Positions 1 to 38,348 of a stretch of DNA of 38,348 nt are shown piece after piece. The stretch is from IMG/VR virus record IMGVR_UViG_3300032278_000040, positions 1 to 38,348 of that record; one strand, 5' to 3'. Below the pieces are notes generated by a model that made no database searches, was not told the DNA's origin, and worked only from the letters and a program-made list of their open reading frames with translations. The stretch comes from a virus. The number at the start of each line of letters is the position of its first letter. Position 1 is the stretch's first letter. Made by a program: the position numbers and the translations under genes.

Positions 1-480
1 CATCCATGGCACATCCATGGGGGTAGGGGGGAGGGGGGGGAGGGGGAGGGGGGGTGGGTGGTGCCCGGGGTGGGTCGATGACAACTACCCGTCGACCGTC
101 CCGGTCGTGGTTCCTACCTACCCCCCGCAGCCCCTGAAAGGTATGAACTAATAGGCCAAAACATAGGAATGTTTATAGGCGTTTATGGCAGGCAAAGTAT
201 TCGCTATAAGTGCAGAAAAGAATGGCACATAAGATGCAGTTTCTCGGGCAGTTTTATGCCACTTATTACCCCCCCATCGTTAGGTCGTTTATGGCCTATA
301 ACAGGGGGGTAGGGGGAACCCCTCGCTCGTAGCCATATCGCCAAATAGCCCCAAATCGGCCATAAATCTACCGAAAATCGGCCCCGAATAGCCCCAGATA
401 CGGCGAAATGGGTCGAAATGCGTCGGAAATCGGCGGTTTGGGCCTCTATGGGTGGTGAAATGACGTGGTAAACTGTGTTC
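1..480. other. Non-coding, repeat-rich left region
   Basis: I see no convincing gene before position 481. The stretch holds a G-rich tract (about 20-55) and a short inverted repeat GGTCGA/TCGACC (73-78 and 92-97). The 9-mer GGGGGTAGG (19-27) faces its complement CCTACCCCC (117-125). Further right there are direct repeats: AAATCGGC at 353-360, 375-382 and 427-434, and AATAGCCCCA at 344-353 and 387-396. The part around 150-300 looks less GC-rich than the flanking genes. This could be a replication or regulatory region, or low-complexity sequence at a contig join. Nothing decides between these by eye. Confidence 0.5.
469..474 (+). promoter_or_regulatory. Leaderless-type -10 box TAAACT
   Basis: TAAACT preceded by GG lies exactly 6 nt before an ATG at 481. 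The same hexamer-to-start spacing recurs at several other genes in this window. No clear -35 box is visible. Confidence 0.5.
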
Positions 481-576
481 ATGGAGGAAACAGGCATCTA
501 CGGTGGAGCGAAGCAGGCACCCAAGGGATGTGTGGGCGTACAATGCCTAAAAAACGGCGGAGTACCCCTCCCGTGA
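481..576 (+). CDS. Small peptide, 31 residues, unknown
   Basis: An open frame begins MEETGIYGGAKQ and ends GGVPLP, with two cysteines (residues 17 and 22). It has no similarity I recognise. The main support is positional: its ATG lies 6 nt downstream of a TAAACT hexamer, the same geometry as at the FmdB, RNR and baseplate genes. The next gene starts 21 nt after its stop, so it may be a leader peptide that couples to that gene. It could also be only the 5' end of the transcript, with no peptide function. Confidence 0.35.
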   Translation: MEETGIYGGAKQAPKGCVGVQCLKNGGVPLP

Positions 577-597
577 CCGGAAGGCCTCAGACTGATC

Positions 598-2139
598 ATG
601 CAAAGTAGACTAGGTGACCAGTTCTTCGACCCATTTGGGCCTTACTCGGACATAGAGTTTGAGCACCACGGGGAGGGATGGGCGTTCGATGAGGAAGAGA
701 GCGCTCCCGTAACGCATGGCTCTATCCATGTCCCGGGCAGGAGAATCCCTGTAAGAGGTTCATGGCGGGCTCTGTCAGCCCCCAGAACATCCCCTGCGGA
801 GGGGGAGTCAGTGCCAGCGGATCGTAAGTGGGAAGACTTCAGGTTCCATGCATTGTCGGAGGTACCTGATACCGACTACACGGATATGAGCAGTCCCTTT
901 ATGACCGTAGGGGTACTGCACGGCGAGGGAGAGACCCCAGAGCGTGAACAGGGATCGTCGGTTTCAATGGGAGTTGCTGGACGGCCCGTTGGAGTCGATC
1001 TGGCAGGGATCGGGGTTGACAAGCCGGGCTACTACCCAGTAGACCCCCCGCACAGTACGGTACACACAGAGGGGTTCTGGCTAGGGGGTCGGAGAGGCAA
1101 CCTTGATCCGGGCGTCGGTGCCGTCGACCCGCCCGAACCCGGTGCCGTCCCGTATCAACATGAGGAAGACCCGGATTTCCCTGAGGGTGAGAGGATTCCA
1201 ACTAATCTGCCCTTCGACCGCCGTGGTAGTCACCAGCGCCCGGGTGGGCTGGCTGCCATAAAGAAGGTGGAACGATGGGCGCAAGATCCCGGTGGTGGGC
1301 CACAGGGTCCCGATAACCCCGAGTTTGGAACTACCACAACGGACTGGGTTAGGGAGAGAGAACTCCGACACTATCGCATGGGCAGCAGGCAACTTGCCGC
1401 TCGGAGCAAATTCGTTAACCCCATAGAGCAACTCACGTCCCCAGAAGGAGTCGCTACCCTGTCGGCATCGACCGGGAAGGGACATGATTACTTTGCTCGT
1501 GAGATGGCACGGTTCATGGAGCACCTCAGGGGAGGGGAGGACGAATACGTTGAGAGGGGCACGCACGGACAGGACTTTCCTAAGAAACGGCCTAAGAAAC
1601 GGCGAGGGGTACCTCCTGTGCCACCCGGCGGGTTCGGGGAGGACAATATGAGACCGAAACGACCCAACGTGCTTGATCCCGAGCAGCAGCCCCAGAAACC
1701 CGAGAACGAGATGGGAGAAAAGATAGATCAGGGCTTTGAAGGGGTCGTTGAGGGCCTAGCCGCAGCATTCGCTCCGAAGAAGGTTCCGGCCAAGCGGGAG
1801 CGACCGGTAGTGCCGATGAAGCACATCAAAAAGGGCACCGAGGGTATGCCATGGGAACAGGCAGGCCCGTTACCCGAGCGTGGCATGATAGAGGATGCCC
1901 CGAACCCGCTACCGGACACCGGTATACCACTATCACCTAAGCCAGAGTATGTAGACGAACGGCATCCCGTCCACGGCCAGAAGACCGGAAGAAGGGTGCT
2001 GAAGCACCCACCGGGTTACGAGAAGCCACAAGAAAGTCCCAAACCGTCGAAGAGTACGTGGGGTTCGCTAATGTCACAGGGCTCACGAAGCCATTTCAAT
2101 GACGGACACGAAGGACAGGTACCACCTAGGTCCCGCTAG
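598..2139 (+). CDS. Accessory protein of 513 residues with LGDQF-type N terminus and GTHGQ box
   Basis: I do not recognise a known family. The protein is hydrophilic and rich in Pro, Gly, Glu and Arg. It has no signal peptide or membrane segment. The N terminus (MQSRLGDQFFDPF) matches the start of the leftward gene at 3492-4304 (LGDQF, then DPF). The two can be followed further: an IPVxG...AL segment, then DFxFxALSE here against DFQAISE there, so they are likely divergent paralogues. A GTHGQ box lies at residues 321-325 and is followed by a strongly basic KKRPKKRR stretch. The C-terminal third is mostly disordered-looking Pro/Lys/Glu sequence. The ATG at 598 has only a distant GGAAGG as ribosome site, so coupling to the small frame at 481-576 is possible. 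A structural or virion-cargo role is inference from tag sharing. Confidence 0.75.
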   Translation: MQSRLGDQFFDPFGPYSDIEFEHHGEGWAFDEEESAPVTHGSIHVPGRRIPVRGSWRALSAPRTSPAEGESVPADRKWEDFRFHALSEVPDTDYTDMSSPFMTVGVLHGEGETPEREQGSSVSMGVAGRPVGVDLAGIGVDKPGYYPVDPPHSTVHTEGFWLGGRRGNLDPGVGAVDPPEPGAVPYQHEEDPDFPEGERIPTNLPFDRRGSHQRPGGLAAIKKVERWAQDPGGGPQGPDNPEFGTTTTDWVRERELRHYRMGSRQLAARSKFVNPIEQLTSPEGVATLSASTGKGHDYFAREMARFMEHLRGGEDEYVERGTHGQDFPKKRPKKRRGVPPVPPGGFGEDNMRPKRPNVLDPEQQPQKPENEMGEKIDQGFEGVVEGLAAAFAPKKVPAKRERPVVPMKHIKKGTEGMPWEQAGPLPERGMIEDAPNPLPDTGIPLSPKPEYVDERHPVHGQKTGRRVLKHPPGYEKPQESPKPSKSTWGSLMSQGSRSHFNDGHEGQVPPRSR

Positions 2140-2149
2140 TTAGACGGGA

Positions 2150-2155
2150 TATACT
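2150..2155 (+). promoter_or_regulatory. Leaderless-type -10 box TATACT
   Basis: A consensus-like TATACT hexamer lies exactly 6 nt before the ATG of the FmdB-like gene. There is no room for a ribosome binding site, so a leaderless transcript is the simplest reading. Confidence 0.6.
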
Positions 2156-2161
2156 AGGGAT

Positions 2162-2338
2162 ATGCCACTATACGAGTACCGCTGTGACTGCGGGAACGAG
2201 TTTCTCCAGCGACAGGCGATCAACGACGATCCGGTGATCTGCTCCTGTGGGAAGGAGACCAAACGGGTGTACGGGCTTGGTGGGGTTGCCTTCAAGGGTA
2301 AGGGCTTCTACTCCACAGACAAGCCTGCTATGAACTAA
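2162..2338 (+). CDS. FmdB-family zinc ribbon protein, 58 residues
   Basis: The protein starts MPLYEYRCDCGNEF, the signature of FmdB/CxxC_CxxC_SSSS zinc-ribbon proteins. Metal ligands are visible as C8-x-C10 and C27-x-C29. It ends with the family's usual phenylalanine/glycine patch (FKGKGFYSTDKPAMN). Length is typical of the shorter family members. FmdB-like proteins are putative regulators and are common in environmental phages, but their biochemical role is poorly defined. The first ligand pair is C-x-C rather than the more usual C-x2-C. The gene has its own leaderless-type promoter and converges on the leftward operon, with stop codons 6 nt apart. Family assignment is firm; function is not. 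Confidence 0.9.
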   Translation: MPLYEYRCDCGNEFLQRQAINDDPVICSCGKETKRVYGLGGVAFKGKGFYSTDKPAMN

Positions 2339-2344
2339 TCTGGG

Positions 2345-2788
2345 TTACTCATTGTGCTGCGGGTCGTTATCTATCCGTTGACCCCAGTCTTCAATATGCC
2401 TGACAGGGATTTCCATGTCAGGGTTGACCTCGTTTGCGGCAGCGATCCTGTGGTGGCCCTGCCTGACCCTCTGCATAGTGCCCAGACTGTAGTCTTCAGT
2501 CGTTAGTTTCACCGGCACTTTGACCTGACCGCTCTCCTGTATGGCATCACGTACGTAGTCGTAACCTCTGGTGTAGGATTCGTCCAACTTACGATCCCAG
2601 AACTGGTCGTCGTCCTCTAGATAGTCTCCGCCACCTTCCCATGAGGACTCACCTTCTGAGTCAATCCACTCCTCTCCCTCGGACTCAATCCACTCCCGGT
2701 CGGGCTCGTGGAAGGGCAGGTCTATCAGGTGCTTGGCAGGCATGAACATCTGTAACTGCTGAGGGTTGCAGGCGTCTGAACTACTCAT
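2345..2788 (-). CDS. ParB/sulfiredoxin-like protein, 147 residues
   Basis: The C-terminal half carries the ParB N-terminal (ParB/Srx fold) signature: GHHRIAAA at residues 111-118, followed by NPDMEIPVRHI. The N terminus reads MSSSDACNPQQLQMFMPAKHLI and is nearly the same as that of the paralogue at 3155-3499. Between them is a very acidic stretch with a short internal repeat (EWIESEGE then EWIDSEGE). The start at 2788 is chosen over an upstream in-frame ATG at 2905 because of the shared MSSSD start and the ATGAGTAG overlap with the preceding gene. ParB-fold proteins can bind DNA, hydrolyse CTP or act as nucleases. No partner ParA is visible here, so partitioning is not implied. It is the last gene of the leftward operon. 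Confidence 0.8.
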   Translation of the reverse strand: MSSSDACNPQQLQMFMPAKHLIDLPFHEPDREWIESEGEEWIDSEGESSWEGGGDYLEDDDQFWDRKLDESYTRGYDYVRDAIQESGQVKVPVKLTTEDYSLGTMQRVRQGHHRIAAANEVNPDMEIPVRHIEDWGQRIDNDPQHNE

Positions 2789-3158
2789 CGTCCCACGGTC
2801 CAAACGGTGGGGTGTTCTCACGCATACTACGAGCCATTCGATCCATGTATTCCGTGGGTGAGTATGATCGGGCGTCCTGAACCCCTCCAAGTCCAAGGCT
2901 CTCAAAGGCTCCGTAGTAATCCTCCGCTACCCCTTCGTAAGCGTTGTCTCGGTCTACTACCATGCGTTGGGTTCCACCGTTAGTGGGTTTGTCGTACTCC
3001 ACCCATGCGTGTCCAAGATTCCGGCCTTCCATCATCATGGGTACCGTTGCGTGTACTACCGATATGTTCTCACGGCCCTCTTTTTCAAAGTCCATGCAGG
3101 TACGAAACGCCGTCCGATAGCAGTCCCCGAACTGTTTTCCTAATGATGAACTACTCAT
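2781..3158 (-). CDS. Papain-like small protein, 125 residues
   Basis: The pattern GDCYRTA near the N terminus, then VVHATVP, GHAWVEYD and VVDRDN, resembles papain/transglutaminase-fold proteins found in phages. The likely catalytic residues are C13, H50 and D69. The N terminus MSSSSLGKQF matches the LGDQF-type start of the genes at 598 and 3492-4304, but here the tag runs straight into the catalytic Cys segment. It overlaps its upstream neighbour by ATGA and its downstream neighbour by ATGAGTAG, so the three are translationally coupled. The substrate is unknown. Possible roles are a processing peptidase, an amidase or a toxin-like enzyme. Fold assignment comes from motif spacing only. Confidence 0.7.
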   Translation of the reverse strand: MSSSSLGKQFGDCYRTAFRTCMDFEKEGRENISVVHATVPMMMEGRNLGHAWVEYDKPTNGGTQRMVVDRDNAYEGVAEDYYGAFESLGLGGVQDARSYSPTEYMDRMARSMRENTPPFGPWDDE

Positions 3159-3499
3159 CGGTGTACCACCGGTATTTCCCTTGTCGGGTTGATGTCCTCA
3201 GAGATAGCAATACGGTGGTGGCCCTCGTAGACGTAGGTAGGCCCAACCTCCACTGGATTGAGCACCCCTCTCTTTAGGATGGATTCTCCGATTCTCTCAT
3301 CCTGCCCTTCCACGTTCACTAGATACTGGTTCTCTTGCCGATTGTCTTCCCATTTCCACTCATTTTCTCGGTTGCGCCCTTCACGCCACAGACCATGCGG
3401 CATCGAAGTGGGGTGGCTGGTCGCTTTCATCTTTATGAGTTCCCCAGCGGGGATGAACATACGCAACTGCTGTGGGTTGAGGCGGTCTGAACTACTCAT
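3155..3499 (-). CDS. ParB/sulfiredoxin-like protein, 114 residues
   Basis: Residues 65-113 read like a compact ParB N-terminal domain: ESILKRGVLNPVEV, then VYEGHHRIAIS (GHHR at 93-96), then NPTREIPVVH. The N terminus MSSSDRLNPQQLRMFIPAGELI is closely related, even at DNA level, to that of the gene at 2345-2788. It lacks the long acidic insert of that paralogue. The start at 3499 lies within an ATGAGTAG overlap with the upstream gene. No helix-turn-helix or dimerisation domain follows, so it is a stand-alone ParB-fold domain. Role unknown. Confidence 0.8.
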   Translation of the reverse strand: MSSSDRLNPQQLRMFIPAGELIKMKATSHPTSMPHGLWREGRNRENEWKWEDNRQENQYLVNVEGQDERIGESILKRGVLNPVEVGPTYVYEGHHRIAISEDINPTREIPVVHR

Positions 3500-4304
3500 T
3501 TTGAAGCGGCAAGCCTTGCCCGGTCCTGAGGCGTTCTTCGGCAGTGTAACTTTCGATGTCCTGTAGCCACCTGTCGTGTTGCTCTATTAGGCTATGAATA
3601 CCCCCATGAATGATCGTTTGACCCGAAGTGATTCCCGCTTGTTCAAAGCGGTCAATTCGCCTGTCAATCTGACCACGGTCGGAGATGAACTCTGGGTCTA
3701 AGGTTTCATCTCTTTGAGGGTACCCCAGCCCTTGTTCAGTTTCCTCGTCGGCAAGGTGCGTTACCTCTCTCATTGCGCCCTCACGAGTCAGCCGCTGCGC
3801 CGTCAAAGGTTCATTAGGTAGGCGTTGCCCTACGGTATTCGTTCTGGAAGAGTCCCACTCATGTCCGTATCTCAACACTGGCCTAATGTTGGTTTCTATT
3901 CCTTGGTTAGTTCTACGCTGAGGATGCCACGGGTCCACATACAACTTCTCAAAGTCGAAGGTCTCGTCTTCACCGGGCCTGTCCAACTCTTCAGAGATTG
4001 CCTGAAAGTCCCACTCATGGTGGACTGGGACGCCCTCCGCCACTTGGCTTCTTTGGCTTCTAAACGGCGGGCCCTCCCCGAACTGAAATGGCCCGGATGG
4101 TCCGAGGGCTTGATGTCGCCCTATTACTGGTATGCTAACATTCGACCCGGCGAGCGGGTTGGACAACTCTATCTGTCCAAACCCTTCGTCAATCTCCCCG
4201 ACGTGTCCACCGGGACGCCATTCCGACATGGACGTGAAGTTCACGTGTCGAAAGTGCTCAAAGGGGTCGACCCCGAACTGATCTCCTAGTGATGGACTAC
4301 TCAT
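3492..4304 (-). CDS. Accessory protein of 270 residues with LGDQF-type N terminus
   Basis: It begins MSSPSLGDQFGVDPF and is a likely paralogue of the N-terminal part of the gene at 598-2139. The shared order is LGDQF, DPF, an IPVxG...AL segment, then a DFQAISE segment. The C-terminal part is charged and helix-rich in appearance, with no recognisable domain. There is no signal peptide or membrane segment. The start at 4304 is preferred over an ATG at 4406 because it restores the MSS tag and the ATGAGTAG overlap with the upstream gene. It lies inside the leftward operon with the ParB-like and papain-like genes. Confidence 0.75.
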   Translation of the reverse strand: MSSPSLGDQFGVDPFEHFRHVNFTSMSEWRPGGHVGEIDEGFGQIELSNPLAGSNVSIPVIGRHQALGPSGPFQFGEGPPFRSQRSQVAEGVPVHHEWDFQAISEELDRPGEDETFDFEKLYVDPWHPQRRTNQGIETNIRPVLRYGHEWDSSRTNTVGQRLPNEPLTAQRLTREGAMREVTHLADEETEQGLGYPQRDETLDPEFISDRGQIDRRIDRFEQAGITSGQTIIHGGIHSLIEQHDRWLQDIESYTAEERLRTGQGLPLQNE

Positions 4305-4560
4305 CTTTCGTGTAGCCTTCTCGGATGTTCCAGCCTCTGGGCTTAACCTCCCCGGGGTACTGCTTCCACGGGTTTGACATGCTGCCATCCGACCCCTTAT
4401 AGCCACCCCATAGACCTTCTCCTACAAGGTCTTCTTGGGGGGGTGCGGGTGTGTTTCCCTCTCCGCTAGCGGGTCCATAACCTTCGGACGGTGGTTTACC
4501 ACTAAGAAAGGCCCCCCACTCGCGGAATACATGCTTGAGTTGTCCACCGAATCTGTGCAT
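4297..4560 (-). CDS. Small Gly/Pro-rich protein, 87 residues, unknown
   Basis: The protein starts MHRFGGQLKHVFREWGAFLSGKPP. It continues as a low-complexity Gly/Pro/Trp sequence ending IREGYTKDE. No family is recognised. On the minus strand a TACACT hexamer (4566-4571) ends 5 nt before the ATG, so it may have its own leaderless start. It overlaps the next gene by ATGAGTAG. This coupling supports translation of the frame even though the sequence itself is uninformative. Confidence 0.6.
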   Translation of the reverse strand: MHRFGGQLKHVFREWGAFLSGKPPSEGYGPASGEGNTPAPPQEDLVGEGLWGGYKGSDGSMSNPWKQYPGEVKPRGWNIREGYTKDE

Positions 4561-4565
4561 ACTCT

Positions 4566-4571
4566 AGTGTA
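4566..4571 (-). promoter_or_regulatory. Leaderless-type -10 box TACACT (minus strand)
   Basis: Read on the minus strand, GG-TACACT is followed by 5 nt and then the ATG at 4560. This is close to the 6-nt geometry seen at other genes here. It would be an internal promoter of the leftward operon. Confidence 0.4.
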
Positions 4572-4579
4572 CCCTATTA

Positions 4580-4720
4580 TCAGGTTATCACCTGTTCACG
4601 TAGGAGACCACGCAGGTCCAGCAGCAGGTCCTGAATCTCAGTGGATGTGAACATCTCCCGTGTGGCAGTGATCTCCAAGAAGGTCTCAATCTCTGCAATG
4701 AGGTCCTGTGTATCGGTCAT
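4580..4720 (-). CDS. Small acidic helical protein, 46 residues
   Basis: The frame reads MTDTQDLIAEIETFLEITATREMFTSTEIQDLLLDLRGLLREQVIT. This is a leucine-rich, amphipathic sequence that should form one or two helices. It is the first gene of the leftward operon. On the minus strand its ATG lies 6 nt after a TACGCT hexamer. The heptad-like leucines and clean promoter placement make it a likely real gene. Small helical proteins of this kind are common in phages and often act as chaperones or protein-interaction modules, but no function can be assigned. Confidence 0.65.
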   Translation of the reverse strand: MTDTQDLIAEIETFLEITATREMFTSTEIQDLLLDLRGLLREQVIT

Positions 4721-4726
4721 GGACCA

Positions 4727-4732
4727 AGCGTA
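4727..4732 (-). promoter_or_regulatory. Leaderless-type -10 box TACGCT (minus strand)
   Basis: Read on the minus strand, GG-TACGCT lies 6 nt before the ATG at 4720. It faces the rightward TATTCT box at 4771-4776, giving a compact divergent promoter region of 64 bp. Confidence 0.5.
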
Positions 4733-4770
4733 CCACATAGATTCTCTAGAAAGAAGCACCCCATAAGTGG

Positions 4771-4776
4771 TATTCT
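4771..4776 (+). promoter_or_regulatory. -10 box TATTCT before the rightward operon
   Basis: GG-TATTCT-AG is followed by 8 nt and the ATG at 4785. There is no Shine-Dalgarno between them, so a leaderless or near-leaderless transcript is likely. Confidence 0.5.
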
Positions 4777-4784
4777 AGTACAGT

Positions 4785-5330
4785 ATGAACTCTCCAGACG
4801 ACCCCCGCTTTGGTAGCCCTCAGTGGGTAGCCACCGTTACGGACCTTGAGGAGTATAAAAAGGAGAAGGAACGGAAACGGAAGATCGCTGAGGCTGAGGC
4901 TGAGAGGGACAAACGTCCTGACGCCAAGATCATTCCCTTACATCCCCCTGTCACCGAGACCCCTGTCACCGAGATAAGCCCCGAAGACCATGAGGAGTTT
5001 GTTAAGAGTCGGATGACAGAGGAGGAGTTGAAGATTGCGGAGGATGAGGAGAAGCCCAAACCACGGAAAGTCACAAGGCAGACCCCGATTCCCCCGATTC
5101 CTCCGCCCGGTCCCAGACCACCGGCAGATCCCGATCCATCCTCACCAGACAGGTCGGGTCCTCGCCATCCCTTTTACCCTCGCACACCCTACACCCCACC
5201 GGATGGTCCAATGCGTGGGTACCCCCCGTCGTCCCCTCCCCCAGCGTCCCCTCCACTGCCGGGCCCACCACCACAGAAGTTCCTACCGACAAAGCCCCCC
5301 AAGACTCCCAAACCGCCGGGCGCAAAGTAA
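4785..5330 (+). CDS. Charged N terminus plus proline-rich tail, 181 residues
   Basis: Residues 20-100 are highly charged (KKEKERKRKIAEAEAERDKR) and likely form a helix or coiled coil. Residues 100-181 are an extended Pro-rich tail with PPIPPPGPRPP-like runs. No catalytic motif, signal peptide or membrane segment is visible. It is the first gene of a rightward operon and overlaps the next gene by TAATG. A rod-and-tail layout suits a structural or scaffold-like protein, but this is only a guess from composition. Confidence 0.7.
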   Translation: MNSPDDPRFGSPQWVATVTDLEEYKKEKERKRKIAEAEAERDKRPDAKIIPLHPPVTETPVTEISPEDHEEFVKSRMTEEELKIAEDEEKPKPRKVTRQTPIPPIPPPGPRPPADPDPSSPDRSGPRHPFYPRTPYTPPDGPMRGYPPSSPPPASPPLPGPPPQKFLPTKPPKTPKPPGAK

Positions 5331-5488
5331 TGGCAAAGTTGAGTTCATCACAGTTTGGTGGAAAGAATATAGGATACTCCCTGTCCAAAGGCTCCGCTTG
5401 GAAAGCCAGCCGTGGTCCCAAGTATACAATCAGGGCACCTAAGTCCCCTTCCATCAAGCCTGTATACAAACGATACAAGGCAAAGTGA
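5330..5488 (+). CDS. Small basic protein, 52 residues
   Basis: The frame reads MAKLSSSQFGGKNIGYSLSKG and continues with many Lys and Arg, ending VYKRYKAK. It has a net strong positive charge and no acidic residues that I can see. Its start codon overlaps the stop of the upstream gene (TAATG), which supports translation. The SSSQFGGK segment recalls the LGxQF tag of nearby genes. Composition suggests nucleic-acid binding or binding to an acidic partner. No family is recognised. Confidence 0.65.
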   Translation: MAKLSSSQFGGKNIGYSLSKGSAWKASRGPKYTIRAPKSPSIKPVYKRYKAK

Positions 5489-5492
5489 CCAT

Positions 5493-5918
5493 ATGACTGA
5501 CCAACCACACCAGCAGGGCCTTGGCGGTAGCAAGGAAGTGTCAGAGAGAATAAAGGCATTTAATCGTGGCGATCTCGTCCACGAACGTGCGGGACCTGAT
5601 CACAAACCCACCTCAGGCGACATGACCATGCAGGAGTTTGCTGACGGTTGGGGCGTAAGCCTAGAGGAAGCCAAGCGCAGGTTCACTCACTTCCGAATGA
5701 ACAACCCTAAAACAGATCGCTACTTCAAGTCTGGCACCAGTGGACAGCCCATGTCTAGGGATAGGTCTAATAGGGACCGCACTGGCGAGGCTGACAAACG
5801 CAGGGCAAGGCGTCGGGGTCCACGTACAGATAAATCTACTTCTTACGACACATACACTCGTGAAGAGTTGATGCGATATAGGGAAGAAGAAGCACAGCGT
5901 ATTCGGGACGAGAAATGA
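5493..5918 (+). CDS. Accessory protein, 141 residues, GTSGQ box
   Basis: The start at 5493 (MTDQPHQQGLGGSKEV) is chosen because it follows the previous stop by 4 nt; an upstream ATG at 5412 would overlap the 52-residue gene. Residues 48-75 (TMQEFADGWGVSLEEAKRRFTHFR) look like a small helical, possibly helix-turn-helix-like segment. The box YFKSGTSGQP (GTSGQ at 81-85) matches GTHGQ boxes in three other genes. A basic RRARRRG run follows. The HQQGLGGS start also recurs inside the gene at 12326-13078. It overlaps the next gene by ATGA. Function unknown. Confidence 0.7.
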   Translation: MTDQPHQQGLGGSKEVSERIKAFNRGDLVHERAGPDHKPTSGDMTMQEFADGWGVSLEEAKRRFTHFRMNNPKTDRYFKSGTSGQPMSRDRSNRDRTGEADKRRARRRGPRTDKSTSYDTYTREELMRYREEEAQRIRDEK

Positions 5919-6838
5919 CCATCAGAGCAGGCCGCTTCTTCAGGGCCGGTACCCACGGACAGTTTAAACCGGGATACTACCATCATCGTGACCCTAATAG
6001 TCCGGGGGATATTACTTACGCAAGTTCTGACAAAGAAGGGTTTGGGGCGGTGCTTACAGTAACGCCTGCTAGGGAAGTGACCTACGGCGGGCCCGGGTTC
6101 TATGATGATAACGACCCAAGGAACGACCCTGACTACTATGATGAGTGGAGAGACAATACAGAGCAGTGGGGCCCGGTTCCTGATGATGCGGAGGACTACG
6201 ACCCCGGGCCAACACAGGGAGAACTGTTCAAACAGGAACCCGGCTATGCGAGCACACTGGCTGGTAATATAGAAAGCCGTAGTAGGACACTGTCGCTACT
6301 TGGAATGGCCGCTCGTCACCAAGCAAGGAACTTCGGGCCTGCTCTGGCGAGCGGTTCTCTGACACCAGACTCCTTCGGTCTCCTAAAGCATATACGGAAA
6401 TCCGAAACGGGTAAGGCCAACCAGTCCGTAAGGTGGTCCGGGGGTAGTCGCAACGAGCCCGAAGGGCCCTCAGAGGAACACGGGGATATGCGCCCGACTA
6501 CACACGAGGGACGCACCATGCCAATTCACGAACACCATCTCGCTGAGGATTTCCCTAGCGCAATGATAGGGGCTATTCCCGATTCTGGTGACTACCATTG
6601 GGAAGAAGGGGACCTTTCTGAAGTTGACCGCATCTTGGCCCAACCTCAGAGGTTCGGTCTTAGGGAGTTCACTAAGGCCGAGGCGAAAGAGGGTAAGCAG
6701 TTCGTACGAGACCAGTGGACGAATATCAAGAAGAAGGGTAAGAAGAGTGCTAGGATGCCTAGGCAACTAACTAGGCAACAGAGCCTGTTTGAACGAACAG
6801 AACGAGAGAAATGGGGAGCAACCTATGACCATGTTTGA
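5915..6838 (+). CDS. Accessory protein, 307 residues, N-terminal GTHGQ box
   Basis: The N terminus is MTIRAGRFFRAGTHGQFKPGYYHH, placing the GTHGQ box at residues 12-16. The rest is hydrophilic, with an Asp/Tyr-rich segment (residues 66-105), a middle helical part and a basic C-terminal end (KKKGKKSARMPRQLTRQQ). No known domain is recognised. The RxFRAGTxGQFxPG pattern loosely recalls the R-x-x-G-R/Q-F segments found in some phage head proteases and MuF-type proteins, but this is weak. It overlaps its neighbours on both sides, so it is translationally coupled. Confidence 0.7.
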   Translation: MTIRAGRFFRAGTHGQFKPGYYHHRDPNSPGDITYASSDKEGFGAVLTVTPAREVTYGGPGFYDDNDPRNDPDYYDEWRDNTEQWGPVPDDAEDYDPGPTQGELFKQEPGYASTLAGNIESRSRTLSLLGMAARHQARNFGPALASGSLTPDSFGLLKHIRKSETGKANQSVRWSGGSRNEPEGPSEEHGDMRPTTHEGRTMPIHEHHLAEDFPSAMIGAIPDSGDYHWEEGDLSEVDRILAQPQRFGLREFTKAEAKEGKQFVRDQWTNIKKKGKKSARMPRQLTRQQSLFERTEREKWGATYDHV

Positions 6839-7940
6839 GCACGCCAGCAAATCCGAGCAACTAAAGATGTTTATGACTCCTCGGGAGATCATGGAAAACT
6901 ATGGTCCCCATGATGCTGATAGGTGGATCACTGCTACTCACCAGCCAGACGGCATTGGTCGACTTGGAGACCAGACAAGCCGACATCCCCTAATGATGGC
7001 AGCCCGCCCAGAGGAGTTCGGGCTAATCCCCCGCTATAGCAACAGCAACTTTGAGGGTCGTAAAGAGGCTGATGAGTATGCTGAACGGTGGCGCGCTACC
7101 AAAGCAAAGCATGATCGGGGCGAGGCTTTGATTGAGGGTCAGGACGCATACTATGAGGCCGGGGACTATGCACCGGGAACACGGGAACACAACGAGTGGC
7201 AGGGCTACACCAATCCAGACTTTACCGATAGGGAAAACTACCTTGACCAATGGATGGGTTACAGCGGGATCGAAGGTCTAAAAGAGGAAATGACAGGGGA
7301 AGGCTTCGCAGGGAGCGTAGACGATTACCTAGACAAGGGAGAGATGGATTACTACGACTACGCCAAGTCTAGTAAGAGGTATAACTTAGAAAGCACCCAC
7401 GATCCGTCAACATGGTTTGAGAGCGACCCACAGTACTGGAAGCGCACACTAGAGCACGCCAAGACGCCTACTGAGCAACTAAGGAATGCGGCCCGGGCCG
7501 AAGGCGAGACGGAGACGATGAGTCTGCTCCCAGAGGGTGAAGGGGCCTTCGCCCGTGTTGAGGGCATGGGTGTGGAGCAGCCAGTCACCCTAGGCACCAT
7601 TCCTGAAGTAAATGTTAGGGGAGATATTAAACGAGCCATCTGGGGCGGTGAGCACGACATTATTTCTGCGTATACACAGAAGCCCGATGTTCTAATACCG
7701 GTTGAGCACACCGGTAGAACTGGTAGTTATGGTTCTTACGCTGATGCGTTCCATCCTCACGCAGCGAGGCAGGAGGGTGCAGAAGAGTTCATAAACCTTG
7801 AGCAGTCACGTATCAACGTAGATTCACACATAGAGTCCATGGCTGGGCGTCTCGCAGATGACGAAACTCTTGCGAAAGAGTTCTATACTACACGCCCCGG
7901 GTCTGCGGGTCAACTTGAGGCCTTTGGCAACAAGCCCTAA
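6825..7940 (+). CDS. Accessory protein, 371 residues, EQLKMFMTP-type N terminus
   Basis: It starts MTMFEHASKSEQLKMFMTPREIM, which parallels the QQLxMFxPAxxLI start of the two leftward ParB-like proteins. The start at 6825 follows a GGGGAG ribosome site at suitable spacing; an ATG at 6831 is also possible. Most of the protein is acidic and Tyr-rich. Near the C terminus is a segment with VNVRGDIKRAIWGGEHDIISAYTQKPDVLIPVEHTGRTG that looks like a small alpha/beta domain I cannot name. The N-terminal tag is the best clue to its role. It is the last gene of this coupled run. Confidence 0.7.
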   Translation: MTMFEHASKSEQLKMFMTPREIMENYGPHDADRWITATHQPDGIGRLGDQTSRHPLMMAARPEEFGLIPRYSNSNFEGRKEADEYAERWRATKAKHDRGEALIEGQDAYYEAGDYAPGTREHNEWQGYTNPDFTDRENYLDQWMGYSGIEGLKEEMTGEGFAGSVDDYLDKGEMDYYDYAKSSKRYNLESTHDPSTWFESDPQYWKRTLEHAKTPTEQLRNAARAEGETETMSLLPEGEGAFARVEGMGVEQPVTLGTIPEVNVRGDIKRAIWGGEHDIISAYTQKPDVLIPVEHTGRTGSYGSYADAFHPHAARQEGAEEFINLEQSRINVDSHIESMAGRLADDETLAKEFYTTRPGSAGQLEAFGNKP

Positions 7941-7974
7941 CCGGTCAATGATCACACGGCGTATGTGTCTCTGG

Positions 7975-7980
7975 TATCAT
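7975..7980 (+). promoter_or_regulatory. Leaderless-type -10 box TATCAT
   Basis: GG-TATCAT lies exactly 6 nt before an ATG at 7987. The gap after the preceding gene (7941-7986) otherwise looks non-coding. Confidence 0.5.
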
Positions 7981-7986
7981 ATACTT

Positions 7987-8040
7987 ATGCTCACCGTACG
8001 TAACCCCACCGTGTCACAGAGGTTTAGTGATGCCTACTAA
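7987..8040 (+). CDS. Possible 17-residue leader peptide
   Basis: The frame reads MLTVRNPTVSQRFSDAY and ends inside the start of the next gene (start at 8030, leader stop at 8038-8040). Its ATG sits 6 nt after a TATCAT box, so it would be the leaderless first frame of the transcript. Translation through the junction could deliver ribosomes to the next start. Such a short frame can easily arise by chance, and confidence is low. Confidence 0.3.
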   Translation: MLTVRNPTVSQRFSDAY

Positions 8041-8548
8041 CGACGACTCCAACGCTAGGGGTGGGGACCGCCGCGACCGAGGAGTCGGGCCAGACCCGAG
8101 TGTCCACGACGAGTTAGTTCGCAGCGTGTTTGATAACTACATTGATCTCCTTAATCAGCAGAATGCTATGCGACTCTGGTCTAGCGAGGAGGTCCCCGAT
8201 AACATCAAGTATCGTGACCCCATGTTTGAGGAATCGGAAGAAGAGGCTAACGACGCCATCAAGTACCGAGATCCCATGTTTGAGGAAGACGCTGGTGAAG
8301 ACACCCACACTCTAGAGGGAGACCCCCGCACGGGTGAGAGGCTCATTCCGGGGACTAATACTCCTTGGGGCAAACCCCAACGTAACCCGAGGAGGACTTC
8401 TCCCATTGATGAGCACTCGTCCGGCCAAGAGAGGTATGAGCGGGAGAAGTTTGGGGGGATGGGTCCGCTCCCTTACAGTAAGGACGATCCCGAATCACGG
8501 GAAGGTGGGAACACCGGACCTTATCCAGCAGGAGATCCGAGTAACTAA
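8030..8548 (+). CDS. Acidic accessory protein, 172 residues
   Basis: The protein begins MPTNDDSNARGGDRR. It contains an internal duplication in which IKYRDPMFEE occurs twice (around residues 59-87) separated by 17 residues. It has a helical segment at about 27-50 and a Pro/Gly/Asp-rich C-terminal half. The end reads GPYPAGDPSN. No domain is recognised. The start at 8030 follows an AGAGG site; an adjacent GTG at 8027 would add one residue. It directly abuts the next gene. Confidence 0.65.
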   Translation: MPTNDDSNARGGDRRDRGVGPDPSVHDELVRSVFDNYIDLLNQQNAMRLWSSEEVPDNIKYRDPMFEESEEEANDAIKYRDPMFEEDAGEDTHTLEGDPRTGERLIPGTNTPWGKPQRNPRRTSPIDEHSSGQERYEREKFGGMGPLPYSKDDPESREGGNTGPYPAGDPSN

Positions 8549-8920
8549 ATGATACCTAGAAAGACATCCACAGTACAAACAGAGGAAGACTACCAAAGCC
8601 TTCAGGCGCGTTCAGGACGTTATGCGGGCATCGTAGCGGCCCTCACCGGGAACCGTGGCAAGGGAACCGGGCAGACCTCCCGCTCAATGCACTTCCACGA
8701 CAAGCACCTCGCTACCAAGGAAGGCCACGATCCCGACGATCCACACGCCGTGACTGGCCCCATCCAGCCTGCCTCCACCGAGGAAGTTTCTGCTCGTCCT
8801 GTACCACCGCCCTATGATTGGGCCAAGGAGGATGACCAGTACACCGAGGCCGGTACACATGGACAGTCTATGACTATGCAGTATAACTATAACCCGGTAC
8901 CCGAATATACACAGTCGTAG
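8549..8920 (+). CDS. Accessory protein, 123 residues, C-terminal GTHGQ box
   Basis: The N-terminal half has a short helix (EEDYQSLQARSGRYAGIVAALTG) and His/Asp-rich segments. Near the C terminus the sequence YTEAGTHGQSM places the GTHGQ box at residues 102-106. In three genes this box is in different positions (N-terminal, middle, C-terminal), which suggests a portable binding motif rather than part of a fixed domain. The start codon directly follows the stop of the previous gene. No function can be assigned. Confidence 0.65.
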   Translation: MIPRKTSTVQTEEDYQSLQARSGRYAGIVAALTGNRGKGTGQTSRSMHFHDKHLATKEGHDPDDPHAVTGPIQPASTEEVSARPVPPPYDWAKEDDQYTEAGTHGQSMTMQYNYNPVPEYTQS

Positions 8921-8926
8921 GTATTC

Positions 8927-9664
8927 ATGGAGTTCAACCCGTTCGTTGACTTCGATAAGCGGGTTCTGACCCGCGAATACCCCATGGGGGGTCGGGGTAG
9001 ACCTAGCAAGTCTGACTGGGGTGTCTCTGAAAAGGACATCTACGAAATGCTTGCCAAAACCAAAGAGGGCCGGAAGTCCCTGTCTGGTGGAGGCATTTGG
9101 GGAATCTATGACATCAAGGGACCCACCGGGGAAGGTAACTACCCTGAGGGCCCACCAGTGTCATTCAACGAAGGCTTCAATCTAGGCCCACGCACAGATG
9201 ACGCCACTGGTGAAGTGCTAAACCCTGTCAGGTCTCATGGCCCCGGTGCCGGTGAGGAGTACCGTCGCATGACTAGGGCACTAAACCGTAGTGCCCACCA
9301 CGCCGACGCAGACAAGAGGTTGGGAGTTGCGTGGGTCGGGAACTATCGTGGCAGATCCCGAGACCCAGAGTTACTGCTGGACCCTGACAACAGGGAGTTC
9401 AAGGACCACCAGACCATGCACCTAGCCGGTTCCTCGGCCCGGGTACTTGCTCAACTGAACAAGGAGCAGGGCTTCACGTTCGCAGAACGGGGTTCCGCTA
9501 CGGAGAAAAAGGAGATCAAGGCTTTCGCATCTGAGGGAATCAGAAAGTCATATTGGGATAGTGATAAGGGACCACAGGCGTTGTCCGATGACTGCGTGGA
9601 AACCGTGGCACTAACAGAGAAGGGCCCGATCTTCAAGTCTACGGGTCTGCCCGGCTGTCCCTAG
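8927..9664 (+). CDS. Accessory protein, 245 residues, unknown
   Basis: The protein begins MEFNPFVDFDKRVLTREYPMGGRGRPSKSDWG. A helical region around residues 118-185 contains several charged and aromatic residues (AWVGNYRGRSRDPELLLDPDNREF). The C-terminal end has cysteines at DDCVETVAL and GCP. I recognise no family. There is no signal peptide or membrane helix. It is separated from its neighbours by 4-6 nt and is probably cotranscribed with them. It has no copy of the tag motifs found in its neighbours. Confidence 0.65.
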   Translation: MEFNPFVDFDKRVLTREYPMGGRGRPSKSDWGVSEKDIYEMLAKTKEGRKSLSGGGIWGIYDIKGPTGEGNYPEGPPVSFNEGFNLGPRTDDATGEVLNPVRSHGPGAGEEYRRMTRALNRSAHHADADKRLGVAWVGNYRGRSRDPELLLDPDNREFKDHQTMHLAGSSARVLAQLNKEQGFTFAERGSATEKKEIKAFASEGIRKSYWDSDKGPQALSDDCVETVALTEKGPIFKSTGLPGCP

Positions 9665-9668
9665 TAAC

Positions 9669-9809
9669 ATGGCCACTCAAGGAACCTACCCTGAAGAGCG
9701 CCGTGAGGCTGGAGCCAACTCCCAACTGTTTAACTACTTGGAAACCATGGACAGGTCCACCAGTGACCTAGGTGATGGTCCCACTTGGTTCATGGATGAC
9801 CCTAGTTAG
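9669..9809 (+). CDS. Small acidic protein, 46 residues, unknown
   Basis: The frame reads MATQGTYPEERREAGANSQLFNYLETMDRS and continues to a Trp- and Asp-rich end. It begins 5 nt after the previous stop, consistent with the tight spacing of this operon. No strong ribosome site is visible. The last 20 nt of the frame form the first, degenerate unit of the 22-bp tandem repeat that follows, so coding and repeat function overlap at its end. Moderately supported as a gene. Confidence 0.5.
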   Translation: MATQGTYPEERREAGANSQLFNYLETMDRSTSDLGDGPTWFMDDPS

Positions 9810-9904
9810 GCATACTTACCTAGGTCACCAGTGACCCCCACATAGGTCACCAGTGACCCCCACTTGGTGCATGGGTGACCCCCACTTAGGTCATGGGTGA
9901 ACTG
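9787..9904 (+). repeat. Tandem 22-bp iteron-like repeats
   Basis: Three adjoining 22-bp units occupy 9822-9843, 9844-9865 and 9866-9887. They are flanked by partial units at 9787-9807 (inside the end of the 46-residue gene) and 9888-9904. Units 1 and 2 differ at one base and contain the dyad GGTCAC-CA-GTGACC. Unit 3 keeps the GTGACCCCCACTT core. The 22-bp period equals about two helical turns, as in iterons and operator arrays. The array lies about 170 bp upstream of the RNR gene. It could be a replication origin element or a regulator binding array. Confidence 0.7.
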
Positions 9905-9906
9905 TA

Positions 9907-9956
9907 TACCAGACTCTAGTACCAGACTCTGAGGTCCAGACTCTCTAATCCAGAGG
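9907..9956 (+). repeat. Tandem CCAGACTCT repeats
   Basis: The core CCAGACTCT occurs three times with 13-15 bp periodicity, and a fourth partial copy (CCAGAG) follows. The array directly follows the 22-bp repeats and runs into the stem-loop at 9950-9980. It may be a second binding-site set, or repeated RNA sequence in the 5' part of the transcript. Confidence 0.6.
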
Positions 9957-9980
9957 GCGTCCTGACGGACGCAGTTCTGG
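9950..9980 (+). promoter_or_regulatory. Strong stem-loop upstream of the RNR gene
   Basis: GCGTCC (9957-9962) pairs perfectly with GGACGC (9967-9972) around a TGAC loop. Outside it, CCAGA (9950-9954) can pair with TCTGG (9976-9980) across a small internal bulge. No T-run follows, so a classic intrinsic terminator is not supported. A second weaker hairpin (GGGGT with ACCCC) lies at 10004-10026. Confidence 0.5.
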
Positions 9981-10047
9981 ATGATAAGGTTTACTGACCT
10001 TGACGGGGTAATGTGGTGGATCACCCCGTTCCCTCCCTCCCGTCTAG

Positions 10048-10053
10048 TAGAGT
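10048..10053 (+). promoter_or_regulatory. Leaderless-type -10 box TAGAGT before RNR
   Basis: TAGAGT lies exactly 6 nt before the ATG of the ribonucleotide reductase gene, and no ribosome binding site fits between them. The geometry matches five other starts in this window. Confidence 0.5.
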
Positions 10054-10059
10054 CTATAG

Positions 10060-11979
10060 ATGCCCCTTTCAGAAGAGTTCCTCAGTCCCTACACCTCCAA
10101 AACTCCCCCATGGGGCTTTGACGGACTGGGTTACATCGTCTATAAACGGACCTACGCACGTCTTCTGGAGGATAAGGAGCACACCACCGAGGAGTGGTGG
10201 CAGACCCTTCGCCGGGTGGTGAACGGGGCCGAAGCAATAGGTGCTGGGCTGACGGAGGCTGAGTCCGAACGCCTGTTCGACTATATGTTCAACCTCAAGG
10301 CCAGCGTCGGTGGTCGGATGCTCTGGCAGTTGGGAACGGCCAACAACGAGCGCCTCGGTGGGGATTCCCTCGTCAACTGTTGGTACGTGGACCTCACCAA
10401 ACCCGAGGACTTCTCATGGATGTTTGAGAGGCTCATGCTAGGAGGGGGCGTCGGGTTCTCCGTTACGGACCCGTCGGCTTTGGGAACTGTCCGTCAGGGC
10501 ACGGTGCAACACATCAACGAGCCAGATGCCGACTTCATCGTGCCGGATAAGCGCGAGGGATGGGCTCAGGCCGTCCTGCTGGCCCTCAGGACGTATCTGG
10601 GGGGGAAAGATGACTCTACCTACCTCTCGTACAACACAAGCCTTGTAAGGCCCGCTGGAGCGGCTATCAGGACCTTTGGTGGAAAGGCTTCCGGCCCCGG
10701 AATCTTGGTGGAGGGTGTTGAGAAGATCACTGCTGTACTCAATGGGGCTGTTGGTAGGAACCTGACCTCTGTGGAGGTCTTGGACATCGCCAACATCATC
10801 GGGTCCGTGGTCGTCGCTGGTAACGTGCGCCGTTCGGCTGAGATTGCACTTGGCCGTCCAGATGATGTAAACTATCTGAACGCCAAGCGGTGGGATCTGG
10901 GAACGATCCCCATGCACCGATCCATGTCCAACAACTCTGTAGTTGTTGACGACATCAACGAACTTCCTGAGGAGTTCTGGGAGGGGTACAGCGGTAATGG
11001 TGAACCCTACGGAATGTTCAATCTTACGGCCAGCAGGATGTTCGGTCGTGTGCCAGAGATTCTGCCCGACCAAAGCATTGTTGGAACCAACCCTTGTGCG
11101 GAAATTGGTCTGGCTAATCGTGAATCGTGTAATCTCAGTGAGGTCTTCCTTCCGAATGTTACGTCCGAAGAAGAACTCGTTGACATCACTAGGCTCATAT
11201 ACAAGGTCCAGAAGGCTATCGCAGCAATGCCCTACCTTGACCGAGAATCCGACGAAATAACTAGCCAAAACATGAGGTTGGGTCTGGGAGTCACGGGGAT
11301 TGCTCAGGCTCAGGACAAGTTGGGATGGCTGGGTACAACATACACAGCCCTTCGGGCGTTTGACCGGATCTGGTCAGCAGCAAACGGCTGGCCTGAGTCA
11401 GTACGGTTGACTACTGTAAAGCCCAGCGGGACCCTGTCGCTACTTGCAGGAGTGACCCCGGGAGTCCACCCCGGATTCAGTCAGTACCATATTCGCAGGG
11501 TCAGGATGTCTGTTGGCGACCCCCTGCTTCAGTACTGTTCAGATTTGGGGTACACGGTGGAGTGGGTTCGTAACTTGGATGGCAGCCGTTCGGATACCAC
11601 CAAGTTGGTGGAGTTTCCCTGCCAGTTCCCTCAGGACACCATGTTGGCTGAAGACGTGTCCGCAGTACAGCAGATGGAACTACAGCGGACCCTACAGGAG
11701 CAGTGGGCTGACAACTCTGTGTCCGTGACCATATACATCAAGCCCGGGGAGTTGGGGGAGGTACGGTCCTACTTGGAAAGTCACTGGAGGACAATGAAGT
11801 CAGTTTCCTTCCTGCTGCATACCACCCATGGCTTCGATCAGGCCCCTCTGGAGGCAATCAACAAGGAGGATTACACACGTATGGTAGAAGGCCTAGTGAC
11901 TTCCACGGAGGGACCTCAGGGCGGGATGAGCGAGTTGTTGGATGACGAATGCCTCAGTGGAGCGTGTCCCATCCGGTGA
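10060..11979 (+). CDS. nrdJ: Adenosylcobalamin-dependent (class II) ribonucleotide reductase
   Basis: This enzyme reduces ribonucleotides to deoxyribonucleotides for phage DNA synthesis, using vitamin B12 as radical source. The catalytic set of the monomeric class II family (Lactobacillus leichmannii RTPR) is visible. C107 (LVNCWYV) fits RTPR C119. NPCAEI with C346 and E348 fits C408/E410. C357 (RESCNL) fits C419; the 346-357 spacing is identical. The C-terminal pair C631/C636 in ECLSGACPIR fits C731/C736, with the same spacing of five. The PSGT loop is also present (VKPSGTLSLLAG). At 639 residues it is about 100 shorter than RTPR, so some allosteric or insert segment is reduced. No separate small subunit or activase is needed or seen. 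A leaderless-type promoter precedes it. Confidence 0.95.
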   Translation: MPLSEEFLSPYTSKTPPWGFDGLGYIVYKRTYARLLEDKEHTTEEWWQTLRRVVNGAEAIGAGLTEAESERLFDYMFNLKASVGGRMLWQLGTANNERLGGDSLVNCWYVDLTKPEDFSWMFERLMLGGGVGFSVTDPSALGTVRQGTVQHINEPDADFIVPDKREGWAQAVLLALRTYLGGKDDSTYLSYNTSLVRPAGAAIRTFGGKASGPGILVEGVEKITAVLNGAVGRNLTSVEVLDIANIIGSVVVAGNVRRSAEIALGRPDDVNYLNAKRWDLGTIPMHRSMSNNSVVVDDINELPEEFWEGYSGNGEPYGMFNLTASRMFGRVPEILPDQSIVGTNPCAEIGLANRESCNLSEVFLPNVTSEEELVDITRLIYKVQKAIAAMPYLDRESDEITSQNMRLGLGVTGIAQAQDKLGWLGTTYTALRAFDRIWSAANGWPESVRLTTVKPSGTLSLLAGVTPGVHPGFSQYHIRRVRMSVGDPLLQYCSDLGYTVEWVRNLDGSRSDTTKLVEFPCQFPQDTMLAEDVSAVQQMELQRTLQEQWADNSVSVTIYIKPGELGEVRSYLESHWRTMKSVSFLLHTTHGFDQAPLEAINKEDYTRMVEGLVTSTEGPQGGMSELLDDECLSGACPIR

Positions 11980-12149
11980 ATATCCGTCTCATAAACTTCT
12001 GACCCGGACTATCGCACATCCAACAGTCGGATGCCCTAGTAGTTCGGGATGTTACCCAGAACACCTCGCACGGGACGCATCCCCATGGGACCGTCAGAGG
12101 CTGAAGATCCTCAATCATAATAACGGGTAAACGCATGGTCATATGGTAG

Positions 12150-12155
12150 TACAAT
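12150..12155 (+). promoter_or_regulatory. Leaderless-type -10 box TACAAT
   Basis: TACAAT lies 6 nt before the ATG at 12162, with no ribosome site in between. The 182 nt between the RNR stop and this gene show only a weak 23-residue frame and no convincing gene. Confidence 0.5.
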
Positions 12156-12161
12156 GGGCAC

Positions 12162-12326
12162 ATGATCGTTACGTTTACCATAACTACGCCAATGATCCAT
12201 GACGCTCGGGAGCAGGCCGTCCGTCTGGCTAAGGCGCAAGGCTTTGAACGAGTGACTGTTCTGTCAGTTATACGGTCAGGGATGGACAGTTGGGAAGTTA
12301 AACTTCAGTTGTTCAGGAGTATGTAA
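12162..12326 (+). CDS. Small protein, 54 residues
   Basis: The frame reads MIVTFTITTPMIHDAREQAVRLAKAQGFERVTVLSVIRSG and ends WEVKLQLFRSM. The predicted beta-alpha-beta-beta order (VTFTI, then a helix AREQAVRLAKAQG, then VTVLSVI and WEVKLQLF) resembles a class of short phage proteins, but I cannot name the family. It opens the operon that leads to the three tag-tailed genes. It overlaps the next start by TAATG. Confidence 0.7.
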   Translation: MIVTFTITTPMIHDAREQAVRLAKAQGFERVTVLSVIRSGMDSWEVKLQLFRSM

Positions 12327-13078
12327 TGGCACGTAGATCAAACCTCAAAAATCTAATTTATGACGCCTTCAATAGTCCGGGCGAGGGTGGGGCAACGGCC
12401 TCTAACCGGAACTGGGTTGCCACCCGAATGGGGAACTACGTGGGGGTAGAACACCACGGTACCCATATGTTCAATGTGACCCGAGCAGGGGTTGTGGAGC
12501 CGGTTGACCGGGGCCACGGGTCTACCTCTGATCGGTGTGGAGTGCGGAGCATTACTGCGGGCTTTGGATGCGGAGGCCCTCAGGGCGTCGGGTACAGAGA
12601 GTTGTACGACGACGAGCCTATGAACAGGATGAGTGGTGACCAGTGGAGAAACGCCATTCAGCGAGACCCAGAACTTAGGGCAACACCAGACCACACGCAG
12701 GGGCTCGGGGGGTCTAGGTCGACCAATATAACCTTTGGTCCTACTGGAGAAGCACGAATAGGTGAGGCTAGGCGAAGCAGGAGCATCAGAGGGGTCATAG
12801 GTGACCCTGTCCCGGCTGGGAGGCCGCAACGCTTTACCAACAGACTGGGAAGCGATGACTGGGTAGCACGTGACCCTGCCAGACCGAGCACTCACAGTGG
12901 ACTGCCCGGAGATGACTTCAGTTACAGTGACATGAACCGCCGGGGTCCTAACTATAATGAGCCCGATCCCTTCGACTTCTCAGATCCAGAGGAAGCCCGT
13001 CAAGCCCAGTCCATCACTGACATGGAAGAAACCCTACGTGGGCTTGACGAGCGTAGTCAGAGACCTAGGAGCGAATAA
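12326..13078 (+). CDS. Accessory protein, 250 residues, with DPF-type C-terminal tail
   Basis: The N-terminal region (residues 27-75) contains NYVGVEHHGTHMFNVT...GHGSTSDRCGVRSI. This loosely follows the pattern of a small phage domain with an H-x-T...G-x-S/T-x-T/S...I signature (DUF8033-like), at low confidence. The middle has a QGLGGS segment also seen at the start of the gene at 5493. The C terminus (from residue 209) reads NYNEPDPFDFSDPEEARQAQ and continues with an acidic helix. The next two genes end in nearly the same sequence. It overlaps the next gene by TAATG. Confidence 0.75.
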   Translation: MARRSNLKNLIYDAFNSPGEGGATASNRNWVATRMGNYVGVEHHGTHMFNVTRAGVVEPVDRGHGSTSDRCGVRSITAGFGCGGPQGVGYRELYDDEPMNRMSGDQWRNAIQRDPELRATPDHTQGLGGSRSTNITFGPTGEARIGEARRSRSIRGVIGDPVPAGRPQRFTNRLGSDDWVARDPARPSTHSGLPGDDFSYSDMNRRGPNYNEPDPFDFSDPEEARQAQSITDMEETLRGLDERSQRPRSE

Positions 13079-13566
13079 TGCCAACACCAGACGGCCCCCA
13101 GTTTATTGAGTTTTCGGACCCAGACGGCTCTCAGTTTCAGAACCTCTGGGACTCTGCCATGGCTGATGCCCAAGCCAATCTGGATGCACTCTCTGATGAG
13201 GAGTTGGAAGGCGGTGCCTTCTTGGCTGATCCCGGCGGCGGAGGTGAGTGGATTGACGACCCTGAGGCTAGCGTCTCAGACGCTATTAGAGGCATGATAG
13301 ATGCGTCACAGATTGAGGAGACAGGACACACTCAGGCAGAGCAGCCGGTAACTCACGGCGGGATTCTCCCTACAGAGAATCAGATCAGTGCCGCTGCGGA
13401 TAGGGATAGGGCTAGGGAGGCCGGTCACACACCAGATATGACGGACATGCAAGGTAGAGCCTTTAGACCTAACTATGACGAGCCTGACCCCTTTGACCGC
13501 TCAGACCCTGAGCAGGCCCGACAAGCGAAGGCCATTGAAGACATGAACGAGTTGTGGGACGAGTAA
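13078..13566 (+). CDS. Acidic protein, 162 residues, MPxPxGPQF start and DPF-type tail
   Basis: It starts MPTPDGPQFIEF, like the genes at 13566 and 30817. The middle is acidic and helical (FQNLWDSAMADAQANLDALSDEELEGG). From residue 132 it reads NYDEPDPFDRSDPEQARQAK and ends in an AIEDMNELWDE helix. The protein has both an N-terminal and a C-terminal tag shared with neighbours, with little other recognisable content between them. No catalytic residues stand out. Its start and stop both overlap neighbours (TAATG). Confidence 0.75.
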   Translation: MPTPDGPQFIEFSDPDGSQFQNLWDSAMADAQANLDALSDEELEGGAFLADPGGGGEWIDDPEASVSDAIRGMIDASQIEETGHTQAEQPVTHGGILPTENQISAAADRDRAREAGHTPDMTDMQGRAFRPNYDEPDPFDRSDPEQARQAKAIEDMNELWDE

Positions 13567-14153
13567 TGCCAGAACCAACTGGCCCCCAGTTTAATAATCC
13601 TCAGGATAGGGCGTTCGCTAGTAGGCATCACCCAACATACGACGCTGCGGAGGCAATGGAGCGGATAGAACCTTCTGATTTAGGTTTCACCGTCCACCCA
13701 CAGAGCCCCGAAGAGTTTGAGGCAGAGAGTCACGACGAGTACCGTATTCGCTTGTTCCACAGGGGAACCTATCAGGCCGGTGCTGACTACTTCACCGACG
13801 ACTGGGACGAAGTCCAAGAGATGATTAGCGATCCCTCCAATTGGGGCGGCGGTGGCACGGTGCATAACCTGTTGCCTGACCCTACAACAGACTATGCAAT
13901 TGCTGAACAGGCCGACTACGTCCAGCACCTAGAGGATACCGGCATGGACGAGCCGTTCCGATTCCCGTACCGTGACCGGACCCTATCCGGGGTCGACTGG
14001 AGTGGTGGCGTGGCGCAACTTTCCGGGGTCGACTGGAGTGGTGGCGGGGAGGGTCCAGACTACTCACAGCCCGATCCCTTTGACCGTTCTGATCCAGAAC
14101 AGGCTCGCCAAGCGAAAGCCATCGAAGATATGAACAAGACGCTAGGGGAGTGA
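13566..14153 (+). CDS. Acidic protein, 195 residues, MPxPxGPQF start and DPF-type tail
   Basis: It starts MPEPTGPQFNNPQDR; the start at 13566 overlaps the previous stop. Residues 35-110 (DLGFTVHPQSPEEFEAESHDEYRIRLFHRGTYQAG...) could form a small mixed domain, as YRIRLFHRGTYQAGADYFTDDWDEVQEMI has a beta-beta-helix look. A tandem LSGVDWSGG repeat encoded by an exact 25-bp direct repeat lies at about residues 141-160. The C-terminal tail (from 163) repeats the DPFDRSDPEQARQAK sequence of the previous gene. No known family is recognised. Confidence 0.75.
   Translation: MPEPTGPQFNNPQDRAFASRHHPTYDAAEAMERIEPSDLGFTVHPQSPEEFEAESHDEYRIRLFHRGTYQAGADYFTDDWDEVQEMISDPSNWGGGGTVHNLLPDPTTDYAIAEQADYVQHLEDTGMDEPFRFPYRDRTLSGVDWSGGVAQLSGVDWSGGGEGPDYSQPDPFDRSDPEQARQAKAIEDMNKTLGE
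13986..14046 (+). repeat. 25-bp in-frame direct repeat
   Basis: An exact 25-bp sequence occurs at 13986-14010 and 14022-14046. The 36-bp period keeps the reading frame and duplicates 12 residues including SGVDWSGG. Confidence 0.85.
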
Positions 14154-14159
14154 TAAACT
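14154..14159 (+). promoter_or_regulatory. Leaderless-type -10 box TAAACT before fibre operon
   Basis: GA-TAAACT-AG ends 6 nt before the ATG at 14166. It partly overlaps the stop codon region of the preceding gene and would drive the baseplate and tail-fibre operon. Confidence 0.5.
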
Positions 14160-14165
14160 AGTCTT

Positions 14166-14894
14166 ATGGTATGGTACGTAAACTACAGTATTGTCAGGGG
14201 CCTACCATGGGAGAGGCTTCTCATTATCAAGGACCGAAGGTCCCATCGGGTTGTAACTCCCTCCACCGCCCGTGCCTATATTCAGACCAGTACTACCTCT
14301 GTGATGGAAGTAACCACGGAGGTTACCGGTGAGAACGGCGTGCAGTTGTCACTCACTGCTGCCCAGACCAAGGATCTCCCGACAGGGGAACTGGCATATG
14401 ATGTGTTCGCAACGTGTAAACTGTATGGAGCAGATGTAGAAAAGCAGGTCAGCAAGGGGCTGGTCAATGTCTCTACGACCGACCGGGTAACCCCGGAGGA
14501 GGGCTCCAAAGCCTTGGAACTCAGGTACACACAGAAGACAGACTTCTACCGGACCTTCACTTGGAAGGATTCCGACGATGTCGTCCAGACCGTAGATGGG
14601 GCCTACATGCAGGCCAAGACCGCTGCGGGCGTCACAGTCTTGGACCTCAGGTGGTACTCGTCTAAGCCCGCAGAAGGTACTGTTATTGTGTTGAGTCCAG
14701 CCAACACCCGTGGTTACCTGATTGCGGGTGAGGCGGCAGACACCACTCTGGACATGCACATCTCTGATGCGAACGATATAGCGGCTGGTACCTACTCTTA
14801 CGACCTGTTTGTGCGGGACTCCGCTGGAGATTGGGATGTACTGGCCGCAGGCAGTCTAGTAGTTGAGGCCGCAACTTCAAGCAATCCGTACTAG
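14166..14894 (+). CDS. Baseplate/fibre protein with two BppU-like beta domains
   Basis: The sequence contains two similar beta-rich segments. The first covers about residues 10-80 (LLIIKDRRSHRVVTPSTARAYIQT...LPTGELAYDVFA). The second covers about 125-235 (FYRTFTWKDSDDVVQTVDGAYMQAK...IAAGTYSYDLFVRD). Each ends in an (A/P)(A/T)GxxxYDxF motif typical of BppU-like upper-baseplate N-terminal domains and related fibre adaptors. It is likely a virion adaptor that attaches fibres. It opens the fibre operon, and the next gene starts 2 nt after its stop. Confidence 0.75.
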   Translation: MVWYVNYSIVRGLPWERLLIIKDRRSHRVVTPSTARAYIQTSTTSVMEVTTEVTGENGVQLSLTAAQTKDLPTGELAYDVFATCKLYGADVEKQVSKGLVNVSTTDRVTPEEGSKALELRYTQKTDFYRTFTWKDSDDVVQTVDGAYMQAKTAAGVTVLDLRWYSSKPAEGTVIVLSPANTRGYLIAGEAADTTLDMHISDANDIAAGTYSYDLFVRDSAGDWDVLAAGSLVVEAATSSNPY

Positions 14895-14896
14895 TC

Positions 14897-15307
14897 ATGC
14901 CTCATAACGCCGAAACTGTCACGATCACCAAGACCAAGACGGCGACGGTTGTCACCGAGGGCGCTACCAATGTAGTCACTGTTGCGGCCCCCGGCAAGCC
15001 CGGTCCCTCCAATACTTTGGCAATCGGGACAGTGTCCTCTGGGGAAACAGCGGCGGCGACGATCACTGGTACCGCTCCCGCACAGACCATAAACCTGACC
15101 CTTCCGATAGGCAATAGGTACAAGCACACACAGGGAACTGCTGCCTCCACATGGACCATCAATCACAACTTGGGGTATGAGCCCGGTGGGGTGTCTGTTG
15201 TGGACAGTGCAGGTACCACTGTCGTTGGCACAGTACAGCACACTTCCGCCAACCAAATCGTGGTATCATTTACTAGCGCCTTCGGCGGTAAGGCGTACCT
15301 TTCTTAG
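14897..15307 (+). CDS. Tail-fibre protein, 136 residues
   Basis: The N-terminal half is a Thr/Val-rich beta sequence. Residues 36-72 (GPSNTLAIGTVSSGETAAATITGTAPAQTINLTLPIG) match a recurring phage fibre/collar segment. The C-terminal half (ASTWTINHNLGYEPGGVSVVDSAGTTVVG...SFTSAFGGKAYLS) is a known fibre tip-like module seen in many environmental phages. It contains no signal peptide. It is likely a structural component or trimerising tip. Its exact position in the tail cannot be read from sequence. Confidence 0.75.
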   Translation: MPHNAETVTITKTKTATVVTEGATNVVTVAAPGKPGPSNTLAIGTVSSGETAAATITGTAPAQTINLTLPIGNRYKHTQGTAASTWTINHNLGYEPGGVSVVDSAGTTVVGTVQHTSANQIVVSFTSAFGGKAYLS

Positions 15308-15319
15308 GGGTAGATACTG

Positions 15320-16597
15320 ATGGCGATGTTGTTCGTAACCAATCTTGATCTCAACAAGAACGAACTTCAGAACGCCCGTGTTCAGAACCTCGGTAGCGCC
15401 CCTTCCAGCCCCGTTGAGGGCCAGATTTACTATGACACGGGCGATGACACGATCTACTTCCGAAACGCCTCGGCGTGGGTGAACATTGCTGGTGCCGGGG
15501 ATGTCACCGCTATTGTGGCGGGAACAGGACTGTCGGGCACAAGCCTCACTGGTCCTATCCCGACTATCAACCTAGATGATACTGCGGTTACCGCTGCTGC
15601 CTATGGCAGCGCCACACAGGTAGGCACCTTCACCGTTGATGCCCAAGGCCGATTGACTGCGGCAGCGAACGCAACCATTGCTATTGCATCTACTGCGGTT
15701 ACAGACTTCACCGAGGCCGTTCAGGATGTCGCCGGGGGGATGGTCGCTAGTAACACCGAGACTGGTATTACAGTTACGTATCAGGACGGCGACGGTACAA
15801 TCGACTTCGTCAACGATGGTGTCCTCAGCCTGACCGGCACTGCCAATGAGGTCAATGTCAGCGCCAGTACCGGAGCGGTAACCGTTGGTCTTCCCGATGA
15901 TGTCACTGTCGGTGGTGTTCTTACCGTCACCGGCAACTTGGTGGTCAACGGTACGACCACTACCGTTAACTCCACCACCATGACGGTTGATGATCCTATC
16001 CTCACTCTGGGTGGGGATGCTGCCCCATCGTCGGATGACAACAAGGACCGTGGTGTTGAGTTCCGGTACCACACCGGCTCGGCTGCCAAGATCGGTTACT
16101 TCGGGTACGACGATTCTACTGGATTCTTCACCTACATCCCAGACGCCTCAAACTCTTCTGAGGTGTTCAGTGGAGCGCAGGGCACCATCAGTACGCTCGC
16201 CTACAACATCGGGGCCAACGCAGTTCTGTCGGGCACCACTCTGGGCAGCACGATAGTCACCTCGTCCCTAACTGCCGTAGGCACGATTGCCACAGGTACA
16301 TGGGCGGCAACAGACGTTGCCGTAGCCCACGGTGGTACCGGGTCCTCTACCGCAGCAGCCGCCCGAACTGCCCTCGGCGCTACCACTAAGGTCACGGGAA
16401 CCATTGGGGATGGCAGCGCTACAGCGATTGCGGTTACCCACAGCCTTGGCACAGACGATGTCATAGTTGAGGTTTACGGGGCCTCCACCAAGGAAACGGT
16501 GGTCTGTGACGTGGACCGCACTAGTACTGACGCAGTAACCCTGACCTTCGCTTCTGCACCAGCGTCCAACGCTTACAAAGTCGTTATCATAGGCTAG
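15320..16597 (+). CDS. Long tail fibre, 425 residues
   Basis: The N terminus (FVTNLDLNKNELQNARVQNL...APSSPVEGQIYYDTGDDTIYFRNASAWVNI) is a standard phage fibre module. It is followed by repetitive Thr/Ala/Gly-rich beta sequence with TVTGNLVVNGTTTTVNSTTMTVDDPIL, another common fibre segment. The C terminus (TKVTGTIGDGSATAIAVTHSLGTDDVIVEVYGASTKETVVCDVDRTSTDAVTLTFASAPASNAYKVVIIG) is again a tip-like beta domain. All features fit a trimeric fibre. Its length and domain order suit a host-recognition or spacer fibre. Confidence 0.85.
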   Translation: MAMLFVTNLDLNKNELQNARVQNLGSAPSSPVEGQIYYDTGDDTIYFRNASAWVNIAGAGDVTAIVAGTGLSGTSLTGPIPTINLDDTAVTAAAYGSATQVGTFTVDAQGRLTAAANATIAIASTAVTDFTEAVQDVAGGMVASNTETGITVTYQDGDGTIDFVNDGVLSLTGTANEVNVSASTGAVTVGLPDDVTVGGVLTVTGNLVVNGTTTTVNSTTMTVDDPILTLGGDAAPSSDDNKDRGVEFRYHTGSAAKIGYFGYDDSTGFFTYIPDASNSSEVFSGAQGTISTLAYNIGANAVLSGTTLGSTIVTSSLTAVGTIATGTWAATDVAVAHGGTGSSTAAAARTALGATTKVTGTIGDGSATAIAVTHSLGTDDVIVEVYGASTKETVVCDVDRTSTDAVTLTFASAPASNAYKVVIIG

Positions 16598-16610
16598 TCC
16601 TGAGGGACTA
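16595..16610 (+). terminator. Hairpin after fibre gene
   Basis: TAGTCC pairs perfectly with GGACTA around a TGAG loop. The left arm includes the stop codon of the preceding gene. No T-run follows, so it may be an mRNA-stability or weak attenuation element rather than a terminator. Confidence 0.4.
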
Positions 16611-16637
16611 CCCACTACATAGGAAACGGTTGAGGCC

Positions 16638-17219
16638 GTGGCTAGATCATTCAAGACAGTTGTATCCGTTGACGACTTAGCAGCGGCATCTTCCGAGGCC
16701 ATCCGCACCAAAGTAGCCGGTGACTCCAACGCCCGTATGTCGGTTGACGCCGGGGGCAAGATCACATGGGGCTCTGGCTCCGCCTCTGGTGATGCAACTC
16801 TGTACCGTTCAGCGGCAAACATTCTCAAGACCGACGACACCCTTGAAGCCGCCCTCGGTGTGGTCACGTTGGCTACCGACGGTGCTCCCTCTACAGCCCT
16901 AGCCAACGGCGCTCTGGCCGTAGATACTACGAACCATGCGTTCTACTTCCGGTCCAACTCCACTTGGAATCAGGTGTCTGGTGGCGGGGCGAGCCTCACT
17001 GTTCAGGATGGTGCCCCTTCGTCTCCCTCTGCTGGCGATCTGTGGTTTGAATCTGACACCGGTAAGACAATCGTGTACTACGACGATGGTGTCGGTGCGG
17101 CTCAGTGGGTGGAAATAGGCCATTCCGTAGATTCGTCCACGGTTGACCTTAATCTGGATGGGGGCCTTCCTACCAGCAACTATGGTGGGGTTACTGCCGT
17201 TGATGGAGGTACTCCGTAA
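16638..17219 (+). CDS. Tail fibre, 193 residues
   Basis: It starts with GTG. The first 60 residues (FKTVVSVDDLAAASSEAIRTKVAGDSNARMSVDAGGKITWGSG) are a fibre-type module. Then follow two copies of the ALANGALAVDTTNHAFYFRSNSTW / APSSPSAGDLWFESDTGKTIVYYDDG type repeat seen in many phage fibres. It ends GGLPTSNYGGVTAVDGGTP, a common phage fibre C-terminal motif. It overlaps the next gene by TAATG. Confidence 0.8.
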   Translation: MARSFKTVVSVDDLAAASSEAIRTKVAGDSNARMSVDAGGKITWGSGSASGDATLYRSAANILKTDDTLEAALGVVTLATDGAPSTALANGALAVDTTNHAFYFRSNSTWNQVSGGGASLTVQDGAPSSPSAGDLWFESDTGKTIVYYDDGVGAAQWVEIGHSVDSSTVDLNLDGGLPTSNYGGVTAVDGGTP

Positions 17220-18442
17220 TGGCTATCAACTTCCCCGCTAGCCCAAGCGCCAATGATATTCACCAAGTTGGTAGCCAGATTTGGTTCTGGAACGGAACGT
17301 ATTGGGAACTGAAGTCCAATGTCACCAAGTTCTCGTCTCAAGACGCTGCCCCGTCCTCCCCAATTGCTGGCGACATCTGGTATGAGACCGATACCGGCAA
17401 GTTGTTCATGCGCTACGACTCGTATTGGGTTGAGATCGGTCATTCTTCTGATGGTCAATCATTTCAAGCGCAGGATGCTGCACCTAGTTCTCCTGCTGCT
17501 AATGACATCTGGTATGAGTCAGACACGGGTAAGACATTCATCTACTACGACTCATACTGGGTTGAGATAGGGCACGCTTCCGATGCGGATGTCAGTGCCT
17601 ACGCTCCTCTGGCCTCTCCGACCCTGACTGGCACGCCAGCCGCCCCCACAGCATCAGCGAACACCAGCACAACCCAGTTGGCTACAACGGCTTTCGTGAT
17701 GACGGAGGTAGGGGACTACGCTCCTCTGGCATCACCGACCCTGACTGGCACACCGGCTGCTCCAACTGCGGCAGCGGATACGAATACCACACAGATTGCC
17801 ACTACGGCCTATGTTCAGACTGAACTTGGTGCTGTTAGCAGCGACTCTATTAAGGACGCTGACAACGACACGAAGATTCAGGTTGAGGAAGCATCTGATG
17901 AGGACAAGATCAGGTTCGATACTGGTGGTACAGAGCGTGCGGTTCTGGATTCATCTGGTTTGGAAATCAAATCTGGTGGTCTGAAACTGGACGGACTTAA
18001 CAGTTCGGATAGTAATTGTTTGGATGACTATGAGGAAGGGTCTTGGACAGTTGCTGTTACTTGTAGCACTTCGGGAACCATCACTTTGGACTCTCTTTAT
18101 GACACAGCCGCTTATGTGAAGATTGGAAAGGTTGTTCACATACAGGGCTACGTCTACGTTTCAGCCATTTCGTCGCCTGTCGGCCAGTTGAAACTTTCTC
18201 TCCCGTTCACAACGAGTCATACGTCGATGCCGGAATTGTCCGATTATTCCCAAGGCTCTACAACGATCCGAGATGCTGGAACAAACATACCCGGTGTTAC
18301 TTACCACGTTACCGTTCCCAATGAGACAGTGCTGCGTATTGTTGGCGGGGGCGGTCAAATCTCTCATTTAGACACCATTGCCGGGTATGTCAAGGCCACC
18401 ACATCGTTCTGGATCGGTGGCACTTACCGGACTGACACTTAG
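17219..18442 (+). CDS. Tail fibre with phage-fibre repeats, 407 residues
   Basis: The N-terminal segment MAINFPASPSANDIHQVG...WFWNGTYWEL is shared with the gene at 18703. Two QDAAPSSPxAxDIWYExDTGK repeats follow. Two copies of the phage tail-fibre repeat (YAPLASPTLTGTPAAPTA...TTQxATTAYV) lie at about residues 125-200. The C-terminal 180 residues form a distinct beta-rich part that ends GYVKATTSFWIGGTYRTDT and may be the receptor-binding tip. This layout, conserved repeats then a variable tip, is typical of receptor-binding fibres. Confidence 0.85.
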   Translation: MAINFPASPSANDIHQVGSQIWFWNGTYWELKSNVTKFSSQDAAPSSPIAGDIWYETDTGKLFMRYDSYWVEIGHSSDGQSFQAQDAAPSSPAANDIWYESDTGKTFIYYDSYWVEIGHASDADVSAYAPLASPTLTGTPAAPTASANTSTTQLATTAFVMTEVGDYAPLASPTLTGTPAAPTAAADTNTTQIATTAYVQTELGAVSSDSIKDADNDTKIQVEEASDEDKIRFDTGGTERAVLDSSGLEIKSGGLKLDGLNSSDSNCLDDYEEGSWTVAVTCSTSGTITLDSLYDTAAYVKIGKVVHIQGYVYVSAISSPVGQLKLSLPFTTSHTSMPELSDYSQGSTTIRDAGTNIPGVTYHVTVPNETVLRIVGGGGQISHLDTIAGYVKATTSFWIGGTYRTDT

Positions 18443-18451
18443 GAGTAGATA

Positions 18452-18700
18452 ATGGCATTGAATAAGACAATCGTTGTGGACAAGATCGAAGTCCTAGAAA
18501 TGGGACAGGTTCAGGTTCGCACAGCAACCGTCGTGGACGAGGACGGCACCGAACTGTCGCGCACATTTCATCGGCATGTCCTAGCACCGGGGGATGACAC
18601 CTCTGGGGATGCCCAGCGAGTAAAAGATATTGCTGCTGCGACATGGACTGCTGAAGTTGTTTCTGATTGGGAAGCGTTCCGCGCTGCACAGGAGGTTTAA
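18452..18700 (+). CDS. Small fibre-cluster protein, 82 residues
   Basis: The protein reads MALNKTIVVDKIEVLEMGQVQVRTATVVDEDGTELSRTFHRHVLAPGDD and has an acidic helix near its end (DWEAFRAAQEV). Short proteins of this kind are often found next to fibre genes in environmental phages. They could be fibre chaperones or small structural proteins. I do not know the function. The next gene starts 2 nt after its stop and has a GGAGG ribosome site inside this gene's end. Confidence 0.7.
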   Translation: MALNKTIVVDKIEVLEMGQVQVRTATVVDEDGTELSRTFHRHVLAPGDDTSGDAQRVKDIAAATWTAEVVSDWEAFRAAQEV

Positions 18701-18702
18701 TA

Positions 18703-19599
18703 ATGGCTATCAACTTTCCAGACAGTCCGTCTAACGGAGACATCCACACCGTAAGTGGTAAGCAGTGGCAGTATGTAAGCACCGATACTAAGTGGATTGC
18801 CTATGGTGCCTCCCTTGCCCCCGATGTCCTCAAGGTTGACTCTGGGAACAACAGGGTCGGGATCAACCAGACCTCACCCGCTTATGGCCTTGACGTAACG
18901 GGTACCGCTCGTGTTACGGGGGTTATTACGGCTTCTGGTGGCGTAACCGGCACAGCCTCTGTGGCTACTGAGGCCACCAATGTCACGGCCTCTGCAAACA
19001 ACTCAACGGACGAAACGGTTTATCCAACCTTTGTTGACGGTGCTACGGGCACACAGGGTATTGAAACAGACACTGGTCTGACATATAACCCCAGTACTGG
19101 CGTTCTAACATCCACCGGGTTTACTGGTGCCGTGATCGGCAATGTCACCGGCAACGCTTCTGGAACTGCGCTCACTGTGACCCAAGCCGCACAGTCGGCC
19201 ATCACCTCGGTGGGGACGCTGACTGGGCTGACGATGGGTGGCGAACTCGCAGCAGTAGATCAGGTCATTTCACGCCCGGTGATGAAAGACTATGCCGAAA
19301 CCAAGGTGGCTATGGCAGCACATGCCGTGGACCTTTCTCTGGGGAACGTGCAGACCTACACGCTGTCTGGTAACCAGACGTTGACTTTCACCAACCCTCC
19401 GGCGTCGGGCAGTGCCGGGTCGTTTACTTTGATCGTGACCAACGGGGGAAGCGCCACGCTGACTTGGCCCACTTCTGTTGATTGGGCTGGCGGCACGGCC
19501 CCCACCTTGACCTCCTCAGGTGTGGACGTTCTGACATTCCTGACGGTTGATGGCGGCAGCATCTGGTACGGCTTTGCTGCCGGGTTGGCGATGGCATAA
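18703..19599 (+). CDS. Tail fibre, 298 residues, first copy of duplicated cassette
   Basis: The N terminus MAINFPDSPSNGDIHTVSGKQW is the MAINFP fibre module. The middle is a repetitive Thr/Gly beta sequence. The C-terminal domain (VISRPVMKDYAETKVA...TFTNPPASGSAGSFTLIVTNGGSATLTWPTSVDWAGGTAPTLTSSG...GGSIWYGFAAGLAMA) is clearly homologous to the C terminus of the gene at 21373. In both cases the next gene starts MPxGAxK with a TAATG overlap. The start at 18703 uses a GGAGG site and is preferred over an upstream ATG at 18667. Confidence 0.85.
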   Translation: MAINFPDSPSNGDIHTVSGKQWQYVSTDTKWIAYGASLAPDVLKVDSGNNRVGINQTSPAYGLDVTGTARVTGVITASGGVTGTASVATEATNVTASANNSTDETVYPTFVDGATGTQGIETDTGLTYNPSTGVLTSTGFTGAVIGNVTGNASGTALTVTQAAQSAITSVGTLTGLTMGGELAAVDQVISRPVMKDYAETKVAMAAHAVDLSLGNVQTYTLSGNQTLTFTNPPASGSAGSFTLIVTNGGSATLTWPTSVDWAGGTAPTLTSSGVDVLTFLTVDGGSIWYGFAAGLAMA

Positions 19600-20540
19600 T
19601 GCCTCTTGGTGCCTTCAAGACGGCCCTAATGGGGGCAGCCGCTTCTACCACTCCCCCCTACTCGGCGTACTTCGGTGGGGGACTCTCTGGCAGCACCTAC
19701 TGGGACCTGATCTTCCGCGTGGACTTTCCAACGGATACGTTCTCCGTCGTAGATGCAACGCTCGGAACAGGCAACCGTGCTGGTGCTGGCTTCTCCAACA
19801 ACAACACGGCGGGATACCAGTTGGGCGGTGGAACAGCATCAGCGCAGATTGACGAAATCAACAAGTTTCTGTACGACTCTGAAACGAGTTCGGTGCTGGG
19901 CACGGCGATGCCGACCGGGTATGAGAACGGATGCGGGTTGGCGAACTCTCCGACCAGTGGCTACGAGGGAGGCGGTTACCCGAACGTAGCCACGGTTCGC
20001 GTGTGGACGTTTTCCAGCGACTCGTATGCGTCGAACGCTACAGCCCTGTCGGGAGCGAGAAACTCTCCTGCGGGTCACTCCAATAACGGTACGGCGGGAT
20101 ACTGGGCTGGCGGTGACGGCAGCGACCTAGACATAATCGACAAGACCACGTTCTCCAACGGGTCGCTTTCCACGCTGTCGGCCACTCTTGAAGACCCGGT
20201 TCGTGTCACCACCGGAGCATCGAACTCGGGCACGGCAGGTTACGTCTACGGCGGCTACTGGCAGGGTTGGGACAACCTGAACAAACTCACCTACTCGTCG
20301 GAAACGAACGCTGTGATCTCGTTGTCGTCGGCGCTGGAACGATACGGAGTGGGTGCTGCCTCCAACAGTGGTGTTGCCGCCTACTGGTTCTGCGGCGTCA
20401 TCGGCACGACCCACGCTAAGCAGGGCACGACCCTGAAAACGCCCTATGCGACCGACACCACCGCCGCCGTGGCCTCCGCCTACAACACAACCGGCACAGG
20501 GCAGCAGTCGGCGGGGTTCGCCAACTGCGAAAGCCTCTGA
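19599..20540 (+). CDS. Kelch-like beta-propeller tail protein, 313 residues
   Basis: After an N-terminal MPLGAFKTALMGAAAS segment shared with the gene at 22194, there are six repeats of about 40-45 residues. Each has a (A/G)Y-x-x-GG start, followed by a hydrophobic strand and an ETxS/LGTAL-type turn, for example AYFGGG, GYQLGGG, GYEGGG, GYWAGG, GYVYGG. This fits a kelch/galactose-oxidase-like beta-propeller, a fold used in many environmental phage tail proteins for host contact. No enzymatic residues were identified. Probably a receptor-binding or fibre-tip protein. Confidence 0.75.
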   Translation: MPLGAFKTALMGAAASTTPPYSAYFGGGLSGSTYWDLIFRVDFPTDTFSVVDATLGTGNRAGAGFSNNNTAGYQLGGGTASAQIDEINKFLYDSETSSVLGTAMPTGYENGCGLANSPTSGYEGGGYPNVATVRVWTFSSDSYASNATALSGARNSPAGHSNNGTAGYWAGGDGSDLDIIDKTTFSNGSLSTLSATLEDPVRVTTGASNSGTAGYVYGGYWQGWDNLNKLTYSSETNAVISLSSALERYGVGAASNSGVAAYWFCGVIGTTHAKQGTTLKTPYATDTTAAVASAYNTTGTGQQSAGFANCESL

Positions 20541-21076
20541 TGGACATCGAACAGGCAGTTACTGAAGTGCAGCAGCCACGGTCCCGCTACCAGTTGGAAC
20601 GCTTCGTACTCGGCCAGCACGACACCGCAGAGATGCAGTTCCACCAGATCGTTCTGGAACTCTCCATCGCCATCCCCAACTACCGTATCGCCTTGATTTC
20701 TAAGCGTCGCATGGAACGAGAAATGGAACGCTTGAAGGATTCTGACGAGGAAGACGCCGACTTGGACTTGGAGGAGAAGCAGATCCACTACGCCCAGTTC
20801 TGCGCCATCTTGGACGGCTCCGAACGGGAACTCACCGCCCTCATGGACATCTACAACGCCGTCCCTCACTTCACCCGGACGGAGATCGACCATGCCCAGC
20901 CCGAATACTGGGAGAAGCGCCTGAACCGTCAGGCTCAGTTGTCGATTATGTCGGGCAAGATCGGTTGGGCCGACCTTGATGCCCTGCGTCAGATCGACCA
21001 GTTGGAGCCACTGATTGAGGAACACCAGAAGACGTTGGATGCCGTCGCCGCTCAGGAACTGGGGGCAACCGAATGA
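20540..21076 (+). CDS. Coiled-coil protein in fibre cluster, 178 residues
   Basis: The sequence is almost entirely helical and charged, with heptad-like stretches (MEREMERLKDSDEEDADLDLEEKQ). There is no signal peptide or membrane helix. Proteins of this size and type occur in fibre regions of environmental phages, perhaps as chaperones or connectors. It overlaps its upstream neighbour by TGATG and the next gene by ATGA. Role unknown. Confidence 0.7.
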   Translation: MDIEQAVTEVQQPRSRYQLERFVLGQHDTAEMQFHQIVLELSIAIPNYRIALISKRRMEREMERLKDSDEEDADLDLEEKQIHYAQFCAILDGSERELTALMDIYNAVPHFTRTEIDHAQPEYWEKRLNRQAQLSIMSGKIGWADLDALRQIDQLEPLIEEHQKTLDAVAAQELGATE

Positions 21077-21363
21077 GGTACTTCCACTACAAGTTGTCCG
21101 AAGGGATATGGGGTACTAACCCCTACGATGCGGTTGCCGCCCTCGGCAGCCTGCTGGACCCGTCTAGGTACGTTAATCACGTTGACGGGTACCGTTTGGC
21201 CTATGTGACTGGCGACTGTGACCCTGACGATCTGGATGCTGGTTGGGATGCCAGCGAGGTCACTGAGTCTGAGGCGCTTACGTTCGCTCAAACGATCTGG
21301 GAAGATGCCGTCGTCTTGGCTGACGGTCGCATTTCTCAACCACCACTGACAGAACCTAGTTAG
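21073..21363 (+). CDS. Small fibre-cluster protein, 96 residues
   Basis: The protein begins MRYFHYKLSEGIWGTNPYDAVAALGSLLDPSRYVNHVDGYRLAYVTGD and ends with acidic, helix-prone sequence. It overlaps the upstream gene by ATGA. It lies between the two fibre cassettes. I do not recognise a family. A tail-assembly role is inferred from position only. Confidence 0.65.
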   Translation: MRYFHYKLSEGIWGTNPYDAVAALGSLLDPSRYVNHVDGYRLAYVTGDCDPDDLDAGWDASEVTESEALTFAQTIWEDAVVLADGRISQPPLTEPS

Positions 21364-21372
21364 GAGTAAGTA

Positions 21373-22194
21373 ATGGCTGTACAGATTCAACTAAGGCGAG
21401 GCACCGCCTCAGCGTGGACCTCGGCCAACCCCACGTTGGCCGCAGGCGAGTTCGCCGTTGAGACAGACACCGACAAGTACAAGATCGGTGACGGCTCAAC
21501 AGCATGGACCTCGCTTGGCTACTCGTCGCTGCCCAGCAACGCATTGGCGACCACTGGTGGAGCAATGACTGGGGCCATAACTACCAATAGCACCTTTGAC
21601 GGTGTAGACATAGCAGTAAGAGATGCAATCCTAACTTCTACCACAACTACTGCTGATGCTGCTTTGCCAAAAGCAGGCGGTGCTATGACGGGAGCAATCA
21701 CAACCAACAGTACCTTTGATGGTGTCGATATTGCTACAAGAGATGCAATCCTGACTTCTACAACTACCACGGCTGGCGCAGCATTACCTAAAGCGGGTGG
21801 GACTTTGAGTGGAGAGATAGTCGCCGCCGATCAGATTATCAGCGCCCCGGTCCTCAAGGACGTTGGGGAAACCTGTGTTGCTAATGCGACATCTGGATCA
21901 ACGGACACCATCTCTCTGACTGACGGCAATGTCCACAACGTAACCCTGACAGCGAACTGTACGTTCACGTTCTCGGCCCCACCTGCCTCTGGAACCTCGG
22001 GTTCGTTCACTTTGTTCCTCAATCAGGACGGTACGGGATCACGCACAGCCACTTGGCCCAACACGGTGAAGTGGGCTGGCGGGACCGCACCTACCCTTAC
22101 AACTACTGCCAGTCGTACTGACATCCTCGTGTTCACGACAATTGACGCCGGAACGATCTGGTACGGAGCAGTTAGTGGGCAGGACTTCTCGTAA
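21373..22194 (+). CDS. Tail fibre, 273 residues, second copy of duplicated cassette
   Basis: The N terminus (MAVQIQLRRGTASAWTSANPTLAAGEFAVETDTDKYKIGDGSTAWTSLGY) is the common phage tail-fibre/major-tropism-type module with the GEFAxETDTxKxKIGDG core. It is followed by tandem repeats of GGAMTGAITTNSTFDGVDIA...RDAILTSTTTTA. The C terminus matches that of the gene at 18703 (APPASGTSGSFTLFLNQDGTGSRTATWPNTVKWAGGTAPTLT...DAGTIWYGAVSG). Together with the gene at 22194 it forms the second cassette copy. Confidence 0.85.
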   Translation: MAVQIQLRRGTASAWTSANPTLAAGEFAVETDTDKYKIGDGSTAWTSLGYSSLPSNALATTGGAMTGAITTNSTFDGVDIAVRDAILTSTTTTADAALPKAGGAMTGAITTNSTFDGVDIATRDAILTSTTTTAGAALPKAGGTLSGEIVAADQIISAPVLKDVGETCVANATSGSTDTISLTDGNVHNVTLTANCTFTFSAPPASGTSGSFTLFLNQDGTGSRTATWPNTVKWAGGTAPTLTTTASRTDILVFTTIDAGTIWYGAVSGQDFS

Positions 22195-23150
22195 TGCCAG
22201 TAGGTGCCGCTAAGTTCGGATTAATGGCAGCCGCTGGTGGCGCTGATGGTCCGCTTGTCGCGTTCGGTGGAATCATTACGCAGTATGAGACCGGAGGAAC
22301 TACTTACAGGGTTCATGCGTTCCGTGGTTCGGGCAAGTTCCTTGTGTCCAGCGGCGCGGCCGATGCTGAGGTTCTACTCGTTGCAGGTGGAGGCGGAGGG
22401 GGCTACGGATGCGGAGGCGGAGGCGGAGGCGGAGGCATTTTGACCGGCACTGTCAGCCTCAGCGCACAGACCTACACGATAGTCGTAGGAGCGGGTGGCA
22501 ACAGGGGTGACTACAGCGTATACGGTGGTGTGCAGGGGTCTACCAGAGTTGGTGGAGACACTGTTGCCTTTGGTGCTACGGCAGATGGTGGTGGCGGAGC
22601 GGGTAACGGTGTAGCCGAGGGCGATCAGGGTGGCGACGGTGGGAACGGTGGCGGATCGTCACACGGAGAAGCCGCATCGTCAGGCACTCAGGGAAACTCT
22701 GGTGGTTTGACCGGGTTCGGGGGATACGCCGGTGCGGCAGGGGCAACAGGTTTCACCAGCAGTGATGAGGTTGGTTCCGGTGGTGGAGGCGCTACTCAAG
22801 CCGGGTCTGTGGGCAGTACCAGCGGCGTTGGTGGTGATGGTGGTGATGGTAAATCTGGTTTGATGGGCGTTACTTCCGCGACTACGATTTATGCGGGTGG
22901 TGGTGCTGGCAGTGTAAACGTAGCCCACTTCGCTGGTACCCAAGACGGTGGAGCAGGCGGTTCTGGTGGTGGCGGCGACGGTGGCGATGGGGATAGCACA
23001 AGTGCGGCACATCCGGGCGACGGAGGCGTACCCAATTCAGGTTCAGGAGGAGGCGGTGGCGCTATCAAAACCGGTGGCGGAGTCTTGAGGTATAACGGTG
23101 GCCTAGGCGGCGCTGGTATCTGCCTGATCCGGTATGAGGTGGATGTGTAA
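22194..23150 (+). CDS. Glycine-rich tail tip protein, 318 residues
   Basis: It begins MPVGAAKFGLMAAAGG, like the beta-propeller gene at 19599. From residue 60 it becomes extremely Gly-rich, with GGG runs and polyglycine-helix-like segments (VLLVAGGGGGG and GGGGGGGGILTG near the start, AGGGAGSV further on). A Cys and Ser-containing variable region follows. It ends GGAGICLIRYEVDV. The layout resembles the Gly-rich adhesin domain (Gly_rich_2 type) of phage receptor-binding proteins. It is likely the variable tip paired with the fibre at 21373. Confidence 0.8.
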   Translation: MPVGAAKFGLMAAAGGADGPLVAFGGIITQYETGGTTYRVHAFRGSGKFLVSSGAADAEVLLVAGGGGGGYGCGGGGGGGGILTGTVSLSAQTYTIVVGAGGNRGDYSVYGGVQGSTRVGGDTVAFGATADGGGGAGNGVAEGDQGGDGGNGGGSSHGEAASSGTQGNSGGLTGFGGYAGAAGATGFTSSDEVGSGGGGATQAGSVGSTSGVGGDGGDGKSGLMGVTSATTIYAGGGAGSVNVAHFAGTQDGGAGGSGGGGDGGDGDSTSAAHPGDGGVPNSGSGGGGGAIKTGGGVLRYNGGLGGAGICLIRYEVDV

Positions 23151-23755
23151 TGGCTGATCCCGGTTATATCAACCCCGATACGAATGTTCTAACCGACCCT
23201 GAGTCGTGGGTTGCTTTGGCGTCCACAACACTCGGGTCGGACACAGGGTCTATCTCGTTTACATCACCCGACGACGGTAGTTCTAAGGACTGGTCCCAAT
23301 TCATGGACATCGTGGCGATCATGTATTGGCGAGGTGCCCACAGCCATGTGATGCGGACGGGGTTACTACAACTCAATGGCGACACAACTGCCGGTAACTA
23401 CGTTATCCAAACCTTGTTCGGTGACGGGTCAAGTGTCACCGCTTTGACATGGCAAGAGAATGGCTTAGCCTACGGAGGTTTGATCGCTGATGGTGCGGAC
23501 GCTGGTGCTTTCACGTCTACGATAGCAACATTCTTCGATATAAACAGCGGCAAATACAAGTCCTTTTTTGTGCAGAGTGCTAGTGACTGGGATTCGGGCG
23601 ACCCCGATCCTAGCGCAGGCAAGGCCCAGATAACAATGGGGACTTACAAGAAACAGGCTCCTATCACTCAGATCCTGTTCAAGGCCGACGCTGGCGACCT
23701 CAAAGCCGCCTCTCGCATCGACCTGTTTGGTGTTCTACCAAGGATGGTGTCGTAA
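23150..23755 (+). CDS. Beta-rich tail protein, 201 residues
   Basis: The sequence SWVALASTTLGSDTGSISFTSPDDGSSKDWSQFMDIVAIMYWRG starts a beta-sandwich-like domain that matches a common environmental-phage tail-protein type. The strand order (xSISF...W...MDI) resembles that of the next two genes, so the three are likely a divergent family. It starts with TAATG and overlaps the previous gene. Probable minor tail or receptor-binding protein. Confidence 0.7.
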   Translation: MADPGYINPDTNVLTDPESWVALASTTLGSDTGSISFTSPDDGSSKDWSQFMDIVAIMYWRGAHSHVMRTGLLQLNGDTTAGNYVIQTLFGDGSSVTALTWQENGLAYGGLIADGADAGAFTSTIATFFDINSGKYKSFFVQSASDWDSGDPDPSAGKAQITMGTYKKQAPITQILFKADAGDLKAASRIDLFGVLPRMVS

Positions 23756-24267
23756 TGGCTGTTGTAGAAGCAATCGCCACAACATATTTGGAGGCTGACA
23801 CTACGACTGTGACGTTCAGTTCGCTCGGCTCCTACGAGCATCTGCAACTACGAGGCAGTGTTCACACAACCCGCTCTTCATCATTGGAGCCTGTCGCCGT
23901 CCAGTTCAATCTGGACACTGGCAACAACTACCAGACACACAAGATGTACGGCAACGGCTCCTCAACAGCGGCGGGTAGTGAGGTAAGCCACGCACGGGCG
24001 CATGTGGCTGCGTGGATGCCGACTAGTACAGCGGTTAGTTCCTACTATGGCAATTTCGTCTGTGACATCTTGGATTACCGAAACGGATCGAAGAACACGA
24101 CCCTTAACTTTGTCTCGGGCACGATTGGAGATTCCCCCTATGTGGTATTCGGTAGTGGCCTGTGGGATAATGTTGCTGCGGTTACCCAGTTCAAGATATA
24201 CCCGAACAACGGATCAGATTTCGCCCGTGGCACCGAGTTCACCCTCTACGGACTGACGGATTCCTGA
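23755..24267 (+). CDS. Beta-rich tail protein, 170 residues
   Basis: The segment TTTVTFSSLGSYEHLQLRGSVHTTRSSSLEPVAVQFNLDTGNNYQTHKMYGNGSS is typical of this tail-protein type, with a YEHLQLRG core. It ends in YPNNGSDFARGTEFTLYGLTDS, close to the end of the next gene (VVGTSVTLYGVTNDA). The two are clear paralogues. TAATG and TGATG overlaps show tight coupling. Probable minor tail or receptor-binding protein. Confidence 0.7.
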   Translation: MAVVEAIATTYLEADTTTVTFSSLGSYEHLQLRGSVHTTRSSSLEPVAVQFNLDTGNNYQTHKMYGNGSSTAAGSEVSHARAHVAAWMPTSTAVSSYYGNFVCDILDYRNGSKNTTLNFVSGTIGDSPYVVFGSGLWDNVAAVTQFKIYPNNGSDFARGTEFTLYGLTDS

Positions 24268-24797
24268 TGGCTGTTTTCACTGTAATTCAATCAACCACGT
24301 TGGGTGATACCGCTCAGAGCATCACCATGAGTAGCATTCCGTCGTCTTATGACCATCTGTATTTGACAGCATCCACCCGTGAAGGTGGTAGCGCCACCGG
24401 TGCCTACATGGAGTTTCGCTTCAACGATAGTAGTAGCCCTTACTCCAACACCTACCTTGAGGCATACCACTCATCTGGACACCCCATCACCAGTCGTGAC
24501 ACAGCAGTTGGGGATGTTATTGGCAAGACTGGGGCAGGTGGTGTGCTCGCTGACACGTTTAGTAACATTATTATGTGGATTCCCCACTATGCGAATACAT
24601 CCAACGGTAAACAGGTGTTCATACAGTCGGCCTGTCCGAACAACACCACTTCTAGTGCTGACTGGTTCCTAAGATTGACCGCAGGGTTATGGAACAATAC
24701 GGCAGCGATCAACAAGTTCAGGATGCAGGGCGCTGGCGGGCCAGAGATGGTAGTCGGTACGAGCGTAACTTTGTACGGTGTAACCAACGACGCTTAG
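24267..24797 (+). CDS. Beta-rich tail protein, 176 residues
   Basis: The core SITMSSIPSSYDHLYLTASTREGGSATGAYMEFRFNDSSSPYSNT matches that of the preceding gene, and both end in a (T/S)xxTLYGxT motif. It is the third of three adjacent genes of one type. The gene is within the coupled fibre operon. Probable minor tail or receptor-binding protein. Confidence 0.7.
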   Translation: MAVFTVIQSTTLGDTAQSITMSSIPSSYDHLYLTASTREGGSATGAYMEFRFNDSSSPYSNTYLEAYHSSGHPITSRDTAVGDVIGKTGAGGVLADTFSNIIMWIPHYANTSNGKQVFIQSACPNNTTSSADWFLRLTAGLWNNTAAINKFRMQGAGGPEMVVGTSVTLYGVTNDA

Positions 24798-24807
24798 GAG
24801 CGTAGAA

Positions 24808-25206
24808 ATGCCAAGATATAAGGTAGTCGATAATGTGCGGAGTCAGTTGACCGCTGAAGAAGAAGCGCAACTGGACGCCGATGCTGCGGCCCTTGACCTC
24901 AATCTGGACTCTGTCAGGCAGCAGCGTGACAGCCTGTTGCGTGGCTCCGACTGGACACAGATCGGTGACGCCGCCCTAGGCGACCATACCGCTGTGGAAT
25001 GGGCGACGTATCGTGAAGAGTTGCGGGATCTGCCATCTACGACAGATCGTCAATCGCTTATTGTATGGCCTGAAGACCCACCTACTGCGAAAATCACTCG
25101 CAAGACAGCAGCAGGCGACGCTGCACGGCAGGCGTCCATGGACGGTGGCGGCACTGACGAAGAGGCTCAGGCTGCATACGACACGGCTTACGCCGCAACA
25201 GACTAG
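24808..25206 (+). CDS. Tail-fibre assembly chaperone-like protein, 132 residues
   Basis: The core RQQRDSLLRGSDWTQIGDAALGD...WATYREELRDLPSTTDRQSLIVWPEDPP is the pattern of phage tail-assembly chaperone-like proteins (LRxxRDxLLxxSDWT and YRxxLRDLP...WPxxP). It is the last gene of the fibre run, a usual position for a fibre chaperone. The C-terminal tail is an Ala/Asp-rich helix. The start at 24808 follows an AGGAG site. Confidence 0.8.
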   Translation: MPRYKVVDNVRSQLTAEEEAQLDADAAALDLNLDSVRQQRDSLLRGSDWTQIGDAALGDHTAVEWATYREELRDLPSTTDRQSLIVWPEDPPTAKITRKTAAGDAARQASMDGGGTDEEAQAAYDTAYAATD

Positions 25207-25209
25207 TGG

Positions 25210-25215
25210 TAGAAT
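25210..25215 (+). promoter_or_regulatory. -10 box TAGAAT before the membrane/lipoprotein operon
   Basis: GG-TAGAAT-AG starts just after the stop of the fibre chaperone gene. It is followed by a short leader and a GAAGGGGG ribosome site before the ATG at 25248. It fits the same -10 form as the leaderless promoters but drives a leadered mRNA. Confidence 0.5.
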
Positions 25216-25247
25216 AGAGTCTACTTAGTGTTTGAAGGGGGTGTCCG

Positions 25248-25676
25248 ATGGGCCACCAAGAATCCCTACAAAGCGCTAAACAAAAGATTGATGAGGTCCT
25301 ACAAGACCTCCCCGGCACCACATCCAAGGCATCAGTAGGTATACAGTTAAAGTCAACACAGTCCTTGCTTGATAAGGCCAAGGACAACATCGCCTATGTT
25401 CTTGGGCTGCCTACTGCCATCACAGGAGCATTTGGCTTCCTGTGGAACTCTTCCTCTGATGAGGCCGCCCTCCAGTATCAGGTTGACCAGTTAGAGGCCG
25501 CTGTAGCCGATCTGAAGGCCGAGGGGGACCTTCTGGGGGGAGGGGTCAAGAACTGGTCTCTGAACCCCTCAGACGCCCCCGGTGGCTCTCTGACGGCAAT
25601 CCTAGTGGCTATGGGTATCCTAGTCCTTCTGGGGTTGCTATTCTGGTACCAGAACCGACGTAAGCAACGACAGTGA
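25248..25676 (+). CDS. Membrane protein, 142 residues
   Basis: The first 50 residues look helical and contain SLQSAKQKIDEVLQDL and SLLDKAKDNIAYVLG. A possible weak hydrophobic stretch lies near 50-67 (YVLGLPTAITGAFGFLW). A clear membrane helix follows at about 113-135 (SLTAILVAMGILVLLGLLFWY), and a basic tail NRRKQRQ ends the protein, so the C terminus is likely cytoplasmic. It overlaps the GTG start of the giant lipoprotein gene (GTGA). The two are likely to act together, perhaps at the cell envelope. Confidence 0.75.
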   Translation: MGHQESLQSAKQKIDEVLQDLPGTTSKASVGIQLKSTQSLLDKAKDNIAYVLGLPTAITGAFGFLWNSSSDEAALQYQVDQLEAAVADLKAEGDLLGGGVKNWSLNPSDAPGGSLTAILVAMGILVLLGLLFWYQNRRKQRQ

Positions 25677-28600
25677 GGCGGCTCTCGGCGGTGTTAGCCG
25701 CCGGGGCACTCTTCTTTGCAGGGTGTTCTCCCGGCGGGGTTCCAGAAGAAGTTAGTACTCCGATACTCTTCCCAGAAGTGGTAGAGACCACTACTACCCC
25801 CCCTACGACGGTCCCAGATAGCCCTATCCCATCTACCACGACCATACCCCTACCCCCTACTACTACTACTACCCCACAGGTGGTGGAAGATAGCCCCGCC
25901 CCGGTTGGGCACGCTCTTACGTTCACCCCGGAGGAGGACTTCTTTTCCTTTGAGAACTTCGGGGGTGGTGAGGCACCTGCTGATCTGACGGTCAACATGG
26001 CTCGTCGCTTGTATGGTGACGATCAGGTATGTTCTGAGGTGACGGACAACAGGTGTACACCATATCCGGTGATTCTCCAGTTGATCTCACAAGCCAACCG
26101 GTCCATGCGCGGGGGTCTTTGTGAGGGTTTGGCCGTTCTCAGCCTCCGCTTGGCAGGGGATCTGAAGACGTTGGCGTCGTTCCAAGGGACCGACACCGTC
26201 GCCCAGTTGATAAAGGCTGACCCGGCGCTCCTGTCGGAGATCGCCTACTGGTACGTCACTCAGTTCGCCATAGAGGTTCAGCAGGAGGCGTCCTCCTATC
26301 TGGAGATGTCCCCCAAGCAACTGGCTGAGGTGCTGCTGTATGACTTTGCTGAGTCCGAGGCTGGGAACAAGTACACCGGGTTCACTATGGGTATCTACTC
26401 CGAGCACGGCGGTCACGCTGTCACTCCATACAAGGTGGTGCAGGTCCCGACCGGGTACCGGATCTACGTTTACGACAGTAACTGGCCCTCCTCTGAGCGG
26501 TGGATAGATGTGGACGAGGACGGCTGGGTGTATGCCCTCGCTTCCACAAACCCCACCGAGCAGTCCGAAGCGTGGTCTGGGGGCACGGGAACTATGGAGT
26601 TGACCCCCATGAGTGTCCGTAGTGGCCCGTTCACCTGTGGGTTCTGCCCACAGGAAGGAACGACCAAGTCAGGGACGCTGCTTACGGTCGCTGCGTCAGG
26701 AAGCAAGCAGATGAGCCTTAAGATTGTCACGGAGAGTGGTCAAAGGCTGGGGTACTACGACGAAGGGTTTGTCAATGAGATCCCCGGTGCCACCTACCGC
26801 TACCTGATCTCAGGCCCCTCAACGTCTGATCCGGTGCTGGTGTTCCTGCCACCAGACGTGGAGTCATTCACCGCTGACGTTGAGGAGATAGATGTTCCCG
26901 CCCCGGAGGCTGTGGCAGATGCCACGATTTTAGGAGAAATCCCCAGCCCGGTTCCAGATGGTAATGGGATGGAACCCCCAGAGCAGGAACAGGAGGACTC
27001 TAACACCCAGAGGTTCTCTTTGCTAGTACTGAACGAAGAAAAGTCAGTTCAGATTGAAGCCACTGTGGACGAGGTCGCCGTTGAAGAAGAGGAAACTCAG
27101 TCCCTCCTCTCGTTCTCCGAGGCATCGGTGGAGGTTGCGGAGATTGAGGAAGCCACGGTCGCTATCGCCATAGACGCCCTTTCGGTTGAGGTGGAACTGG
27201 ATGAGGGACAGCAAATAGAACTGGTGTTCGCAGAGGAAAGTGACACTGACGAGCCAGAGATATTGGACCTGTCCATTCAGGATGCTCAGGGAGAGGTCCT
27301 AGCCGAGGTAGTGGTGGACGTGTCTGCTTACCGTGTGGAGACCACTACCCCCTCACGGGATGAGCCAGATAGCCCCATCCCAGAACCGGTGATACAGCCC
27401 GTTCGTCTTGAGATCACTTATGATGAGGTACTGGCCGAGGTAGTGCAAGAGGAAGAGGAGATCGAAGAGTGGGTTGCCTCTGACGCTGAGTACTTTCAAG
27501 CCGTAGCCGAGGGCCGCTTGGAAGAGGTACTTGGGGAGACATGGGTAGAGGAGATTGAGGAAATAGGTGACTGGGAACCGTTGGAGACGGATAGTGACTT
27601 CGATCTGGTGGAGGTCATACTTAGCGTGGACGAGGAGTACTGGGAAGATGAGCAGTGGGAGGCGGAGGATTTTGACGACGAGTATTTTGAGGAGCAGGAG
27701 GAGGAGTTTTTAGAGTTCTTCAACGAAGAGATAGAACTAGAGGAAGTCCTTGAGTTCGTAGAGGAACTAGAGGTTGACGAGTACTGGGAGGCTGAGATAG
27801 AGTTAGAGGAACCTGAACCCGAGCCCGAACCGGAGGTTGTCCCAGATCCCGAGCCCGAGGAAGAAGACGAATGGATAGAAAGCGACGAGAGTACAGAGGG
27901 AGAACTGGAAGACGAGAGTACAGAGGGAGAACTGGAAGACGAGAGTATAGAACCAGAACCAGAACCCGAGGTAGAGGAAGAACCAGAACTAGATGAGGAA
28001 GAACCGGAAGTTGAAGAACAGCCCGAGGAAGAACCGGAGGTCCCTGCTGAAACAGAAGAAGATCCAGCGCCAGAACCGGAGGAAGAAGAACCTGAACCGG
28101 AGGTTGTCCCAGAGCCAGAGGACAGTGACCCCGAAGAGGGTAGTGACCCCGACCCCGACCCCGACCCCGAAGAGGACAATGACCCCGAACCCGAACCCCC
28201 CGAAGAGCAGGACTACGAGGATAGTGCCCCCGAAGAAGACGACCACGTCGAAGTGGAAGAAGATCCTGAGGGGTCCGAAGAGCCTGAGCAGCCCGAAGAG
28301 CCCGAAGAGGAGATTCTCCCTGAAGTAGAAGAAGAGCCCACCCCCGATCCCGATCCCGAGGTTGTCCCAGAACCCACTCCCGACCCCGAGCCTGAGGTTG
28401 CCCCAGAGCCTGAACCGGTTGATCCCTACGAAGGTTGGGGCGACCTTCCACCGGGGTATGCGACATGGGGCGACTTTGAACAGGAGGTCGCAGCGGGGAT
28501 AGTCGCCCCCGCCTTCGCCGCGATCTTCCTGCCCGAAGACGTGGCAGCGGAGATCATCCCGGTCGCTGTTTATGTAGTGACCGGACCCATCTACGTGCCG

Positions 28601-29845
28601 ACCGCCACCTACGAGTACACCGACACCCCTATATCTGAAATCCTGTCGACTGAGGTCTCCACGGCTCAGACTGGCACGACTACCACTACGGAAGTAACCG
28701 GCACGGAGGTTACGGGCACCGAAGTCACCGGTACAGAGGTAACTGGTACAAACGTCACCGGCACAGAAGTCACTGCTACGAACGTCACTGGCACGGTAGT
28801 CACAGCAGATACAACCTCTATATTGAGCCGTGACGCAAATGACGGCCATTGGCACACTTGGGAGACAACGGAGACTTCGACTGCCACCACGACGGCCACG
28901 ACCACGGAGACTACGACAGCGGTTACGACCGCTACGACCACGGATATTACGACCGCTACGACCACGGCTACGACGGTTACTGACACCCTTGTCGATACTA
29001 CGACCGTGGTAGCCCGTACCGGATCGGACATGGAGACCTGTACCTTCTACGACGGCGTTGCCGCCGGATGCGCCACCGTGCGCGGGTGGAACCCTGAAAC
29101 GACGACAGCCAACACAGGCGACGCCTACACGGAAGCCAGCACTACGAGCGCCACGGCGGATGTTGTGACAAGTGCCACTACCAGCGCTACGGCAGATGTC
29201 GTCACGAGTGCCACAGCGGACGTTGTGACGACTGCGACTACAACGGCGAGCGAACAGGTTGAACAGGGCTGCTCCGAGGGCGGCTGGACCGGGATGGGAG
29301 ATTGGTGCATCGTCTCATCCGGTGGTCGCAACGACCATGACATGATCCAGTTCACTTTGGACGAGACGACGAATGTCGACATCAACGCTGAGTCAAACCT
29401 GACCTATCAACAGTTCGTTGCTGGCAACCATGAGTACGGCGATCCTTATATCTACCTGAACGAAGACAATAACTCTGACGAGGGGGATCATACGGGAGAT
29501 GAAAGCGCAATCACGGTTGGCAGTCTCATTGAATCAGACGATGACGGTGGCCGGGATTGTCCGACAAGCGGTAGCGGTGGAACATGCCAAGTCCCAAATA
29601 GTAGTTGGACTGATCCCGACGAAACTCCCACTGTGAGAGCATGTGTTAGTACCGGTACCGATTGTACGGGTCTTGTCGTAGGCGACCTGACTACCGGAGT
29701 CGCAGTCATCGACAACCCGAGCGATACTTGGGACAGCCGCATTGAGCGTCTTGACCTGCCCGCAGGCGATTACGTGGTGCGTGGCTCTGTTTACAGCACA
29801 GGGCACGACGGCTGGTATAGACTCACTATTAGTGAGGCCGAATAA
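25673..29845 (+). CDS. Giant lipoprotein, 1390 residues, with papain-like domain and acidic stalk
   Basis: The N terminus (MRRLSAVLAAGALFFAGC) is a lipoprotein signal with lipobox, so C18 would be lipidated. Residues 35-75 are a Thr/Pro linker. Residues about 130-275 look like a papain-fold peptidase: GLCEGL (C150), GGHAV (H248) and YDSN (D268/N270). Residues about 440-930 are extremely acidic, Glu/Pro-rich, partly as EPEPEPE runs. Residues about 1005-1045 carry repeated EVTGT units, and a Thr-rich segment follows to about 1120. The C-terminal 150 residues resemble a PPC-like beta domain. An envelope-anchored role is inferred from the signal. Such a protein is unusual in a phage. It starts GTG in a GTGA overlap and is followed by a ferredoxin at TAATG. 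Confidence 0.8.
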   Translation: MRRLSAVLAAGALFFAGCSPGGVPEEVSTPILFPEVVETTTTPPTTVPDSPIPSTTTIPLPPTTTTTPQVVEDSPAPVGHALTFTPEEDFFSFENFGGGEAPADLTVNMARRLYGDDQVCSEVTDNRCTPYPVILQLISQANRSMRGGLCEGLAVLSLRLAGDLKTLASFQGTDTVAQLIKADPALLSEIAYWYVTQFAIEVQQEASSYLEMSPKQLAEVLLYDFAESEAGNKYTGFTMGIYSEHGGHAVTPYKVVQVPTGYRIYVYDSNWPSSERWIDVDEDGWVYALASTNPTEQSEAWSGGTGTMELTPMSVRSGPFTCGFCPQEGTTKSGTLLTVAASGSKQMSLKIVTESGQRLGYYDEGFVNEIPGATYRYLISGPSTSDPVLVFLPPDVESFTADVEEIDVPAPEAVADATILGEIPSPVPDGNGMEPPEQEQEDSNTQRFSLLVLNEEKSVQIEATVDEVAVEEEETQSLLSFSEASVEVAEIEEATVAIAIDALSVEVELDEGQQIELVFAEESDTDEPEILDLSIQDAQGEVLAEVVVDVSAYRVETTTPSRDEPDSPIPEPVIQPVRLEITYDEVLAEVVQEEEEIEEWVASDAEYFQAVAEGRLEEVLGETWVEEIEEIGDWEPLETDSDFDLVEVILSVDEEYWEDEQWEAEDFDDEYFEEQEEEFLEFFNEEIELEEVLEFVEELEVDEYWEAEIELEEPEPEPEPEVVPDPEPEEEDEWIESDESTEGELEDESTEGELEDESIEPEPEPEVEEEPELDEEEPEVEEQPEEEPEVPAETEEDPAPEPEEEEPEPEVVPEPEDSDPEEGSDPDPDPDPEEDNDPEPEPPEEQDYEDSAPEEDDHVEVEEDPEGSEEPEQPEEPEEEILPEVEEEPTPDPDPEVVPEPTPDPEPEVAPEPEPVDPYEGWGDLPPGYATWGDFEQEVAAGIVAPAFAAIFLPEDVAAEIIPVAVYVVTGPIYVPTATYEYTDTPISEILSTEVSTAQTGTTTTTEVTGTEVTGTEVTGTEVTGTNVTGTEVTATNVTGTVVTADTTSILSRDANDGHWHTWETTETSTATTTATTTETTTAVTTATTTDITTATTTATTVTDTLVDTTTVVARTGSDMETCTFYDGVAAGCATVRGWNPETTTANTGDAYTEASTTSATADVVTSATTSATADVVTSATADVVTTATTTASEQVEQGCSEGGWTGMGDWCIVSSGGRNDHDMIQFTLDETTNVDINAESNLTYQQFVAGNHEYGDPYIYLNEDNNSDEGDHTGDESAITVGSLIESDDDGGRDCPTSGSGGTCQVPNSSWTDPDETPTVRACVSTGTDCTGLVVGDLTTGVAVIDNPSDTWDSRIERLDLPAGDYVVRGSVYSTGHDGWYRLTISEAE
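27884..27937 (+). repeat. 27-bp in-frame tandem repeat
   Basis: Two exact 27-bp units lie at 27884-27910 and 27911-27937, with a partial third copy after them. They encode a repeated nine-residue acidic unit (DESTEGELE) in the stalk of the giant lipoprotein. Confidence 0.85.
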
Positions 29846-30117
29846 TGAAAGTCTGGATCGACCAAGACCTCTGTACCGGTGACGGCCTGTGCGCCGAGAT
29901 ATGTCCTGACATCTTTGAGATGCACGACGACGGGTTGGCCTACGTCAAGGAAGTTGGGTGGCCGACCATGTACGGACCCGACGGAGCAGCCAAGGGTGAA
30001 CCCGTCTACCAGATGGCTACGGGTCTGGCCGGTGTCCCTGAGGAGCATTTGGAGGCTGTCATTGAATCGGCAGACGAGTGCCCCGGAGAGTGCATCTACA
30101 TAGAACTGGTGGAGTGA
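29845..30117 (+). CDS. Ferredoxin, 90 residues
   Basis: This is a small electron carrier. Motif C10-x2-D13-x2-C16-x3-C20-P lies at the N terminus, and CP (C79-P80) near the C terminus, with ESADECPGECIYIE typical of actinobacterial ferredoxins. The second ligand position is Asp, as in Pyrococcus furiosus ferredoxin (D14), where the cluster is a [4Fe-4S] with one Asp ligand; it can also hold [3Fe-4S]. C20 is the usual disulfide or spare cysteine. An insert at about 40-58 separates the two halves. The start overlaps the lipoprotein stop (TAATG). The electron donor and acceptor are unknown; no partner oxidoreductase is visible nearby. Confidence 0.9.
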   Translation: MKVWIDQDLCTGDGLCAEICPDIFEMHDDGLAYVKEVGWPTMYGPDGAAKGEPVYQMATGLAGVPEEHLEAVIESADECPGECIYIELVE

Positions 30118-30123
30118 TACACT
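30118..30123 (+). promoter_or_regulatory. -10 box TACACT
   Basis: GA-TACACT-AG overlaps the end of the ferredoxin gene. A leader with an AAGGAG ribosome site precedes the GTG at 30160. Confidence 0.45.
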
Positions 30124-30159
30124 AGAAGGGTATCCATCTGTACAGGGCAAGGAGCACCA

Positions 30160-30339
30160 GTGGAAACAGCAAACATTCAAATCAACCCACAGACCGTTAT
30201 CAACGAACTTCAGAACCGTCTTAATGCTTTGCAGGGCGAGAATGTCGTGCTGGCGGCGATGGTAACTGAACTTCGGGCCGTTCTGGAGGACGCAACCGAG
30301 GAGGCAACCGAGGAGGCAGCGGAGGATGGCGAGTCGTAA
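30160..30339 (+). CDS. Small coiled-coil protein, 59 residues
   Basis: It starts with GTG after an AAGGAG ribosome site. The sequence METANIQINPQTVINELQNRLNALQGENVVLAAMVTELRAVLEDATEEATEEAAEDGES has a clear leucine-heptad helix, like many short phage coiled-coil proteins, and ends in an acidic tail. Such proteins often act as assembly chaperones or tail/head connectors. It overlaps the next gene by 14 nt, so coupling is likely. No family name is assigned. Confidence 0.75.
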   Translation: METANIQINPQTVINELQNRLNALQGENVVLAAMVTELRAVLEDATEEATEEAAEDGES

Positions 30340-30817
30340 CTTTGGAGGCCCGGACAATGAGTTTGGAGTATACCCAGACAAGGGGTCTGGTTGGGAGAGG
30401 CTAAACCCAGAGACACTACTTACTGCTCAAGAAGAAGCCGACCTGCTAAACTCAGGGTTGTCTGGTGGCACCACCTTCTCGTTCACACAAGAGCAGGAAG
30501 AAGACATACTACAGGCGATTGGACGTGGAGAGGAAGCCCCTTCTGGGTACTTTGAGCCACAGTTTCCTGCTAGCACAAGGGTGCAGGCTTACCGGTGGGT
30601 GCCTGATGACATGGGTGAACCCCAAGGTATCGGTTCCATCTGTGTGCAGTTCATCAAGCGTGGCGACCGGTATGTTTACCCCAATGTGCCCTATGGTACC
30701 TACAAGATATTTTCCACCCCCGGCACCTCAAAGGGTAAGTTCATTAACGATGCCCTTGACCACAGCGGTTACCACCGAGCGACTGCCGATGAGGCGCTCT
30801 TCTTCAACGGATTCTGA
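30326..30817 (+). CDS. KTSC-like domain protein, 163 residues
   Basis: The N-terminal half is acidic and helix-rich. The C-terminal part (SICVQFIKRGDRYVYPNVPYGTYKIFSTPGTSKGKFINDALDHSGYHRA) follows the KTSC domain pattern: a VxF...YxY..VP core, then a SKGKFxN turn. The role of KTSC domains in phages is unclear. The ATG at 30326 follows a GGAGG site. It overlaps the next gene at TGATG. Confidence 0.65.
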   Translation: MASRNFGGPDNEFGVYPDKGSGWERLNPETLLTAQEEADLLNSGLSGGTTFSFTQEQEEDILQAIGRGEEAPSGYFEPQFPASTRVQAYRWVPDDMGEPQGIGSICVQFIKRGDRYVYPNVPYGTYKIFSTPGTSKGKFINDALDHSGYHRATADEALFFNGF

Positions 30818-31053
30818 TGCCTGAACCAGACGGTCCCCAGTTTGTTACCCCCCACCCCTCTGACTTTCCTTTCAGTTATGAAAGTCCGCCAGATCCCCCA
30901 CCATTTGCACGCCCCACTGACGCACGTCCGTGGGGTAAGAGCCCCTACCTTGATGCTCTTGAACTGTCGACATACGAGGAGTTTGGAGCGCCTACGCCCG
31001 AGGAACTAGAAACCAGTACCGCTGCATGGATTAAGTACAGCGAGAGCCTATAA
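30817..31053 (+). CDS. Small protein, 78 residues, MPxPxGPQF start
   Basis: The N terminus MPEPDGPQFVTP is shared with the genes at 13078 and 13566, although they are 17 kb away. The rest is Pro-rich at first and then acidic and helical (YLDALELSTYEEFGAPTPEELETSTAAWIKYSESL). No domain is recognised. It couples to its neighbours at both ends. Its tag is the only functional hint. Confidence 0.65.
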   Translation: MPEPDGPQFVTPHPSDFPFSYESPPDPPPFARPTDARPWGKSPYLDALELSTYEEFGAPTPEELETSTAAWIKYSESL

Positions 31054-31134
31054 ATGTTTTACTGGATATCCTTAGGGTCAATGGCTATACTATCTGTTAT
31101 CTTGATAGTCACATGGTATGACTACTACAAATAA
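31054..31134 (+). CDS. Single-pass mini membrane protein, 26 residues
   Basis: The frame reads MFYWISLGSMAILSVILIVTWYDYYK, a single hydrophobic helix with a short polar C-terminal end. Its ATG directly follows the previous stop, and its end overlaps the start of the next membrane-protein gene by 17 nt. Short single-pass proteins near lysis genes sometimes act as holin regulators or spanin-like factors. No specific assignment is possible. Confidence 0.55.
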   Translation: MFYWISLGSMAILSVILIVTWYDYYK

Positions 31135-31531
31135 ACTATTAGGATATAGTCCCCTAGTTACCGGCCTGCTACTGCTGCCGGTACTTCCCTTACTCCGTGA
31201 CTGGTGGTTGTGGGTAGGGATGGTTGGGGTTGTTGTTAGTTGGTGGTTAGTTCTACGAGACACACTGGACATGGTGCAGGGGATTGGTCCCGTTTACTGG
31301 CTCACCAGACAGACAGACGTGAAGCGCCTAGGTCTCCAGAGGTCCTTCATGCATGAAACAGATTATCCTTGGAGGTCTGGCCGTGGAATACAGTGTATAG
31401 TTCCTTATCGTACATTCCAGATAGGTGTATGTAAGGCATCGAAGTACTATACACAGGAAGACGGGCTACTACATTCTCTAGTGGGTAGGAAACTACCTCA
31501 GAAACCAAAGGAGATAGGTGCATGGGACTGA
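31118..31531 (+). CDS. Two-helix membrane protein, 137 residues
   Basis: Two membrane segments lie at about residues 8-24 and 28-47 (LVTGLLLLPVLPLL and LWVGMVGVVVSWWLVL). The remaining 90 residues are hydrophilic with a basic and Cys-containing segment (RGIQCIVPYRTFQIGVCKASK). It overlaps both the 26-residue gene and the next gene. The function is unknown. A cytoplasmic domain attached to a hairpin anchor is the simplest topology. Confidence 0.7.
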   Translation: MTTTNKLLGYSPLVTGLLLLPVLPLLRDWWLWVGMVGVVVSWWLVLRDTLDMVQGIGPVYWLTRQTDVKRLGLQRSFMHETDYPWRSGRGIQCIVPYRTFQIGVCKASKYYTQEDGLLHSLVGRKLPQKPKEIGAWD

Positions 31532-31755
31532 AGTTCTGGGGAGACTCTAAAGCACACGCCGTTACTTCTCTGGATCGGCCATCAAGAATAACTAACATGA
31601 ATACTCCTGATCTAAGGGACTGGATGGACCTAGAGATTATGCATCTGGGTCAAGCGTTCGACCAGTGGAGGTACCACAGCCACGGATCTGACGAGGTTAC
31701 CACTCGTCTGGACAGCCTTTCCATGATGTGGGATGAACTAGTGGAGCGTAAGTAG
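31522..31755 (+). CDS. Small protein before terminase, 77 residues
   Basis: The sequence MGLKFWGDSKAHAVTSLDRPSRITNMNTPDLRDWMDLEIMHLGQAFDQWRYHSHGSDEVTTRLDSLSMMWDELVERK is helical after residue 30. Its position immediately before terminase suggests a small packaging-related protein, but no helix-turn-helix is evident. Its stop overlaps the GTG start of terminase (TAGTG). Confidence 0.65.
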   Translation: MGLKFWGDSKAHAVTSLDRPSRITNMNTPDLRDWMDLEIMHLGQAFDQWRYHSHGSDEVTTRLDSLSMMWDELVERK

Positions 31756-33320
31756 TGTCTGTACAGTTGGAGGACCTAGAGGAAGACATTGTTGTCGAAA
31801 TAGACGACATAGAACTGGATGAAGAGTCCACTGAGTTCGTAAATGAACTGGTGAAGAAGTTGGTGGTATTCACTGAAGAGTTCTGTGCCGTTGAGTTCTT
31901 CCCTTACCAAATACCTATTGCCTACAGGTTTATTGAATCAGTTGTTATCGGAGATGGCGAAGAACTGACCTTGATTGCCACCAGACAGAGTGGTAAATCT
32001 GAAGTGCTGTCCAATATCATCGCAGCCATGATGGTCATCCTGCCCAAGTTGTCTAAGGTGTACCCCCTCTGGCTGTCCAAGTTTAGCAAGGGTTTTTGGG
32101 TAGGGGTGTTTGCGCCTACTGAGGATCAGGCAGACACGGTGTTTAGTCGTATCGTATCACGGTTGACCAGCGACCACGCCTTGGACTTCCTGCTGGACCC
32201 TGAGATTGATGATAAGGCGTCTTCTGGAGGTTCCCGTGGTAAGGGTAAGATTGTGACCCTGAAGAACTCGGGCTCCCTTTGCCGTATGCAGACCTGCAAC
32301 CCGAAGGCCAAGATCGAATCTAAGACGTACCATTACGCCGTCGTGGATGAGGCACAGGGGGCCGACGAGTTTATGATCACGAAGTCTATCAAGCCCATGC
32401 TTGCATTCAACAATGGGACTATCACACTAACGGGTACGGCTACTCGTAACAAATCGTATTTCTATAAGATGATCCAGTATAACAAGCGACGTGACGTAAA
32501 CAGGCGTAAAGCCCAGAGACTGTCTCACTTTGAGTACGACTGGAAGGTAGCGGCTAAGTACAACACCAACTACGGCAAGTTCATCAACAAGGAGAAGGTG
32601 CGTATTGGGGAGGACTCTGACGAGTTTCGCATGTCCTACCTCAATGAATGGATGCTTGAGAAGGGCATGTTCGTCACCGCTGAGAGGTTGGATCGTCTGT
32701 ATGACACCTCTATGCCGCTGGTTCCTGAGTGGTGGAGGACCCCCATTGTCATGGGGATAGACGTGGCCAGATCCAACGATTCGACAGTGGCTACAGCCGT
32801 GTGGGTTGACTGGGATCATCCTGACGGCTTGGGTTTCTTTGAGCATCGTGTCCTGAACTGGCTGGAACTGCATGACACGGATTGGGAGTCCCAGTACTTC
32901 AAGATCGTGGATTTCGTGCGTAACTATGACGTTCTACGCATAGGTATTGACGCCCAAGGTGTAGGAGGAGCAGTGTCAGAAAGACTAGCCCTGCTGCTGC
33001 CCGACATTGAGGTGCTGGCCTTGTCTTCAGACGCTAAGGCACAGAATGAGAGGTGGGTACACCTCACAGAGTTAATACAGCGTAATCAGTTGGTTATTCC
33101 GGGGCATTCAAAGGCGAGACGGACTAAGCGCTGGAGGAAGTTCAACCAGCAGATGGTTGACCTTGAACGGATCAATCGTGGCCCCTACCTGCTTGCTGAG
33201 GCTCCAGATGAGAGGGGTGCCTTTGATGACTACCCAGACAGCCTCTCCATGGCCTGCTGCCTAACGGTACACGACATAATGCCTACAGTGACCGTAGCAG
33301 AGAATCCGTTCTTTGTTTAG
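31755..33320 (+). CDS. terL: Terminase large subunit
   Basis: This is the ATP-driven DNA packaging motor and nuclease. The ATPase half shows a Walker A (ATRQSGKS, residues 75-82), a Walker B (YAVVDEA with D198/E199) and a TGTAT coupling motif at about 226-230. The nuclease half shows the acidic residues of the RNase H-like fold: D336 (MGIDVAR), D399 (IGIDAQG) and D495 (DDYPDSLSMA). Length (521) is normal. It starts with GTG, overlapping the previous stop by one base. The presence of portal about 4 kb downstream fits a packaging module, although five genes lie between them. Confidence 0.95.
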   Translation: MSVQLEDLEEDIVVEIDDIELDEESTEFVNELVKKLVVFTEEFCAVEFFPYQIPIAYRFIESVVIGDGEELTLIATRQSGKSEVLSNIIAAMMVILPKLSKVYPLWLSKFSKGFWVGVFAPTEDQADTVFSRIVSRLTSDHALDFLLDPEIDDKASSGGSRGKGKIVTLKNSGSLCRMQTCNPKAKIESKTYHYAVVDEAQGADEFMITKSIKPMLAFNNGTITLTGTATRNKSYFYKMIQYNKRRDVNRRKAQRLSHFEYDWKVAAKYNTNYGKFINKEKVRIGEDSDEFRMSYLNEWMLEKGMFVTAERLDRLYDTSMPLVPEWWRTPIVMGIDVARSNDSTVATAVWVDWDHPDGLGFFEHRVLNWLELHDTDWESQYFKIVDFVRNYDVLRIGIDAQGVGGAVSERLALLLPDIEVLALSSDAKAQNERWVHLTELIQRNQLVIPGHSKARRTKRWRKFNQQMVDLERINRGPYLLAEAPDERGAFDDYPDSLSMACCLTVHDIMPTVTVAENPFFV

Positions 33321-33323
33321 TGG

Positions 33324-33329
33324 TATCAT
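33324..33329 (+). promoter_or_regulatory. -10 box TATCAT
   Basis: GG-TATCAT-AT lies just after the terminase stop. A CGGAGGA ribosome site then precedes the ATG at 33367, so this is a leadered promoter. Confidence 0.5.
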
Positions 33330-33366
33330 ATACCAAGGTACCTATCCGTAATCCTCGGAGGATTTC

Positions 33367-33786
33367 ATGGCGAACGTAATGAACCCAACAGTTGCACCAG
33401 CACCACTCTTCCCTGAGGTTGCGGGCAACGTCTTTGAGCGCACTATGGGACCGGACATGCCCGGCCAGCGTGGCTCTCTCCGATTTGAGGAAGGTGTTGC
33501 GACTGATACCGATGTCCCTAACGACTTCGCTATCGGATCGTACGTCGATACCTCATCGGTCCCGGGTCGCCCGAACCACAACAACCCGGCGATGTTCTAC
33601 AAGCCAGCCGAAGTCACGATGCAGGAGCGTGCCCACGTTGGCTCCGCTTCATGGATTGAGGCACCGTCTGTGCTTGGAGAGTTCGTTCAGGGCGTTGTGG
33701 CTGGAGATGGAATGCCCAAGTTTGAGCGTTCCTTCAACTCTGGCGCACACATGAATCGACCCAACGCCACTCGCGTTAACGACTAA
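33367..33786 (+). CDS. Small protein, 139 residues, possibly structural
   Basis: The protein is compact and not obviously helical: NPTVAPAPLFPEVAGNVFERTMGPDMPGQRGSLRFEEGVATDTDVPNDFAIGSYVDTSS, then a segment rich in Pro, Asn and Met. No family is recognised. It has its own promoter and a strong ribosome site (CGGAGGA), which suggests high expression and therefore perhaps a structural or scaffold-related protein. That is inference from expression signals only. Confidence 0.7.
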   Translation: MANVMNPTVAPAPLFPEVAGNVFERTMGPDMPGQRGSLRFEEGVATDTDVPNDFAIGSYVDTSSVPGRPNHNNPAMFYKPAEVTMQERAHVGSASWIEAPSVLGEFVQGVVAGDGMPKFERSFNSGAHMNRPNATRVND

Positions 33787-33787
33787 C

Positions 33788-33808
33788 CCTTTCCTGAGAT
33801 AGGAAAGG
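33788..33808 (+). promoter_or_regulatory. Hairpin that includes the ribosome site of the 492-residue gene
   Basis: CCTTTCCT (33788-33795) pairs perfectly with AGGAAAGG (33801-33808) around a GAGAT loop. The right arm is the only apparent Shine-Dalgarno for the GTG at 33812. The hairpin would lower translation of this gene relative to its highly expressed neighbour. It could also act as a partial terminator. Confidence 0.6.
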
Positions 33809-33811
33809 ACA

Positions 33812-35290
33812 GTGGCTCCTAAACGACCTCGTATTAGTAGGTCCGACGACGCACCTGTTCAGTGGGAAGATTTACCACGGGATACGCAGGCCAAGACTCG
33901 TGCTGCCTTTAAGAACTTAGGTAACACTGCGCGTAGTAGAGTAGCCAAGTCCATTGCTGGCTTTGATAGACTTGCTACAGAGTCTAGTTCTGCACAGCAA
34001 CGCACAAAGGCTTCTAGGGCTGCCCGTAGTCTGCGTGAGTACGGTCATGTCATAAGAGACATTCCCATAACGATACAGCGAGCGGCTACTCGTAGAACAG
34101 ACCTCATGGGTGACGCCGTTGCTGGGGCTCGCTCATCTGGGGCTAGTAACCCACGAGGGTGGGGATGGTACTACGAGCATCGTGAAGGGGTTGATCTGGC
34201 AGCCCCCAACGTGTCTCCTGAGATTAGGTCTGCTGCGTCTGCTGGAATGAGCCCACAGGCTGATCCAAAGACAGGGGAACTACCTGACTTAAAGAGAGTA
34301 CACGATGCTCTCCAAGACCCGTATGCCGTGAGGACAGTTAAAAGCGCCGACTCTCCTGAGCGTAAGAAGGCAATGGAGGCAGCCGGAGTAGTAGGTGGTC
34401 AGGAACTCACGGTTTCGGAGGCCACTACACAACAGTTAATCACTACCGATATAGGTAAGGGCGTGATGCAGAACTTGGGACGTGGCATCGGGGCTATCCG
34501 TGGAGAGTTGTCTCCCGAGGAGGTCAATCGGGCACCTAAAACCAAGACTTACCAGCACGCTATTCTGGATGCTGCACCCCCGCTGACGGGAGAGGGCTGG
34601 ACACCAGAACGCCTAGACTACATGCAGATAGGCTCTCACGTTGTTCATGGGGACCCCAATCAAGGTATGTTCCTGTTTAGCAAGTCGTCCCCGGGACCTT
34701 TATCTAAGCATAGTATGCTGTCCACCGAGCGTTCTTCACCGCAAGATACATGGATGGAGGGCATTTCTAGCGGACAGGATATGTCTATGGAACTCTCGGA
34801 GGGGTCCCCACTTAAGCAGGCACCGTCACCTGCGAAGAGGGTGATTGACAAAGGGGCTCCTTTGGACGCTGCTACACTAGGTTCTGGTCCTTTGGGGATT
34901 ACGGTAGCCGAGGTTGGCAAAACAGGTGTAACTCCAGAGGATGTGAGGCACGCATTCCACGACAAAGCAACCCGTGTGGCCTCCGAGAAGTATGGGCGGG
35001 TATCTCACGACCAGTTTGGGGAGGACATCTTCATTCCTTCTATAGCCATGCAGGAGACGACGTGGAATGAGGCCCGGGCCGTGGCCGGAGCAGACTCTGA
35101 CTTCAATCAGGAGATGAAGCAAAAGGCCGAGGCCAGTAAGACCAAGCCTCCAACCAAGAAGGCTCTTCAAACTGAACGGCGGGAGAATCCCCGACTGTTC
35201 GGCGTGGAGCCCGGGGGTATGACGGCGGGGGAAAACAGAAGTGCCTCCCAAGAGATGCGACGGGCCCGGTTGGAGGACACTGATGACTGA
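33812..35290 (+). CDS. Unknown protein, 492 residues
   Basis: The N-terminal 100 residues are basic and helical (RAAFKNLGNTARSRVAKSIAGFDRLATESSSAQQRTKASRAARSLREYG). A segment near 115 (PRGWGWYYEHREGVDL) and later YMQIGSHVVHGDPNQGMFLFSKSS are distinctive, but I cannot assign them. The C terminus is charged and disordered-looking. It may be a scaffold-like or injected protein, but nothing in the sequence proves it. The GTG start lies behind the hairpin at 33788-33808. The next gene overlaps it by 8 nt. Confidence 0.7.
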   Translation: MAPKRPRISRSDDAPVQWEDLPRDTQAKTRAAFKNLGNTARSRVAKSIAGFDRLATESSSAQQRTKASRAARSLREYGHVIRDIPITIQRAATRRTDLMGDAVAGARSSGASNPRGWGWYYEHREGVDLAAPNVSPEIRSAASAGMSPQADPKTGELPDLKRVHDALQDPYAVRTVKSADSPERKKAMEAAGVVGGQELTVSEATTQQLITTDIGKGVMQNLGRGIGAIRGELSPEEVNRAPKTKTYQHAILDAAPPLTGEGWTPERLDYMQIGSHVVHGDPNQGMFLFSKSSPGPLSKHSMLSTERSSPQDTWMEGISSGQDMSMELSEGSPLKQAPSPAKRVIDKGAPLDAATLGSGPLGITVAEVGKTGVTPEDVRHAFHDKATRVASEKYGRVSHDQFGEDIFIPSIAMQETTWNEARAVAGADSDFNQEMKQKAEASKTKPPTKKALQTERRENPRLFGVEPGGMTAGENRSASQEMRRARLEDTDD

Positions 35291-35576
35291 GGCATGGGGT
35301 ATTGTCGTGGCGGCGTTGGTCACAGGCTCCTTCGGGGTGCTAGGCTTGTTCTTACGACGCTTTCGGGATGAGAACCAGAAAGACCACGCTGACGTGGCTA
35401 ACCGGTTGAAAGGTCTCGTGAAGTCCCTCGCAGATGTTAAGGTGTCTGTGGACAAGAATGGCGAAAGCCTCACCAAGCACCTAGACTGGCATGGTAAGGG
35501 AGACACCTCCAGCAAGACCCCCAGCAAGACCCCCACCAAGAAGGCGACACGAAGGAAGCCTGCCTCAAAGCAATGA
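35283..35576 (+). CDS. Holin-like single-pass protein, 97 residues
   Basis: One membrane helix lies at about 5-23 (WGIVVAALVTGSFGVLGLFL). A charged helix follows (RDENQKDHADVANRLKGLVKSLADVKVSVDKNGESL), and the tail is basic (SKTPSKTPTKKATRRKPASKQ). This architecture matches small actinophage proteins (DUF2746-type) that are often found beside lysis genes and are sometimes called holins. The start at 35283 is chosen over an in-frame ATG at 35241 because the ATG overlaps the stop of the preceding gene (ATGACTGA). A second, better holin lies 1.6 kb downstream. Confidence 0.6.
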   Translation: MTEAWGIVVAALVTGSFGVLGLFLRRFRDENQKDHADVANRLKGLVKSLADVKVSVDKNGESLTKHLDWHGKGDTSSKTPSKTPTKKATRRKPASKQ

Positions 35577-35578
35577 CT

Positions 35579-35596
35579 GCTCCCTAAAGCGGGAGC
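35579..35596 (+). terminator. Hairpin GCTCCC/GGGAGC
   Basis: GCTCCC pairs perfectly with GGGAGC around a 6-nt loop. It lies just after the stop of the holin-like gene and immediately before a TAACAT promoter box. No T-run follows. It is probably a terminator-like or stability element separating two transcripts. Confidence 0.45.
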
Positions 35597-35603
35597 GATG
35601 ATG

Positions 35604-35609
35604 TAACAT
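35604..35609 (+). promoter_or_regulatory. -10 box TAACAT
   Basis: TG-TAACAT-AG is followed by a GAAGGAG ribosome site and the GTG at 35636, so it is a leadered promoter for the following two genes. Confidence 0.45.
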
Positions 35610-35635
35610 AGGTAACACGAGAAGGAGCACCTGAC

Positions 35636-35938
35636 GTGACAGACGACCCCACCACCGTGACACTAGTTGACGCTTTGGAGAAGCCTTTACGAAGTCCTCA
35701 CCCTAAACAGTGCCTGTTCGCAAGAGTTAGAGAGGGTCTGAGCCAAGAGGAGATTGCGGCACTTGACCGGGCCCTAGACAAAGTACGCACAGATAAGAAT
35801 AACGGGCATAGGAAGGTGTACTCCTCCGCTTGGTTGGCCAACGTACTTACTAGTCAGGGCTACCCCATATCCTCAGCCACTATGCAGCGGCATCTGCGTA
35901 ACGTCTGTGGCTGCCGTTTGGCGGATGACAATGAGTAG
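35636..35938 (+). CDS. Winged-helix-like DNA-binding protein, 100 residues
   Basis: The pattern CLFARVREGLSQEEIAALDRALDKVR...SSAWLANVLTSQGYPISSATMQRHLRNVCGCR looks like the small helix-turn-helix proteins of actinophages, with a W-x-x-x-x-L...G-x-x-I-S-x-x-T-M-x-R-H recognition helix and paired cysteines. It may be a small terminase subunit or a transcription regulator. The GTG start has a GAAGGAG site. It overlaps the phosphoesterase start by ATGAGTAG. Confidence 0.65.
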   Translation: MTDDPTTVTLVDALEKPLRSPHPKQCLFARVREGLSQEEIAALDRALDKVRTDKNNGHRKVYSSAWLANVLTSQGYPISSATMQRHLRNVCGCRLADDNE

Positions 35939-37079
35939 CAGGGCTAAGTTATCTCAGAAGTTGGACCAAGGACCCCCCCGGCAGGCCCTAGGCAAACTGG
36001 CTGACCTGCTGGACCGTCATAACATAGACTTGGAGGAAATCGGTGACATCAAGAAGGTGTCCCTGTATCAGTCTCTCACGAAAAACTCTGAAGGTGAGGC
36101 TCAGATACATGATCTGGTTGGTATTCAGATTTCTCCGTCGTGGGAAGCAGGCCCGGAGTGGCCGGTCATCCAACCCGGTCCCTCAGTCAACCTTCCCAAG
36201 GTCACTACCACCAAGAAGACCTCGGATCTGAGAAACTGTGTTGTTCTTCCTGATATGCAAGTTGGTTACTTTAGGAACAAGGAAGGGGAACTCACTCCTA
36301 CCCACGATGAATTAGCCATCTCTTTGGCACTCAGTATCCTCAAGGATGTTAAGCCCGACATGGTGGTACTTGTAGGGGACAACTTGGACCTGCCAGAGTT
36401 AGGAAAGTACCGACTATCTCCTGCGTTCCAGCAAACAACTCAGGCCTCTATTGACAGGGCCACGGAGATTTGCGCTCAGTTGAGGGCTGCTGCTCCCCAT
36501 GCTGAAATCAAATGGTTGGCGGGAAACCACGAGGAGAGGCTGACCAACTTCATGTTGGACAACGCTGCCGCAGCCTTCGGTATACGGGTTGGTACCCGGC
36601 CCGACAGTTGGCCGGTGCTGAGTGTTCCCAGTCTGTGCAGGCTGGATGACTTTGACATTGAGTACCTTGCTGGCTATCCAGCCTCCTGTGTGTGGATCAA
36701 CGAGCACATTAAGGTGATCCATGGTGATCTGGTCAGGTCTGGTGGGAGTACTGCCCACGCTTACCTGAAGAGGGAGAAGGTGTCCATCCTGTATGGTCAT
36801 ATCCACCGCAGAGAGTGGGCGGAACAGACCCGTGAGGACTACGATGGACCACGCACAGTGGTTGCCGCATCACCGGGATGTCTCGCTCGGATTGATGGTG
36901 CAGTGCCATCTACAAAGGGGGGCACCGATCTGGATGGTAGGCCATTGAAGCGCCACGAAGACTGGCAGCAGGGCCTATGTGTTGTCCAGTATGAACCGGG
37001 AGACGGGAAGTTCAATTTGGAAATGGTCACCATACGGAATGGCTGGGCCATGTACCGAGGAAAGTCGTATTCACAATAG
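35931..37079 (+). CDS. Calcineurin-like metallophosphoesterase, 382 residues
   Basis: The metal-binding motifs of the family are in order: LPDMQVG (D108; Q110 replaces the usual His), VGDNLDL (D150), LAGNHEE (N199/H200), IHGD (H264) and YGHIHRRE (H290/H292). The first motif is normally D-x-H; the Gln substitution is seen in some phage members and may change metal use. The N-terminal 90 residues are a separate helical extension. The start at 35931 fits the ATGAGTAG junction also found in the leftward operon; an ATG at 35925 is the alternative. It likely hydrolyses a phosphodiester or phosphomonoester, but the substrate is unknown. Confidence 0.85.
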   Translation: MSSRAKLSQKLDQGPPRQALGKLADLLDRHNIDLEEIGDIKKVSLYQSLTKNSEGEAQIHDLVGIQISPSWEAGPEWPVIQPGPSVNLPKVTTTKKTSDLRNCVVLPDMQVGYFRNKEGELTPTHDELAISLALSILKDVKPDMVVLVGDNLDLPELGKYRLSPAFQQTTQASIDRATEICAQLRAAAPHAEIKWLAGNHEERLTNFMLDNAAAAFGIRVGTRPDSWPVLSVPSLCRLDDFDIEYLAGYPASCVWINEHIKVIHGDLVRSGGSTAHAYLKREKVSILYGHIHRREWAEQTREDYDGPRTVVAASPGCLARIDGAVPSTKGGTDLDGRPLKRHEDWQQGLCVVQYEPGDGKFNLEMVTIRNGWAMYRGKSYSQ

Positions 37080-37096
37080 AAGGGTCACCCATCGGG

Positions 37097-37102
37097 TATA
37101 CT
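37097..37102 (+). promoter_or_regulatory. -10 box TATACT
   Basis: GGG-TATACT-AT lies between the phosphoesterase stop and the holin. The following transcript has a short leader that contains a possible 14-residue frame (37126-37170, MASLKSPNQRNIYV) whose stop overlaps the holin start. Confidence 0.5.
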
Positions 37103-37162
37103 ATGCTAGGCTGAAGTACATCCGAATGGCCTCTCTCAAATCCCCCAATCAAAGGAATATCT

Positions 37163-37369
37163 ATGTTTAACAGGGACCTCCTAGAACGAGTTGCCGCTAC
37201 CTTTGCCCAAGCCGCCATCGGCGCAGTTGGTACCAACAGCGTTCTTGATCTTGGCGTGGACAACTGGAAGATGGTTCTCAGTGCTGGAGTCGCCGCCGCT
37301 TTGTCGGTGATCAAGGGCGCTCTCGCCGCTAAAGTTGGAACCAAGGGTACTGCTTCACTAGTTGACTGA
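37163..37369 (+). CDS. r1t-type holin, 68 residues
   Basis: This small membrane protein likely controls the time of lysis by forming lesions in the inner membrane. The sequence MFNRDLLERVAATFAQAAIGAVG...LGVDNWKMVLSAGVAAALSVIKGALAAKVG has the r1t holin family signature: an ERxxATFAQ start, a short loop with DNW, and a second membrane helix with ALSVIKG. The two helices are at about 13-28 and 38-58. A CAAAGGA ribosome site precedes the ATG. No endolysin is recognised in this window, so the lysis module is incomplete or lies outside. Confidence 0.85.
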   Translation: MFNRDLLERVAATFAQAAIGAVGTNSVLDLGVDNWKMVLSAGVAAALSVIKGALAAKVGTKGTASLVD

Positions 37370-37388
37370 AACCAGTCATAAACTGGTG

Positions 37389-37394
37389 TAGTAT
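37389..37394 (+). promoter_or_regulatory. -10 box TAGTAT before portal
   Basis: TG-TAGTAT-AG precedes a leader with an AGGGTG site and the ATG at 37432. A small inverted repeat (ACCAGT/ACTGGT) lies just upstream. Confidence 0.5.
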
Positions 37395-37431
37395 AGTAGT
37401 TACTACTAACTTTCGTTACAGGGTGTGATGT

Positions 37432-38348
37432 ATGGCTGTTGATTTCTGGTCTCCGTCTTATCGGGCGTCTGCCAGTGATCTCACCGTTGCGATATCACCC
37501 CTTGGCCTAGTTGAACTAGCCGATGAAGAGTTTGAGGTCCACGGACCACGTCTGAACCGATATTCGGCAGCGTGGGCGTGGTACCTCGGACACCATTGGG
37601 CATACCGCCGAGAGTTCGGTGAGTCACAGTTCTATCTGAACTATGTCCGCACGATGTCGGACTACATCACTAACTTCTGCTTTGGCAAGGGGGTACAGTT
37701 CCGCACCCCTGAACAGAATAACGCTATCATTCCACATCTCCTAAACAAGGTTTGGGGACAGCACAACAACAAGGAACACGTGCTATGGGAGATGGGCCAG
37801 TTGGCCTCCGTGACAGGGGATTGCTTTGTCAAGGTGGCCTACGAGGAGCCCTACGTGGACCCCATTGGGATTCCCATTGCGGGCAAGATCCGCATTCTCC
37901 CACTCAACCCAGCACACTGCTTCCCTGAATACCACCCCCATGATAGGACTAGGCTTCTACGGTTCAAGTTGAAGTACCGGTTCTGGGGCACGGCCTCAGA
38001 GGGCACTCGTCAGGTGTACACCTTCACTGAAATAATCACTGATGACACAGTGGAGCAGTACATCAACGATGAGTTGGTGGACACCTACCCCAACGCTATC
38101 GGCCACATACCCATCGTTCACATTCCTAACACCACAATCTCCTCGTCTCCTTGGGGACAAAGCGACATCTGGGACATCATTCCTCTCAACCGAGAGTTGA
38201 ACGAGAAGATGGCAGAGGTGTCGGACATCATCAACTACCACGCTGCCCCGGTGACCATCATCACCGGAGCCAAGGCGAGTCAGTTGGAAAGAGGTCCTAA
38301 GAAGGTTTGGGCTGGGTTGCCCAAGGATAGCAACGTCTTCAACCTTGA
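37432..38348 (+). CDS. Portal protein, 5' part (cut by window edge)
   Basis: The portal is the dodecameric ring through which DNA enters the capsid. The 305 visible codons run without a stop to the window edge. The order YLGHHWAYRREFGESQFYLNYVRTMSDYITNFCFGKGVQF, then LASVTGDCFVKVAYEE, then IPVVHI/PWGQSDIWDIIPLNRELNEKMAEVSDIINYHAAPVTIITG fits the SPP1/Gp6-like portal family: a TGDxFVKV strand and a WGxSDxxDIIPLNxxLNE helix. The gene is incomplete, with an expected 100-250 further residues. It has its own promoter and ribosome site. Confidence 0.9.
   Translation, partial: MAVDFWSPSYRASASDLTVAISPLGLVELADEEFEVHGPRLNRYSAAWAWYLGHHWAYRREFGESQFYLNYVRTMSDYITNFCFGKGVQFRTPEQNNAIIPHLLNKVWGQHNNKEHVLWEMGQLASVTGDCFVKVAYEEPYVDPIGIPIAGKIRILPLNPAHCFPEYHPHDRTRLLRFKLKYRFWGTASEGTRQVYTFTEIITDDTVEQYINDELVDTYPNAIGHIPIVHIPNTTISSSPWGQSDIWDIIPLNRELNEKMAEVSDIINYHAAPVTIITGAKASQLERGPKKVWAGLPKDSNVFNL

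Follow-up and report, generated by a model that had tools for sequence, protein, structure and literature searches.

Conserved peptides at the chain ends of exchangeable phage proteins as candidate sorting signals

Encapsulin cargo is recognized by a short C-terminal loading peptide that is found on unrelated proteins, where it follows a flexible linker. In phage T4, a 10-residue N-terminal signal (CTS) loads many unrelated internal proteins (PMC9026906), and genes of the internal-protein type were found by means of this signal (PMC12373910). The packaging domain of eCIS payloads is a disordered N-terminal region that is both necessary and sufficient for loading (PMC10097599). For polyvalent proteins, packaging and injection have been predicted (PMC5512222).

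The window analysed here is a stretch of 38,348 nt, given as one strand, from the IMG/VR record IMGVR_UViG_3300032278_000040. Three tandem genes at 12326, 13078 and 13566 (A, B and C) had been reported in an initial annotation to share a C-terminal tail, and this is confirmed by the ORFs, their translations and 19 invariant columns in the tail alignment. The features of the locus are listed below; X denotes the middle gene of a related contig, L184.

10060..11979, plus strand: gene that we take to encode a B12-type ribonucleotide reductase; it bounds the variable locus on the left, as in L016 and L184
12326..13078, plus strand: gene A, 250 aa (ORF and translation), composed of the N terminus MARRSNLKNLIY, a body without relatives, the THSGLPGDDFSYSDMN linker and the C-terminal tail
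12944..13075, plus strand: tail of A, GPNYNEPDPFDFSDPEEARQAQSITDMEETLRGLDERSQRPRSE
13078..13566, plus strand: gene B, 162 aa, with N-terminal tag, a body homologous to the first part of L184 X, and tail
13078..13104, plus strand: N-terminal tag of B, MPTPDGPQF
13117..13137, plus strand: internal second tag-like copy in B, DPDGSQF, directly before QNLWDSAM
13465..13563, plus strand: tail of B, RPNYDEPDPFDRSDPEQARQAKAIEDMNELWDE
13566..14153, plus strand: gene C, 195 aa, with N-terminal tag, a body homologous to the second part of L184 X, and tail
13566..13592, plus strand: N-terminal tag of C, MPEPTGPQF
14052..14150, plus strand: tail of C, GPDYSQPDPFDRSDPEQARQAKAIEDMNKTLGE
14166..14894, plus strand: gene of the MVWYVNY protein (phrog_1084; weakly LtfC-like); right border of the variable locus
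30817..31053, plus strand: 78-aa gene with the start tag MPEPDGPQF and without a tail, adjoining a KTSC-like gene

Genes A and B as well as B and C overlap by one base (TAATG). The start of C is the ATG at 13566; the longer frame from the GTG at 13554 is a mechanical ORF only. The tail-fibre/structural module begins with the MVWYVNY gene. At 9809-9900, immediately ahead of the ribonucleotide reductase gene, a sequence of about 26 nt is present in four direct copies with 22-nt spacing (GTGACCCCCAC.TAGGTCA..GTGA); this repeat is possibly regulatory or origin-like.

The tail of A, B and C comprises about 33 residues of the form [GR]P[ND]Yx[EQ]PDPFDxS[DN]P..xRQAxxIxDM, and no copy was found in other frames across the whole window. 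It had been described as ending in a short acidic helix; the tail itself stands, but that of A is 11 residues longer and its end is not purely acidic. Compared at full length with their tails, the three proteins score above 500 of 500 shuffles. With the tails removed, the score of the A and B bodies was reached by 379 of 500 shuffles and that of A and C by 338 of 500. The pair B and C is marginal (17 of 500), an observation in favour of ordinary paralogy, in which all three would form one diverged family and the tail would be its C-terminal domain.

This similarity is clarified by contig L184, which has the same locus borders as the window and three genes between them. Its X protein (295 aa) reads, in order, MPTPDGPQF, the B body, the C body and a single tail, NPDYSQPDPFDFSDPEQARQAKAIEDMEETLRGLDERSNRRRNMR. 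In alignments to X, B is located at 1-60 and C at 65-182, and all tails fall on 252-281. At the point of the X junction ...HTQAE/SPQDRAF..., the window has instead a linker, an entire tail, TAATG and a fresh start tag. The same material is thus encoded with one tag and one tail in X and, in the window, as two genes that each have a tag and a tail of their own, from which it follows that tag and tail go with chain ends and not with bodies. X is the decisive relative in this comparison. Paralogy is hardly tenable and is refuted for B versus C: their bodies align to separate, non-overlapping parts of X, the A body matches neither of them, and a zinc-ribbon protein carries the tail too. The two findings by which the initial annotation would have been contradicted were not obtained: homology does not extend over whole proteins, and the tail does not belong to a single ordinary domain. 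The claim that the bodies are dissimilar is upheld by the shuffles, with the correction that B and C are neighbouring parts of one L184 chain. L184 itself (PBYU01000059.1) is labelled as the Gammaproteobacteria MAG NP21 but is a misbinned phage contig of the same group, with a ribonucleotide reductase, tagged genes and the MVWYVNY fibre module.

The tails of B and C are identical in 24 of 28 residues, and 14 of these 24 codons differ synonymously; fourfold sites differ at 7 of 10 positions. This divergence indicates that the tail is kept by selection as a peptide. Direct DNA duplication as the source of the three tails is ruled out by the same divergence.

The tail was searched directly in 2.9 million viral contigs, and also among terminase relatives and in a bacterial genome set. 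Outside the window it was found in seven genes of seven related contigs, five of them from the direct search, the sixth (L052) from the terminase relatives and the seventh (L184) from the bacterial genome set. Together with the window, ten tailed genes are present in eight contigs, and the tail is C-terminal in every one. It is carried by at least five body types (A, B, C, L002 and a zinc ribbon), which bears out the earlier description of a portable C-terminal tail on unrelated bodies. In L002, another body with the start MPEPTSPQF carries the tail at the same locus, between the ribonucleotide reductase and the MVWYVNY gene. The zinc-ribbon protein (CPRC...CSNCG, weakly phrog_2945) is encoded at a second locus on the opposite strand, between a ferredoxin and the KTSC-like gene, in five contigs (L003, L004, L005, L006 and L052). 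Tail subtypes differ slightly by locus, with RQAxxIxDM at the ribonucleotide reductase locus and AAQxxxIxExEQLFSxWDEERDR at the ferredoxin locus. Within the tail of L052 (477-632), the PFD.S unit is duplicated (PDPFDSSSPFDSSDP).

Among related records searched in their entirety, the tail was missing in 27 of 29 and in 12 of 12, so it belongs to one sub-lineage. A broader DNA pattern added no new contigs, and the tail therefore looks confined to this sub-lineage within IMG/VR. It follows that the tail would not be essential for any delivery of tagged proteins. Tag and tail are separable: the zinc-ribbon protein and A have a tail but no MP tag, and a tail is missing from many tagged proteins.

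Across 412 ORF clusters, the peptide that recurs most often is the start tag, MP[AEKTI]P[DTN]GPQ[FW]. It was found in 13 non-homologous clusters, at the initiator Met every time and in 0 of 200 shuffles. This cluster count is inflated, since the tag pattern had served to fetch several of the contigs; contigs chosen otherwise give an unbiased figure of 5 of 165 clusters. An MPxPxGPQF start had been noted on two of the three proteins, correctly; these are B and C, and the window holds a third such start in the 30817 gene. At that locus, relatives encode other tagged bodies and, next to the ferredoxin, the tailed zinc-ribbon protein. A tag scan of genome contigs gave 25 matches, of which 24 are chance-like (wrong frame, random GC-rich ORFs) and only L184 is real. 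Codon choice within the tag varies freely, and the preceding 18 bases show no match, which identifies the tag as a peptide signal.

One homologous body is found with and without the tag (MPIPDGPQF versus METIYKETH). At the position of DPDGSQF in B, L110 and L184 X have a single tag copy followed by a QNLW/QSLW module, as if the new start of B had been placed ahead of an older one. Members of an ADP-ribosyltransferase-like family begin with MPKPTGPQF, MPKPDGPQW, MPAHEHLNKILF, MSADHLNLDLF or MAARSNLHQTQF, or with none of these. Judged by eye, the LN..[LQ]F start weakly resembles an alternative tag. A broad pattern that includes it was found in 16 clusters, where shuffles gave a mean of 3.2; this count also covers many tags of the first kind. 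The start of A, MARRSNLKNLIY, bears a faint visual likeness to the LN..[LQ]F kind and is possibly a second type of start tag.

Other short N termini are shared by accessory-module proteins, namely MSSSDRLNPQQL, MSSPSLGDQFG, MSSSSLGKQFG and MNSPDDPRFG (compare MPEPDDPRFG in L184). They are located in the window at 2345-4406 (minus strand), 598 and 4785, and at 7154-9498 in L131. The motif [YF]xx[AS]GT[HSE]GQ recurs in unrelated accessory-module proteins at N-terminal, internal and C-terminal positions. It is present in the window at 598-2139 (residue 321), 5412-5918, 5915-6838 and 8549-8920, and also in L131 (7555-8298) and L152 (1824-2369); a processing site or linker is possible.

Between the ends, the proteins are mosaics. 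YFLADPSGGGEW is common to B, L002, L006 and L052, a THSGLPGDEFxYxDMN linker to A, L002, L003, L006 and L052, and HTPDMxDxxGRAFRPNY to B and L004. L005 (also L048; IMGVR_UViG_3300010883_001728) and L006 (also L049; IMGVR_UViG_3300046467_000706) share 99.46% identity over 9886 bp; a linker segment of 84/99 bp then differs, after which the two contigs continue at 93% identity. The swapped segment encodes the linker directly ahead of the tail and is a direct snapshot of module exchange. More generally, bodies and linkers appear to exchange freely between fixed ends. Such swapping would be expected if the ends were kept as DNA homology for recombination and body exchange, with the peptides idle. 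That explanation is very improbable and largely refuted, since the DNA of tail and tag has diverged synonymously and the peptides have been kept.

The tail consists of a PDPFD segment rich in Pro and Asp, followed by S-[DN]-P as a helix cap and by an amphipathic helix, and it is placed at the end of a flexible linker. In an AlphaFold2 model of the zinc-ribbon protein, the linker has a pLDDT below 50 and the C-terminal helix after PDPFD (168-201) is the best-predicted part; with a whole-model mean pLDDT of 49.5, the model is only indicative. Short invariant ends, a flexible linker and a variable body together have the anatomy of a docking peptide. Asp and Glu account for 18-23% of residues in B, C and most tailed proteins and for 14% in A, and B, C and most tailed proteins are probably largely disordered. 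Ends of this kind might instead be caps that make acidic, disordered chains more stable, by limiting proteolysis or aggregation, or that aid translation, with no docking involved. The acidity and probable disorder agree with this, and coupled translation at the TAATG overlaps could be influenced by a start tag. We regard caps as unlikely, because specific residues (PDPFD.S.P, GPQF) are kept and not general composition, synonymous change is free and the upstream start context is not conserved.

Searches with the bodies gave little. The A body has no relatives in phage records (tblastn, E<1) and is unmatched in Pfam and PHROGs, even as a fragment at E 5. A suspected resemblance of the A body to a small domain that is common in phages could not be demonstrated. 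No fold or defence-family match was obtained for A, B or C in Pfam, PHROGs and PADLOC; C contains a short phrog_7884 stretch (residues 54-80, E 7e-5). The B body as query against viral contigs returned nothing, and nothing was found with the alignment of C and L184 X as query, where the patterns used were short.

Some tagged bodies in relatives do resemble effector enzymes. One tagged protein is ART-PolyVal-like (E 5.5e-4); this match, like those of other tagged or tag-like proteins to ART families, does not reach the Pfam gathering score. An AlphaFold2 model of the ART-like tagged protein, made without an alignment, has a mean pLDDT of 39.5 and is not informative. Neighbours in the same module that carry other short N termini include an Arr-like ART (5e-5), a clear GNAT (1.4e-11), a ParB_N-like protein (5e-4) and PARP-like transferases.

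The ribonucleotide reductase and ferredoxin loci are both located among structural or packaging genes. The 100-kb relative G006 encodes a tail sheath, a portal and a major head protein, and the tail sheath identifies the group as contractile-tailed. The ferredoxin (window 29845-30117) is about 70% identical to those of 2-4 Mb Actinomycetota genomes and absent among isolated phage records; the nearest isolated terminase is that of Streptomyces phages (47%). From these two similarities alone we infer an actinobacterial type of host, and the lineage would be one of contractile-tailed marine actinobacterial phages. Beside the second locus, the conserved gene at 30326-30817 has a weak KTSC match (PF13619, E 0.064, below gathering). 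The gene at 25673-29845, kept in relatives, encodes a predicted 1390-aa lipoprotein with long acidic Pro/Glu and TEVTGTEVT repeats.

Our main reading, to which we assign a probability of roughly 0.4, is that the tail and MPxPxGPQ[FW] are portable terminal sorting peptides by which modular, effector-like accessory proteins are loaded into the particle. As far as sequence comparison goes, the ends are portable, fixed at chain termini and conserved as peptides, and the bodies swap. The docking or cargo-loading role proposed earlier for the tail would extend to both ends: they would dock to a partner, this partner would be a virion component, and the proteins would be injected. Every chain that is made separately would carry a start tag and, within one sub-lineage, a C-terminal tail as well. 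The assembly machinery (scaffold, capsid or tail) would recognize these ends late in infection, which would let many different small proteins enter the particle and be delivered along with the DNA. Points against this reading are the restriction of the tail to one sub-lineage, the incomplete coupling of tag and tail, the lack of a known effector fold in the A, B and C bodies, the ART matches below gathering scores, and the failure to recognize a prohead protease among the structural genes scanned.

Alternatively, the ends could direct all these proteins to a shared partner in the infected cell, such as a host protein or an assembly built by the phage, rather than to the particle. Terminal conservation, linker disorder and the helix would suit any docking peptide, and several phages keep tagged proteins without a tail. 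Considered as context, the location of both loci among structural and packaging genes and the presence of the tag on effector-enzyme-like proteins favour the particle, and we consider a partner in the cell somewhat doubtful. Genomic context and the T4 precedent make particle loading the leading idea.

More tentatively, the two ends may form a two-ended labelling of cargo. A universal N-terminal tag and a helical C-terminal tail of one branch would sort a rapidly changing set of injected effectors, and the succession of tail, stop, start and tag at domain borders would split multidomain chains into separate cargoes. Any new gene could then become deliverable by gaining both ends, and the tag would be a sequence handle for effectors in uncultured phages. 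If the ends are loading signals, they provide a simple rule for recognizing injected effectors where the bodies are unrecognizable, as in abundant uncultured marine phages, and effectors would diversify by body exchange between fixed ends. Alongside the T4 CTS, they would also represent a second answer to the same problem, unrelated in sequence, and a cargo-loading handle in contractile phages.

Neither tag nor tail matches a known family. Polyvalent proteins (PMC5512222) are similar in the kinds of domains found near the tagged genes (ADP-ribosyltransferase, GNAT, ParB-like), but they are large multidomain chains with at least two conflict-repertoire domains each, whereas the genes described here are mostly separate, small and provided with common ends. 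No polyvalent-type domains were found in A, B or C, and L184 X joins two bodies of unassigned function. The payload packaging domains of contractile injection systems (PMC10097599) likewise combine a disordered terminal region, varied payloads and a contractile machine; they are longer and unconserved and need an ATPase, in contrast to the nearly invariant tag of 9 residues.

The tail resembles the loading peptide of encapsulin cargo in its C-terminal position, unrelated bodies and flexible linker. It differs in being longer, helical and set in a phage context; no shell gene was seen among the genes read, and the capsid gene of G006 matches phage major head proteins. With the T4 CTS of IPI-III, the tag shares a short length (about 10 residues), an N-terminal position on unrelated small accessory proteins of variable loci and the replacement of bodies between related phages. 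MPxPxGPQ[FW] was always located at the initiator Met in the 13 non-homologous clusters (the upward-biased count). The sequences are unlike, a conserved C-terminal tail is present here in addition, and packaging is here a prediction. The gp21-type cleavage motif is LxE/IxE. By inspection, neither this motif nor CTS residues are present in the tag, and no prohead protease was recognized in a non-exhaustive scan of the structural genes. By analogy, the two-ended tagging scheme, of which the tail is one part, would work like a targeting-sequence system, but by sequence it does not belong to the T4 CTS family. The comparison with T4 is better founded than that with encapsulins, because accessory proteins of an enzyme-like kind in related phages bear the same N-terminal tag as these genes.
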